From positions 1 through 37,063 of the IMG/VR virus record IMGVR_UViG_3300021952_000015: a stretch of 37,063 nt of DNA. One strand, 5' to 3'. Shown here piece by piece: positions 1-37,063 of this stretch (positions are counted from its first letter, which is position 1; every line of letters begins with the position of its first letter). The notes beneath the pieces are model-generated. The model ran no database searches. It was given only the letters and a program-made list of their open reading frames with translations, and was not told where the DNA came from. The position numbers and the translations under genes were made by a program. This DNA is from a virus.

Positions 1-73
1 GTTCGAATACACCCACAGCCTCACCCGTCAGGGAGGACCCACGACATCACGATGCTGTTATGCCGCAGTGGTG

Positions 74-859
74 TTAGCGAGAGCGGCGAGCGATCTCGTT
101 GTCTAGTGCTTTCTGGAATGCGGCAGGGAAGACGCGCTGGTATTCGCGCATGACGATGCCATGGATGTCGAACTTGCGTTCGTAGTTGGGTTGATCGACT
201 ACGAAGAGAGCTGGTACGAAACCGCGCTTGCCAACGCGGCGAGCGATGAACCGTGCGCCTTCACCGAGATCACCGTACATGGTGAAGTAGTCGGATTGAG
301 CACGGCGGCGGCGTGATCGGTTGCTGCCTGATGCGTTGGCGTTGTATCCGGGTGCGGATGCAGCGCCGACACGGCTGAGGATGGATTTGTAGGTGGGGCC
401 TGGGAGGTTGCCGTAACGGTTGAGGCGTACGCCCCTGGATGCTGGGGTGATGAACTGATCGGGGCGGATGACACCAGCTCTGCGCAGGGCGAGTTCGGTG
501 CTCTTGGGCCTGCGATCACCACCACGGGCTAGCAGGCTCATGTAGCGGCCAGAGGGTACGCCGAGGCCTTTGGGGGTGAAGCTGGATTCAACGGGCGAAC
601 CACCACCGTGGTTCCAGCCAACTGCTGCGACGAGGCGATTGCGATCAGCGCTCCAGTAGCGAAGACCGCGTGATGTCCAGGCTGTAGGGCCGCCTTGGAT
701 TTGGGGGAGGATGGAGGATTGGAGTTGTGCTTTGGCTTGCTTGACGCCATTGCTCATGGCGATGGCTGTGATTTTGTCAAGTTTGCCGGTGAGCGCTGCA
801 GCCCATTGAGCCATGGGGTTGAGGCCTGACTCTTTGACCGTGATGGTGATGGTGGCCAT
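74..859 (-). CDS. Possible phage virion morphogenesis (neck/tail completion-like) protein
   Basis: A 261-residue basic protein starting MATITITV. No signal peptide or membrane segment is visible. A central part is rich in Gly, Arg and Ser, with a run of five arginines near residue 185, and the C-terminal third is compact (FVPALFVVDQPNYERKFDI). Length, basic character and the N-terminal layout loosely resemble HK97 gp10-like or tail completion proteins, but no diagnostic motif is visible, so this is a guess. It is the third gene of the minus-strand group read from the element at 2168-2197 and starts 3 nt after the preceding gene. It could equally be a cyanophage hypothetical protein. Confidence 0.6.
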   Translation of the reverse strand: MATITITVKESGLNPMAQWAAALTGKLDKITAIAMSNGVKQAKAQLQSSILPQIQGGPTAWTSRGLRYWSADRNRLVAAVGWNHGGGSPVESSFTPKGLGVPSGRYMSLLARGGDRRPKSTELALRRAGVIRPDQFITPASRGVRLNRYGNLPGPTYKSILSRVGAASAPGYNANASGSNRSRRRRAQSDYFTMYGDLGEGARFIARRVGKRGFVPALFVVDQPNYERKFDIHGIVMREYQRVFPAAFQKALDNEIARRSR

Positions 860-862
860 GGG

Positions 863-1075
863 TTAGCGCTCCAGGAGCTGCTCTAGTTCAGCGCGTTGAT
901 GTTCAAGGTCAGTGGGCAGATCCCAGGTGAAGACATCCTCACGGTTGGATGCGACGACCTGAAGGCTGCCAATGGTGCTCCAGCTGCTGACCCAGTTGAG
1001 CATGAGCTCCTGCCACCAGGGGAGCCAGGGGATCTGGCGGTCGAGGAGCCAGGAGAGAGTGGTGAGGCGCTTCAT
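863..1075 (-). CDS. Hypothetical protein, 70 aa
   Basis: A short ORF starting with ATG at 1075 and ending 3 nt before the next minus-strand gene, which suggests an operon. The protein is tryptophan-rich in its first half (WLLDRQIPWLPWWQELMLNW) and acidic near its end. No family is recognised. The Trp-rich segment could be a peripheral membrane or packing helix, but there is no clear transmembrane span. The call rests on the tight spacing with the downstream gene and the absence of a better ORF on either strand. Confidence 0.55.
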   Translation of the reverse strand: MKRLTTLSWLLDRQIPWLPWWQELMLNWVSSWSTIGSLQVVASNREDVFTWDLPTDLEHQRAELEQLLER

Positions 1076-1106
1076 GGCGCGGTGGCCGCTGTGGTCAGGG
1101 TATGGG

Positions 1107-1129
1107 CGCCCCGCTGGGTGAGCGGGGCG
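1107..1129 (-). terminator. GC-rich hairpin between two minus-strand genes
   Basis: A perfect 9-bp stem (CGCCCCGCT at 1107-1115 with AGCGGGGCG at 1121-1129) and a 5-nt loop lie between the Bro-N gene and the 70-aa gene. No U-tract follows on either strand, so it may be an attenuator, a processing site or an RNA-stability hairpin rather than a full intrinsic terminator. Confidence 0.4.
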
Positions 1130-1141
1130 TGTGTGGCGGGG

Positions 1142-1855
1142 TTAGGTGGTGGGCAGGAGGTGTAGCTGAAAGGTGGGTTGAGCTTGGGTACGAGGGCCGT
1201 GGGCGATGTCGAGCATGAGAGCTGCGCCTACGTGGCGTTCAACGGCTTCAGCCCATAGCCAGCTGGCTTGGCGTTGGCTGCGTGCGACGACGTGGATACC
1301 TGGGGTGAGGGTGGGTGCAGCAGGGACGCCGTAGCTGCCGGTGCGTCGGATAGCGGGCAGGACTTCATGGGTGACCCAGCGCTTGAAGGCCTTGGCCTCG
1401 GGCTTACGGCTGCCGAGGATGAGGGAGTAGAGGCCAGGCTCGTTGACGGTGGTCATGGACTGCTGGCCACCAGGGGTTGGAGTAGAGCTGACGCCCTTCT
1501 CGTCATCGTCGAGGCGGCCCACTGCCTTGTGTGTATCCGGAAGGTCCAATACAGCGCACACGTCAGCAGCCACAAACCACGTGACGCCGTGCTCGTCGGT
1601 GGTCACTCGAATCTGACGGCCTTGGTACGCAAAGGGGGCGAGAGCGGCCACATCCTGATGCTCCCTCCAGGCGGGCGGGAGTTCATCGTCGGCGTTGATG
1701 ACGGCTGGCTGTGCCACAAGGGCAGCAGCCTTGCGCCGCTGGCGGAAGGCGTGTTGGTTGCAGGCATTGCTGCACCACTTGGCGTTGATGGTCATGGACG
1801 GGAACAGCAGGCCGCAGCACTGGCAGCGCAGCTGATGACGCTCGCGTCGGGTCAT
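1142..1855 (-). CDS. Zinc-finger/Bro-N domain antirepressor-like protein
   Basis: A 237-residue two-part protein. Residues 11-32 carry a four-cysteine zinc finger (C11-x2-C14, C28-x3-C32; WCSNAC) followed by a basic HAFRQRRK segment, typical of small DNA-binding zinc modules. Residues about 75-170 match the Bro-N family: IRVTTDEHGVTWFVAADVC, VGRLDDDEKG, VNEPGLYSLILGSRKPEAK and FKRWVTHEVLPAIRRTGSYG are its conserved stretches. Bro-N proteins in temperate phages often act as antirepressors, so a role in the lysis/lysogeny switch is inferred. The C-terminal tail contains QLHLL, which loosely fits a clamp-binding pentapeptide. A 310-nt hairpin-rich leader separates the gene from its probable promoter. 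Family assignment is firm; the antirepressor role is inference. Confidence 0.85.
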   Translation of the reverse strand: MTRRERHQLRCQCCGLLFPSMTINAKWCSNACNQHAFRQRRKAAALVAQPAVINADDELPPAWREHQDVAALAPFAYQGRQIRVTTDEHGVTWFVAADVCAVLDLPDTHKAVGRLDDDEKGVSSTPTPGGQQSMTTVNEPGLYSLILGSRKPEAKAFKRWVTHEVLPAIRRTGSYGVPAAPTLTPGIHVVARSQRQASWLWAEAVERHVGAALMLDIAHGPRTQAQPTFQLHLLPTT

Positions 1856-1938
1856 GGGTATTCAGGCTTCTGGTGCGCCCGCATCGCTGCGGACCTTCAC
1901 AGCTTAAGCACAGCAGCCTGCAGCGTGTCAAGGTGCCA

Positions 1939-1965
1939 AAGGGTCGGAATTGAACTCCGACCCTT
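1939..1965 (-). terminator. Perfect 10-bp hairpin, terminator-like
   Basis: AAGGGTCGGA at 1939-1948 pairs exactly with TCCGACCCTT at 1956-1965 around a 7-nt loop. On the minus strand the stem ends in CCCTTT followed by GGC, so the U-tract is short. It is almost symmetric and could act in both directions. Its stem shares the AAGGGT..CGG pattern with the hairpin at 1982-2008. Confidence 0.45.
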
Positions 1966-1981
1966 CCTATGGGCGTAACGC

Positions 1982-2008
1982 AAGGGTGTCGGCTCAACCG
2001 ACACCCTT
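1982..2008 (-). terminator. Perfect 11-bp hairpin, terminator-like
   Basis: AAGGGTGTCGG at 1982-1992 pairs exactly with CCGACACCCTT at 1998-2008 around a 5-nt loop. It is the first strong hairpin met by a minus-strand transcript and the second of a tandem pair. U-tracts are short on both strands. Confidence 0.45.
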
Positions 2009-2167
2009 TGCCAGATCCCAGACGCAGGAAAGGGCCAGCCGAAGCCAGCCCTCTCCCTACCAGGCCTCCGATGCGGTTCCAGACCAGGCCCAGAAAACCC
2101 AGTCACCGCGTCCATCCTTGCGGGTAGGACCGACCCGGCAGGGCCAGCCTAGAGGCCCTGTGGCTTA

Positions 2168-2197
2168 ACCCTAGCAATGCGGATGTGAAAGCGCACC
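2168..2197 (-). promoter_or_regulatory. Conserved 30-bp promoter-like element (copy D)
   Basis: On the minus strand: box GGTGCG (2192-2197), an 18-nt spacer containing CACATCCGCATTGC, then the -10-like TAGGGT (2168-2173). The spacer core and spacing match the copies at 5595, 11269, 23399 and 23774. It points at the Bro-N gene, 312 nt downstream. Confidence 0.6.
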
Positions 2198-2274
2198 GTG
2201 CCGATGCAGATGTGCGTCGCAGGGTGTGGACGTGGGCTGCTCCACCAGGGTCAGAGCCATTGCGGTGGCTGACA

Positions 2275-2550
2275 TCAGGCCTTGTGGCCCTTGGTCACGT
2301 AGAAGGCGTCTTCGGCCTGATGGACGTGGAAGTGCCAGCCAATGCGCCTTGTGGCTCGATGGGCACGAACACGGATGGCATTGGCCGCCGTGGCGATGTC
2401 ATGCCCTGCAAGGTCCGCAAAGGGGATGCGAATGGACTGCCAGGCATCCAGTGAGTCAAAGGGCAGATCCGGCAGCCGCGTCTTGGTTTTGGCGATCAGA
2501 GCAGCCGCTTCTTGGGGGATCTCACCAGTGCTGAGAATCTCAATGGCCAT
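2275..2550 (-). CDS. Hypothetical protein, 91 aa
   Basis: A small mostly soluble protein starting MAIEILSTGEIPQEA with ATG at 2550. A helical N-terminal half is followed by a His- and Arg-rich C-terminal part (RVRAHRATRRIGWHFHVHQAEDAFYV). I do not recognise the family. It lies just left of the AT-rich iteron-like block and right of the element at 2168-2197. A weak minus-strand promoter-like sequence (TTGTAA, then TATAGG) sits in the AT-rich block about 90 nt upstream. Confidence 0.6.
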   Translation of the reverse strand: MAIEILSTGEIPQEAAALIAKTKTRLPDLPFDSLDAWQSIRIPFADLAGHDIATAANAIRVRAHRATRRIGWHFHVHQAEDAFYVTKGHKA

Positions 2551-2601
2551 TGAAATCTTGCAACTGGTAAGAGGTTAGAAGCAAGATCCGGCCAGGCAAG
2601 T

Positions 2602-2966
2602 CATTACGCCACCGTAATGGACCGTAATGCCGAGATCCCTGTCCCTGACTGGCCTATAACGAAATAACACCTATTACAAGAATAAGATAGATAGTAGAGA
2701 GAGCTCTCTCAGAACGTCATGAGCTCTCTACGCGTCTCGTATATGTCTGTCTTGGAGGCGTTATGGCGTTATGACCGTAATGAGCGCAGCAGATCCACTG
2801 CGCTGCAAGCGATCTGCTCATTACAAGGCCGGTAATTTTCGGCCCAAATCGCATTACGCGGCCAGGTCGTCGGCCGGAATTGGTATCACAGTGGACCGTT
2901 TCGCGCCGATGCCGGCGAAGTGGGTCGGTTTGGCCGGTGTGAGCGCTCCGCTGATGCGTCGTAATG
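2602..2966. other. AT-rich block with GTAATG iterons; candidate replication origin
   Basis: The hexamer GTAATG (or CATTAC) occurs seven times in 365 bp: 2602-2607(-), 2614-2619(+), 2624-2629(+), 2777-2782(+), 2819-2824(-), 2852-2857(-) and 2961-2966(+), mostly within a larger CCGTAATGN or GCGTAATGN context. Two GCGTTATG variants lie at about 2758-2773. Between the clusters is a stretch (about 2651-2710) much richer in A/T than the surrounding DNA, plus inverted repeats around GAGCTCTC and AGCAGATC..GATCTGCT. The block lies next to the 3' end of the primase-helicase gene. Iterons, an AT-rich core and an adjacent replication gene are typical of an origin; function is inferred. Confidence 0.5.
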
Positions 2967-5376
2967 CCGAGCGGTGGGCTCCATTGCCCCATGGCGTGCT
3001 GCGCAGCAGCGTGTCGAGCTGCGCGTTCCCGTTGGCGATTGCCAGGAAGTGACCTGCTGCCTTCTCGCCATCGGGCAGCTTCTGGCCATCGCGGAACACC
3101 TTGAGCCCATAGCGGCCGAGGATCGGCACCAGCTGATCCCAAACGGTGGAGCCCAGCGACTGCTGTGTGGCGACGGACTGCACCATCTCACCCAGCGAGG
3201 CGTCTAGGCCACCGCCGTAGCGCACGATCTGCTGCAGGATCGTGTCGCGGCATTTGAGCTCATCAGCGTCGCTGGCATCGTGCTGCTGATGGTCCCAGTT
3301 CATCGAAGCGATCCACTGGTCTGCGTCTTCGATGCTGAGCACGCCACCGCCGCCGGCTTCGAGGCTCCAAGCGCCGGCCAATAGGGTGCCGTGCTGATCA
3401 CCAAAGCGCTGGCCGAAACGCCGGCCAAGGGCCTGGGCAAGGGTGCGGGCGTTCTGTGCGATGGTCGGCAGCTGCGACAGGGTGCGAGCGATCAGGGCGC
3501 GGCCGTTGTCAACGGTGGCGACGGCAAGGATCTGCCGCTCGAAGTCCAGCCACTCGTTTTTGCCCATCGGCTGCTTCCGCAGGCCCAGGACGCAGAAGCG
3601 GTCGATGTCGGCCTTGTTGATCAGGGAGACGTTGATGGAGGAGACGCAGAACATGCTGCGGATCTCGTAGCCATTGGCGCCGCCGGTGGGCAGGCCCTTG
3701 TAGATCTTCCCGCCTTCTGATGAGGCGATGCGTGCCAGCTGCAGCACGTTCTGCACCACGGCCTTGTCCTTGGCTTCGTTCTGCTCGAACTCATCGAAGA
3801 CGACTGGTATGGCGTCGGACTTGAGGATGCCGCGCAGACCGGGCTCTGTGGTGCCACCGGTGGCGGTCTGAAGCACGCCGCCCATGAGCGGGCGCATGAA
3901 GGTCTTGAGGATGGTCGTCTTGCCGGTGCCGGCACCACCTGTCACCCAGATGTGCGGCCGCCAGTTGAGGGCACCGCAGACAGGGGCCAAGACGGTCCAG
4001 CCGGTGAGGAAATGCGCCGAGGCTGGCACCTCCCATGGGAAGCGCTCGGCAATGTTGGAGATCTGAATGGCATCAGCGTCGCTCAGGGGTGCATCACCAG
4101 GGCCATCGAGGTGGCGCGAGTGCTCGTAGAAGAAGCGGCTAGGAGGTGGCTGCAGCACGCTGTGAGCGCTGCCATCAACGATGAGGCGATCACCGAGGTG
4201 GAAGACCACGCGGCCATCGTCGAGCCATGCACCACGACCACGGATGCGATCCGGGTCGAAGACACCGATAGCGGCTTGCTTCTGGAACAGGCCTGATGCA
4301 GCTGCTGGCCAGTTGACACCGGTCTTGGATGGATGGATCGATTCCCAGTAGCTGATGGGCGCGATGGATACGAGCGGTGTACCTGTGTGCTGCCCGCGCC
4401 TGATGCGAGTGACCTGGCCGGTGGAGTGTGGGAGGTAGAAGAAATCTTCGCCGTCAAAGCCCAGGCAGACGAAGGGCGCCTTGACTGCGGGTGTGGCTGC
4501 AGCTGGCGCAGGGCCGGGCTTTGCTGCTGGCTCTGGCTCCGGTTCGGCGGGTGCTTCTACGGCCTTGGCGCGTTTGGCAACGGCCTTAGCTGCAGTGCCT
4601 GCCGTCCAGCCCTCGGCGAGTGCATCAGCCGCGTCCCAGCCTTGTGGGGCACTGTCTGGCGGGTTGACCACCTGCACGGTGCAGGTAAGGCCTAGGAGGA
4701 TGCGTGCGAGCTGAGCAGCAGCCTTGCGGCCTACGTCATCAGCGTCTGGCCAGATCGTGATGGAGCGGCCACGCAGTGCGCTCCAGTCGGCGTGTTGGAC
4801 GTTGCTGGTACCACCAGGCCAGGTGCAGACGGCGTGATCGGGAAAGAGTGTGGCGGCAGCGTCGGCGGCTTTCTCGCCTTCAGCGATCAGGACTGGAGTA
4901 CCGGCGTTGCGGCGTGCCCAGTAGAGGGGGCGTGGTTTGGGTGGTGACTTCCACCGCCAGGTGGAGCCGTCGTAGGTGAGGGGGCGGATGCGTTTGCCTG
5001 GGAAGCGGCAGACGTAGAAGGTGTCGGTGTATCGCCAGACGTGCTCAGCGCCAGCTGTAGGTGGCTCGGGGATGGGTGTGGTGGTGTCGATGCCGAGGTG
5101 CTGCTCAATGCGTGCAACGGCCTGTTTGAAGTCCCAGCCGGTGACGCGTGTGAGCAGGTCCATGCCGGAGCCGGCACCACCGTTGTGGTCTTTGCCGCCG
5201 CATTGATTGCAGTACCAGCCGCCGGGGCCATCGTCACGGTCCCAGCGGTAGCGGTCTGTACCACCACAGGCGGGGCAGGGTTGGTGTTTGTCGGTAAGCT
5301 GCTCTGGGGATAGATGGGCGAGCGCAATCAAGAGCTCCGGCCAACGCCCGGAGGCTTGGTCTAGGGCGGAGCGCAT
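2854..5376 (-). CDS. Primase-helicase (zinc finger, Toprim, AAA+ helicase)
   Basis: An 840-residue replication protein. Residues 34-59 form a primase-type zinc finger (CPACGG, then YCNQCGG; C34, C37, C56, C59). Residues about 162-250 form a Toprim-like domain with the glutamate in IAEGEKAADA (E166) and the aspartates in IWPDADDVGRKAA (D211, D213). A Pro/Ala/Glu-rich linker (about 272-300) joins a second half with Walker A (GGAGTGKTT, about 480-488) and Walker B (VVFDEFEQ, about 525-532). The architecture resembles P4 alpha or DUF927-type primase-helicases and should prime and unwind DNA at the phage origin. It starts with ATG at 5376, 4 nt after the regulator gene, and its stop lies inside the iteron-like block. 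Confidence 0.9.
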   Translation of the reverse strand: MRSALDQASGRWPELLIALAHLSPEQLTDKHQPCPACGGTDRYRWDRDDGPGGWYCNQCGGKDHNGGAGSGMDLLTRVTGWDFKQAVARIEQHLGIDTTTPIPEPPTAGAEHVWRYTDTFYVCRFPGKRIRPLTYDGSTWRWKSPPKPRPLYWARRNAGTPVLIAEGEKAADAAATLFPDHAVCTWPGGTSNVQHADWSALRGRSITIWPDADDVGRKAAAQLARILLGLTCTVQVVNPPDSAPQGWDAADALAEGWTAGTAAKAVAKRAKAVEAPAEPEPEPAAKPGPAPAAATPAVKAPFVCLGFDGEDFFYLPHSTGQVTRIRRGQHTGTPLVSIAPISYWESIHPSKTGVNWPAAASGLFQKQAAIGVFDPDRIRGRGAWLDDGRVVFHLGDRLIVDGSAHSVLQPPPSRFFYEHSRHLDGPGDAPLSDADAIQISNIAERFPWEVPASAHFLTGWTVLAPVCGALNWRPHIWVTGGAGTGKTTILKTFMRPLMGGVLQTATGGTTEPGLRGILKSDAIPVVFDEFEQNEAKDKAVVQNVLQLARIASSEGGKIYKGLPTGGANGYEIRSMFCVSSINVSLINKADIDRFCVLGLRKQPMGKNEWLDFERQILAVATVDNGRALIARTLSQLPTIAQNARTLAQALGRRFGQRFGDQHGTLLAGAWSLEAGGGGVLSIEDADQWIASMNWDHQQHDASDADELKCRDTILQQIVRYGGGLDASLGEMVQSVATQQSLGSTVWDQLVPILGRYGLKVFRDGQKLPDGEKAAGHFLAIANGNAQLDTLLRSTPWGNGAHRSALRRISGALTPAKPTHFAGIGAKRSTVIPIPADDLAA

Positions 5377-5380
5377 GAGG

Positions 5381-5563
5381 TCAGGCCTTGGCGGTGCGCT
5401 TACCGGGGCCCTGGCGCTCCAGGTCGCGAACCATGAGAGCTCTGATGTATGCAGCTCTGCTGCAGCCGAGGTACTGGGCCTGCGCGTCGATGCGATCCAG
5501 CAGGTCGTTTGGCACTTCGATGGTGATGGTTCTGCGGCCTTCGGGCGTGGGCCAGGTGGGCAT
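5381..5563 (-). CDS. Ribbon-helix-helix (CopG-like) regulator
   Basis: A 60-residue protein with the pattern RRTITIEVPNDLLDRIDAQA, then LGCSRAAYIRALM: one beta strand and two helices, as in CopG/Arc-type DNA-binding dimers. ATG at 5563 is preferred; a TTG at 5602 would add 13 unlikely residues and reach into the upstream element. It is the first gene of a minus-strand pair with the primase-helicase. It is divergent from the helicase operon, and copy A of the conserved element lies between them, which makes this protein a candidate binder of that element and an autoregulator. The fold call is strong; the target is inference. Confidence 0.8.
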   Translation of the reverse strand: MPTWPTPEGRRTITIEVPNDLLDRIDAQAQYLGCSRAAYIRALMVRDLERQGPGKRTAKA

Positions 5564-5594
5564 GGCGCGATGTGATGCGAAAGCCCAGCATAGG

Positions 5595-5624
5595 GGTGTC
5601 AATGTGCATCCGCATTGCTAGGGT
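5595..5624 (+). promoter_or_regulatory. Conserved 30-bp promoter-like element (copy A)
   Basis: Box GGTGTC (5595-5600), an 18-nt spacer ending in TGCATCCGCATTGC, then TAGGGT (5619-5624). It shares the long GGTGTCAATGTGCATCCGC stretch with copy B. Read on the other strand it contains TTGACACC, so it may serve both the plus-strand helicases and the minus-strand regulator. The leader to the first helicase start is about 190 nt and holds only a doubtful Arg/Pro-rich frame (5602-5826) that would overlap the helicase start as ATGA. Confidence 0.65.
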
Positions 5625-5822
5625 GAGCGGGCCACTGCCGCTAAAGCTCCGCTCCAAGGTCACGCCAACCACTGCCCGGCCCAGGCGGTGGGTTGCAGCT
5701 GGCCTCTGGCCTGATCACTGGACCCGTCGCGGTCTGCCGCTGGCGCCACGGTCGTCGTACCTGCATGGGCGGCAGCAAGCGGGGCAGCGGTGGTGGCACC
5801 CCATTGACATGACGCCGCAGCC

Positions 5823-7433
5823 ATGACGACGACATCACCGACAGATTGCAAGCCGCTCTGGCTGGCGATGGAGCAGGCCGGCGCAAATGCTTCTGGCACG
5901 CCACGCGACGCCATCGCGGCCGAGATCTTGGCGCTTAGGGATTGGCTAGACGAGGTGTTTGCTGATGAGATTCCTGCGCAGCTCTACAACCTGCTGACAG
6001 CGCAATCCCTAGAGGCCGAGCAGAGCGATCCACCTGCGGCAACCGCCAGGCCGAAGACCTTGCAGCTGACCGCCGATCAACAGGCTGCAATCGAAGGGAT
6101 CATGGAGGACATCACAAAGCCTGGTGCAACCCCTGTTCTCTGCGGGTATGCCGGCACTGGCAAGACGGTCACCACGGCGGCTCTGGTGTCGCGGCTGGCT
6201 GATCTTGGCAAGCGGGTTGTTGTGGCCACCCCCACGCACAAGGCTCGCTCTCAAGTTGAACGCGCACTGGACAGCTGCGGCGCCCATGGGTTTGAGGCTG
6301 TCACTGTGGCCCGATTGCTTGGGCTAAAGCAGGTCCGCGACCGCGATACCGGCAAAGAGGCTTTTAGGCCGGATCCAGGCGGCAAGAACATGCTCAACAA
6401 AGAGAGCGAATGGGACGACGATGCAAAGGAGATGGTCAAGAATCGCCGCATTGATGTTGTCATCGTTGATGAGACATCAATGCTTAACAGCGATCTTTAC
6501 GACCTGCTGCTGCGCGAGCTAGAAGATCGCCCCGTCGTGTTTGTCGGTGATGACCGCCAGCTGCTACCGGTGGGCGAAGACCAGGCCTGCCGGGCGTTCA
6601 CCGAGGGCAGCTCGCTCTACCGGCTGACTGAGGTGCTGCGCCACGATGGCGCGATCCTGAATTTGGCCACTGCCACCAGGCAGATGGCGGTCGGCAGAGC
6701 CCGGTTTGCGACGGCCGAAGGTGGTGGTTCGCGCGTGGTGGGCCACCGTAGCCGCGAGCAGTGGGGCACCGCCCTGCTGGAGATGGCGGCGTCAGAGGAA
6801 GCGATGAGCGATCCCGACTTCTGCCGGGCGCTGGCTTTCACCAATAAGGCGGTGGACGAGATGAACCTGCGCATCCACCAGCGCCGCTACGGGTTGAACG
6901 CGCCGCAGTTCGTGGAGGGCATGACGTGCGTGACAGTGGATGCCATCCCGGACCCCGTAGGGACGGGACTGCTGCTCAACAGCACGATGGACGTGCTGAT
7001 TGAGGAGGCCAAGCGAGGCTCACACCGTTTCACGGATGCCGGTGATTTACCGACCGATGAGCCGTGGGACACCTGGGAGTTGACGGTCACCGGTGATTTC
7101 TACATGGCAAAGACTTTTCGTGTCATCGCCAAAGAGCAGGAACAGCGCTGGAAGGAATCATTGAAAGAGATCGCCGACCAAGCCAAAGCCGCCAGCGGCA
7201 AAGACCGCAAGGAGCTGTGGGATCTGTATTTCTGGCGCAAGGATTGTGTCGGCAAGCTGCAGCCCGCGAGCGCCCTGACGATCCACAAGTCGCAGGGCAG
7301 CACTTTCCGTCATGTGTTCCTGCATTGGAGCATTGACGGTTGGGGATCGGCGCCCACTGCGCAGCAAAACCAGCTGGCCTACGTCGGAATCACCAGGGCT
7401 GCCGAGAGCCTGCATGTGGTGGGTGACCGATGA
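5823..7433 (+). CDS. SF1B DNA helicase (Dda/RecD2/Pif1-like)
   Basis: A 536-residue ATP-dependent DNA helicase. Visible motifs: Walker A GYAGTGKT (108-115), motif Ia ATPTHKAR, Walker B VVIVDETSM (about 213-221), a GDDRQLLPVGE motif III, TIHKSQGSTF (motif V) near residue 480 and YVGITRA (motif VI) near 520. The pattern with IHKSQG and ITRA is typical of Dda/RecD2 5'-3' helicases. The N-terminal 80 residues are unassigned. ATG at 5823 begins a plus-strand operon downstream of copy A of the conserved element. Likely roles are fork restart or recombination during phage replication. Confidence 0.9.
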   Translation: MTTTSPTDCKPLWLAMEQAGANASGTPRDAIAAEILALRDWLDEVFADEIPAQLYNLLTAQSLEAEQSDPPAATARPKTLQLTADQQAAIEGIMEDITKPGATPVLCGYAGTGKTVTTAALVSRLADLGKRVVVATPTHKARSQVERALDSCGAHGFEAVTVARLLGLKQVRDRDTGKEAFRPDPGGKNMLNKESEWDDDAKEMVKNRRIDVVIVDETSMLNSDLYDLLLRELEDRPVVFVGDDRQLLPVGEDQACRAFTEGSSLYRLTEVLRHDGAILNLATATRQMAVGRARFATAEGGGSRVVGHRSREQWGTALLEMAASEEAMSDPDFCRALAFTNKAVDEMNLRIHQRRYGLNAPQFVEGMTCVTVDAIPDPVGTGLLLNSTMDVLIEEAKRGSHRFTDAGDLPTDEPWDTWELTVTGDFYMAKTFRVIAKEQEQRWKESLKEIADQAKAASGKDRKELWDLYFWRKDCVGKLQPASALTIHKSQGSTFRHVFLHWSIDGWGSAPTAQQNQLAYVGITRAAESLHVVGDR

Positions 7434-8809
7434 CCCTCACCCTCCGCCCCCGCCAGCTGCAGGCGGTGAACGATCTGCGGCAGGCGTATAGCACTGGCGC
7501 CCGTGCGCCGATCCTGGTGGCGCCTACTGGCTTCGGCAAGACCGCCACGGCGACGGAGATCGTCCGCCTCACCATCGCCCGAGGCCGCAGTGTCTGGTTC
7601 CTAGCCCACCTGCGCGAGATCCTCGATGACACGGCTGCGCGGCTGACTGCTGCTGGCATTGGCCACGGCAGCATCCGTGCCGGACGGTCGTCGGATTACA
7701 GCCAGTTGGTGCAGGTGGTTGCGGTGCAGACGGCCGTGCGGCGCTCACAACTGCCACGGCCTGATCTGATCATTGTGGATGAGTGCCATCTGGCAGTGGC
7801 CAACTCCTACCGGCAAGTGATCGCTGCGGCCGGCAACCCGCTGCTGCTGGGCCTCACCGGCACGCCCCAGCGACTTGATGGCCGTGGGCTGGGTGAGGTG
7901 TTTGATCTGCTGGTGCCGACGTGCCACACGGCAGAGCTGATTGAGGAGGCCTTGCTGGCACCGGTTCGGGTGTATGCACCACCAGGGGTTGATCTGAGCG
8001 GGCTGCGGGTACGTGGTGGCGATTACGACCAGGGCCAGGCCGGTGCAGTGATGTCAAAACCGGCAGTGGTTGGTGATGCGCTGAGCCACTGGAAGAAGCT
8101 GTGCCATGGCCGGCGTGGCGTGGCGTTCTGCACGACCGTGAGCCATGCCCAGGCGGTGGCGGATAAGTGGTGCGCTGCTGGGTATCGAGCGGTGGCGGTG
8201 CATGGCGGCAGTGATGACGCCGAACGCCGTGAGGCGGTGGCTGGGTTGCGTGCGGGCCGTCTTGATCTAGTGGCCTGCGCACAGCTGTGGATTGCTGGCG
8301 TGGATGTACCTGAGATCGACGCGGTGATCTGGCTGCGGCCAACGCAGAGCCTGACGGCATGGCTGCAGGGCAATGGCCGTGGGCTGCGGATTGCCCAAGG
8401 AAAGCATGATTTGCTGATCCTCGATCACGTGTCGAACTGCACAAGGTTGGGCCACCCGCTGAAGGTGCATGAGTGGTCGTTGGATGGCCGGGTGAAGCGC
8501 AAGAAGGCCGCAAGCGTCAAGGTGTGCCCAAAGTGCTTTGCCGCGATGCCGTCAGGCTGCCCGCAATGCCCCGAGTGCGGCCATGAGTTTGTACCCGAGC
8601 GGCGGGAGCTGCAGACGGTGGATGGTGAGCTGGTGGAGGTTGACCATGAGCAGCTGAGGCGCGAAGCCAAACGCGAGCAAGCGCAGGCCACCACGCTGGA
8701 GCAGCTGGTGGATGTCGGCCGCCGCAGGGGCATGAAGAACCCCCGAGGCTGGGCCCGGCACGTGCTGGCTGCCCGCCAGGCAAAGGGTCACTGGGCGGTG
8801 GTGGCGTGA
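7430..8809 (+). CDS. SF2 DEAD/DEAH-box helicase with C-terminal zinc ribbon
   Basis: A 459-residue helicase. Motif I APTGFGKT (31-38), motif II DECH (117-120), motif III LTGTP, and motif V/VI-like stretches in the second RecA fold (LQGNGRGLRIAQGK). After the helicase core, four cysteine pairs form a zinc ribbon (CPKC, CPQC, CPEC; about 363-384), then a charged helical tail. It resembles the SSL2/type III restriction-like helicases common in phages. It overlaps the previous helicase by 4 nt (ATGA), so the two are probably translated together. A role in recombination or branch migration is likely. Confidence 0.9.
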   Translation: MTLTLRPRQLQAVNDLRQAYSTGARAPILVAPTGFGKTATATEIVRLTIARGRSVWFLAHLREILDDTAARLTAAGIGHGSIRAGRSSDYSQLVQVVAVQTAVRRSQLPRPDLIIVDECHLAVANSYRQVIAAAGNPLLLGLTGTPQRLDGRGLGEVFDLLVPTCHTAELIEEALLAPVRVYAPPGVDLSGLRVRGGDYDQGQAGAVMSKPAVVGDALSHWKKLCHGRRGVAFCTTVSHAQAVADKWCAAGYRAVAVHGGSDDAERREAVAGLRAGRLDLVACAQLWIAGVDVPEIDAVIWLRPTQSLTAWLQGNGRGLRIAQGKHDLLILDHVSNCTRLGHPLKVHEWSLDGRVKRKKAASVKVCPKCFAAMPSGCPQCPECGHEFVPERRELQTVDGELVEVDHEQLRREAKREQAQATTLEQLVDVGRRRGMKNPRGWARHVLAARQAKGHWAVVA

Positions 8810-9111
8810 TGAGCAACCACCTGACCAGCCGCGCTCAGCGGTTGATTGATGAGTTCGAGGAAGGCGGCAGCGTGCGGCATGGCATCGCCAGGGTGCTGAA
8901 GCATTTGGAAGGCGCCTATGGCGATCCAGAGAGCTGGTATGCAATTCCTGCATCAACGCTGGTGCAACTTGCGGAAGAGCTCACCGCACCAACGCTGCTC
9001 GACCGTGCCCTGGCCGGCGACCGTGCTGCCGCGCGGCAGTTCTTGTACGAGGGAGGATTCACGGATGAGCACGGGCAGCTCAGGCCGCCATACCGATTGG
9101 ATGCTGAATGA
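8809..9111 (+). CDS. Hypothetical protein, 100 aa
   Basis: Starts at ATG 8809, inside a TGATG overlap with the stop of the SF2 helicase, so it is translationally coupled. The acidic, mostly helical protein (LTSRAQRLIDEFEEGGSVRHGIARVLKHLE) has no motif that I recognise. The C-terminal segment (LLDRALAGDRAAARQFLYEGGFTDEHGQL) looks like a short helical repeat. It ends 5 nt before the convergent thyX stop, with no terminator between them. Confidence 0.75.
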   Translation: MSNHLTSRAQRLIDEFEEGGSVRHGIARVLKHLEGAYGDPESWYAIPASTLVQLAEELTAPTLLDRALAGDRAAARQFLYEGGFTDEHGQLRPPYRLDAE

Positions 9112-9116
9112 GTGGC

Positions 9117-9842
9117 CTACGGCGCCAGCCGAGCCTTCCCCAGCCGCGTCTTCTCATACCAGCCTGCGATCTCCGGTGCCCAGCCCTGCAGGTATGGCCA
9201 CATCAGCAGGCACAGCTGCCGGATCTCCAGCTGCGCGTCTGCCTTGCTGCGCAGGTCCAGGAAGTGCAGCAGCGCCCGCAGGCTGAACGACACCACGAAG
9301 TGCTGGCGGTAGTCGAAGGGCAGCATCCCGCGAGCGTGCTCCTCGCTCATGCCCTGCTTCAACTGGTGGGCATAGTGCGCTGCAGCGTCGTAGCACCTGG
9401 ACATGTCCATCAGACGCATCAACTTGCTGTATTCGTACTTCGCCCCCTGGCGGTCGGTGTACGTGCCCACCGGCCTGAGGTAGAACACCTCCTCGATGTC
9501 ACGGTCGCGGGTGGCAACGTCAATGATGCGCTGGGAGGTATAGCGGAGCGATTGCACATCAAAGCTGACGCCCACCCTGTGAGTGCGGGCCTGCTGCATC
9601 ACGCTGTGCGGGAACCAACCGACGTTGAAGGTGATCTGCGGATGCTCAAGCGGGCCGTAATGCCCACGCTCGCCAGACAGCAAGCGCTTCACCGCGATGG
9701 TGCCAGCCTGCGGCTCTGACGGGCAGTGCTCATCGGCCACAAACCCCTCGCTGTAGTCCTGGTGCATCGCCCGCCAGATCGCCTGCTGTGGGTTGGGCGT
9801 TTGCGCCAGCAGGGCAACGCGGAAGCGGGGATCAATCGTCAC
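9117..9842 (-). CDS. thyX: Flavin-dependent thymidylate synthase ThyX
   Basis: A 241-residue protein if started at GTG 9842 (MTIDPRFRVALLAQTPNPQQ). ThyX makes dTMP from dUMP with FAD, NADPH and methylenetetrahydrofolate. The signature is clear: QARTHRVGVSFDVQSLRYTS is the ThyX motif (RHR-like, then S and SxRY), preceded by HYGPLEHPQITFNVGWFPHS. The sequence resembles picocyanobacterial ThyX, pointing to a cyanobacterial host. ATG codons at 9860 and 9869 are alternative starts but lie inside the conserved element. It is divergent from the VRR-NUC gene, and a near-perfect palindrome separates them. It should boost dTMP supply during phage DNA synthesis. Confidence 0.95.
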   Translation of the reverse strand: MTIDPRFRVALLAQTPNPQQAIWRAMHQDYSEGFVADEHCPSEPQAGTIAVKRLLSGERGHYGPLEHPQITFNVGWFPHSVMQQARTHRVGVSFDVQSLRYTSQRIIDVATRDRDIEEVFYLRPVGTYTDRQGAKYEYSKLMRLMDMSRCYDAAAHYAHQLKQGMSEEHARGMLPFDYRQHFVVSFSLRALLHFLDLRSKADAQLEIRQLCLLMWPYLQGWAPEIAGWYEKTRLGKARLAP

Positions 9843-9870
9843 TAAACCGATGGGGATGCACATTCCCATC
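9841..9870 (-). promoter_or_regulatory. Conserved 30-bp element (copy H), palindromic, upstream of thyX
   Basis: On the minus strand: GATGGG (9865-9870), an 18-nt spacer starting AATGTGCATCC, and TTTAGT (9841-9846), whose last bases overlap the GTG start of thyX. The segment 9849-9870 is nearly palindromic (20 of 22 positions), so the plus strand also reads GATGCACATTCCCATC directly before the VRR-NUC start at 9871. It looks more like an operator or a two-way promoter than a simple promoter. Confidence 0.45.
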
Positions 9871-10245
9871 ATGGCGACATCGGAGCAGGCGATCCAGCAG
9901 CAGATCAGGCTGGCCTGCAGCACGGGTGACACGCGGCTGTGGCGCAACAACACCGGTCGGTTGCGGGATGAGCGTGGGCAGCTGGTGACGTTCGGGCTGT
10001 GCCCTGGCAGCGCCGATCTGATTGGCTACCGCACCGTGACCATCACGCCCGAGATGGTCGGCCAGACTGTGGCGGTGTTCTGCGCCGTGGAGGTAAAGGC
10101 CGAGCGTGGGCGGCCGACGCCACAGCAGCTGGCATTTCTTGAGCACATCGGCAGCGCTGGGGGAAGGGCGGGAATCGCCCGCAGCGTTGATGACGCAAAC
10201 CGCATCCTTACTGGCCAATGTGAATACGGTTCCGGTACGGTGTGA
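9871..10245 (+). CDS. VRR-NUC family nuclease
   Basis: A 124-residue PD-(D/E)XK-superfamily nuclease of the VRR-NUC type. The ordered signature is present: N-terminal MATSEQAIQQQIRLA, RNNTGRL, FGLCPGSADLIGY (acidic metal ligand), AVEVK-type strand (CAVEVKAERGR, catalytic E-x-K) and the downstream helix (PTPQQLAFLEHIGSAGG). Free-standing phage VRR-NUC proteins are thought to cut branched DNA intermediates. ATG 9871 is chosen because the homologous region begins there; upstream codons in frame lie inside the palindromic element. It is divergent from thyX. Confidence 0.9.
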   Translation: MATSEQAIQQQIRLACSTGDTRLWRNNTGRLRDERGQLVTFGLCPGSADLIGYRTVTITPEMVGQTVAVFCAVEVKAERGRPTPQQLAFLEHIGSAGGRAGIARSVDDANRILTGQCEYGSGTV

Positions 10246-10267
10246 TTACGCAACCTTCAGCCAGGCG

Positions 10268-11044
10268 ATGCAAACGCGCGATCACAGCCCTTCCATGCGC
10301 CCTGCTACCGAGCGGCGTGAACGTGGCATTGCGCAGGTGCCAGCGCTGCTGAACCACTGGCTGGCACGCTCCGGCTTGAGCCATGAGCAGCTCGCCACCA
10401 TCGCAGGGTGGGGGCAGGGTGAGCCGGGTGCGCTTGATCCGTCTTGGGTTTCACGTGCGAAGAACCGCCATTACGTGAAAGGCGCCAGCTGGAAGAACAC
10501 CGACGCATTGGCAGCCGCAAACGAGGCCATCTGGCTGTGGAAGGTGCAGGGGCCTGATGCAGCCCGCGAGAAGCTGGGGCCGCAGAGCAGCTGGGGCATC
10601 AAGGCTGAATGGCTGGATGCTGCTGAGTGGCTGCCGGTGCCAGAGCACCCTGATCAGCCGCTGCGGTTTTCGGAGTTGGCGTCGGTGTTTGCCGGTCATC
10701 TGCAGCTGCCGTACCTGGCCACGGCGCTGATGACCCCTAGCGATGCGAGGAAGGCATCAGACAGGCTGGCCGAGCTGCTGAATGATGTTGCTGTTCAGCG
10801 TGGCTGGAGCCCACGCGAGGCAAAGGCTGAGGTAAGGAAGGCGTATCCCACTACTGATGCAGCCCGCCACCGGCGGCTGCTGGCGGTCATGTTTGACGAC
10901 GAGCAGCTGAGCCGAGAGGAACTGGAATCAGAGCTGCACGCCGTGGCCGAGCTGCTGCGCGTGCTGCGAGGGCTTAAGCCTGGGAGCTATGGGCCAGCAG
11001 AGTTGCGGGCCGAACTGCTGCCTGAGAGCCATCGTCAAGCCTGA
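10268..11044 (+). CDS. Conserved cyanophage-type protein of unknown function
   Basis: A 258-residue protein if started at ATG 10268; ATG 10190 would overlap the nuclease gene and ATG 10295 is also possible. The N-terminal part (QVPALLNHWLARSGLSHEQLATIAGWG) looks like a helix-turn-helix with LSHEQLATIAG as the HTH core, followed by LDPSWVSRAKNRHYVKGASWKNTDALA. The middle is Trp-rich, and the C-terminal third is helical and charged (SREELESELHAVAELLRVLRGLKPG). A DNA-binding role is plausible but unproven. It follows the nuclease by 22 nt. Confidence 0.7.
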   Translation: MQTRDHSPSMRPATERRERGIAQVPALLNHWLARSGLSHEQLATIAGWGQGEPGALDPSWVSRAKNRHYVKGASWKNTDALAAANEAIWLWKVQGPDAAREKLGPQSSWGIKAEWLDAAEWLPVPEHPDQPLRFSELASVFAGHLQLPYLATALMTPSDARKASDRLAELLNDVAVQRGWSPREAKAEVRKAYPTTDAARHRRLLAVMFDDEQLSREELESELHAVAELLRVLRGLKPGSYGPAELRAELLPESHRQA

Positions 11045-11174
11045 CGACTTGGTAGAGGAGGCCGAAGCCGTCTAGGTGCAGCTCGACAGGCGTAAAGCTG
11101 CAATGCGGCACTGCTGCGAGCAGTCGCCATGCTGCATCGGCTTCGTGGTGGCTGGCGCAGTGAATCTGGATCAT
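10974..11174 (-). CDS. Small hypothetical protein, 66 aa, antisense overlap
   Basis: Starts MIQIHCASHHEADAAWRLL at ATG 11174. Its residue composition looks protein-like (LDGFGLLYQVVRLDDGSQAAVRPATLL), and it fills an otherwise empty 280-nt gap. The 3' end overlaps the end of the plus-strand gene by about 70 nt. It is divergent from the RecT-like gene across copy C of the conserved element, matching the divergent small-gene arrangement at copies A and B. No Shine-Dalgarno is visible. It could be a chance frame. Confidence 0.4.
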   Translation of the reverse strand: MIQIHCASHHEADAAWRLLAAVPHCSFTPVELHLDGFGLLYQVVRLDDGSQAAVRPATLLAHSSQA

Positions 11175-11268
11175 GAAGAGATCAGCAAACCAACGGTCAT
11201 AACTTGCTGCGGCAGTACGCCGGTACTAGCCGCCTGGCGTTATGCAGGATCGGCATAGCGGGGAAAGC

Positions 11269-11298
11269 GGTGCAGGTTTGCATCCGCATTGCTAGGAT
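11269..11298 (+). promoter_or_regulatory. Conserved 30-bp promoter-like element (copy C)
   Basis: Box GGTGCA (11269-11274), an 18-nt spacer containing TTTGCATCCGCATTGC, then TAGGAT (11293-11298). A start of transcription about 7 nt further would give a leader of about 20 nt before the RecT-like ATG at 11326. Upstream bases GGGAAAGC are shared with copy B (GGCAAAGC). Confidence 0.7.
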
Positions 11299-11325
11299 GG
11301 CACAAGCCACCGCAAACCGCTACTG

Positions 11326-12177
11326 ATGGCTTCAACTCCCGCCAGCTCTGCGCTGGCGACCACCGCCAGCCCTGGGCTGAGCTTGCAAGTCCATTCCGTT
11401 GATGACCTGGCCCGCCTGGCGCGGGTGTTTGCAGCATCTGGTCTGTTTGGCCGCAACGGCAACCAGGACACGCAGATCGCTGAATGCGCCATCCGCCTGA
11501 TGGCTGGCATGGAAGCGGGGTTCAGCCCGTTCGCCAGCGCCACCGGCATTCACATCATCGAAGGTAAGCCAGCGTTCAGCTCCAACCTCTTGGCCCAAGC
11601 CGTGCGCCGTCACCCGGTGTACGACTACCGGGTACTGGAGCAAACGGCCACCGCGTGCAAGATCCAGTTCACCGCCAACGGCAAGCCGCTAGGCGTGAGC
11701 GAGTTCACGATGGAGATGGCCAAGCGTGCCGGCTTGGCGGACAAGTCGATCTGGAAGAAGTACCCAGAGTCGATGCTGTTCAGCCGTGCGCTGACGGCCG
11801 GGATGCGTACGCACTGCCCGGATGCGCTGAACGGCGCTGCCGCCTACACGCCTGAGGAGCTAGGCGGCGATGGGCAACCGATCGAGGCGGTGCAGGTTGC
11901 CGAGGTGCAGCCGGCACCACCAGCCGAGACAGGGCCCGATGCTGAGCTACTGGCCCAGGCGTATGCCGCTTGTGGTGATGCCGGCCTGTCAGATGACGGG
12001 TTGATCGCCCTGGTGGCCGAGATCAGCAAGGGGAAGGCGGAAACGCTGGATCAGTTACCGGTTGCCACCTTGCAGAAGCTGGTGAAGCACGGCGTGAGCG
12101 CTGAAACCGTTGCCCGCTGCAACGCCGACGAGGCCGACGACGACGCTGATGACCTGCCTGCTGCCTGGGCTGCTTAG
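11326..12177 (+). CDS. RecT-like single-strand annealing recombinase
   Basis: A 283-residue protein whose first 190 residues resemble the RecT family: ECAIRLMAGMEAGFSPFASATGIHIIEGKPAFSSN, then LADKSIWKKYPESMLFSRALTAGMRTHCPD and AAYTPEELGG, the latter being the classic RecT ending. RecT-type proteins anneal complementary single strands during phage recombination. The C-terminal 90 residues are Ala/Glu/Asp-rich and end in a very acidic tail (NADEADDDADDLPAAWAA), perhaps for protein contacts. The gene follows copy C by 27 nt and precedes SSB, its usual partner. No dedicated 5'-3' exonuclease is evident nearby. Confidence 0.8.
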   Translation: MASTPASSALATTASPGLSLQVHSVDDLARLARVFAASGLFGRNGNQDTQIAECAIRLMAGMEAGFSPFASATGIHIIEGKPAFSSNLLAQAVRRHPVYDYRVLEQTATACKIQFTANGKPLGVSEFTMEMAKRAGLADKSIWKKYPESMLFSRALTAGMRTHCPDALNGAAAYTPEELGGDGQPIEAVQVAEVQPAPPAETGPDAELLAQAYAACGDAGLSDDGLIALVAEISKGKAETLDQLPVATLQKLVKHGVSAETVARCNADEADDDADDLPAAWAA

Positions 12178-12188
12178 CGGCCCTGGGC

Positions 12189-12218
12189 AATGCACATTCA
12201 CATCCACACCGCCTAGAT
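12189..12218 (+). promoter_or_regulatory. Conserved 30-bp element (copy F), diverged, upstream of SSB
   Basis: AATGCA (12189-12194), an 18-nt spacer ending in CATCCACACCGC, then CTAGAT (12213-12218), whose last two bases are the first two of the annotated SSB ATG. If it works as a promoter, the transcript would begin after this ATG and translation would have to use GTG 12238. Confidence 0.45.
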
Positions 12219-12669
12219 GAACGAACTGATCGCCGCTGTGCTTCGTGCCAGCCAGCACCGCTTCATTGGCCGCCTGGCCCGTGACCCTGAGATGCGCTAC
12301 TTCGAGTCGGGCAAGAGCGTTTGCAATGTCCGCATCCTGATCAACCGCCCCGGCGCCAAACGCGACGACGGGCAAGAGCCGGACGGCTTCAAGTTGGAGC
12401 TGTGGAACGACCTTGCCACGTCATTTGCTGATGCACACCGCAAGGGCGACCTGTGCGATGTGAGCGGCCGGGTGAAGAGTGAGAGCTGGGAAGACCGCAC
12501 TACCGGCGAAACCCGAACGGGGTTGGTGGTGATGGTGGACAGCTGGCAGCCGGTAGGCGGCAATGCTCCTGCTGCACCAGCCAAGCCAGCACCGCAGGCC
12601 GCTGCAGCCAAGCCAGCGCAGGACTGGAACAGCAACTGGGAAGGCGATGACGAGGAGGCACCCTTTTGA
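12217..12669 (+). CDS. ssb: Single-stranded DNA-binding protein (SSB)
   Basis: A 150-residue OB-fold SSB. The N-terminal core shows FIGRLARDPEMRYFESGKSV, then NVRILINRP and FKLELWNDLA, the expected SSB order. A Pro/Ala-rich linker (NAPAAPAKPAPQAAAAKPAQ) leads to an acidic tip ending DDEEAPF, the standard C-terminal peptide that recruits partner proteins. ATG 12217 overlaps the conserved element; GTG 12238 would give a 143-residue protein beginning directly before the OB fold and is a serious alternative. It should coat ssDNA for replication and for the RecT-like annealer encoded upstream. Confidence 0.95.
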   Translation: MNELIAAVLRASQHRFIGRLARDPEMRYFESGKSVCNVRILINRPGAKRDDGQEPDGFKLELWNDLATSFADAHRKGDLCDVSGRVKSESWEDRTTGETRTGLVVMVDSWQPVGGNAPAAPAKPAPQAAAAKPAQDWNSNWEGDDEEAPF

Positions 12670-12950
12670 TGGAGACCTTGACGCGAACCCGCCTGCAGCT
12701 TGATGCGCTGCTGGCTGAGATCACCAGCGAGCGTGCCGCCATTGAGGCTGAGCAGTGTGCGCTTGCTCGCGCTGCTGAACAGCTGACGCAGGACGCAGCG
12801 GTGCGTGCCGCGTGGCAGCAGGCGCTCACCACCGAGCGTGATCGGATCTTGGCGCTGATCGACACTCAGCTGGATCAGTTGCAGCGTGCCGGCACCAATG
12901 CACTGGTGCTTACTGCACTACGGCGGCAGGTGCTGGAGGTGGAGGGATGA
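12669..12950 (+). CDS. Coiled-coil hypothetical protein, 93 aa
   Basis: Starts at ATG 12669 in a TGATG overlap with the SSB stop, so it is coupled to SSB. It is almost entirely predicted helix (LDALLAEITSERAAIEAEQC, then ERDRILALIDTQLDQLQRAG), a likely coiled coil. No family is recognised. The start (METLTRTRLQLDALL) resembles part of the 48-aa gene at 14885 (METLTRLDALL), suggesting shuffled sequence. Confidence 0.75.
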   Translation: METLTRTRLQLDALLAEITSERAAIEAEQCALARAAEQLTQDAAVRAAWQQALTTERDRILALIDTQLDQLQRAGTNALVLTALRRQVLEVEG

Positions 12951-13198
12951 CACTCATCCACCAGGACGATCACGACTGGAAGCTTGGCCCGCGCTGGCGG
13001 GTCGAGCAAGACCCCACGATGGCCGCCCGTCCCGATCTGGTGCGCTTCACCAAGCAGAGCCAGGCGCGAAAGCTGCTCGATCAGATCGCTCGATGGGACG
13101 GAGCCGGCTGGGATCCATCCCGTTGGGTGCCCAGGCATCCGCAAGTGCCTCACACCCTGCTCGCCTTGGTCGAGGCCCACTTGCAGGGGGCCAGCTGA
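12947..13198 (+). CDS. Hypothetical protein, 83 aa
   Basis: Starts with an ATGA overlap with the upstream gene and ends in a TGATG overlap with the methyltransferase, so it is an operon member. The protein is rich in Trp, Asp and Arg (DDHDWKLGPRWRVEQDP, WDGAGWDPSRWVPRHPQVPH). No family is recognised. Its position suggests a minor role in DNA metabolism. Confidence 0.75.
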   Translation: MTLIHQDDHDWKLGPRWRVEQDPTMAARPDLVRFTKQSQARKLLDQIARWDGAGWDPSRWVPRHPQVPHTLLALVEAHLQGAS

Positions 13199-14613
13199 TG
13201 TTCAACCCCGACTTCTACCCCACGCCGCCGGAGGTGGCGGCCACGATGCTCGACCAGCTCGACCTGCGCGGTCGAGTGGTGGTGGAGCCCAGCGCCGGCA
13301 GCGGCAACCTCGTCACCGAGGCCCTGGCCCGCGGCGCTGAGGAGGTGCTGACGGTGGAGCCCGAGCCGAAGCTCAGGGCGATCCTCGCGGCCATCCCCAG
13401 CAGCCGCCTGATCAGCAACGACTGGCTGACGGTCACCCCCGACCAGATCAGCCATGCGGACCTGATCGTGATGAACCCTCCGTTCAGCCGCGACGAGGCG
13501 CACATCCTTCATGCTTGGGAGGTGGCCCCGCCCGGCTGCGAGATCGTGAGCCTCTGCAACTGGAGCACGATCGAGGGCTACCGCTCCACCAGGGCCCAGC
13601 AGGAGATCTGCACGCTGATCGAGCAGTACGGCGACAAGGAGAGCCTGGGGCCGGTGTTCGGCGAGGCGGAGCGCACCACTCGAGTCGGGGTTGGGCTGCT
13701 GCGGCTCACGAAGCCCGGCAGCCGCGCTGGCGCGGATGAGTGGGACGGCTTCTTCCTAGGGCCTGATGACATCGAGGCCCAGGGCGAGGGCATCATCCCC
13801 TACCGCCGCTCGCGCGATCTAGTGAACCGCTACGTCGAGGCCTGCCGGATCTTCGACGAGCAGCTGGCCGCGGCCGTGCGGCTGCAGACCGCCGTGGGCG
13901 GAATCTGCAAGAGCGAGCTGGCCCTGCAGGTCACGATGGAAGGCTGCCCGGCCACCCGCAAACGGTTCCGCAAGGAGATCCAGAAAGCCTTCTGGAAGTC
14001 GGTGCTCGACGAGATGCTCCCCCAGGCGATGGCCACCAGTCAGCTGGCTGCCGACATCAACCGCTTCGTGGAGCAGCAGACCAGGGTGCCGTTCACTGAG
14101 CGGAACATCTACCGGATGCTGCAGATAATCGCCGGCACCACCGACCAGCGGATCGACCGTGCGGTGGAGGAGGTGTTCAACAACCTCACAAAGCACACGA
14201 AGGAGAACCGCTGGAACGTCGAGGGCTGGGCGACGAACGAGGCCTACCTGTTTGGCCAGAAGTTCATCATTCCCTACCTGGCGGAGGTGCGCTGGGATGG
14301 CCGCGGTGTCGACCTGAAGGCCTACAACGGCCGCTTGGGAGACGTGCGCGATCTGATCAAGGCGCTCTGCTACATGACTGGCCGCGACTATGACGCGGTA
14401 AAGGATCCAGCCTGCGGTATCAACGAGATCTGGCCCGGCGAGTGGAATGACTGGGGCTTCTTCGAGTTCAAGGTCTACAAGAAGGGCACCGGCCACTTCC
14501 GCTTCAAGTCCCTTGATGACTGGGCGGCGCTGAATGCTCGCGTCGCACGTATCAAGGGGCTCACTTTGCCGGAGAAGCTCCGGCGCACGTCCACCCGCAC
14601 CACCACCAAATGA
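13198..14613 (+). CDS. Phage DNA methyltransferase with DUF4942 domain
   Basis: A 471-residue protein. The N-terminal methyltransferase has YPTPPEVAATML, SAM-binding motif I VVVEPSAGSGN (27-37) and catalytic NPPF (93-96), which indicates an amino-methyltransferase, most likely N6-adenine. The C-terminal half matches DUF4942 (NVEGWATNEAYLFGQKFIIP, NEIWPGEWNDWGFFEFKVYK, FKSLDDWAALNARVARIKG). No restriction endonuclease is next to it, so it is an orphan enzyme, probably protecting phage DNA from host restriction or marking it. ATG 13198 is chosen over the longer frame because homology starts there and it overlaps the previous stop as TGATG. Confidence 0.85.
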   Translation: MFNPDFYPTPPEVAATMLDQLDLRGRVVVEPSAGSGNLVTEALARGAEEVLTVEPEPKLRAILAAIPSSRLISNDWLTVTPDQISHADLIVMNPPFSRDEAHILHAWEVAPPGCEIVSLCNWSTIEGYRSTRAQQEICTLIEQYGDKESLGPVFGEAERTTRVGVGLLRLTKPGSRAGADEWDGFFLGPDDIEAQGEGIIPYRRSRDLVNRYVEACRIFDEQLAAAVRLQTAVGGICKSELALQVTMEGCPATRKRFRKEIQKAFWKSVLDEMLPQAMATSQLAADINRFVEQQTRVPFTERNIYRMLQIIAGTTDQRIDRAVEEVFNNLTKHTKENRWNVEGWATNEAYLFGQKFIIPYLAEVRWDGRGVDLKAYNGRLGDVRDLIKALCYMTGRDYDAVKDPACGINEIWPGEWNDWGFFEFKVYKKGTGHFRFKSLDDWAALNARVARIKGLTLPEKLRRTSTRTTTK

Positions 14614-14888
14614 CCACCGACATCACCGCCACGCTGGAAGAGCGCGGCAGCCGCTACGGCAAGTTCACCGGCCATGCTGAAATCACGATCGAGCTGAAGA
14701 CCGTGATCGGCCGAGCGCTGTCGAGTCGCGGTCGCTGCCTCCAGCCTGATCAGCTCGAAGCGCTGCACATGATCGCTCACAAGATCGGCCGGATCATCAA
14801 CGGCGACCCCGACTATGCGGACAGCTGGCACGACATCGCCGGCTATGCGCAGCTCGTCGCCGATCGCCTAAACGGGGTGGAGCGATGA
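14610..14888 (+). CDS. DUF6378 domain protein
   Basis: A 92-residue protein with the DUF6378 pattern: EERGSRYGKFTGHAEITIEL near the start, LEALHMIAHKIGRIINGDP in the middle and YADSWHDIAGYAQLVADRL at the end. The family is frequent in phage genomes near DNA-modification and nucleotide genes; the two motifs with Asp/His resemble small MazG-like or HD-like helical proteins, but no activity is established. It overlaps the methyltransferase by 4 nt. Confidence 0.8.
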   Translation: MTTDITATLEERGSRYGKFTGHAEITIELKTVIGRALSSRGRCLQPDQLEALHMIAHKIGRIINGDPDYADSWHDIAGYAQLVADRLNGVER

Positions 14889-15031
14889 GCAACCACAAAG
14901 CCACGCCCGAGCAGTGGATGGAAACGTTGACCCGACTGGATGCGCTGCTGGTTGAAAGCATCACCGGCGACGACCTGACAGCTTGCGTCGACCGGCTCAA
15001 GCGGTCGGCGGCGCCGAGGAGGGCGGCGTAA
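14885..15031 (+). CDS. Small hypothetical protein, 48 aa
   Basis: ATG 14885 overlaps the stop of the previous gene by 4 nt (ATGA), and its TAA overlaps the ATG of the HNH gene by one base. The peptide begins MSNHKATPEQWMETLTRLDA and ends in a basic tail. The KATPEQW start resembles the gene at 15651 (MTDYKATTEQW), so it may be a truncated relative. The overlaps on both sides are the main evidence. Confidence 0.6.
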   Translation: MSNHKATPEQWMETLTRLDALLVESITGDDLTACVDRLKRSAAPRRAA

Positions 15032-15402
15032 TGGCAGTACCCAGACCGCATTCAATTCGTGGCAACTGGAGCGAAGGGGATTGGGCTGGCCTGGAGTTTG
15101 AGTTCCGAGAAACCCTTGAGTTTTTGGATGACCCAGATGACGACATTCACGACATCCTTAGGTCTACAGCAGAGTCATACGGTCACAGCCAAGAATCCTA
15201 CGTTGCCTTTCTGCAATCTGATTACTGGCAGAGAGTTAGGACTGATGCCATTGTGCAAGCCGGCTGCAAGTGTCAATCCTGTGGAGCAATCGAAAATCTC
15301 CAGGTTCACCACAAGCGCTACTGCCAACGTTTTACGGAACATCTGAACATGCACCTACTGGAAGTTCTATGCGATTCATGCCATGAACAATCTCACGAAT
15401 GA
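15031..15402 (+). CDS. HNH endonuclease, homing-like
   Basis: A 123-residue protein with a typical phage HNH module at the C-terminus: CKCQSCG, then LQVHHKRYCQ (the HH of the motif), then LLEVLCDSCHEQSHE. The N-terminal half is acidic. Base composition is visibly more A/T-rich than the surrounding genes (for example 15101-15260), a sign of recent acquisition, as expected for a free-standing homing-type HNH gene. ATG 15031 overlaps the upstream TAA. It could alternatively assist DNA packaging, but the terminase genes are not nearby. Confidence 0.85.
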   Translation: MAVPRPHSIRGNWSEGDWAGLEFEFRETLEFLDDPDDDIHDILRSTAESYGHSQESYVAFLQSDYWQRVRTDAIVQAGCKCQSCGAIENLQVHHKRYCQRFTEHLNMHLLEVLCDSCHEQSHE

Positions 15403-15432
15403 GCAAGTAGCGACCTTTGCAGAGGCCCAGCC

Positions 15433-15654
15433 ATGACCGACCACTGCGGGATCGACCTCACTAGCCAGCCGCCGCTGTTCCGCTGCGAGCTGTGCGGTGC
15501 TGAGCAGGTGCTGGTGCTGCCGATCCCGCTACATGAGGCGGCACGGCTGGCTGAGGAGTGGACAGAGCAGCACGCGGACTGCGCCGATCCGCCTGAGACC
15601 TGGCATAGCCACCCATCACTGACTGCTGAACAACGTAATTCCAATCTCCGATGA
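15433..15654 (+). CDS. Small zinc-ribbon-like protein, 73 aa
   Basis: Starts MTDHCGIDLTSQPPLFRC. A CELC knuckle (residues about 18-21) is followed at a distance by HADCADPPETWHSH, giving possible Cys/His metal ligands. First member of the array of small overlapping genes that extends to 19612; its stop overlaps the next ATG. The function is unknown. Confidence 0.65.
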   Translation: MTDHCGIDLTSQPPLFRCELCGAEQVLVLPIPLHEAARLAEEWTEQHADCADPPETWHSHPSLTAEQRNSNLR

Positions 15655-16265
15655 CTGACTACAAAGCAACGACTGAGCAGTGGGCTGCACTCCGCGCCAG
15701 GGTCGAAGCGCTGGAGGCCAAGTACGAGACGCAACGCCTGGCCACGCTGGAGTGGGGCCAGGACGTGGACAAGGTGAAGCGCTGGAGCGATGACCACCTG
15801 AAGCGGATCATGAAGCTGGAGCGCAACGCCACGATGACCGAGCTGCGTGAAGCCAGTGCAGAGCTGACGCCAGCCCCCGCCAGCTCGCTGGTAGAGCGGG
15901 TGGTTATGGCTATTGGGCGTGATGGCGAGACCGCACGTTGGAGCGAAGCCCGCGCCGCGATCCGTGAGGTGGCGGCGTGGCTGCGGGAACAGGGTGTCGG
16001 TACCTCGCTGGCCGTGCTGCGGCCAACTGGCTTGAGCAGGAGGCTGAGCGTGGCTGACATCACCACCTACAAGCTCGATGCAGCCTTTGCGCCGCTGCGC
16101 GAGTTTGACCACCTCGCCAAGCCCGATGATTTCATTGAAGTGTCGCTATGGCACAACGGCGAAGGCTTCGATGTGAACCTCAACAGCAACGGCGAGCAGC
16201 GTTTCTCTCTGACCTGGGGCATGTTCAAGGCCCTGAAGAAACTTGTTAAGGAGCTGGATCAATGA
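15651..16265 (+). CDS. Mosaic hypothetical protein, 204 aa
   Basis: Begins MTDYKATTEQWAALRARVEA and continues as a coiled coil to about residue 70. The middle (SLVERVVMAIGRDGETARWSEARAAIREVAAWL) is a helical module common in cyanophage and host small proteins. The C-terminal 60 residues form a separate alpha/beta segment (DFIEVSLWHNGEGFDVNLNS, then FSLTWGMFKALKKLVKELD). It looks like three joined modules. It has 4-nt overlaps at both ends. No enzymatic motif is visible. Confidence 0.75.
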   Translation: MTDYKATTEQWAALRARVEALEAKYETQRLATLEWGQDVDKVKRWSDDHLKRIMKLERNATMTELREASAELTPAPASSLVERVVMAIGRDGETARWSEARAAIREVAAWLREQGVGTSLAVLRPTGLSRRLSVADITTYKLDAAFAPLREFDHLAKPDDFIEVSLWHNGEGFDVNLNSNGEQRFSLTWGMFKALKKLVKELDQ

Positions 16266-16606
16266 GCAACATCACCCCACCGCCGGAGCTGGTGGAGCAA
16301 TGGATCAGCGAGCTTGATCGGCCAGACGACCCGCGCTGGCAAGAGTACGAGCAGGACATTGCCGACCGCGCCGCCCACTGGGGCGCAGACCAGGAGCTGG
16401 ATGCGTGCTGTGCGTGGCTTGATAGCTATCACGCCATCGGTCATTCACCTGTAGTCGCTCAACTTCGCGCCTGGCGCCGCCCCAAGCCGCCGAGCTTGAA
16501 CAGCACTGCGCTGCAAATGCTGGGGACGATTGAGCGCGACGCGCACTACTTACCCGAGATCACCGACACCATCCGCCGCGCCCTGGAGGCCCTGCCCAAT
16601 GACTGA
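16262..16606 (+). CDS. Array protein of family gamma, copy 1
   Basis: A 114-residue helical protein. The start PPPELVEQWISEL, the middle AAHWGADQELDACCAWLDSY, the RAWRRPKPPSLN segment and the end DTIRRALEALPND are all repeated in the next gene, so the two are tandem paralogues. No function is known. It shares 4 nt with the previous gene, and its last 8 nt overlap the next start (ATGACTGA). Confidence 0.75.
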   Translation: MSNITPPPELVEQWISELDRPDDPRWQEYEQDIADRAAHWGADQELDACCAWLDSYHAIGHSPVVAQLRAWRRPKPPSLNSTALQMLGTIERDAHYLPEITDTIRRALEALPND

Positions 16607-16973
16607 CATCACCCCATCGCCGGAGCTGGTGCAGCAGTGGAACATGGAAGGCCGCCATCAGGACTACTGCACTCTTATTGAGTCCATAGCTGCTAGCGCC
16701 GCCGCTTGGGGAGCGGACAAGGAGCTGGAAGCGTGCATCGACTGGATTGCCAATGCTCGCAACTCAGGCATGGGCTGGGACATCGCTGCCAGCCTCTCCG
16801 GCGACCTCCGCGCCGCTCGCCGCCCCAAGCCGCAGAGCTTGAAGGAGCAGGCATTGGAAGATCTGGCACGCATTGAGGCAAATTGTGGACATCTGACGAT
16901 GCCTGAGACACGGTTGCTGGTCAAAAGAGCCGACACCATCCGCCGAGCCCTGGAGGCCCTGCCCAATGACTGA
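16599..16973 (+). CDS. Array protein of family gamma, copy 2
   Basis: A 124-residue tandem paralogue of the preceding gene: PSPELVQQWNMEG, AAAWGADKELEACIDWI, RAARRPKPQSLKEQALEDL and DTIRRALEALPND. ATG 16599 is chosen because it gives the paralogous N-terminus and the same 8-nt ATGACTGA overlap as other junctions in this array. A longer frame upstream is only a shadow of the previous gene. The function is unknown. Confidence 0.75.
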   Translation: MTDITPSPELVQQWNMEGRHQDYCTLIESIAASAAAWGADKELEACIDWIANARNSGMGWDIAASLSGDLRAARRPKPQSLKEQALEDLARIEANCGHLTMPETRLLVKRADTIRRALEALPND

Positions 16974-17214
16974 ACTCTCCCCCGCCGCGCTAACGGTTTG
17001 GGACCGTTTCTGCGGCATTGTTGAAGACCACGGACCACCACGCTTGGGGCTTGCCGCCGCCCTGCGAGCTGCTGCGGATCAGGTGGTGCCAGAAGAGACG
17101 TGGTTGGGGACAGAAGAGCCTTGCTACGCCTATTACCGCCAACGGTGCAATACGCGCCGCGATCTCCTCGCCATTGCCGCCGAGCTAGAAATCTCTACCC
17201 CTGAAAACCGATGA
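16966..17214 (+). CDS. Array protein of family alpha, copy 1
   Basis: An 82-residue protein with the alpha-family pattern: LSPAAL at the start, LGLAAALRAAADQV in the middle, RRDLLAIAAELE near the end and the tail ISTPENR. Related genes are at 17755, 18344 and 19122. The spacing between the ADQV helix and the AIAAELE helix holds Cys, Tyr and Arg residues. No function is known. The 8-nt overlap upstream and 4-nt overlap downstream indicate coupled translation. Confidence 0.7.
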   Translation: MTELSPAALTVWDRFCGIVEDHGPPRLGLAAALRAAADQVVPEETWLGTEEPCYAYYRQRCNTRRDLLAIAAELEISTPENR

Positions 17215-17243
17215 CTGACTTCCGAGCGCTGTGCGCTGAGCTG
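17167..17243 (+). repeat. 77-bp direct repeat, copy 1
   Basis: Matches 18644-18720 at 74 of 77 positions. It spans the end of an alpha-family gene (AIAAELEISTPENR), the ATGA overlap and the start of a beta-family gene (MTDFRALCAEL). The sequence marks a gene junction duplicated by recombination. Confidence 0.8.
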
Positions 17244-17762
17244 GTTGACGAACTTGAAGACTGGATTGCTTACGGCGATGAGGCCGACTGCGCCGATGCA
17301 CATGCGGTTGTAGACCGCGCCCGCGCCGCCCTGTCCCAGCCCGAGCCGCAGGGGCCGACGGATGAGGAGCTGTTGGTCTGGGCGAGCTACTACGGCATCG
17401 ACTATGTGGACATCAGCCGCCCGTCCGAGCTTGACGGAGAAAGAGCGCCGGTCAGGAGCGACGAGCTTTGCATCTTCGCCCGCGCTGCCCTCGCCCGCTG
17501 GGGCCGCACCGCCATCGAGCCGGTGCCCGTCGCTGAGCGCCTGCCGGGGCCGGAGGATTGCGCACCGTGGCCTGACGAACCAGATGCAAATCCTTGGTGC
17601 TGGGCTGGAAAAGAAGTTGACGGTGGCTGGGAGTGGGCCCAGATCGGCATGTTGGGAGTCGATGCAAAAAATCTGGGACGGGTTCTTGGCGGGGGTGGCT
17701 GGACCCACTGGCTCTCCCACCACGCGCTGCCGGTGCCGCAGCAGGAGGCCGACCGTGACTGA
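17211..17762 (+). CDS. Array protein of family beta, copy 1 (DUF551-like C-terminus)
   Basis: A 183-residue protein. It begins MTDFRALCAELVDELEDWI and has a helical N-terminal half with RARAALSQPEPQGPT. The C-terminal half (EPVPVAERLPGPEDCAPWPD, then WCWAGKEVDGGWEW and THWLSHHALPVP) resembles DUF551, a small Trp-rich beta domain of unknown function found in phages and bacteria. A shorter paralogue lies at 18688. It overlaps the alpha gene upstream by 4 nt. Confidence 0.75.
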   Translation: MTDFRALCAELVDELEDWIAYGDEADCADAHAVVDRARAALSQPEPQGPTDEELLVWASYYGIDYVDISRPSELDGERAPVRSDELCIFARAALARWGRTAIEPVPVAERLPGPEDCAPWPDEPDANPWCWAGKEVDGGWEWAQIGMLGVDAKNLGRVLGGGGWTHWLSHHALPVPQQEADRD

Positions 17763-18036
17763 TCAAATCATGGAAACACTTACCAACGAAGAGCACGAGC
17801 GCCTGTTGCTTATGAGTGAACACGCCATCGCCTCTCCGTTATCCCCCGCCGCGCAGGCGATGCTGGATGCCTTTCTTGGTGACTGCAAAAACACTGGACT
17901 ACAAATGGATGATTTACGCGAAAACGTCGCCGCCGCTCTGCGAGCTGTTGCGGATCAGGTGCACCACCACTGGGATGGCATGGAGTGTGTTGATTACCTC
18001 TGCGCCATCGCCGCCGAGCTTGAAGCCCATGACTGA
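17755..18036 (+). CDS. Array protein of family alpha, copy 2
   Basis: A 93-residue protein starting with GTG 17755 (MTDQIMETLTNEEHERL), which gives the usual 8-nt overlap (GTGACTGA); ATG 17770 is an alternative. Alpha-family hallmarks: LSPAAQAMLDAFLGDC, NVAAALRAVADQVHHHW and LCAIAAELEAHD. The His-rich HHHWDGMECVDYLC segment could bind metal. The function is unknown. Confidence 0.7.
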   Translation: MTDQIMETLTNEEHERLLLMSEHAIASPLSPAAQAMLDAFLGDCKNTGLQMDDLRENVAAALRAVADQVHHHWDGMECVDYLCAIAAELEAHD

Positions 18037-18337
18037 CCTCTCCCCCGCCGCGCAGGCGGTGCCCAAGCAATGCAAAGACATTCCGGACCATCCGATCCTT
18101 AAATTCTTGCAGCGCCACAAAGGCAAATGGTGCAACTGGTTCTTTGAAGACGAACGCGACGTTCATCGCTGTATGCCCCCTGGTACGCCAGACAAATTGG
18201 TCTTGGCAAAGATGCGCCAGCTCATCCGCCGTGGCCTTGTTGATGGGTGTGGCTGCGGCTGCCGTGGCGACTTTGAAATTACTGCCAAGGGTGAACAATT
18301 CTTGGCCTTTAGCCGAGCTACAAATCTCTATCCCTGA
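18029..18337 (+). CDS. Chimeric array protein, 102 aa
   Basis: It starts like an alpha-family gene (MTDLSPAAQAV) but continues into an unrelated domain: HPILKFLQRHKGKWCNWFFE, then KLVLAKMRQLIRRGLVDGCG and DFEITAKGEQFLA, which looks like a small winged-helix module with a Cys/Gly-rich turn (CGCGC). After its stop-proximal region, a relic of the alpha-family tail (AELQISIPENS) survives in another reading frame at 18312-18347. The gene therefore looks like an insertion of a winged-helix-like module into an alpha gene. The function is unknown. Confidence 0.65.
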   Translation: MTDLSPAAQAVPKQCKDIPDHPILKFLQRHKGKWCNWFFEDERDVHRCMPPGTPDKLVLAKMRQLIRRGLVDGCGCGCRGDFEITAKGEQFLAFSRATNLYP

Positions 18338-18350
18338 AAACTCATGACTG
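18312..18350 (+). repeat. Degenerate 39-bp copy of the array junction repeat
   Basis: Similar to the 3' part of the alpha gene ends at 17180 and 18657 (GAGCTA-AAATCTCTA-CCCTGAAAAC-ATGACTG pattern), but it lies out of frame relative to the gene at 18029. It ends at the start of the next gene. Confidence 0.6.
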
Positions 18351-18691
18351 CCCCCACCGCTCGCGAGCTGATCCAGCGGCTGACCGATGAGCTGGAACAC
18401 GCAACAGACCACAACTACCAGCAAGCTCTTAAGGCTCAAGCTAGCGCTTTTCTCGCCGCTAAGTTATCCCCCGCCGCAAAGTTTGTGCTTAACGCCGTTT
18501 TGCCTCTTTCTGATGAAGACCTTTTGTACACCTGCACCGATGAACAATATGCGGCCAGGATGGCTGCCGTCGCCCTCCAGGCCGCTGCAAATGTAGTCGC
18601 ACCAGAAGCGATGCCGCATCGTCGCAAAATCCGCGATGAAATTCTCGCCATCGCCGCCGAGCTAGAAACCTCTACCCCTGAAAACCGATGA
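18344..18691 (+). CDS. Array protein of family alpha, copy 3 (extended)
   Basis: A 115-residue protein. An N-terminal extension (TARELIQRLTDELEHATDHN) resembles the helical start of other small phage proteins, then alpha-family features follow: LSPAAKFVLNAVLPLSDED, AVALQAAANVVAPE, DEILAIAAELE and the tail TSTPENR. It ends in the second copy of the 77-bp repeat and overlaps the beta gene by 4 nt. The function is unknown. Confidence 0.7.
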   Translation: MTAPTARELIQRLTDELEHATDHNYQQALKAQASAFLAAKLSPAAKFVLNAVLPLSDEDLLYTCTDEQYAARMAAVALQAAANVVAPEAMPHRRKIRDEILAIAAELETSTPENR

Positions 18692-18720
18692 CTGACTTCC
18701 GAGCACTGTGCGCTGAGCTG
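18644..18720 (+). repeat. 77-bp direct repeat, copy 2
   Basis: Differs from 17167-17243 at three positions. It again joins the end of an alpha-family gene to the start of a beta-family gene. Confidence 0.8.
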
Positions 18721-19119
18721 CTGGCCTTTGAGTACGTCTGCAGCGAGTACAAGGTGCCGCTTCAAGCCGCCTTGAGGAAGGCTCGCAAGGCCCTGTTCCA
18801 GCCCGAGCCGCAGGGGCCGACGCTGGATGACGTATCAGAGCTGTGTGAGGAGTTCGGCTTTCACTTGGATGAGAGCTATGACAACTTGGAAAGTGCTGAA
18901 GCGTTGTGGGAGATGTTCCGCGCCGTCCTCGCCCGCTGGGGCCGCCCTGCCGTCGAGCCGGTGCCCGTCGCTGAGCGGCTGCCGGGGACGGAGGATTGTG
19001 ATACGAGGGGCAGGTGTTGGTGGTTCAGCCCATTGCTTGGCGGATGGAAGCTCTGTGATGCGCGAGGCATGACCAAGTTCCCGTTCTGGCTCCCCCACCA
19101 CGCGCTGCCGGTGCCGTAG
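18688..19119 (+). CDS. Array protein of family beta, copy 2 (DUF551-like C-terminus)
   Basis: A 143-residue paralogue of the gene at 17211. It shares MTDFRALCAELL, KALFQPEPQGPT, LARWGRPAVEPVPVAERLPG and the end WLPHHALPVP. The middle differs (LDDVSELCEEFGFHLDESYD), so the first half has diverged or been exchanged. The C-terminal DUF551-like domain has several tryptophans (RCWWFSPLLGGWKLCD). The function is unknown. The 5' end lies in the 77-bp repeat. Confidence 0.75.
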   Translation: MTDFRALCAELLAFEYVCSEYKVPLQAALRKARKALFQPEPQGPTLDDVSELCEEFGFHLDESYDNLESAEALWEMFRAVLARWGRPAVEPVPVAERLPGTEDCDTRGRCWWFSPLLGGWKLCDARGMTKFPFWLPHHALPVP

Positions 19120-19121
19120 CC

Positions 19122-19367
19122 ATGACCAAACCCCTCTCCCCCGCCGCTGCCGCCATCACCAAGGCCTTCAACGAACGCCATGAACTGCTCGGCCCGTTGG
19201 AGGGCAACTGGCAGGAGGTGTGCCTTGCCGCAGCGCTCCGCACCCTGGCCGACTACCAGCGCCCAGCCTGGGACGGCACTGGCCCCGCCTGCCACTGGAC
19301 ACCCACGCCGCACACCCGCCAGGAGCTGCGCAACATCGCCGCTGAGCTGGAGCAGGCCGAGCCATGA
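19122..19367 (+). CDS. Array protein of family alpha, copy 4
   Basis: An 81-residue alpha-family protein: LSPAAAAITKAFNERHELLG, CLAAALRTLADYQRPAWDG and RQELRNIAAELEQAEP. It is more diverged than the other copies and lacks the STPENR tail. It starts 2 nt after the beta gene and overlaps the next gene by 4 nt. The function is unknown. Confidence 0.7.
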   Translation: MTKPLSPAAAAITKAFNERHELLGPLEGNWQEVCLAAALRTLADYQRPAWDGTGPACHWTPTPHTRQELRNIAAELEQAEP

Positions 19368-19612
19368 CCGCGCCCCTCTCCCGCTGCTGCCATGCGCCGG
19401 TGGTGGTTGCGGGTGAGCGGAGCACGCATTGGTACGTCTGCACAGCCTGCCAGCAGCCCGCCGATGCATACCTTCAGCAGGCAGGTTCGCAGCTGATCTC
19501 TACACCGCTCTCCTTTGATGGCTTGAGCCGTAACCAGACACCACCAAGTGACTTAGGCATGACGATACGCTCCACAGCCCAGCCGCCACCATCACCAAAC
19601 TCTTCCTTGTAG
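19364..19612 (+). CDS. Small zinc-knuckle protein, 82 aa
   Basis: Residues 7-32 (RCCHAPVVVAGERSTHWYVC, then CQQPAD) look like a treble-clef or zinc-ribbon knuckle with two cysteine pairs, a pattern seen in many small cyanophage proteins. The C-terminal 45 residues run across the 3' end of the convergent phosphoesterase gene (139 nt overlap) and look low-complexity, so the frame may have been extended by loss of an earlier stop. Last gene of the array. Confidence 0.6.
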   Translation: MTAPLSRCCHAPVVVAGERSTHWYVCTACQQPADAYLQQAGSQLISTPLSFDGLSRNQTPPSDLGMTIRSTAQPPPSPNSSL

Positions 19613-20349
19613 GTCCCTGTCTGCAGGTGCCAGCGCTGCTCAATGCGCTGCTTGCCTGCACTGGTCAGGCGGTAACAGGGATGAGACACAATAGAGCGCT
19701 CATGGTTGTGCCCATTAACAAATACCGAGGCATCTGGAGCAATGTTCGCATACCTACCACCAGCCATGGTGCCCTTGGTAATGATCCCGCCCCATGCGCC
19801 GTGGTGGAAGAACAGGGTAATGCGACGTGTGCGCTCGGGTTTGCCGCTTGAGCCGGAACGGTAGAACGTAAACCAGATGAAGCCTTGGTAACGCATGTGC
19901 TCAACCGGTGAGCCGTGGCGGTCGCGCATCAGCCGCACGACATTGCCCAGGGGGTCAACCTCGTTATTGTTGAGGACGGCGGTTTCGTGGTTGCCGTCCG
20001 ACATCATCAGGATGTTCGAGGCAAATGGCGCGAGGAAGTCAGCTGCCTCGGAAAACACCAAGTCGAAGTAGTTGCTGCCAAGGTGCTCAGGCCTGATGCT
20101 GCCCTTGCTGGCGCGGCGGTCCCGTTTGCCCTGCATGAGGCAGAGCACATCACCGAAGAAGAGGGCATGACCGTTGCGGCCCTGCGCTTGCTTTAGGTGC
20201 TTACGGAGCAGCTCACGATCGCACTTTGGGTTGTCAAGGTGGATGTCTGAGCAAAGCAGGAACTCATGCTGGTCATAGCGTCCGTATGGGATGCGAATCT
20301 CCAGCAGCTCAGGACTGTGGCGCACCAGTTTCAACCTGTCATGCGCCAT
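19474..20349 (-). CDS. Calcineurin-like metallophosphoesterase
   Basis: A 291-residue enzyme. Metal ligands in the expected order: SDIHLD (D35, H37), FFGDVLC (D67), SDGNHE (N120, H121), FFHHGAWGG (H182/H183) and NGHNHE (H214, H216). It should hydrolyse phosphodiesters or phosphomonoesters with two metals; phage members include DNA-repair nucleases (SbcD/Mre11-like) and dNMP or cyclic nucleotide enzymes, and the substrate cannot be told here. No coiled-coil partner of SbcC type is nearby. Its 3' end overlaps the last gene of the plus-strand array. Confidence 0.88.
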   Translation of the reverse strand: MAHDRLKLVRHSPELLEIRIPYGRYDQHEFLLCSDIHLDNPKCDRELLRKHLKQAQGRNGHALFFGDVLCLMQGKRDRRASKGSIRPEHLGSNYFDLVFSEAADFLAPFASNILMMSDGNHETAVLNNNEVDPLGNVVRLMRDRHGSPVEHMRYQGFIWFTFYRSGSSGKPERTRRITLFFHHGAWGGIITKGTMAGGRYANIAPDASVFVNGHNHERSIVSHPCYRLTSAGKQRIEQRWHLQTGTYKEEFGDGGGWAVERIVMPKSLGGVWLRLKPSKESGVEISCEPAC

Positions 20350-20368
20350 CTAAGCAGTGGCAACCGTT

Positions 20369-20620
20369 TCAGGTTAAGTTCGGCACCACAGCTCCAGCGT
20401 TGATGCGCACCATCCGGCGCTGACTGGCCAACGGCGCCAGGTCGATCAGCTCACGGCCAAATCGCCAGCGAGACTTCCGGCACTTCGTCGCCTCCTCAAT
20501 CAGAGTTTTGATGTGCCGCTCACTCACGCCAAATGCCTGGGCAGCCTCAGCAATAGTCAGTAGCAGCCTGCCTTCTGGCCTGTGCGCTTTGACACCCCTA
20601 TCGAAGGAGTAGGTGCTCAT
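20369..20620 (-). CDS. Helix-turn-helix protein, candidate recombination directionality factor
   Basis: An 83-residue basic protein. LLTIAEAAQAFGVSERHIKT is a clear MerR/excisionase-type HTH, followed by a wing-like WRFGRELIDLAPLASQRR. ATG 20620 is chosen; the longer upstream frame is a shadow of the recombinase gene. It is divergent from the large serine recombinase with 39 nt between the starts, the position often taken by phage excisionase/RDF or immunity regulators. A minus-strand TAGGAT at 20655-20660 may be its -10. The role as RDF is inferred from position and fold. Confidence 0.7.
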   Translation of the reverse strand: MSTYSFDRGVKAHRPEGRLLLTIAEAAQAFGVSERHIKTLIEEATKCRKSRWRFGRELIDLAPLASQRRMVRINAGAVVPNLT

Positions 20621-20659
20621 AGCGCAGGCTAGATTCCATGGGCTTTCTGGGCCGATCCT

Positions 20660-21982
20660 ATGCCTGCTGTCGGCTATGCACGGGTCAGCACCGACGACCA
20701 AGCCGGCAGCCTGCCAGCACAGGTCTCGCGCCTTCAGGCCGCCGGCTGCAGCCACGTCATCACCGACATCGAAACCGGCCGCAGCACCGACCGCGATGGG
20801 CTGTTGGAGCTGATGGCAATGGTCCGAGCCGGTCAGGTCACAGAGCTGCTTGTGACCAGGGTGGATCGGCTGGGGCGCGACGCGGCATACACCGATGCCC
20901 TGCTGGCCCAGTGCGAGGCGCACAGCGTCAGCGTCCGCGCCCTGGACGGCGGCACCATCGAGACCGCAACGCCACAGGGGTTCCTGATGGCACGGCTGCA
21001 GACCGGCCTGGCGGAGATGGAAAGCCGGATGCTCTCGCTACGGCTCAGGCGTCAGTTCAGCGTTTACCGCGCCGAGGGTCGTCACCTCAGGCGCCGGAAA
21101 CCGTTTGGCTACCAGGGCGGTCCCGACCACAGGTTGCAGCCACACCCTGATCACTGGCCCCAGGCGTTGCGAGTCATTGAGGAGCTGCGCATCCAGGGCA
21201 GCTTCTCTGGTGTGGCCAGATGGATGACGCAGTGGTGTGAATGGACGCCATCAGCCTGCAACCTACAGAACTGGTTCTGCAATCCAGTAATCCGTGGCCA
21301 CATTGGCCACCACCGCGACCGCAACACCGGCAAAGGCTGGAATCAGGTATGGGGCGAGCTGCACTACGACCAGCATCCAGCGCTAATCAGCGAGACCGAT
21401 TGGCGTGAGCTGGCGGCATTGCTGCAGCGCCCACGAAACCGATTCAGGGGTGGAACCGTCAGCACTGAGACCCGACACGCTTTGACGGGACTGCTGCGGT
21501 GCGCCACCTGTGACCATCTGATGCGACGCAACACGTCAGCTGGTGTTGCATGGTGGCGCTGCCGGCATCGGCTCTGCAATGCTCGCGGTGGCGCCCGTGA
21601 AGAGCGGATTTTGCCGGTTGTAATTGAGGCGTGTATCGATGAGGCTCATCGGCTGTCAGTTGTCGTTTCTCAGCCACAGGGACAAGATCCAGCAATTGCC
21701 GCGATGGCTGATGAACTGGAGCTGATGGAGCGGATGGCCGCAAGAAATCCAGACAACCGCGCCATGTCAGCAGCCGTGGCAGAACAGCGGCAACGGATCA
21801 ATGCTCTCCAGCATGAAAACAAAGAAACCATTGACCAGGAATCACTTGAGAAACTCAAGGATCCACACTTTTTTGCTGGTGGGACTCCAGAGCAGCAGCG
21901 CCTGATGTTCCAGGGACTCTTGCGCTTCGTACGTGTGGGGGTACATGGCGACCCGATCGAACCTCATCGTCGTAGTCTCTGA
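20660..21982 (+). CDS. Large serine recombinase (integrase)
   Basis: A 440-residue site-specific recombinase. The resolvase domain (1-140) has VGYARVSTDDQ with the catalytic serine at residue 10 and RVDRLGRD with catalytic arginines. It is followed by a recombinase domain (RRKPFGYQGG, NLQNWFCNPVIRGHIGHHRD), a zinc ribbon (CATCDHLMRRN, WWRCRHRLCNARGG) and a coiled coil (AMADELELMERMAARN onwards). Cyanobacterial relatives include XisF-like element-excision recombinases. It would integrate or excise the phage genome. The overall length is at the short end for large serine integrases. ATG 20660 lies directly upstream of the fold. Confidence 0.93.
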   Translation: MPAVGYARVSTDDQAGSLPAQVSRLQAAGCSHVITDIETGRSTDRDGLLELMAMVRAGQVTELLVTRVDRLGRDAAYTDALLAQCEAHSVSVRALDGGTIETATPQGFLMARLQTGLAEMESRMLSLRLRRQFSVYRAEGRHLRRRKPFGYQGGPDHRLQPHPDHWPQALRVIEELRIQGSFSGVARWMTQWCEWTPSACNLQNWFCNPVIRGHIGHHRDRNTGKGWNQVWGELHYDQHPALISETDWRELAALLQRPRNRFRGGTVSTETRHALTGLLRCATCDHLMRRNTSAGVAWWRCRHRLCNARGGAREERILPVVIEACIDEAHRLSVVVSQPQGQDPAIAAMADELELMERMAARNPDNRAMSAAVAEQRQRINALQHENKETIDQESLEKLKDPHFFAGGTPEQQRLMFQGLLRFVRVGVHGDPIEPHRRSL

Positions 21983-21991
21983 GACGAGACA

Positions 21992-22010
21992 ACACTGCTT
22001 CGCGCAGTGT
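21992..22010 (+). terminator. Hairpin downstream of the recombinase
   Basis: ACACTGC (21992-21998) and GCAGTGT (22004-22010) form a perfect 7-bp stem with loop TTCGC between convergent genes. Only a mixed T/C tail (CATCATCCTT) follows on the plus strand. Just upstream, GTCTCTGAGAC (about 21976-21986) is a small palindrome. Confidence 0.45.
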
Positions 22011-22026
22011 CATCATCCTTGTGCCA

Positions 22027-22266
22027 TCAATTTTTGGCGTAGCCATTCCGCTCCATCTCCAGCAGTTGCTCTTCCCCATGCAGCGCAGCTGCATAGCTAA
22101 CAAATCCCGCCACCATCAATGCGGTGAGGGCAAGATTGATCAAGCTTCTGCGACGGGCATCGGCCTTGGCAGCAGTACGAGCACGCCGCCGTTGCGCACG
22201 GTACAAATACTGAGCAGCCACAGAGTCGTAAAGCGCTGCATTGGATTGCCTGGTGGTGGTGGTCAT
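22027..22266 (-). CDS. Small membrane protein, 79 aa
   Basis: An Arg/Ala-rich N-terminal half (YRAQRRRARTAAKADARRRS) precedes one hydrophobic span (LINLALTALMVAGFVSYAAA) and a short charged tail. Positive residues before the span predict a cytoplasmic N-terminus. Last gene of the minus-strand operon read from copy E; overlaps the gene upstream by 4 nt (ATGA). The function is unknown. Confidence 0.65.
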   Translation of the reverse strand: MTTTTRQSNAALYDSVAAQYLYRAQRRRARTAAKADARRRSLINLALTALMVAGFVSYAAALHGEEQLLEMERNGYAKN

Positions 22267-22634
22267 ACGAGTTCCTTTCCGCTCATGGATGGGAGGCTCC
22301 AGCCGGCTGCATCAGGGCAGTCGCTGGCGTTGGTGATGTCTGCTGCAATGGCTTGCGCCTGACGTGCCAGGTCGGTGGTGAGCTGCCGGTCAATGGGCCG
22401 GCAGTCGTCCCAGGCGTTATCCGCCACAGCAGATGCCACGGTCTTGGTGGCATCGAGCAAGGCGATCAGCAGCGGCAGCAACGGCTCATTGCGTGGGCCG
22501 GCGCTGCTCAGCCCGCTGCTATCAGGGAAGTACCGGGCGGCATCAGCTGGCACTGCAGCCCTGGCCGCCTGCAGCACGCGATCCGACAATGCCGCCTCGC
22601 ATTCCATCGCAGGGGTGTGGATGTGAATCTGCAT
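22263..22634 (-). CDS. Hypothetical protein, 123 aa
   Basis: Starts MQIHIHTPAMECEAALSDRV; ATG 22607 (MECEAAL) is an alternative. It is Ala-rich and helical (LLPLLIALLDATKTVASAVA, LARQAQAIAADITN). The first 24 nt of the gene are strikingly like copy F of the conserved element upstream of SSB (TTCACATCCACACC), so the true start may lie downstream of a regulatory sequence. No family is recognised. Confidence 0.65.
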   Translation of the reverse strand: MQIHIHTPAMECEAALSDRVLQAARAAVPADAARYFPDSSGLSSAGPRNEPLLPLLIALLDATKTVASAVADNAWDDCRPIDRQLTTDLARQAQAIAADITNASDCPDAAGWSLPSMSGKELV

Positions 22635-22643
22635 GGCATGAGA

Positions 22644-23195
22644 TCAGGCGATTTTCCAGCTGCGGCGTTCCACCAGCTGCACCCCTTCAATCTGCGCACC
22701 AAGGGCCAGGGCAGCTTTCAGCGCCGTCTTATCGGCTGAGTACGTGGTCTTCACCCGCTGGTACTGCTCAGGCAGGTCCACAGGCTCAAGATCAGGATCG
22801 AGTTCCACGCTGGTCACCTTCCGGCTGGTGATCTTGTGATCAGGCAGCTTCCAGGTGGTTTCATCCGGCGCCACACGCTGCAACGCGCTGATCAGCTGCT
22901 CCTGCAGCACCTCGGCTTGATGCTCAGCGGCCTTGGCCAGGTCTGCCAAGCGTCGGCTGTGCTCAGCTCTGGCTACGGCCTGAGCACGGAGGTGATCAAT
23001 CACCCAGCACCAAGCGTCGGCCTTGGCTTCTACAGCGCGGCGGTTGTCCGCTTCAGCGCTGATCAGTGCTTCCAGCTGTCCGGTGGCATTGGCCACATCA
23101 GCAGGGTCATCGCTGAACAGGCCTTCAGCAGCGGCATTGATGCGGGCTTGCAGCCGCAGCGCATCGCCGGTCAGATCAAACAGAGTGGCGGTCAT
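22644..23195 (-). CDS. Siphovirus Gp157-like protein
   Basis: A 183-residue protein with a long helical N-terminal half (LISAEADNRRAVEAKADAWC, ADLAKAAEHQAEVLQEQLIS) and the characteristic Gp157 C-terminus: DHKITSRKVTSVELD, LPEQYQRVKTTYSADKTALK, LGAQIEGVQLVERRSWKIA. Gp157 proteins of siphophages are usually located with recombination and replication genes and have been linked to phage resistance in streptococci; the biochemical role is unclear. ATG 23195 overlaps the upstream TGA by 4 nt. Confidence 0.85.
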   Translation of the reverse strand: MTATLFDLTGDALRLQARINAAAEGLFSDDPADVANATGQLEALISAEADNRRAVEAKADAWCWVIDHLRAQAVARAEHSRRLADLAKAAEHQAEVLQEQLISALQRVAPDETTWKLPDHKITSRKVTSVELDPDLEPVDLPEQYQRVKTTYSADKTALKAALALGAQIEGVQLVERRSWKIA

Positions 23196-23374
23196 GGCTT
23201 GATCGGTGCAAAGACCCAGCACAGGGGTTCGGTGCAGAGGATGTGATCAGGCGATGGCCGGCGGCCGGGCTTGCGAAAGATCGGTTTCACCCAGCAAGAC
23301 AGCCGGCTTGACCAAACGTGACCGTTTGGCCTGCCGGCAGGTGGAGCGCTAGGGCCCAGGTGGGCAGTGGTCAT
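23192..23374 (-). CDS. Small hypothetical protein, 60 aa
   Basis: ATG 23374 (MTTAHLGPSAPPAGRPNGHV) lies 25 nt downstream of the -10-like box of copy E, and its stop overlaps the Gp157 start as ATGA, so transcription start and coupling both fit. The peptide is Pro/Arg-rich in the middle, with tryptophans and cysteines (SSRLSCWVKPIFRKPGRRPS, ILCTEPLCWVF). No family is recognised. Confidence 0.5.
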   Translation of the reverse strand: MTTAHLGPSAPPAGRPNGHVWSSRLSCWVKPIFRKPGRRPSPDHILCTEPLCWVFAPIKP

Positions 23375-23398
23375 GGCTATGGCGTGATGGCCAGCCGC

Positions 23399-23428
23399 AC
23401 CATAGCAATGCGGATGCAAAACTGCATC
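23399..23428 (-). promoter_or_regulatory. Conserved 30-bp promoter-like element (copy E)
   Basis: On the minus strand: GATGCA (23423-23428), an 18-nt spacer containing TTTTGCATCCGCATTGC, and TATGGT (23399-23404). Predicted transcription would begin about 18 nt before the 60-aa gene, leading the Gp157 operon. Confidence 0.65.
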
Positions 23429-23462
23429 AGTCTGAGGCGGTCGCGTTTACGCCTCGCAACGG

Positions 23463-23654
23463 TCAGCACCGTGGCAACGCTGTCTCCAGAAGGTGTGCAG
23501 CCAGGTTGCTCAGGCTGCGGCCCTCGTAGTCGCTGCGCTCGATCAGGCGCTGATGCAGCGCCCAGCTGATGCTGACGCTGATGCGCTGTGGGTGGCGGCA
23601 AGCAAGCGCCAGGCCGCTTGCGGTGGTCTGGGCAGTGAGGTTGACTGTGGTCAT
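23463..23654 (-). CDS. Ribbon-helix-helix DNA-binding protein
   Basis: A 63-residue protein. PQRISVSISWALHQRLIERS is the strand plus first helix and RSLSNLAAHLLETAL the second helix of an RHH fold. The N-terminal 20 residues are probably disordered. It is divergent from the sigma-factor operon, with copy B of the conserved element between them, mirroring the arrangement at copy A. It is a candidate repressor or activator acting on the element and on the sigma genes. An overlapping Arg/Pro-rich frame on the same strand (23377-23679) is judged a shadow. Confidence 0.75.
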   Translation of the reverse strand: MTTVNLTAQTTASGLALACRHPQRISVSISWALHQRLIERSDYEGRSLSNLAAHLLETALPRC

Positions 23655-23773
23655 CGGTCCAGAGCGATGGATCGGTCATGAGCCGGGGTGTTGACGCACC
23701 GCCGGCTCACCCCACAACCGTGGCCACGGGCACAGGCTCGCGTCAACACGGAGACACGGATCTGCGGCAAAGC

Positions 23774-23803
23774 GGTGTCAATGTGCATCCGCACCGCTAT
23801 GGT
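23774..23803 (+). promoter_or_regulatory. Conserved 30-bp promoter-like element (copy B)
   Basis: GGTGTC (23774-23779), an 18-nt spacer containing AATGTGCATCCGCACCGC, and TATGGT (23798-23803). The sigma gene starts at 23819, giving a leader of about 9-15 nt. The complementary strand reads TTGACACCGCTTTGCCGC toward the RHH gene. Confidence 0.65.
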
Positions 23804-23818
23804 GCAGCCGATCGACGG

Positions 23819-24706
23819 ATGCCCATGGCCGAACCACTCGACTGGTTGATGCAGCAAAGCCGCGCCTATCCGCTGCTGACGACTGAACAGGAGATCACGC
23901 TGAGCCGCGACGTTCAGGCCTGGCTGGCGATCAAGGACCTGGCCACGCCCACGGCCAAACAGCGAGCGATCCAGCGCCGTGGCAAGCGGGCATGGGACCG
24001 GTTCTTCCTGTCCAACATTCGACTGGTGGTGCTGATTGCCAAGCGCCATACCAAGCGTGCCGAGCCACACCTCACCGTTGAGGACCTGGTGCAGGAAGGA
24101 TTGATTGGCCTGCAGCGGGCCATCACCAAATTCGACGCCTCACGTGGGTACAAGTTCAGCACCTACGCGTTCAACTGGATACGGCAGAGCATCAACAGGG
24201 CGATTGAGAGCCAGGCGCGGATGATCCGCCTCCCGTGCCACAACCTGACCTTATTGCGAAAGGCATCCATCTATTGCGACGAGCAGGTCATGAAGACCGG
24301 CCGGAAGCCGCAGCTAGTTGAGATTGCTGAGCATGTCGGCTGCAACATGGAAACGCTGAAAGCGACGCTGGCTCATGCGCAACCGGCGATCAGCCTGGAC
24401 CAGAACCTGCGCAGCGACAGCGGTAACCGTGGCAGCGAGGCGTCCACGTACCTAGATCAGGTCGCTGCTGAAGCTACAGACAGCAGCTTCATGGATGAGC
24501 ACGGCGACCTACTGCAAAGCAGCGTTGCAATCCTGCAGCAGCTGGACCCGATGGATCGGATGATCATCCGTGAGCGGTACCTGCAAGGCAAGCCGACCAC
24601 GTTACGAGCGATTGGTGCATCGCTTGGCGTGAGCCGTGAGCGAATCCGTCAGCGTGAACGAAGAGCATTGATGCGGATGCGCAATCAACTCAACTGCGCC
24701 GCGTGA
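23819..24706 (+). CDS. Sigma-70-family RNA polymerase sigma factor 1
   Basis: A 295-residue sigma factor. Region 1.2-like DWLMQQSRAYPLLTTEQEIT; region 2 from FFLSNIRLVVLIAKRH through LTVEDLVQEGLIGLQRAITK to YKFSTYAFNWIRQSINRAIE, which covers core binding and -10 recognition; region 3 (GRKPQLVEIAEHVGCNMETL); region 4 ends with a canonical HTH, TLRAIGASLGVSRERIRQRE. Related to cyanobacterial group 2 sigma factors. Start ATG 23819 (or 23825) follows copy B closely. It probably redirects host RNA polymerase to phage promoters and could be self-regulated through copy B. Confidence 0.93.
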   Translation: MPMAEPLDWLMQQSRAYPLLTTEQEITLSRDVQAWLAIKDLATPTAKQRAIQRRGKRAWDRFFLSNIRLVVLIAKRHTKRAEPHLTVEDLVQEGLIGLQRAITKFDASRGYKFSTYAFNWIRQSINRAIESQARMIRLPCHNLTLLRKASIYCDEQVMKTGRKPQLVEIAEHVGCNMETLKATLAHAQPAISLDQNLRSDSGNRGSEASTYLDQVAAEATDSSFMDEHGDLLQSSVAILQQLDPMDRMIIRERYLQGKPTTLRAIGASLGVSRERIRQRERRALMRMRNQLNCAA

Positions 24707-24710
24707 TGCC

Positions 24711-25661
24711 ATGGCACCGCCATCTGGACTGAGTTGGTGGCTTGATCAGATCGGCCGCATCCCGCTGCTTACCCCTGCTGAGGAGATCGAGCTAGGCAAT
24801 CAGGTGCAAGCTTGGCTGAACCATCCGGGATTCCCAGATAGTTGCCCGCCTGGTATCCGTCGCCGTGGCAAGCGGGCTAAGGATCGGTTTGTGAAGGGAA
24901 ACCTACGGCTTGCAGTGGCGTATGTGTCAAAGCACTGCCACCGCATGGCCAAGGACCACAGCATTGATGATCTGGTGCAGGCCGCGAACGAGGGCTTGAT
25001 CAGAGCTGTCGAGCGGTTTGATCCCACGAGGGGGTACAGGTTCTCGACCTATGCCTACTGGTGGATCCGGCAGGCGGTGGGCCATTGGGCTGACCATCAC
25101 ACCAGGCTGGTCGCCATTCCTGGCAGCCACAGCCAGCACCTGGGCAAACTCAATGCGATCCGCAGACGACTGGCGTTGGAGCTAGGCCGTGATCCAACAC
25201 GCGAGGAGTTGACGGCAGAGCTCGGCGTGAGCGAACGGGTATTTGATCAGTTGCTGGTGAATGCCAAGCCTGTGGCCAGTCTCGATCAGGTGATCAGTGA
25301 CGACGGGCTAGAGCTAGGTGATGTGGTGGCCTGTTGGGACACCGAGCCCGAGGAGCATGAGGCCCAGGACGAGCGACGCGAGCAGGCAGAGCAGCTGCGC
25401 GAGCTGATGGCGACGTTGCCAAGCCGTGATCAGATGCTGCTGTCGATGGCCTGGGGATTGGATGGGCCAGCGCTGGAGCGCTCCGAGATCGCTGAGCAGC
25501 TGGGGATGAAGCCTGCACGAGTTGATGGCCGGCTGCGATACCTACAGGCGCAGCTGCAGGCGATGCAGACAATCAGGGATGTGCTGCCATCGAAGCGGCC
25601 GGTAATCAGGCCGGTGGAGCCGATGGGGGTGACGGAGCAGCTGAGCTTGTTTGCGGCGTAG
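24711..25661 (+). CDS. Sigma-70-family sigma factor 2 with C-terminal clamp-binding motif
   Basis: A 316-residue sigma factor located 4 nt after the first. Region 1.2: LSWWLDQIGRIPLLTPAEEI; region 2: KGNLRLAVAYVSKHC, DLVQAANEGLIRAVERFDPT and GYRFSTYAYWWIRQAVGHWA; region 3: GRDPTREELTAELGVSERVF. Region 4 is divergent (LERSEIAEQLGMKPARVDGR), so -35 recognition should differ from factor 1. After region 4 comes a Pro-rich linker (PSKRPVIRPVEPMGVTE) and then QLSLF at residues 310-314, the consensus bacterial beta-clamp-binding pentapeptide, two residues from the end. This suggests contact with the sliding clamp and replication-coupled transcription; the motif is visible, the function inferred. Confidence 0.92.
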   Translation: MAPPSGLSWWLDQIGRIPLLTPAEEIELGNQVQAWLNHPGFPDSCPPGIRRRGKRAKDRFVKGNLRLAVAYVSKHCHRMAKDHSIDDLVQAANEGLIRAVERFDPTRGYRFSTYAYWWIRQAVGHWADHHTRLVAIPGSHSQHLGKLNAIRRRLALELGRDPTREELTAELGVSERVFDQLLVNAKPVASLDQVISDDGLELGDVVACWDTEPEEHEAQDERREQAEQLRELMATLPSRDQMLLSMAWGLDGPALERSEIAEQLGMKPARVDGRLRYLQAQLQAMQTIRDVLPSKRPVIRPVEPMGVTEQLSLFAA

Positions 25662-25667
25662 CGCCGC
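25653..25667. terminator. Short hairpin at the convergent end of the sigma operon
   Basis: GCGGCG (25653-25658), loop TAG, CGCCGC (25662-25667). It overlaps the sigma stop codon and lies between convergent genes. There is no U-tract, so termination is uncertain. Confidence 0.3.
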
Positions 25668-25952
25668 TCAGTTCACCCCATCCCTGCCGAGCAGCTCCGC
25701 CGCCCACTGGTGGTGCTCAGCCCGTGGCGGGCCCAGGGGTGCAGCATCCTTGAGCGCCACTTGCACCTCCAGCTCACGTACGCGGCCCAGCAGGCGGTTG
25801 ATGAGCTCCTGCTGCAGGAACCACTTCTGGATCAACTCATCAGCCTTCACCGCCAACTGATCACGGCTCATCCGTGCGATAGCACGCCGCGCACGCTCCT
25901 GGGACAGCTGGGTCTGCAGGCTGAGGGTAGGAATCAACCAGCCGGGATCCAT
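25668..25952 (-). CDS. Helical protein, 94 aa, distantly NblA-like
   Basis: Residues 10-60 are one long helical segment: LSLQTQLSQERARRAIARMS, then RDQLAVKADELIQKWFLQQE and LINRLLGRVRELEVQ. The register of L-S-L-x-x-Q, the M-S-R-x-Q turn and the L-L ending resembles NblA, the small phycobilisome-degradation adaptor, which is also encoded by some cyanophages. Only about 11 of 48 positions match by eye, so it may equally be an unrelated picocyanobacterial helical protein. Convergent with the sigma genes; its ATG shares a CATG with the divergent gene at 25951. Confidence 0.65.
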   Translation of the reverse strand: MDPGWLIPTLSLQTQLSQERARRAIARMSRDQLAVKADELIQKWFLQQELINRLLGRVRELEVQVALKDAAPLGPPRAEHHQWAAELLGRDGVN

Positions 25953-26142
25953 GGCACCATCTGCATTGCCTCAGTCTGACGACGACCCAGACGACCCATA
26001 CGTGCGCGTAGGAGTTGATGATCGCGGTTCAGCGTGCTGGGAGGTGGTGAACCGTGGAGTTTGCATCCAGCTGGCGTCTGGCCATCGAGCAATGGAGCTA
26101 TGCCGCGAGCTGCGCCGGCAGATGGGGTTACCGACGCCCTAA
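25951..26142 (+). CDS. Small hypothetical protein, 63 aa
   Basis: Acidic start (MAPSALPQSDDDPDDPYVRV), then a probable beta-hairpin and helix (VDDRGSACWEVVNRGVCIQL, GHRAMELCRELRRQMGL). The ATG overlaps the start codon of the opposite-strand gene in the palindrome CATG, so at least one of the two must have an unusual leader or another start. The 3' end overlaps the next minus-strand gene by 4 nt. The function is unknown. Confidence 0.6.
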   Translation: MAPSALPQSDDDPDDPYVRVGVDDRGSACWEVVNRGVCIQLASGHRAMELCRELRRQMGLPTP

Positions 26143-26324
26143 GTCATCAGCACTTGACGTACGGCATAGCGGCTGATGCGAAGATGATCAGCAATGCGTT
26201 GTTGGCTCCAGCCGGAGCGGCGCAGGCGGTTGATGCGTTGGGGTGTGGTCTCGCTGAGCCAGAGGATCACGCCAATGGCGATCACCAGCGGCACCAGCAG
26301 CACCCACAGGATGGTGGTGGTCAT
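26139..26324 (-). CDS. Membrane-anchored helix-turn-helix protein, 61 aa
   Basis: One N-terminal hydrophobic span (ILWVLLVPLVIAIGVILWL, residues about 5-23) is followed directly by a resolvase-type HTH (RINRLRRSGWSQQRIADHLR, then ISRYAVRQVL). Positive charge after the span puts the HTH in the cytoplasm. It would be a minimal membrane-tethered DNA-binding protein. A weak AATGTGCATT sequence resembling the conserved element lies about 50 nt upstream. The function is unknown; roles in anchoring DNA or sensing the membrane are speculative. Confidence 0.65.
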   Translation of the reverse strand: MTTTILWVLLVPLVIAIGVILWLSETTPQRINRLRRSGWSQQRIADHLRISRYAVRQVLMT

Positions 26325-26396
26325 GATGGAAAATGCAGTTGCCAGCTGGAACAGCGCTCAACAGCTGGCGTAAATGCACATTAGCACGACCGGCAG

Positions 26397-26585
26397 CTAT
26401 GCCGCTACTGGGCCAGGTGGATCGGGGATGTCCTGCTCACGACTCAGCCACAACCGGGCGTAATCCTCGCTGTAGCTGTAGAGCGTGATGCCATTGGCGA
26501 TAGCGATCCACAGCTGTACACCAGTGGTATCTCTGGTGACACGCCAGAGGCCAGGTTGCAGCTGATAGGCGTTTTTGAGAGCCAT
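26397..26585 (-). CDS. Small hypothetical protein after endolysin, 62 aa
   Basis: ATG 26585 lies in a TGATG overlap with the endolysin stop. The peptide (MALKNAYQLQPGLWRVTRDT, then LWIAIANGITLYSYSEDYAR) looks like a small beta domain without a signal peptide. It is probably co-translated with the endolysin at the end of the late operon. No family is recognised. Confidence 0.65.
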   Translation of the reverse strand: MALKNAYQLQPGLWRVTRDTTGVQLWIAIANGITLYSYSEDYARLWLSREQDIPDPPGPVAA

Positions 26586-27766
26586 CACGGCTCCGCAATG
26601 ATCGCCCAGCCAGACCGGGCACCTTCTGCCAGCCACCGTGGTCCCCAGTTCTTGCGGCTGTAGCAGAGCCCAGCACCACGCGGGCCAAGGTAACTGCCCT
26701 GGGCGACGAGCATCTCACCCCATGGATCATTGACGATCACAGCGGTGGGTGTGTACCCAATCACGATCAGCCAGTGGCCACCACCCGTTGGTGCTGAGCT
26801 GGGGCCGTGGTGGAGGAACCCGCAAGGCACCGGTACACCACGGTTGATCTGGCGCTCGATGTCGGCCCAGTCAGCGTTATGGACAAATCGTGCCGTGATG
26901 CCGTAGCTGGCGAGCGCTTTGATCTGCGCAATGCCACTGGTGGTATCTCCGTACTGCTGCACCCGCTTGAGGTATTGGTCATCAGCGTTAGGGCCGGTGA
27001 TACTTCCCGGCCTGAGGTAGGCGGTCAGCATTGCGCAGCTGGAGGAGAAGCACATCCGCTGGGCCTGCCCGTCAACGGCACTGTCCCGCTGCGAGTAGTA
27101 CGGCACCTTCAGTGGTGCTGGCACCTGCCCACCACAGAACAGTGCCACCTCAGCAGCACGGCGACGCTCTAGGCCAGCCAGCGGCTTGCCGCCATCACCT
27201 TTGTTCCATCGCGGTAGCTCTTCCCTCACCACCTTGATTGGATCTTCACCAGCCAGCATCCGTTTGCGCAGCGTGGAATCTTCCAGCGCACCTAAGCCGA
27301 CGTTGTAGGCGAACGAGATCAGCGCGGCCTGTTGCTCTGCCCGCCAGCGCTTGGCCAGTGGCAGCAGCGTGAACAGGCCTGGTGCAAAGAGGTTTTCGAC
27401 CTCGTTCTGCAGCAGCTCATCAGCCATCTGCTGCGTGATCGTGTCGCCCTCGCGAACGGGTTGATTGATCAGGCGGGTGCTGCCCCAACCGATGGTCCAG
27501 ACACCAGCGGGACACCGGTAGGCCTCCAGCCGGCACCCCTCAAACTCCTTGATCAACCTGAGTGCCGGGGCCAGCCACAGCGGCGCAGGCAGCTTGCTGG
27601 GCGCCTGGGCAGGGCTGCCCTCTGCACGCCATAGCTCAGTGAAGCATTGCTGCTGCTCATGTGTGAGGTGCTCATCCAGCCAGCTGAAGGCTGCCAGCTG
27701 CTGCGGGCTGATCGTGCCGGTGCGGGCGATGTGCTCTGCTGCTGAGCGGATCTTGGCGATGGTCAC
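26585..27766 (-). CDS. Bifunctional endolysin: GH24 muramidase plus C39-like peptidase
   Basis: A 393-residue cell-wall enzyme. After a helical N-terminal segment (1-60), residues 65-210 form a GH24 lysozyme: LIKEFEGCRLEAYRCPAGVW TIGWGST (E76, C85 and T91 in the E-8-C-5-T spacing, Cys replacing the usual Asp), with FAYNVGLGAL and RRRAAEVALF. Residues 217-393 look like a C39-like cysteine peptidase: YYSQRDSA, MCFSSSCAMLTAYL (C239 or C244), GGGHWLIVIGY (H331) and VNDPWG. It should cut both glycan and peptide bonds of peptidoglycan. Overlaps the coiled-coil lysis protein by 4 nt. Confidence 0.85.
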   Translation of the reverse strand: MTIAKIRSAAEHIARTGTISPQQLAAFSWLDEHLTHEQQQCFTELWRAEGSPAQAPSKLPAPLWLAPALRLIKEFEGCRLEAYRCPAGVWTIGWGSTRLINQPVREGDTITQQMADELLQNEVENLFAPGLFTLLPLAKRWRAEQQAALISFAYNVGLGALEDSTLRKRMLAGEDPIKVVREELPRWNKGDGGKPLAGLERRRAAEVALFCGGQVPAPLKVPYYSQRDSAVDGQAQRMCFSSSCAMLTAYLRPGSITGPNADDQYLKRVQQYGDTTSGIAQIKALASYGITARFVHNADWADIERQINRGVPVPCGFLHHGPSSAPTGGGHWLIVIGYTPTAVIVNDPWGEMLVAQGSYLGPRGAGLCYSRKNWGPRWLAEGARSGWAIIAEP

Positions 27767-28005
27767 GGCTTGGCCTCCAACTTCGCCAGCCGCTGCTCAA
27801 TACTGTTCAAGCGTGGGTATAGCTCTTGCCGATCTTCCTTAATCTCCTGCCGGAGCATCGACACCTCACCAGCGATGTGTTCAACCGCTGCAGTGAGGCG
27901 CACGACTGCTTTGCCTGCTTCTTCATCGCGGCGCATGAAACCACTCACACCACTGGCGCCAATGCCCAGCACGGCGCCGACAAGAGCCGCTAGCACCTCA
28001 ACCAT
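27763..28005 (-). CDS. Membrane coiled-coil protein of the lysis cassette
   Basis: An 80-residue protein with an N-terminal hydrophobic span (VLAALVGAVLGIGASGVSGF) followed by a coiled coil (VVRLTAAVEHIAGEVSMLRQ, then LNSIEQRLAKLEA). The layout resembles XhlA-type hemolysin/holin partner or o-spanin-like proteins, though no lipobox is seen. It sits between the holin-like and endolysin genes, consistent with a role in lysis. ATGA overlap with endolysin. Confidence 0.7.
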   Translation of the reverse strand: MVEVLAALVGAVLGIGASGVSGFMRRDEEAGKAVVRLTAAVEHIAGEVSMLRQEIKEDRQELYPRLNSIEQRLAKLEAKP

Positions 28006-28007
28006 GA

Positions 28008-28199
28008 TCAGCGCTTGGCGAGCGGGCTAATGATCCCAGCCAGGATCTCGATGGTGCGGTAGAGCTTTACACCCAGCTTGCTGTAGGCATCCAAAGCCTC
28101 GTTATCACGGGGCGTTGGCGTGAGGTTGACCACGACAACAGCGACGCCGTGAATGGCAACCGCCAGGGCGACGTAATCAGAAAACCGCTCCATGACCAT
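28008..28199 (-). CDS. Holin-like protein
   Basis: A 63-residue protein with one hydrophobic span (VALAVAIHGVAVVVVNLTPT), then a charged helical part and a second weakly hydrophobic helix (LYRTIEILAGIISPLAKR). The NLTPTPRDNEAL stretch is typical of small cyanophage holin-like proteins next to endolysins. ATG 28199 or 28193 may be used. It probably permeabilises the membrane to release the endolysin. Confidence 0.65.
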   Translation of the reverse strand: MVMERFSDYVALAVAIHGVAVVVVNLTPTPRDNEALDAYSKLGVKLYRTIEILAGIISPLAKR

Positions 28200-28232
28200 G
28201 GCGGGAGTGCTGCCATCAGGCTATGGGCCAGC

Positions 28233-28601
28233 TCAAATTACGCTGACCAGTTCAACGGTTAAATCAACAAGACCGCCAGAGCGTTGCCTCTCTTCCGGTG
28301 AGCGGCTGTACCGCCAAAGCGTTTCAGAAGCCATTATTGATGGTGTTGAGGTATGGCCGGACCATATAACTGCAGGCAACACAAACGGCAGACAAGTCCC
28401 CTGCTGACCGCGATAGTGAGAGCGAATTTGAGAAGCCTCTGCAGCGTTTATATTTTCAAAGCTCAGCTTTAACTCAGAACCTGTAACAACGCTGCCATGA
28501 AGGAACCTTGTCGCGCCAGCCTGTGATGGCACAACAGTGGCAGGAAATTCCCCAAAGGTATAAGACCTTGATTCTGGCTCAACAGCAGGAAATGCAGCCA
28601 T
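28233..28601 (-). CDS. Tail-tip-associated protein, tandem paralogue 2
   Basis: A 122-residue protein from ATG 28601 (MAAFPAVEPESRSYTFGEFP). It is clearly related to the next gene upstream: FP-x-PxSRxxTxG-FP start, ELKLSFENINAAEASQIRSH, YRGQQGTCLPFVLPAVIWSG, and a C-terminal VDLTVELVSV. Such proteins follow tail-tip genes in cyanosiphophages and are probably virion components. Lower GC than the replication region. Confidence 0.75.
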   Translation of the reverse strand: MAAFPAVEPESRSYTFGEFPATVVPSQAGATRFLHGSVVTGSELKLSFENINAAEASQIRSHYRGQQGTCLPFVLPAVIWSGHTSTPSIMASETLWRYSRSPEERQRSGGLVDLTVELVSVI

Positions 28602-28657
28602 TATCTTACCAGGGCCAAGCCGTGACAAACGCTTTGCAAAACAGGCTATTCATTGTT

Positions 28658-29032
28658 TTATCCAGGAGAGACGCTTTCTAGTTTGACTTTAATGGTGTAT
28701 CTATCGCAGCCAACCTCATCAACAGCTGGAGAATCCGCATATCGCCAGCCGTACGATGTTAGAGTGAAGTCTGCAGCATTAAAACCGGACAAAACTTCAG
28801 GCGGCAGCACAAAGCTCAAATGGCCACCCTGCTGCCCTAGGTAATGGTTCATGATTAAAAGCATGTCTGATTCAGACACGGCAACAAAAGCAAGCTGCAA
28901 TCTGCTGCCAATCATTGCATTGCTTTGCCTAACACTACGATCAACACCGCTGAGCGTTTGCGAGCGCTTGTTTGGATAGTCGCCTGGTGTAAACAGCCTG
29001 CTGCTTGGGGCAATAGATGGAAATGTTGCCAC
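28658..29032 (-). CDS. Tail-tip-associated protein, tandem paralogue 1
   Basis: A 124-residue protein starting with GTG at 29032 (MATFPSIAPSSRLFTPGDYP). It has the same modules as its paralogue downstream: SRLQLAFVAVSESDMLLIMN, HYLGQQGGHLSFVLPPEVLS and YTIKVKLESVS. The GTG is separated from the tail-tip stop by only 2 nt. It is likely a small structural protein of the tail tip or fibre attachment. The pair arose by duplication, with strong divergence since. Confidence 0.75.
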   Translation of the reverse strand: MATFPSIAPSSRLFTPGDYPNKRSQTLSGVDRSVRQSNAMIGSRLQLAFVAVSESDMLLIMNHYLGQQGGHLSFVLPPEVLSGFNAADFTLTSYGWRYADSPAVDEVGCDRYTIKVKLESVSPG

Positions 29033-29034
29033 AA

Positions 29035-31605
29035 TCAGATCCTCTCTGATGGCGGCGTGAAGTTAGCAGTGTATTTAGCGACGCCTGGTGTTACGACAGT
29101 TTGGCCAATCTTGGTGGCCAGGCCGCTGCTGCAGCTATCAAGGAAGTGCATTGTAGAAAGGTCAATTGCTAGCGAGCCATTGAAGGAGGCACTATCAGGA
29201 GTGAGTGAGCTGCCATCCAAGAAGACACGTAAGGTGCCAGAACCGTCAAGGGTGATAGCAACGTGATGCCAGGTGTCTAAGGAAATGTCTGCATAGTAAG
29301 TACTGGATCCGTATGCAGTGTCATACAGACGCACCATCAACCTTCCTGTGGAGCCAGAAATAAAATGATAGACTTGAAGATTCCAATCGTATTGGCTAGC
29401 AAACCCACCCATCAGTAACACATTGTTAGCAGTGTAGCTGCCATAAGTAATTCGTTGGAACCACAACTCAACTGTCCAAGGGCTTGTTCCATTTGGCAAG
29501 CCAATGCCAGTAGCAGTCAGTACGCTATCACCTGATGCTGTGTATCCAGTAGTGGCATTGATGATTGGATCGCCAAATGGCCCGCCGCTAGCTGCAAGCG
29601 TTGGTGTTCCAGTTGTAGACAAGCCAGACGCATTAAGCTGCAGAACACTGCTCACCACTTCCGCTTGAATGCGATATGCAGTTGGGCCTGATCCGAGTGT
29701 GTAGGTGATGGTATCTGAGATGTCCATTTCGTCAAACCCTCCGCCTTTCCAGGCTGTAGCAGACACAGTTACAGTCTGCGTTCCCGTAATCTCAGAAATA
29801 TCTACGTTAAAAACAACTGTTCCAATAGTTGCAGTTGCCCCTGGCCCAAGCGGCGCGATGATCAGCTTTAAGCCGGTTACATTGAGAGTGATCTCAAGGA
29901 AATCAGGATCTAAAACTGGATACCCTTCAACATCAAGACCATCCAATTTATTGATTGGCGTCGGGTTGCAAGTTGCCGAAATTGTGACTTTTGCAAAGCC
30001 GGGCTCATCTGCGGGCTCGACTACTGCGTCTAAAAACTGAAGAACGCTAGTCAGTTTTGGCTTAACAGCCTCGGGATCTATTGTTGGGTCATAATCAAGC
30101 AAACTGTATGCTCCAGCAGCTGTCACTGTCGCGTCTGGCGAGCTCCATGTTTCAGCGGGAATTGTGTTATCCGTGGAGCTGTTAAGATCGCATCCCACGC
30201 CTGTTTTGTTGCTAGCAATCAAAATGCCTGTTCCAGTTGCGGCAGCAACATCAAGTGCAACAACGCTTTTGCCTTCAGCTGTAATTGGGAAATGACAGCA
30301 TTCGTAGCTGACCTGCCCAGATAGGGTTTTGGTGATGCGCTCTATCTGATACAGGTAATCATGCTCGCTCAAGGCAAAGCCAGCTGCATTGCGGGATAGC
30401 CTCACCCGCACAATGTCACCCTGAGACAGGCTGTTATGAGATCCAGCACGAGCTGTAAATCTGATTGCATGCGTAGTGTTAATCCGCTTTGATAAGACAT
30501 AGGCTCCATACTTGACAGCATGGGCTTCGTTTGTGCAAAACTCACTGAGATCATGGCTCTCATACGGGCCTGATGCAGCCGTGCCGTTGTAGCGAACTTG
30601 TGCAGTACGAATGATGCCAAAATCATCCTCCAGCTGTTGCCGCCAAGTTACCTGGGCAGCAAATGGCAATCGACTGACAAGCGACGTATATTGAATCTCT
30701 AGGCTGTCTGGCAATATGGTGTTTTCGTTAAACTCATATTTCCAAACGATTGCACCAGTGTTGATGGTGCCGTTGGCATTGACTGGCAGCAATGGCTTTA
30801 GGCCTTTCTTGCCAGCGATACTGGTTACACCCAGCAGGAAATAGGGCGCCCACTTTGCCAGCACATCACTGACGTTCTGACTTTCGGTGATCCAGCAGTT
30901 GCAGGTAAACCCGTTAATCTCCAGGAAATCATCTGCTGCCTTTAAAGCCGTGGTATCAATCAGAGCGCTTGGCACCCTGCTGCTGTTCACCCACGCCCAG
31001 CGGATCAAATCAACGAAGCTGTCACTAGCACCAGTCACGCCATCCTGCAGCCGGGTCACGCGCATCCCGCCACGGATGAAGGCATGTACCTGCCGGTTCC
31101 ACTGGTCAAACCCATCTGGAATTGTGACCTGGAATGAGAGAGTGCTCATCCCGGTGTACGCACCCACCGAACCGCAGTAGTACGGGCACTCGGGCATGGT
31201 GTACCCAGCCCTGACCACAATGGCGTTACCAGGTGTCCAGGTGCCAGCGCGGCGGTTGTAGGTTTGCGAGTGGCTACCCACCCGGCAGCTGCGCTGAAAG
31301 ACATCCTTCACCGGGATGCTGTCAACCTGTCCTTCGCTCAGCACCAGGTGATAGTAGGCGGTGACGTTGTTGGTGGCGTCGTTCTCAAACCGCGCCTCTG
31401 TAGCGCCGGGGCTGATCAGTACACCGCCTTTGCTGTTGCGCCGCCGACAGAACACAATCGGCACTGGCTCACCCAGCTCTGCTGCACGCTGAGGCACATC
31501 AAGCTTGCGGCTTGCTGCAGCGCCTGACTCAGTGGCTGGTGTGTCAACCTGTCCCGCTTGAATGGCCAGCAGTGCCAGCGGATCGGTTGCGCTAATCAAG
31601 CTCAT
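29035..31605 (-). CDS. Tail tip/host-specificity protein with C-terminal LamG-like domain
   Basis: An 856-residue protein from ATG 31605 (MSLISATDPLALLAIQAGQV), overlapping the upstream stop as ATGA; ATG 31614 is an alternative. The N-terminal 450 residues resemble phage tail-tip proteins (RRRNSKGGVLISPGATEARF; FLEINGFTCNCWITESQNVS). The middle (about 480-680) consists of Ig-like and linker repeats. The C-terminal 150 residues form a LamG/concanavalin-like beta sandwich: WTVELWFQRITYG, WNLQVYHFISG, DTWHHVAITLDGSGTLRVFL. This last part probably binds cell-surface glycans and determines host range. Confidence 0.85.
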   Translation of the reverse strand: MSLISATDPLALLAIQAGQVDTPATESGAAASRKLDVPQRAAELGEPVPIVFCRRRNSKGGVLISPGATEARFENDATNNVTAYYHLVLSEGQVDSIPVKDVFQRSCRVGSHSQTYNRRAGTWTPGNAIVVRAGYTMPECPYYCGSVGAYTGMSTLSFQVTIPDGFDQWNRQVHAFIRGGMRVTRLQDGVTGASDSFVDLIRWAWVNSSRVPSALIDTTALKAADDFLEINGFTCNCWITESQNVSDVLAKWAPYFLLGVTSIAGKKGLKPLLPVNANGTINTGAIVWKYEFNENTILPDSLEIQYTSLVSRLPFAAQVTWRQQLEDDFGIIRTAQVRYNGTAASGPYESHDLSEFCTNEAHAVKYGAYVLSKRINTTHAIRFTARAGSHNSLSQGDIVRVRLSRNAAGFALSEHDYLYQIERITKTLSGQVSYECCHFPITAEGKSVVALDVAAATGTGILIASNKTGVGCDLNSSTDNTIPAETWSSPDATVTAAGAYSLLDYDPTIDPEAVKPKLTSVLQFLDAVVEPADEPGFAKVTISATCNPTPINKLDGLDVEGYPVLDPDFLEITLNVTGLKLIIAPLGPGATATIGTVVFNVDISEITGTQTVTVSATAWKGGGFDEMDISDTITYTLGSGPTAYRIQAEVVSSVLQLNASGLSTTGTPTLAASGGPFGDPIINATTGYTASGDSVLTATGIGLPNGTSPWTVELWFQRITYGSYTANNVLLMGGFASQYDWNLQVYHFISGSTGRLMVRLYDTAYGSSTYYADISLDTWHHVAITLDGSGTLRVFLDGSSLTPDSASFNGSLAIDLSTMHFLDSCSSGLATKIGQTVVTPGVAKYTANFTPPSERI

Positions 31606-32066
31606 AACCGGCACCCCTTGCCCATCAGGGCTGTGGTCAGCTTGCGCGGCGGTAACTGCGCACCAACCGGGCTCAAAGCGGATCCCAACTGCAGGGTGAT
31701 GCTGGTGAGCCCACCGCGACCACCAACTACCTGGCCGGTGTATCCGGCCACCAGCGTCTGGCCCGCCTGGGGCGTGTCGTTACCCAGGATGGGATCGAAC
31801 TGGTAGATGCTGAGCTCTACCAGGTAGCCATTGCGGATGGCAGCTTCAAACGCTGAGATCACAGGGGCGATAGCTGGCGCACTCACGCTGATGTCAGTCT
31901 CATCACCGCTTACGCCAGCAGTGAAGCCATCTGCAATGAACGGCACATACTCCCAGCTGTTACTGGCAAAGGTCACGGTGGTATTGCTGTAGTAGCTCTG
32001 CCACCGCTGGTAGGTGGTGCCGCCGGTGTCGTAGATCCGCAGGTACTGTGACTGTGCGCGGGCCAT
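31602..32066 (-). CDS. Minor tail protein (DUF1833-like)
   Basis: A 154-residue protein between tape measure and tail tip. Features: SNSWEYVPFIADGFTAGVSG, DISVSAPAIAPVISAFEAAI, NGYLVELSIYQFD and TSITLQLGSALSPVGAQLPP. The position and pattern are those of small distal-tail or DUF1833-type proteins of siphophages. Its start shares a TGATG with the tape-measure stop. Probably a tail-tip hub component. Confidence 0.75.
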   Translation of the reverse strand: MARAQSQYLRIYDTGGTTYQRWQSYYSNTTVTFASNSWEYVPFIADGFTAGVSGDETDISVSAPAIAPVISAFEAAIRNGYLVELSIYQFDPILGNDTPQAGQTLVAGYTGQVVGGRGGLTSITLQLGSALSPVGAQLPPRKLTTALMGKGCRL

Positions 32067-33781
32067 CAGCTCATCCCTAATGCCAGGCGTGCAGAGGGTG
32101 TCCGCAACCTGGAGAACACACCATCAGCAGTGAGGCGCATCGCACGCTCCAGGTCGGTCATGCTCACCCACTGCTGCCCGTCTTGCTGCAGCACCGGGCC
32201 GGTGGTGATGTTGATCTGTGGCCGCACCGTGGCGCCTGCACCGCTGCCGGAGAGCACAGCAGCACCACGGGCACCGGAGAGGTAGGCCATGGATGCACCG
32301 GCCATCTTAGATTCGGGCACGATGTATTCCCGCTGGCCGCCTTCACCCACCATTGCCATCGTGGGCCGTGACACCACACCACCCTGCGCAAAGGCCGGCA
32401 CAGTGATGGTTGGTATCAGCGGGATGTCTGGCGCTGGCAGGCGGTTGAAGCCAGCGATCAAGCGGTTGACCAGGCCGGTGGCGGAGTTGATCTGATTGGC
32501 CACGTACTGCAGCACACCACGGAATGCGCCTTTGATGCCGTTCACCATGCCGCTCCAGGCATTGCTAGCGAGCTTGGCCACGCTGTCCCAGACGCCAGCC
32601 CAGAACTTGCGTATTGGCTCACCCCACTGCCAGAGCACTTTGAGACCATCGCTAATGGCCGTGCCAAGCCAGACAAAGAACTTGCCAATCGGCTCGCGGA
32701 AGGCGATGCACATCGCCACTACTGCCGCCACAGCCAGCACGGTCCAGCCGACCGGGCCAGAGAAGAAGGCCAACAGGCCAGGGATGAGCGTGCCGCCGAT
32801 CCAGGCCAGCAGACCGGAGAACGCGGCGGTAATGCCTGCAACAGCAGGGCCAACGGCACCAAGCCAGCCGCCGATGACTGCACCAAGCTGTAGGCCAGAC
32901 AAGGCTGTAGCGATGGAAATTGCAGCGGTGATTGCAGGAGCCAACACGACAAACGCAGCGGCCAAGGCCACCACACCACCGACGATGGCCTGCAGGGGGC
33001 CTGGCAGCTGGCTAAACCCATTGGCAAGGGCGAGCACTGCATCTGAGATCACATTCAGCACCGGCATCAACGCCGTGCCTACGTTCACGCCTAGCTCCAG
33101 CAGCTTGCCCTGAAGCGCCGCGAGCTTGTCATTCAGCTTGTCGGCACCATCGGCAAACTTCGTGGTCATCGTTGCCGACAACCCATCAATAGCATCACGG
33201 CCACCATTGAGTAATGGAATCATGTCGGCGCCAGCCTTGCCAAACAGCTGCAGTGCCAGCGCTGTCTTCTGCGCACCGTCAGGCATTGCCTTGAACTTGT
33301 CAGCCACGTCAAGCATCACTTGGTCAGTGCTGCGCAGCTTGCCGGTTGCATCAGTGGCGTTGATGCCAAGCGTTTTCAATGCTTCAGCAGCGGGGGCAGT
33401 GCCACCAGCTACTAGCCCCTTGCTCAGCTTCACCATTGCGCTGCTCACGCCCTCGATGCTGGTGCCGCTTGCATTGGCAGCCTGCTGAAACTTGCTCAGC
33501 TGCTCCACGCTCACACCAGTCTTCTGCGACATATCGCGCATATTGTCCGCAGCATCAATGGCACCCTTGGCCATCGCTGCCAGGCCAGCACCCGTCGCCA
33601 ACGGCACCAATGAACCCAGCGCACCGCTCAGCCCACCAGCGCTACGAGCCAGGCCGCCCAGCGTCCCAGACACCTTCCCTGCAGTGCCGCTCAACCCACC
33701 AATGGCACGGCCCAGCGCCATAACCTGCCCTTCGCCCTGCACATCAGCTTTGATCTTCAGCAGCGCTTCCATCTGAGCCAT
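32066..33781 (-). CDS. Tail tape measure protein
   Basis: A 571-residue protein with the typical tape-measure signature: MRDMSQKTGVSVEQLSKFQQ, SSAMVKLSKGLVAGG, LQLFGKAGADMIPLLNGG, then a long hydrophobic section (about 265-361) with several possible membrane spans and Ala/Gly repeats, and a C-terminal GGVVSRPTMAMVGEGGQREY motif common in these proteins. It sets tail length and may form the DNA channel on entry. By the usual ratio of length to tail size it predicts a short siphovirus tail. It follows the frameshifted chaperone genes, as expected. Confidence 0.92.
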   Translation of the reverse strand: MAQMEALLKIKADVQGEGQVMALGRAIGGLSGTAGKVSGTLGGLARSAGGLSGALGSLVPLATGAGLAAMAKGAIDAADNMRDMSQKTGVSVEQLSKFQQAANASGTSIEGVSSAMVKLSKGLVAGGTAPAAEALKTLGINATDATGKLRSTDQVMLDVADKFKAMPDGAQKTALALQLFGKAGADMIPLLNGGRDAIDGLSATMTTKFADGADKLNDKLAALQGKLLELGVNVGTALMPVLNVISDAVLALANGFSQLPGPLQAIVGGVVALAAAFVVLAPAITAAISIATALSGLQLGAVIGGWLGAVGPAVAGITAAFSGLLAWIGGTLIPGLLAFFSGPVGWTVLAVAAVVAMCIAFREPIGKFFVWLGTAISDGLKVLWQWGEPIRKFWAGVWDSVAKLASNAWSGMVNGIKGAFRGVLQYVANQINSATGLVNRLIAGFNRLPAPDIPLIPTITVPAFAQGGVVSRPTMAMVGEGGQREYIVPESKMAGASMAYLSGARGAAVLSGSGAGATVRPQINITTGPVLQQDGQQWVSMTDLERAMRLTADGVFSRLRTPSARLALGMS

Positions 33782-34095
33782 TACTTCGCTCCTGATTTCT
33801 TGTTGATCAGCTCGCGTGCGTGCAGTTCCATTACCTGCAGATCCTCCATCACGCTGGGCAGATCCTTGATCTGATACAGGCTAGCCATCTGCAACACCAC
33901 GCCATAATCCAACCCGATCAACCCATTACCATCAGCCCGCCATTGAGTATCGCAACGAGTGAACAGTTCGACTGCAGACCAGTGCTCAGGCCACAGCACA
34001 TACTCAGCCGGCGCTAGGTGATGCGCTTCCAGGATCACGCCATAAGCGGCAGCATCAGCCTGTAACTGCGCCGTGTCACCCTTGCGTGATCGCAA
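33781..34095 (-). CDS. Tail assembly chaperone, downstream frame (GT-type extension; DUF1799-like)
   Basis: A 104-codon frame with no ATG; its apparent start is TTG 34095. The -1 frame is open upstream to the slippery site at 34119-34125 (LTGAVDYLL before RSRKGDT), so it is probably made only as a fusion to the preceding gene. Features: HHLAPAEYVLWPEHWSAVEL, QWRADGNGLIGLDYGVVLQM, similar to DUF1799. In lambda the equivalent G-T fusion recruits tail tube subunits to the tape measure. Ends at the tape-measure ATG. Confidence 0.8.
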   Translation of the reverse strand: MRSRKGDTAQLQADAAAYGVILEAHHLAPAEYVLWPEHWSAVELFTRCDTQWRADGNGLIGLDYGVVLQMASLYQIKDLPSVMEDLQVMELHARELINKKSGAK

Positions 34096-34115
34096 CAGGT
34101 AATCAACGGCGCCGG

Positions 34116-34496
34116 TCAGTTTTTTGCCTTGGCCTTCTCCGCGCTATCAATGAACGTGGCCACCAGCACATCAGCCACCGTTTCGATCTCCAACAGCCGA
34201 GCCTTCGCCTCCTCGCTGTAGGGCACCTGAGTTGTGTTGTCCGGCTCAAAAATGCCAGACCAGCCGGCCAGGATTTCGCTGGCAATGGCCCTGGTGGGCA
34301 GCTCGCTGATTACCTCATCACGAGCCGCGCAAGACTTGATGCGCTGGTACTCCAGCATGATCTCATCCATCCGGCTCTGGGGCAGCCGCTTGAAGATCGC
34401 ATCAAACGTATGGGTGCGATACCGGCCGCCGTCTTGCCGCTCCCTGATGGTGATGGGCCAGGAGAACGTAGGCGACTGCTCAAGAATGAAGCCCAT
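34116..34496 (-). CDS. Tail assembly chaperone, upstream frame (G-like)
   Basis: A 126-residue acidic-to-neutral helical protein (MGFILEQSPTFSWPITIRER; FDAIFKRLPQSRMDEIMLEY; EAKARLLEIETVADVLVATF) located between tail tube and tape measure, the position of the lambda G chaperone. It ends KAKN with the codons GCA AAA AAC TGA, which contain a slippery heptamer for -1 frameshifting into the downstream frame. Confidence 0.85.
   Translation of the reverse strand: MGFILEQSPTFSWPITIRERQDGGRYRTHTFDAIFKRLPQSRMDEIMLEYQRIKSCAARDEVISELPTRAIASEILAGWSGIFEPDNTTQVPYSEEAKARLLEIETVADVLVATFIDSAEKAKAKN
34119..34125 (-). promoter_or_regulatory. Slippery heptamer A AAA AAC for -1 frameshift
   Basis: On the minus strand the heptamer AAAAAAC sits in the X XXY YYZ frame, directly before the TGA stop of the G-like gene. 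A -1 slip continues as CTG ACC GGC GCC and stays open into the DUF1799-like frame through 33781. The position between tail tube and tape-measure genes is the classic one. Confidence 0.85.
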
Positions 34497-34497
34497 A

Positions 34498-35427
34498 TCA
34501 GGTCAGTGCAATGGTGAATTCGTCGTTGCCAGCTGCAGTGGGCAGCGGACGGAATGGCAGGGTGATGTTGGTCACACCATCGCTCTCATCCAGCGTCGGG
34601 CCATCAAAGGCGCAGTTGCTGGCGGTGAAGGTGACGATGTTGCCGGCAGGGCCGGTGTGGGTCCAGGTGATCGCACCGGCGGTCTGAGCGCTGGCGATCG
34701 CCAGGAAGTCTTTCGTGGCAAAGGCTGGCAGCTCGATGGTGATCGAGCCGCTGGGTTTGCGATCTGTGATCAGCACTTGCTTGGTGCAGCCGGCCAGCTG
34801 CCTGAAGACCATTTCAACGCCAAGGCTGAGGCTGAAGCTGGTCATGCAGGCCGACATGCCATGCACGCTCACGGTGGTGTTGTCGGCATTCACCACCAAC
34901 GGCGAAGCCTGAGCGCTGTACGTTTCCGTGGGCCGACTCAGAGCACCAGGGGCGGCATAGATTCCCATCTGGTCAAAGGCCAGCGTTGGGATACTCCCGG
35001 TTTCCAGGCTCAGCTCTGCCGTGCCACGGATGCCGGTGATGGCCTGCCGGCTGCCGTTGTCGGCGTAGAAGTCCATGGTGTAGCTGCTGAAGCTGCTGCT
35101 CACCGGCGCATAGGTCACGCTGGTGGAAGCCACCACGGTCTCGCTCAGCCCGCAAGCTTTGAGCATGGCGCCCCATCTAGGGGCAGTGCCAGCAGTGCCA
35201 GAGCCAGCCAGCTCGACCGTGCCCTTCACCGGCACCGAGCGCTGCGCGACGACGCTGGCGCGGTTGCCCAGGTACGACTGGATCGTTTCACGCTCAATGA
35301 GCTCAAGCGCCAGCGGTTCAATATCCAGCTCAGTGAACAGCAGGGCATCAGTTGCAGCAGGGCTGGAGCTGACCCCATAGGAGCCCTCGGCCTTTACCAG
35401 TGCCAGACGATTACGCCACAGGGCCAT
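34498..35427 (-). CDS. Major tail tube protein
   Basis: A 309-residue protein from ATG 35427 (MALWRNRLALVKAEGSYGVS), preceded by GAGGA at good spacing. Typical tube-protein pattern: ETIQSYLGNRASVVAQRSVP near residue 50, an RWGAMLKACGLSETV segment, and a C-terminal GVTNITLPFRPLPTAAGNDE, with beta-rich composition throughout. An insertion of Ig-like character in the second half is possible. It polymerises into the tail tube around the tape measure. Confidence 0.88.
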   Translation of the reverse strand: MALWRNRLALVKAEGSYGVSSSPAATDALLFTELDIEPLALELIERETIQSYLGNRASVVAQRSVPVKGTVELAGSGTAGTAPRWGAMLKACGLSETVVASTSVTYAPVSSSFSSYTMDFYADNGSRQAITGIRGTAELSLETGSIPTLAFDQMGIYAAPGALSRPTETYSAQASPLVVNADNTTVSVHGMSACMTSFSLSLGVEMVFRQLAGCTKQVLITDRKPSGSITIELPAFATKDFLAIASAQTAGAITWTHTGPAGNIVTFTASNCAFDGPTLDESDGVTNITLPFRPLPTAAGNDEFTIALT

Positions 35428-35429
35428 GA

Positions 35430-35585
35430 TCAATCCTCAGGAGTGGGAGCGGGCTCGGCAGGCACTACCGGATCAGGCTGCACAGGCAGGGTTTGCTGTG
35501 TGCAGACCCACTGCCCACCTTCCAGCAGATACGATCCGCCTTCAGCTGGCAGGGGTGGTAACGGTGCTGGAGCTGAACGCGCCAT
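35430..35585 (-). CDS. Small proline-rich protein, 51 aa
   Basis: ATG 35585 to TGA 35432-35430, fitting exactly between the tail terminator and tail tube genes. The peptide (MARSAPAPLPPLPAEGGSYL, then LEGGQWVCTQQTLPVQPDPV, ending EPAPTPED) is proline-rich and resembles small linker proteins found at this point in other siphophages. No Shine-Dalgarno is evident. Real expression is likely because the gap is otherwise empty. Confidence 0.5.
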   Translation of the reverse strand: MARSAPAPLPPLPAEGGSYLLEGGQWVCTQQTLPVQPDPVVPAEPAPTPED

Positions 35586-35615
35586 GCTGCAGATGCAGAT
35601 GGTTCAGGCTATGAA

Positions 35616-36038
35616 TCAGGCCGTCAGATCATTTGCAGCGGTGCGATAGCGGACTTGATACGTGCAGACCATCCACACTGCCGGCTGATCGGCTGATTCA
35701 AGCTGCGGATCAACGCTTGTGGGCACAATGTCGATTGCCAGGCCGCCGATGCTGCGATCAGCCATCAGCTTGGCGTGAGCGCTCACGCGAACTGGATCGG
35801 CCAGTTGATCAGGGATATTGCCCCTGGCGTAAATTGCCACCAGCACGTCTAGCGTCCAGTCGAGCTTGCAAGTGCTGTAGGTAGCGGCTGGCTCTCTGCC
35901 ACCTTCAACCACGATGGCAGGGGCCTCGTTACGTGCGAAGGCCTCAACCCTGGAGCGGTAGATCCTCGTACCCACGCCAGAAGTGCCAGCCAGGCTGGTA
36001 GTGATAGCGGCCAGGATCTGCTCGCGTTTGCTGTCCAC
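35616..36038 (-). CDS. Tail terminator / head-tail joining protein
   Basis: A 140-residue protein starting with GTG 36038 (MDSKREQILAAITTSLAGTS). Conserved pattern: GVGTRIYRSRVEAFARNEAP, AIVVEGGREPA, WTLDVLVAIYARGN, VWMVCTYQVRYRTA. This matches small tail-terminator proteins (lambda U-like / gp17-like) encoded just upstream of the tail tube. It would cap the tail tube and connect it to the head. Confidence 0.75.
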   Translation of the reverse strand: MDSKREQILAAITTSLAGTSGVGTRIYRSRVEAFARNEAPAIVVEGGREPAATYSTCKLDWTLDVLVAIYARGNIPDQLADPVRVSAHAKLMADRSIGGLAIDIVPTSVDPQLESADQPAVWMVCTYQVRYRTAANDLTA

Positions 36039-36101
36039 TCAACTATCGCCAGGTGTTGTCAGTCTGAGTACAACCCTCATAGACGGGGACACTAGCGCTA
36101 T

Positions 36102-36773
36102 TTACGCCCAAGGCCCAACGGAGGTATTGGCGCCAGACGCACCGATGGGCCAGATGGCGAAGAAGGACCCTGCGATTGTGGAATAGGCGCCACCAGGCGC
36201 GGCTGAGAGCTTGTACTGGGGAATAAAAGTGCCGCCAGTGTTAATGCTTACTGTGCCGTGGTAGGTGTAGCCGTATTGAATTGTGGCTGCAGTGGTTGCT
36301 GCTGTAAGATTAGCAATCGTTGCAATCGTAATATGGGACGCCACTGTAGTGCCTGTGCCAACGGTTGGAGGGGCAACAGTGGCTCCGGTCACATAGGCAG
36401 TGTAAAAGATGTTGTTAAGAGCGGCGGTGCCACCAAACAGTATTCCAAGTGTGTGACTTGACGTGCCAGCAGTTTTTGAAAGCAGGAAATCAGCCGTAAA
36501 AGCGTAAACAGTGCCCGCTTCAAGTGTAACGCCAACATTGAACAGCGACTGCGCCGTAGAGCTATTTGCTCCTGCATAGTTACTATTCAGCCGGTAAAAC
36601 ATCATTGACGGCGACACGCCACGTCCAACTGGCGTTGAGTAAATCACCTTGCCGTCGTACTCGACTGCGCCAGCTGCTGCGGTATTTAGGTTTGTGCCAG
36701 CCTGCAGGTTCAGCGGGGCGTCGGACGCTGTTCCAGCAGGCAGCGTTACAGGGGTTAGGAAATTGCGGCTCAT
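36102..36773 (-). CDS. Tail fibre-like or virion decoration protein
   Basis: A 223-residue Ala/Thr/Gly-rich protein. The N-terminal segment (PLNLQAGTNLNTAAAGAVEY, DGKVIYSTPVGRGV) is a motif shared by phage tail fibre and structural proteins; the rest is beta-rich, with Gly/Thr repeats (VGTGTTVASHITIATIANLT) and ends FFAIWPIGASG. It is more A/T-rich than the tail genes. No enzymatic motif. Its ATG overlaps the stop of the upstream gene. Probably exposed on the virion. Confidence 0.75.
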   Translation of the reverse strand: MSRNFLTPVTLPAGTASDAPLNLQAGTNLNTAAAGAVEYDGKVIYSTPVGRGVSPSMMFYRLNSNYAGANSSTAQSLFNVGVTLEAGTVYAFTADFLLSKTAGTSSHTLGILFGGTAALNNIFYTAYVTGATVAPPTVGTGTTVASHITIATIANLTAATTAATIQYGYTYHGTVSINTGGTFIPQYKLSAAPGGAYSTIAGSFFAIWPIGASGANTSVGPWA

Positions 36774-37063
36774 CAGCCAAGCACCACCACTCGGTAAGCG
36801 TTAGAAGCAGGTGCCGTGGCAAATACGACGGCGACAGTGTTTACGCCCGTGCGCTGCACATCCACTTCCACGTCGTCGTACTGGCCGCTGTTGGGAAACA
36901 CTCGCACGATCACGTCTCGTGTGTTCAGGTTGTGGGTGATGGTGTAGCTGGTGGCGCTGCCGTCGCCCACGTTGCTGGATACCTTGCGCAGGCGGCCGGA
37001 CCAGTTGGCCAATTTCAGCGGGGTTACGATCCGCGCGTCGTCGGTGCCGGCGTCGGTTTCTGC
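36773..37063 (-). CDS. Tail fibre/structural protein, C-terminal part, truncated by the window edge
   Basis: The frame is open to the last base of the window (codons at 37063 onward read [20 protein letters not shown]), so the start is outside. The end ([53 protein letters not shown]) is a widespread C-terminal module of phage fibres and other structural proteins. A TTG at 37012 would be an artificial start. Probably the distal part of a large virion protein upstream. Confidence 0.8.

Follow-up and report, generated by a model that had tools for sequence, protein, structure and literature searches.

The Sigma Gene and Its Neighbourhood

The DNA analysed here is a stretch of 37,063 nucleotides from a cyanobacterial virus, referred to below as the window. 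At 24711..25661 on the plus strand, it carries a sigma-70-family gene encoding a protein of 316 amino acids with a C-terminal motif resembling those that bind sliding clamps. The nearest folds in the PDB are primary and group-2 sigma factors, and the protein is also assigned to PHROG 351. Along the same strand lie region 1.2 (residues 11-35, 24741..24815; Pfam PF00140, 1.6e-8), region 2 (residues 61-123, 24891..25079; PF04542, 1.5e-16) and region 3 (residues 143-213, 25137..25349; PF04539, 3.8e-13). These are followed by a degenerate region 4 (residues 238-291, 25422..25583), which has no Pfam region 4 match and keeps a helical HTH fold. Its SRERIRQ-type recognition helix is replaced by MKPARVDGRLRYLQ, where host sigmas have SRERVRQLEAKAL. 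AlphaFold2, run with an alignment of 47 relatives, predicts a confident helical fold for the sigma core, including the HTH-like C-terminal domain. By its sequence the product is a member of the sigma-70 family, a divergent one, despite the non-canonical region 4.

The last residues, 292-316 (25584..25658, plus strand), form a tail rich in proline and basic residues, which is predicted to be disordered, with pLDDT < 50. The translation ends in ...PSKRPVIRPVEPMGVTEQLSLFAA, the final residues being EQLSLFAA, and QLSLF at residues 310-314 (25638..25652, plus strand) is, by sequence match, a predicted beta-clamp-binding motif. Because AlphaFold2 leaves the tail disordered, the motif lies outside the folded part and would be accessible to a clamp. 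An earlier note on this DNA had described the ending as an exact match to the clamp consensus at the end of a flexible, proline-rich linker outside region 4, and both the translation and the model bear this out. The published definition of canonical clamp motifs, Q-phi-x-[L/M]-[F/L] and Q-phi-x-[L/M]-x-[F/L] (PMC11139829), covers QLSLF as well.

A second sigma gene (23828..24706, plus strand, start codon inferred) ends 4 nt before the first. It is canonical, with regions 2, 3 and 4, an intact RERIRQ and no clamp motif. The tandem pair is found in the window and in the related contigs G001 and G002 only, and was not seen beside other clamp-motif sigmas. Since the canonical gene lies directly upstream, an early-to-late sigma cascade is possible, and the window phage and its closest relatives may run one. 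Just upstream of the two-sigma operon is a promoter-like repeat (23784..23804, plus strand), with further copies at 5605-5625 (+), 11279-11299 (+), 23398-23418 (-) and about 2167-2187 (-). The repeat has the core TGCATCCGCATTGCTAGGGTG, an element like an extended -10, TGCTANGGT, and a conserved spacer. It is conserved in G001 and G002, and its four best copies compare with 0 expected in shuffles. Elsewhere in the window, the Ant anti-repressor (1142-1855, minus strand) ends in QLHLLPTT, a strict clamp-motif match (QLHLL) kept in G001 and G002; Ant is possibly a second clamp client, or the match is a chance one.

Conservation of the C-Terminal Motif

The three closest relatives of the window sigma (L003, L004 and L005, 87-93% identity) have identical tails ending in EQLSLFAA. 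Loss of the motif in close homologues is what the earlier note had named as grounds for abandoning its proposal, and the motif is kept. Among relatives at 57-67% identity, all of those read to the stop codon, including the isolated freshwater phage S-LBS1, have, at the very C-terminus or close to it, a QLxL-like element, which in L020 and L031 takes the form QLSFW. The linker before it is rich in proline and arginine, and variable in both length and sequence. In a 31-member alignment (A2), the three fixed positions of QLxL (Q, L and L) each reach a conservation of 90% or more, and the adjacent tail does not.

A tree built from the first 270 residues, with the tail left out, places the window sigma in a 26-row clade of non-redundant phage sigmas (SH-aLRT 95). 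Within the last 20 residues, a loose clamp motif occurs in 16/26 clade members versus 1/62 other phage sigmas, and the strict published motif in 8/26 versus 0/62 (Fisher 2e-5), p-values that are too optimistic because the sequences share ancestry. The strict-motif background in non-sigma ORFs is 7/1354. The earlier note proposed to look for a terminal QLxLF in the sigmas of phages and cyanobacteria. Terminal motifs of clamp-binding type are enriched in one phage clade; the motif is absent from the host cyanobacterial sigmas, as it is from those of phages S-CBS1 and S-CBS3, all with canonical region 4. In the sample of cyanobacterial genomes, one 61% relative (L083) was found, on a Synechococcaceae MAG contig, and the rest of those read were host sigmas or sigmas of lower identity.

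The clade contains the pentapeptides QLSLF, QLALF, QLTLL, QLSLL and QLELL, which interchange with the hexapeptides QLALPL, QLPLDL and QLSLTL. Divergent members found after the statistics had been made carry QMTLL, QLSLTL, QIELRL and QLQLAL, and one tail with a basic linker ends in GQLVLV. We would not expect such alternation between both classes of beta-clamp motif, as read from these sequences, in a tail of other purpose. The earlier note's canonical pentapeptide holds for the window sigma and its 87-93% relatives, and does not extend to the S-LBS1-like sister group, which is less canonical. This group has V at the last motif position (QLVLEV, QLALAV, QLRLQV; generally QLxLx[V/I]) and falls outside the strict consensus, so that its members may bind the clamp weakly or no longer. 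One clade member (L293) has no recognisable motif and three (L036, L046 and L345) have a poor match only. The tails of L443-L445, relatives of one clade member, end without a motif, and so does that of L430, a phage-record sigma from the tblastn matches with canonical region 4.

Several other tail features were observed. The S-LBS1-like sigmas (L009-L034 in A2) have an internal near-copy, VQLVLVAV, right after region 4 and some 30 residues ahead of the terminal QLxL; it is absent from the window sigma. A beta-hairpin formed from the two QLxL copies was considered for this group and rejected, as AlphaFold2 predicts no strands there, at low confidence. In L036 and L039 a basic stretch leads into a final LQPSFW or IQPSFW; together with the QLSFW of L020 and L031, these endings are perhaps aromatic variants of the motif. 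A separate phage sigma clade (L049, L050, L052, L057, L071, L341, L351 and L362) has a conserved tail, SSSL(T/I)WGW(G/S), behind a basic linker.

Decay of region 4, at the positions that would normally contact the -35 element, is common to this group of proteins. Counted by Pfam model, regions 2 and 3 match in 31/31 members of A2, and region 4 in 4/31. Presence of the motif is associated with region 4 decay in the raw data (Mann-Whitney p = 0.017), an association which becomes weak once relatedness is considered (7 independent pairs, p ~0.5). The idea that lost -35 contacts were exchanged for a clamp tether is coherent and reminiscent of T4, and remains an interpretation because of this weak statistical link.

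The Probable Clamp Partner

The earlier note saw no clamp gene in the window, and a profile search agrees. The DnaN-type clamp (PF00712), family A polymerase (PF00476) and Pol III alpha (PF07733) had no match in 10 records, with positive controls, the records being the window, six longer contigs of relatives, S-LBS1, S-CBS1 and S-CBS3. A T4-type clamp is likewise not annotated in S-LBS1, S-CBS1 or S-CBS3. The window is incomplete as a virus record, as terminase, portal and major capsid were not found, and about 9 kb at one end of the G001 and G002 contigs match nothing in the window. The records of S-LBS1, S-CBS1 and S-CBS3 are complete and also without a clamp. The replication genes of the window comprise a primase-type protein, two helicases, a RecT-like annealing protein and an SSB. 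With neither a phage clamp gene nor one for a family A or Pol III alpha polymerase found in these records, the host DnaN is the likely partner, and replication by the host Pol III, which would leave host clamps on the phage DNA, is plausible.

The presumed partner is a conventional one. Picocyanobacterial DnaN is canonical: its alignment with bacterial clamps of known structure is good and extends to the ATDGHRLA and C-terminal MPV segments, which we take to line the protein-binding pocket. The host DnaE carries GQGNLF, a QxxLF-type motif, in what is presumably the usual internal place for the DnaE clamp motif. Taken with the conservation deep in the clade, the alternation of two motif classes and the lack of a phage clamp, the assignment of the tail motif to the bacterial type of clamp-binding motif is well supported at the level of sequence, and the tail is likely to bind host DnaN.

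Proposed Role of the Sigma

Regions 1.2-3 of the phage sigma would recruit the core of the host RNA polymerase, and region 2 would melt promoters. Region 4 appears to have largely lost the residues that read the -35 element. The motif on the flexible tail would dock in host DnaN, at its protein-binding pocket, and such clamps would remain on the phage DNA from replication by the host Pol III. The clamp tether could then stand in for the lost -35 contact and direct the holoenzyme to replicating phage DNA, such that phage genes, probably the late, structural ones, would be transcribed while the genome is copied. Our leading proposal from the sequences is accordingly graded: we consider it probable that the clamp-tethered sigma ties phage transcription, probably that of late genes, to replication via the host beta clamp, and activation of transcription through the clamp is, by inference, similarly probable. 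Whether late genes are its targets is evenly balanced in our judgement. They are the natural target because the sigma gene is the last of the rightward early module, opposite the structural module that runs leftward; a late promoter was not found, and the single repeated promoter-like element lies mainly at early or regulatory genes.

The tail could bind the host clamp for another purpose, by holding RNA polymerase or the sigma near forks without promoter activation, by competing with host Pol III or repair proteins, or by regulating the sigma to which it belongs, comparable to the part of the clamp in Hda-DnaA. Every observation made on the clamp motif fits this equally, and IS1634-type transposases reach the host clamp via a C-terminal QLxLF for non-transcriptional ends (PMC4549789). 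We regard it as unlikely, since the protein that carries the motif is otherwise an intact sigma (regions 1.2-3), with domains that a dedicated clamp inhibitor would not need, and since the degenerate region 4 leaves a deficit in promoter affinity that a tether could fill, as in T4 gp55.

Less likely still, and in our view improbable, is that the conserved tail docks elsewhere, on the RNA polymerase beta flap, an anti-sigma factor or a protease, as C-terminal ClpX degrons do. Many of the tails do end in VA or AA (LFAA, EVAA, ASAA), like hydrophobic-AA degrons, and the S-LBS1 group has QLxLxV, which is not a strict clamp motif, in addition to the internal VQLVLVAV. The -AA ending is nevertheless not conserved (EQLALI, EQLELL, QLALFGPLE, QLALPLV), whereas QLxL is; the internal near-copy is missing in the window protein, and the two QLxL copies show no beta pairing in the AlphaFold2 model. 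Tails that switch between QLxLF and QLxLPL suit the clamp pocket in particular.

Chance was weighed against composition, shuffled tails, scrambled motifs and the non-sigma background, and all four stood against it. In six frames, the window holds one other exact QL[SD]LF, at 12488 on the minus strand, in a frame that runs antisense to the SSB gene and whose stop is 58 residues away, so the QLSLF string alone can arise accidentally. Over the whole likely proteome of the window, exact QL[SD]LF is expected about 0.014 times, and about 0.0004 times if only the last 10 residues of each of the 46 likely genes are counted. Among 87 non-redundant phage sigmas (80% clusters, drawn from viral sequence scans), 15 carry a terminal QL.L, where shuffled tails would give 1.3, and 0/2000 shuffles reach 15, a test that overstates independence because the sigmas are related. 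Scrambled controls in the same set were at or below expectation (LQ.L, LL.Q, EL.L) or mildly above it (L.LQ, AL.L), and non-sigma ORFs of the same contigs have terminal QL.L in 11/1354. A functionless hydrophobic tail, owed to a chance match and shared ancestry, is thus very improbable and strongly disfavoured even with the antisense copy, given that the motif is kept within an otherwise unconserved tail, is enriched across the clade and recurs in members found later.

Comparison with Known Systems

The closest isolate homologue of the window sigma is S-LBS1 gp33, with 60% identity. Its gene is placed alike in the genome, closing the early module and facing the late one; the word "clamp" is absent from the S-LBS1 paper. 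The S-CBS1 and S-CBS3 homologues, the rpsD4 sigmas, differ in the canonical region 4 and missing motif described above. Known bacterial clamp binders (PolC with QLSLF, Pol II/IV/V, and Hda with QLSLPL) share the same motif classes and disordered tails (PMC12309361, PMC11139829); QLSLF is the motif of B. subtilis PolC, and QLSLPL the tight-binding motif of Hda (PMC12309361). None of the binders in a 2024 review is a transcription initiation factor, and "sigma factor" has 0 occurrences in it (PMC11139829). IS1634-type transposases are mobile-element proteins which also reach the host clamp with C-terminal QLxLF-like motifs (PMC4549789), as another enzyme and for another purpose. The earlier note knew of no well-described sigma-70 factor with the canonical clamp pentapeptide, and the open-licence papers searched likewise yielded no such description, nor one of any clamp-binding sigma outside T4-type phages.

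In phage T4, the late sigma gp55 acts with gp33 and the sliding clamp gp45, which has been proposed to couple late transcription with replication (PMC2988020, PMC7892883). Region 4 is missing from T4 gp55, and the clamp is positioned upstream (PMC7892883). The window sigma resembles gp55 in combining sigma region 2 with a C-terminal epitope of apparent clamp-binding type. The two systems differ as follows: T4 encodes its own trimeric clamp, clamp loader and coactivator gp33, whereas no phage clamp was found here; the gp55 epitope is of the acidic/hydrophobic T4 type, in contrast to the bacterial beta-clamp class of the window motif; and the window sigma retains a folded, degenerate region 4 in the same protein. 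Because of this region 4, and because a phage-encoded clamp was not found, the window sigma is not a member of the gp55 family. The earlier note's reading of a bacterial-type clamp motif is strengthened by the alternation of the motif classes, conservation in the clade and the lack of a phage clamp; the gp55-like link to late transcription is a good hypothesis, and the likeness to gp55 has to be qualified by the presence of region 4.

It is an evenly poised possibility that this clade of cyanobacterial-virus sigmas evolved replication-coupled transcription independently of T4, with host DnaN as the activator and a tether within the sigma replacing -35 recognition. If so, an independent clamp-binding motif on the sigma of small cyanobacterial phages would make the T4 strategy a general one, and the host clamp would suffice for clamp-activated transcription. 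DnaN could then serve transcription initiation, and initiation factors would join the clients of the clamp. A sigma of the window type would also be a one-protein system that is easy to assay. By analogy, the best reading of the window sigma is that it represents the T4 kind of clamp-activated transcription in a new form, functionally like gp55.
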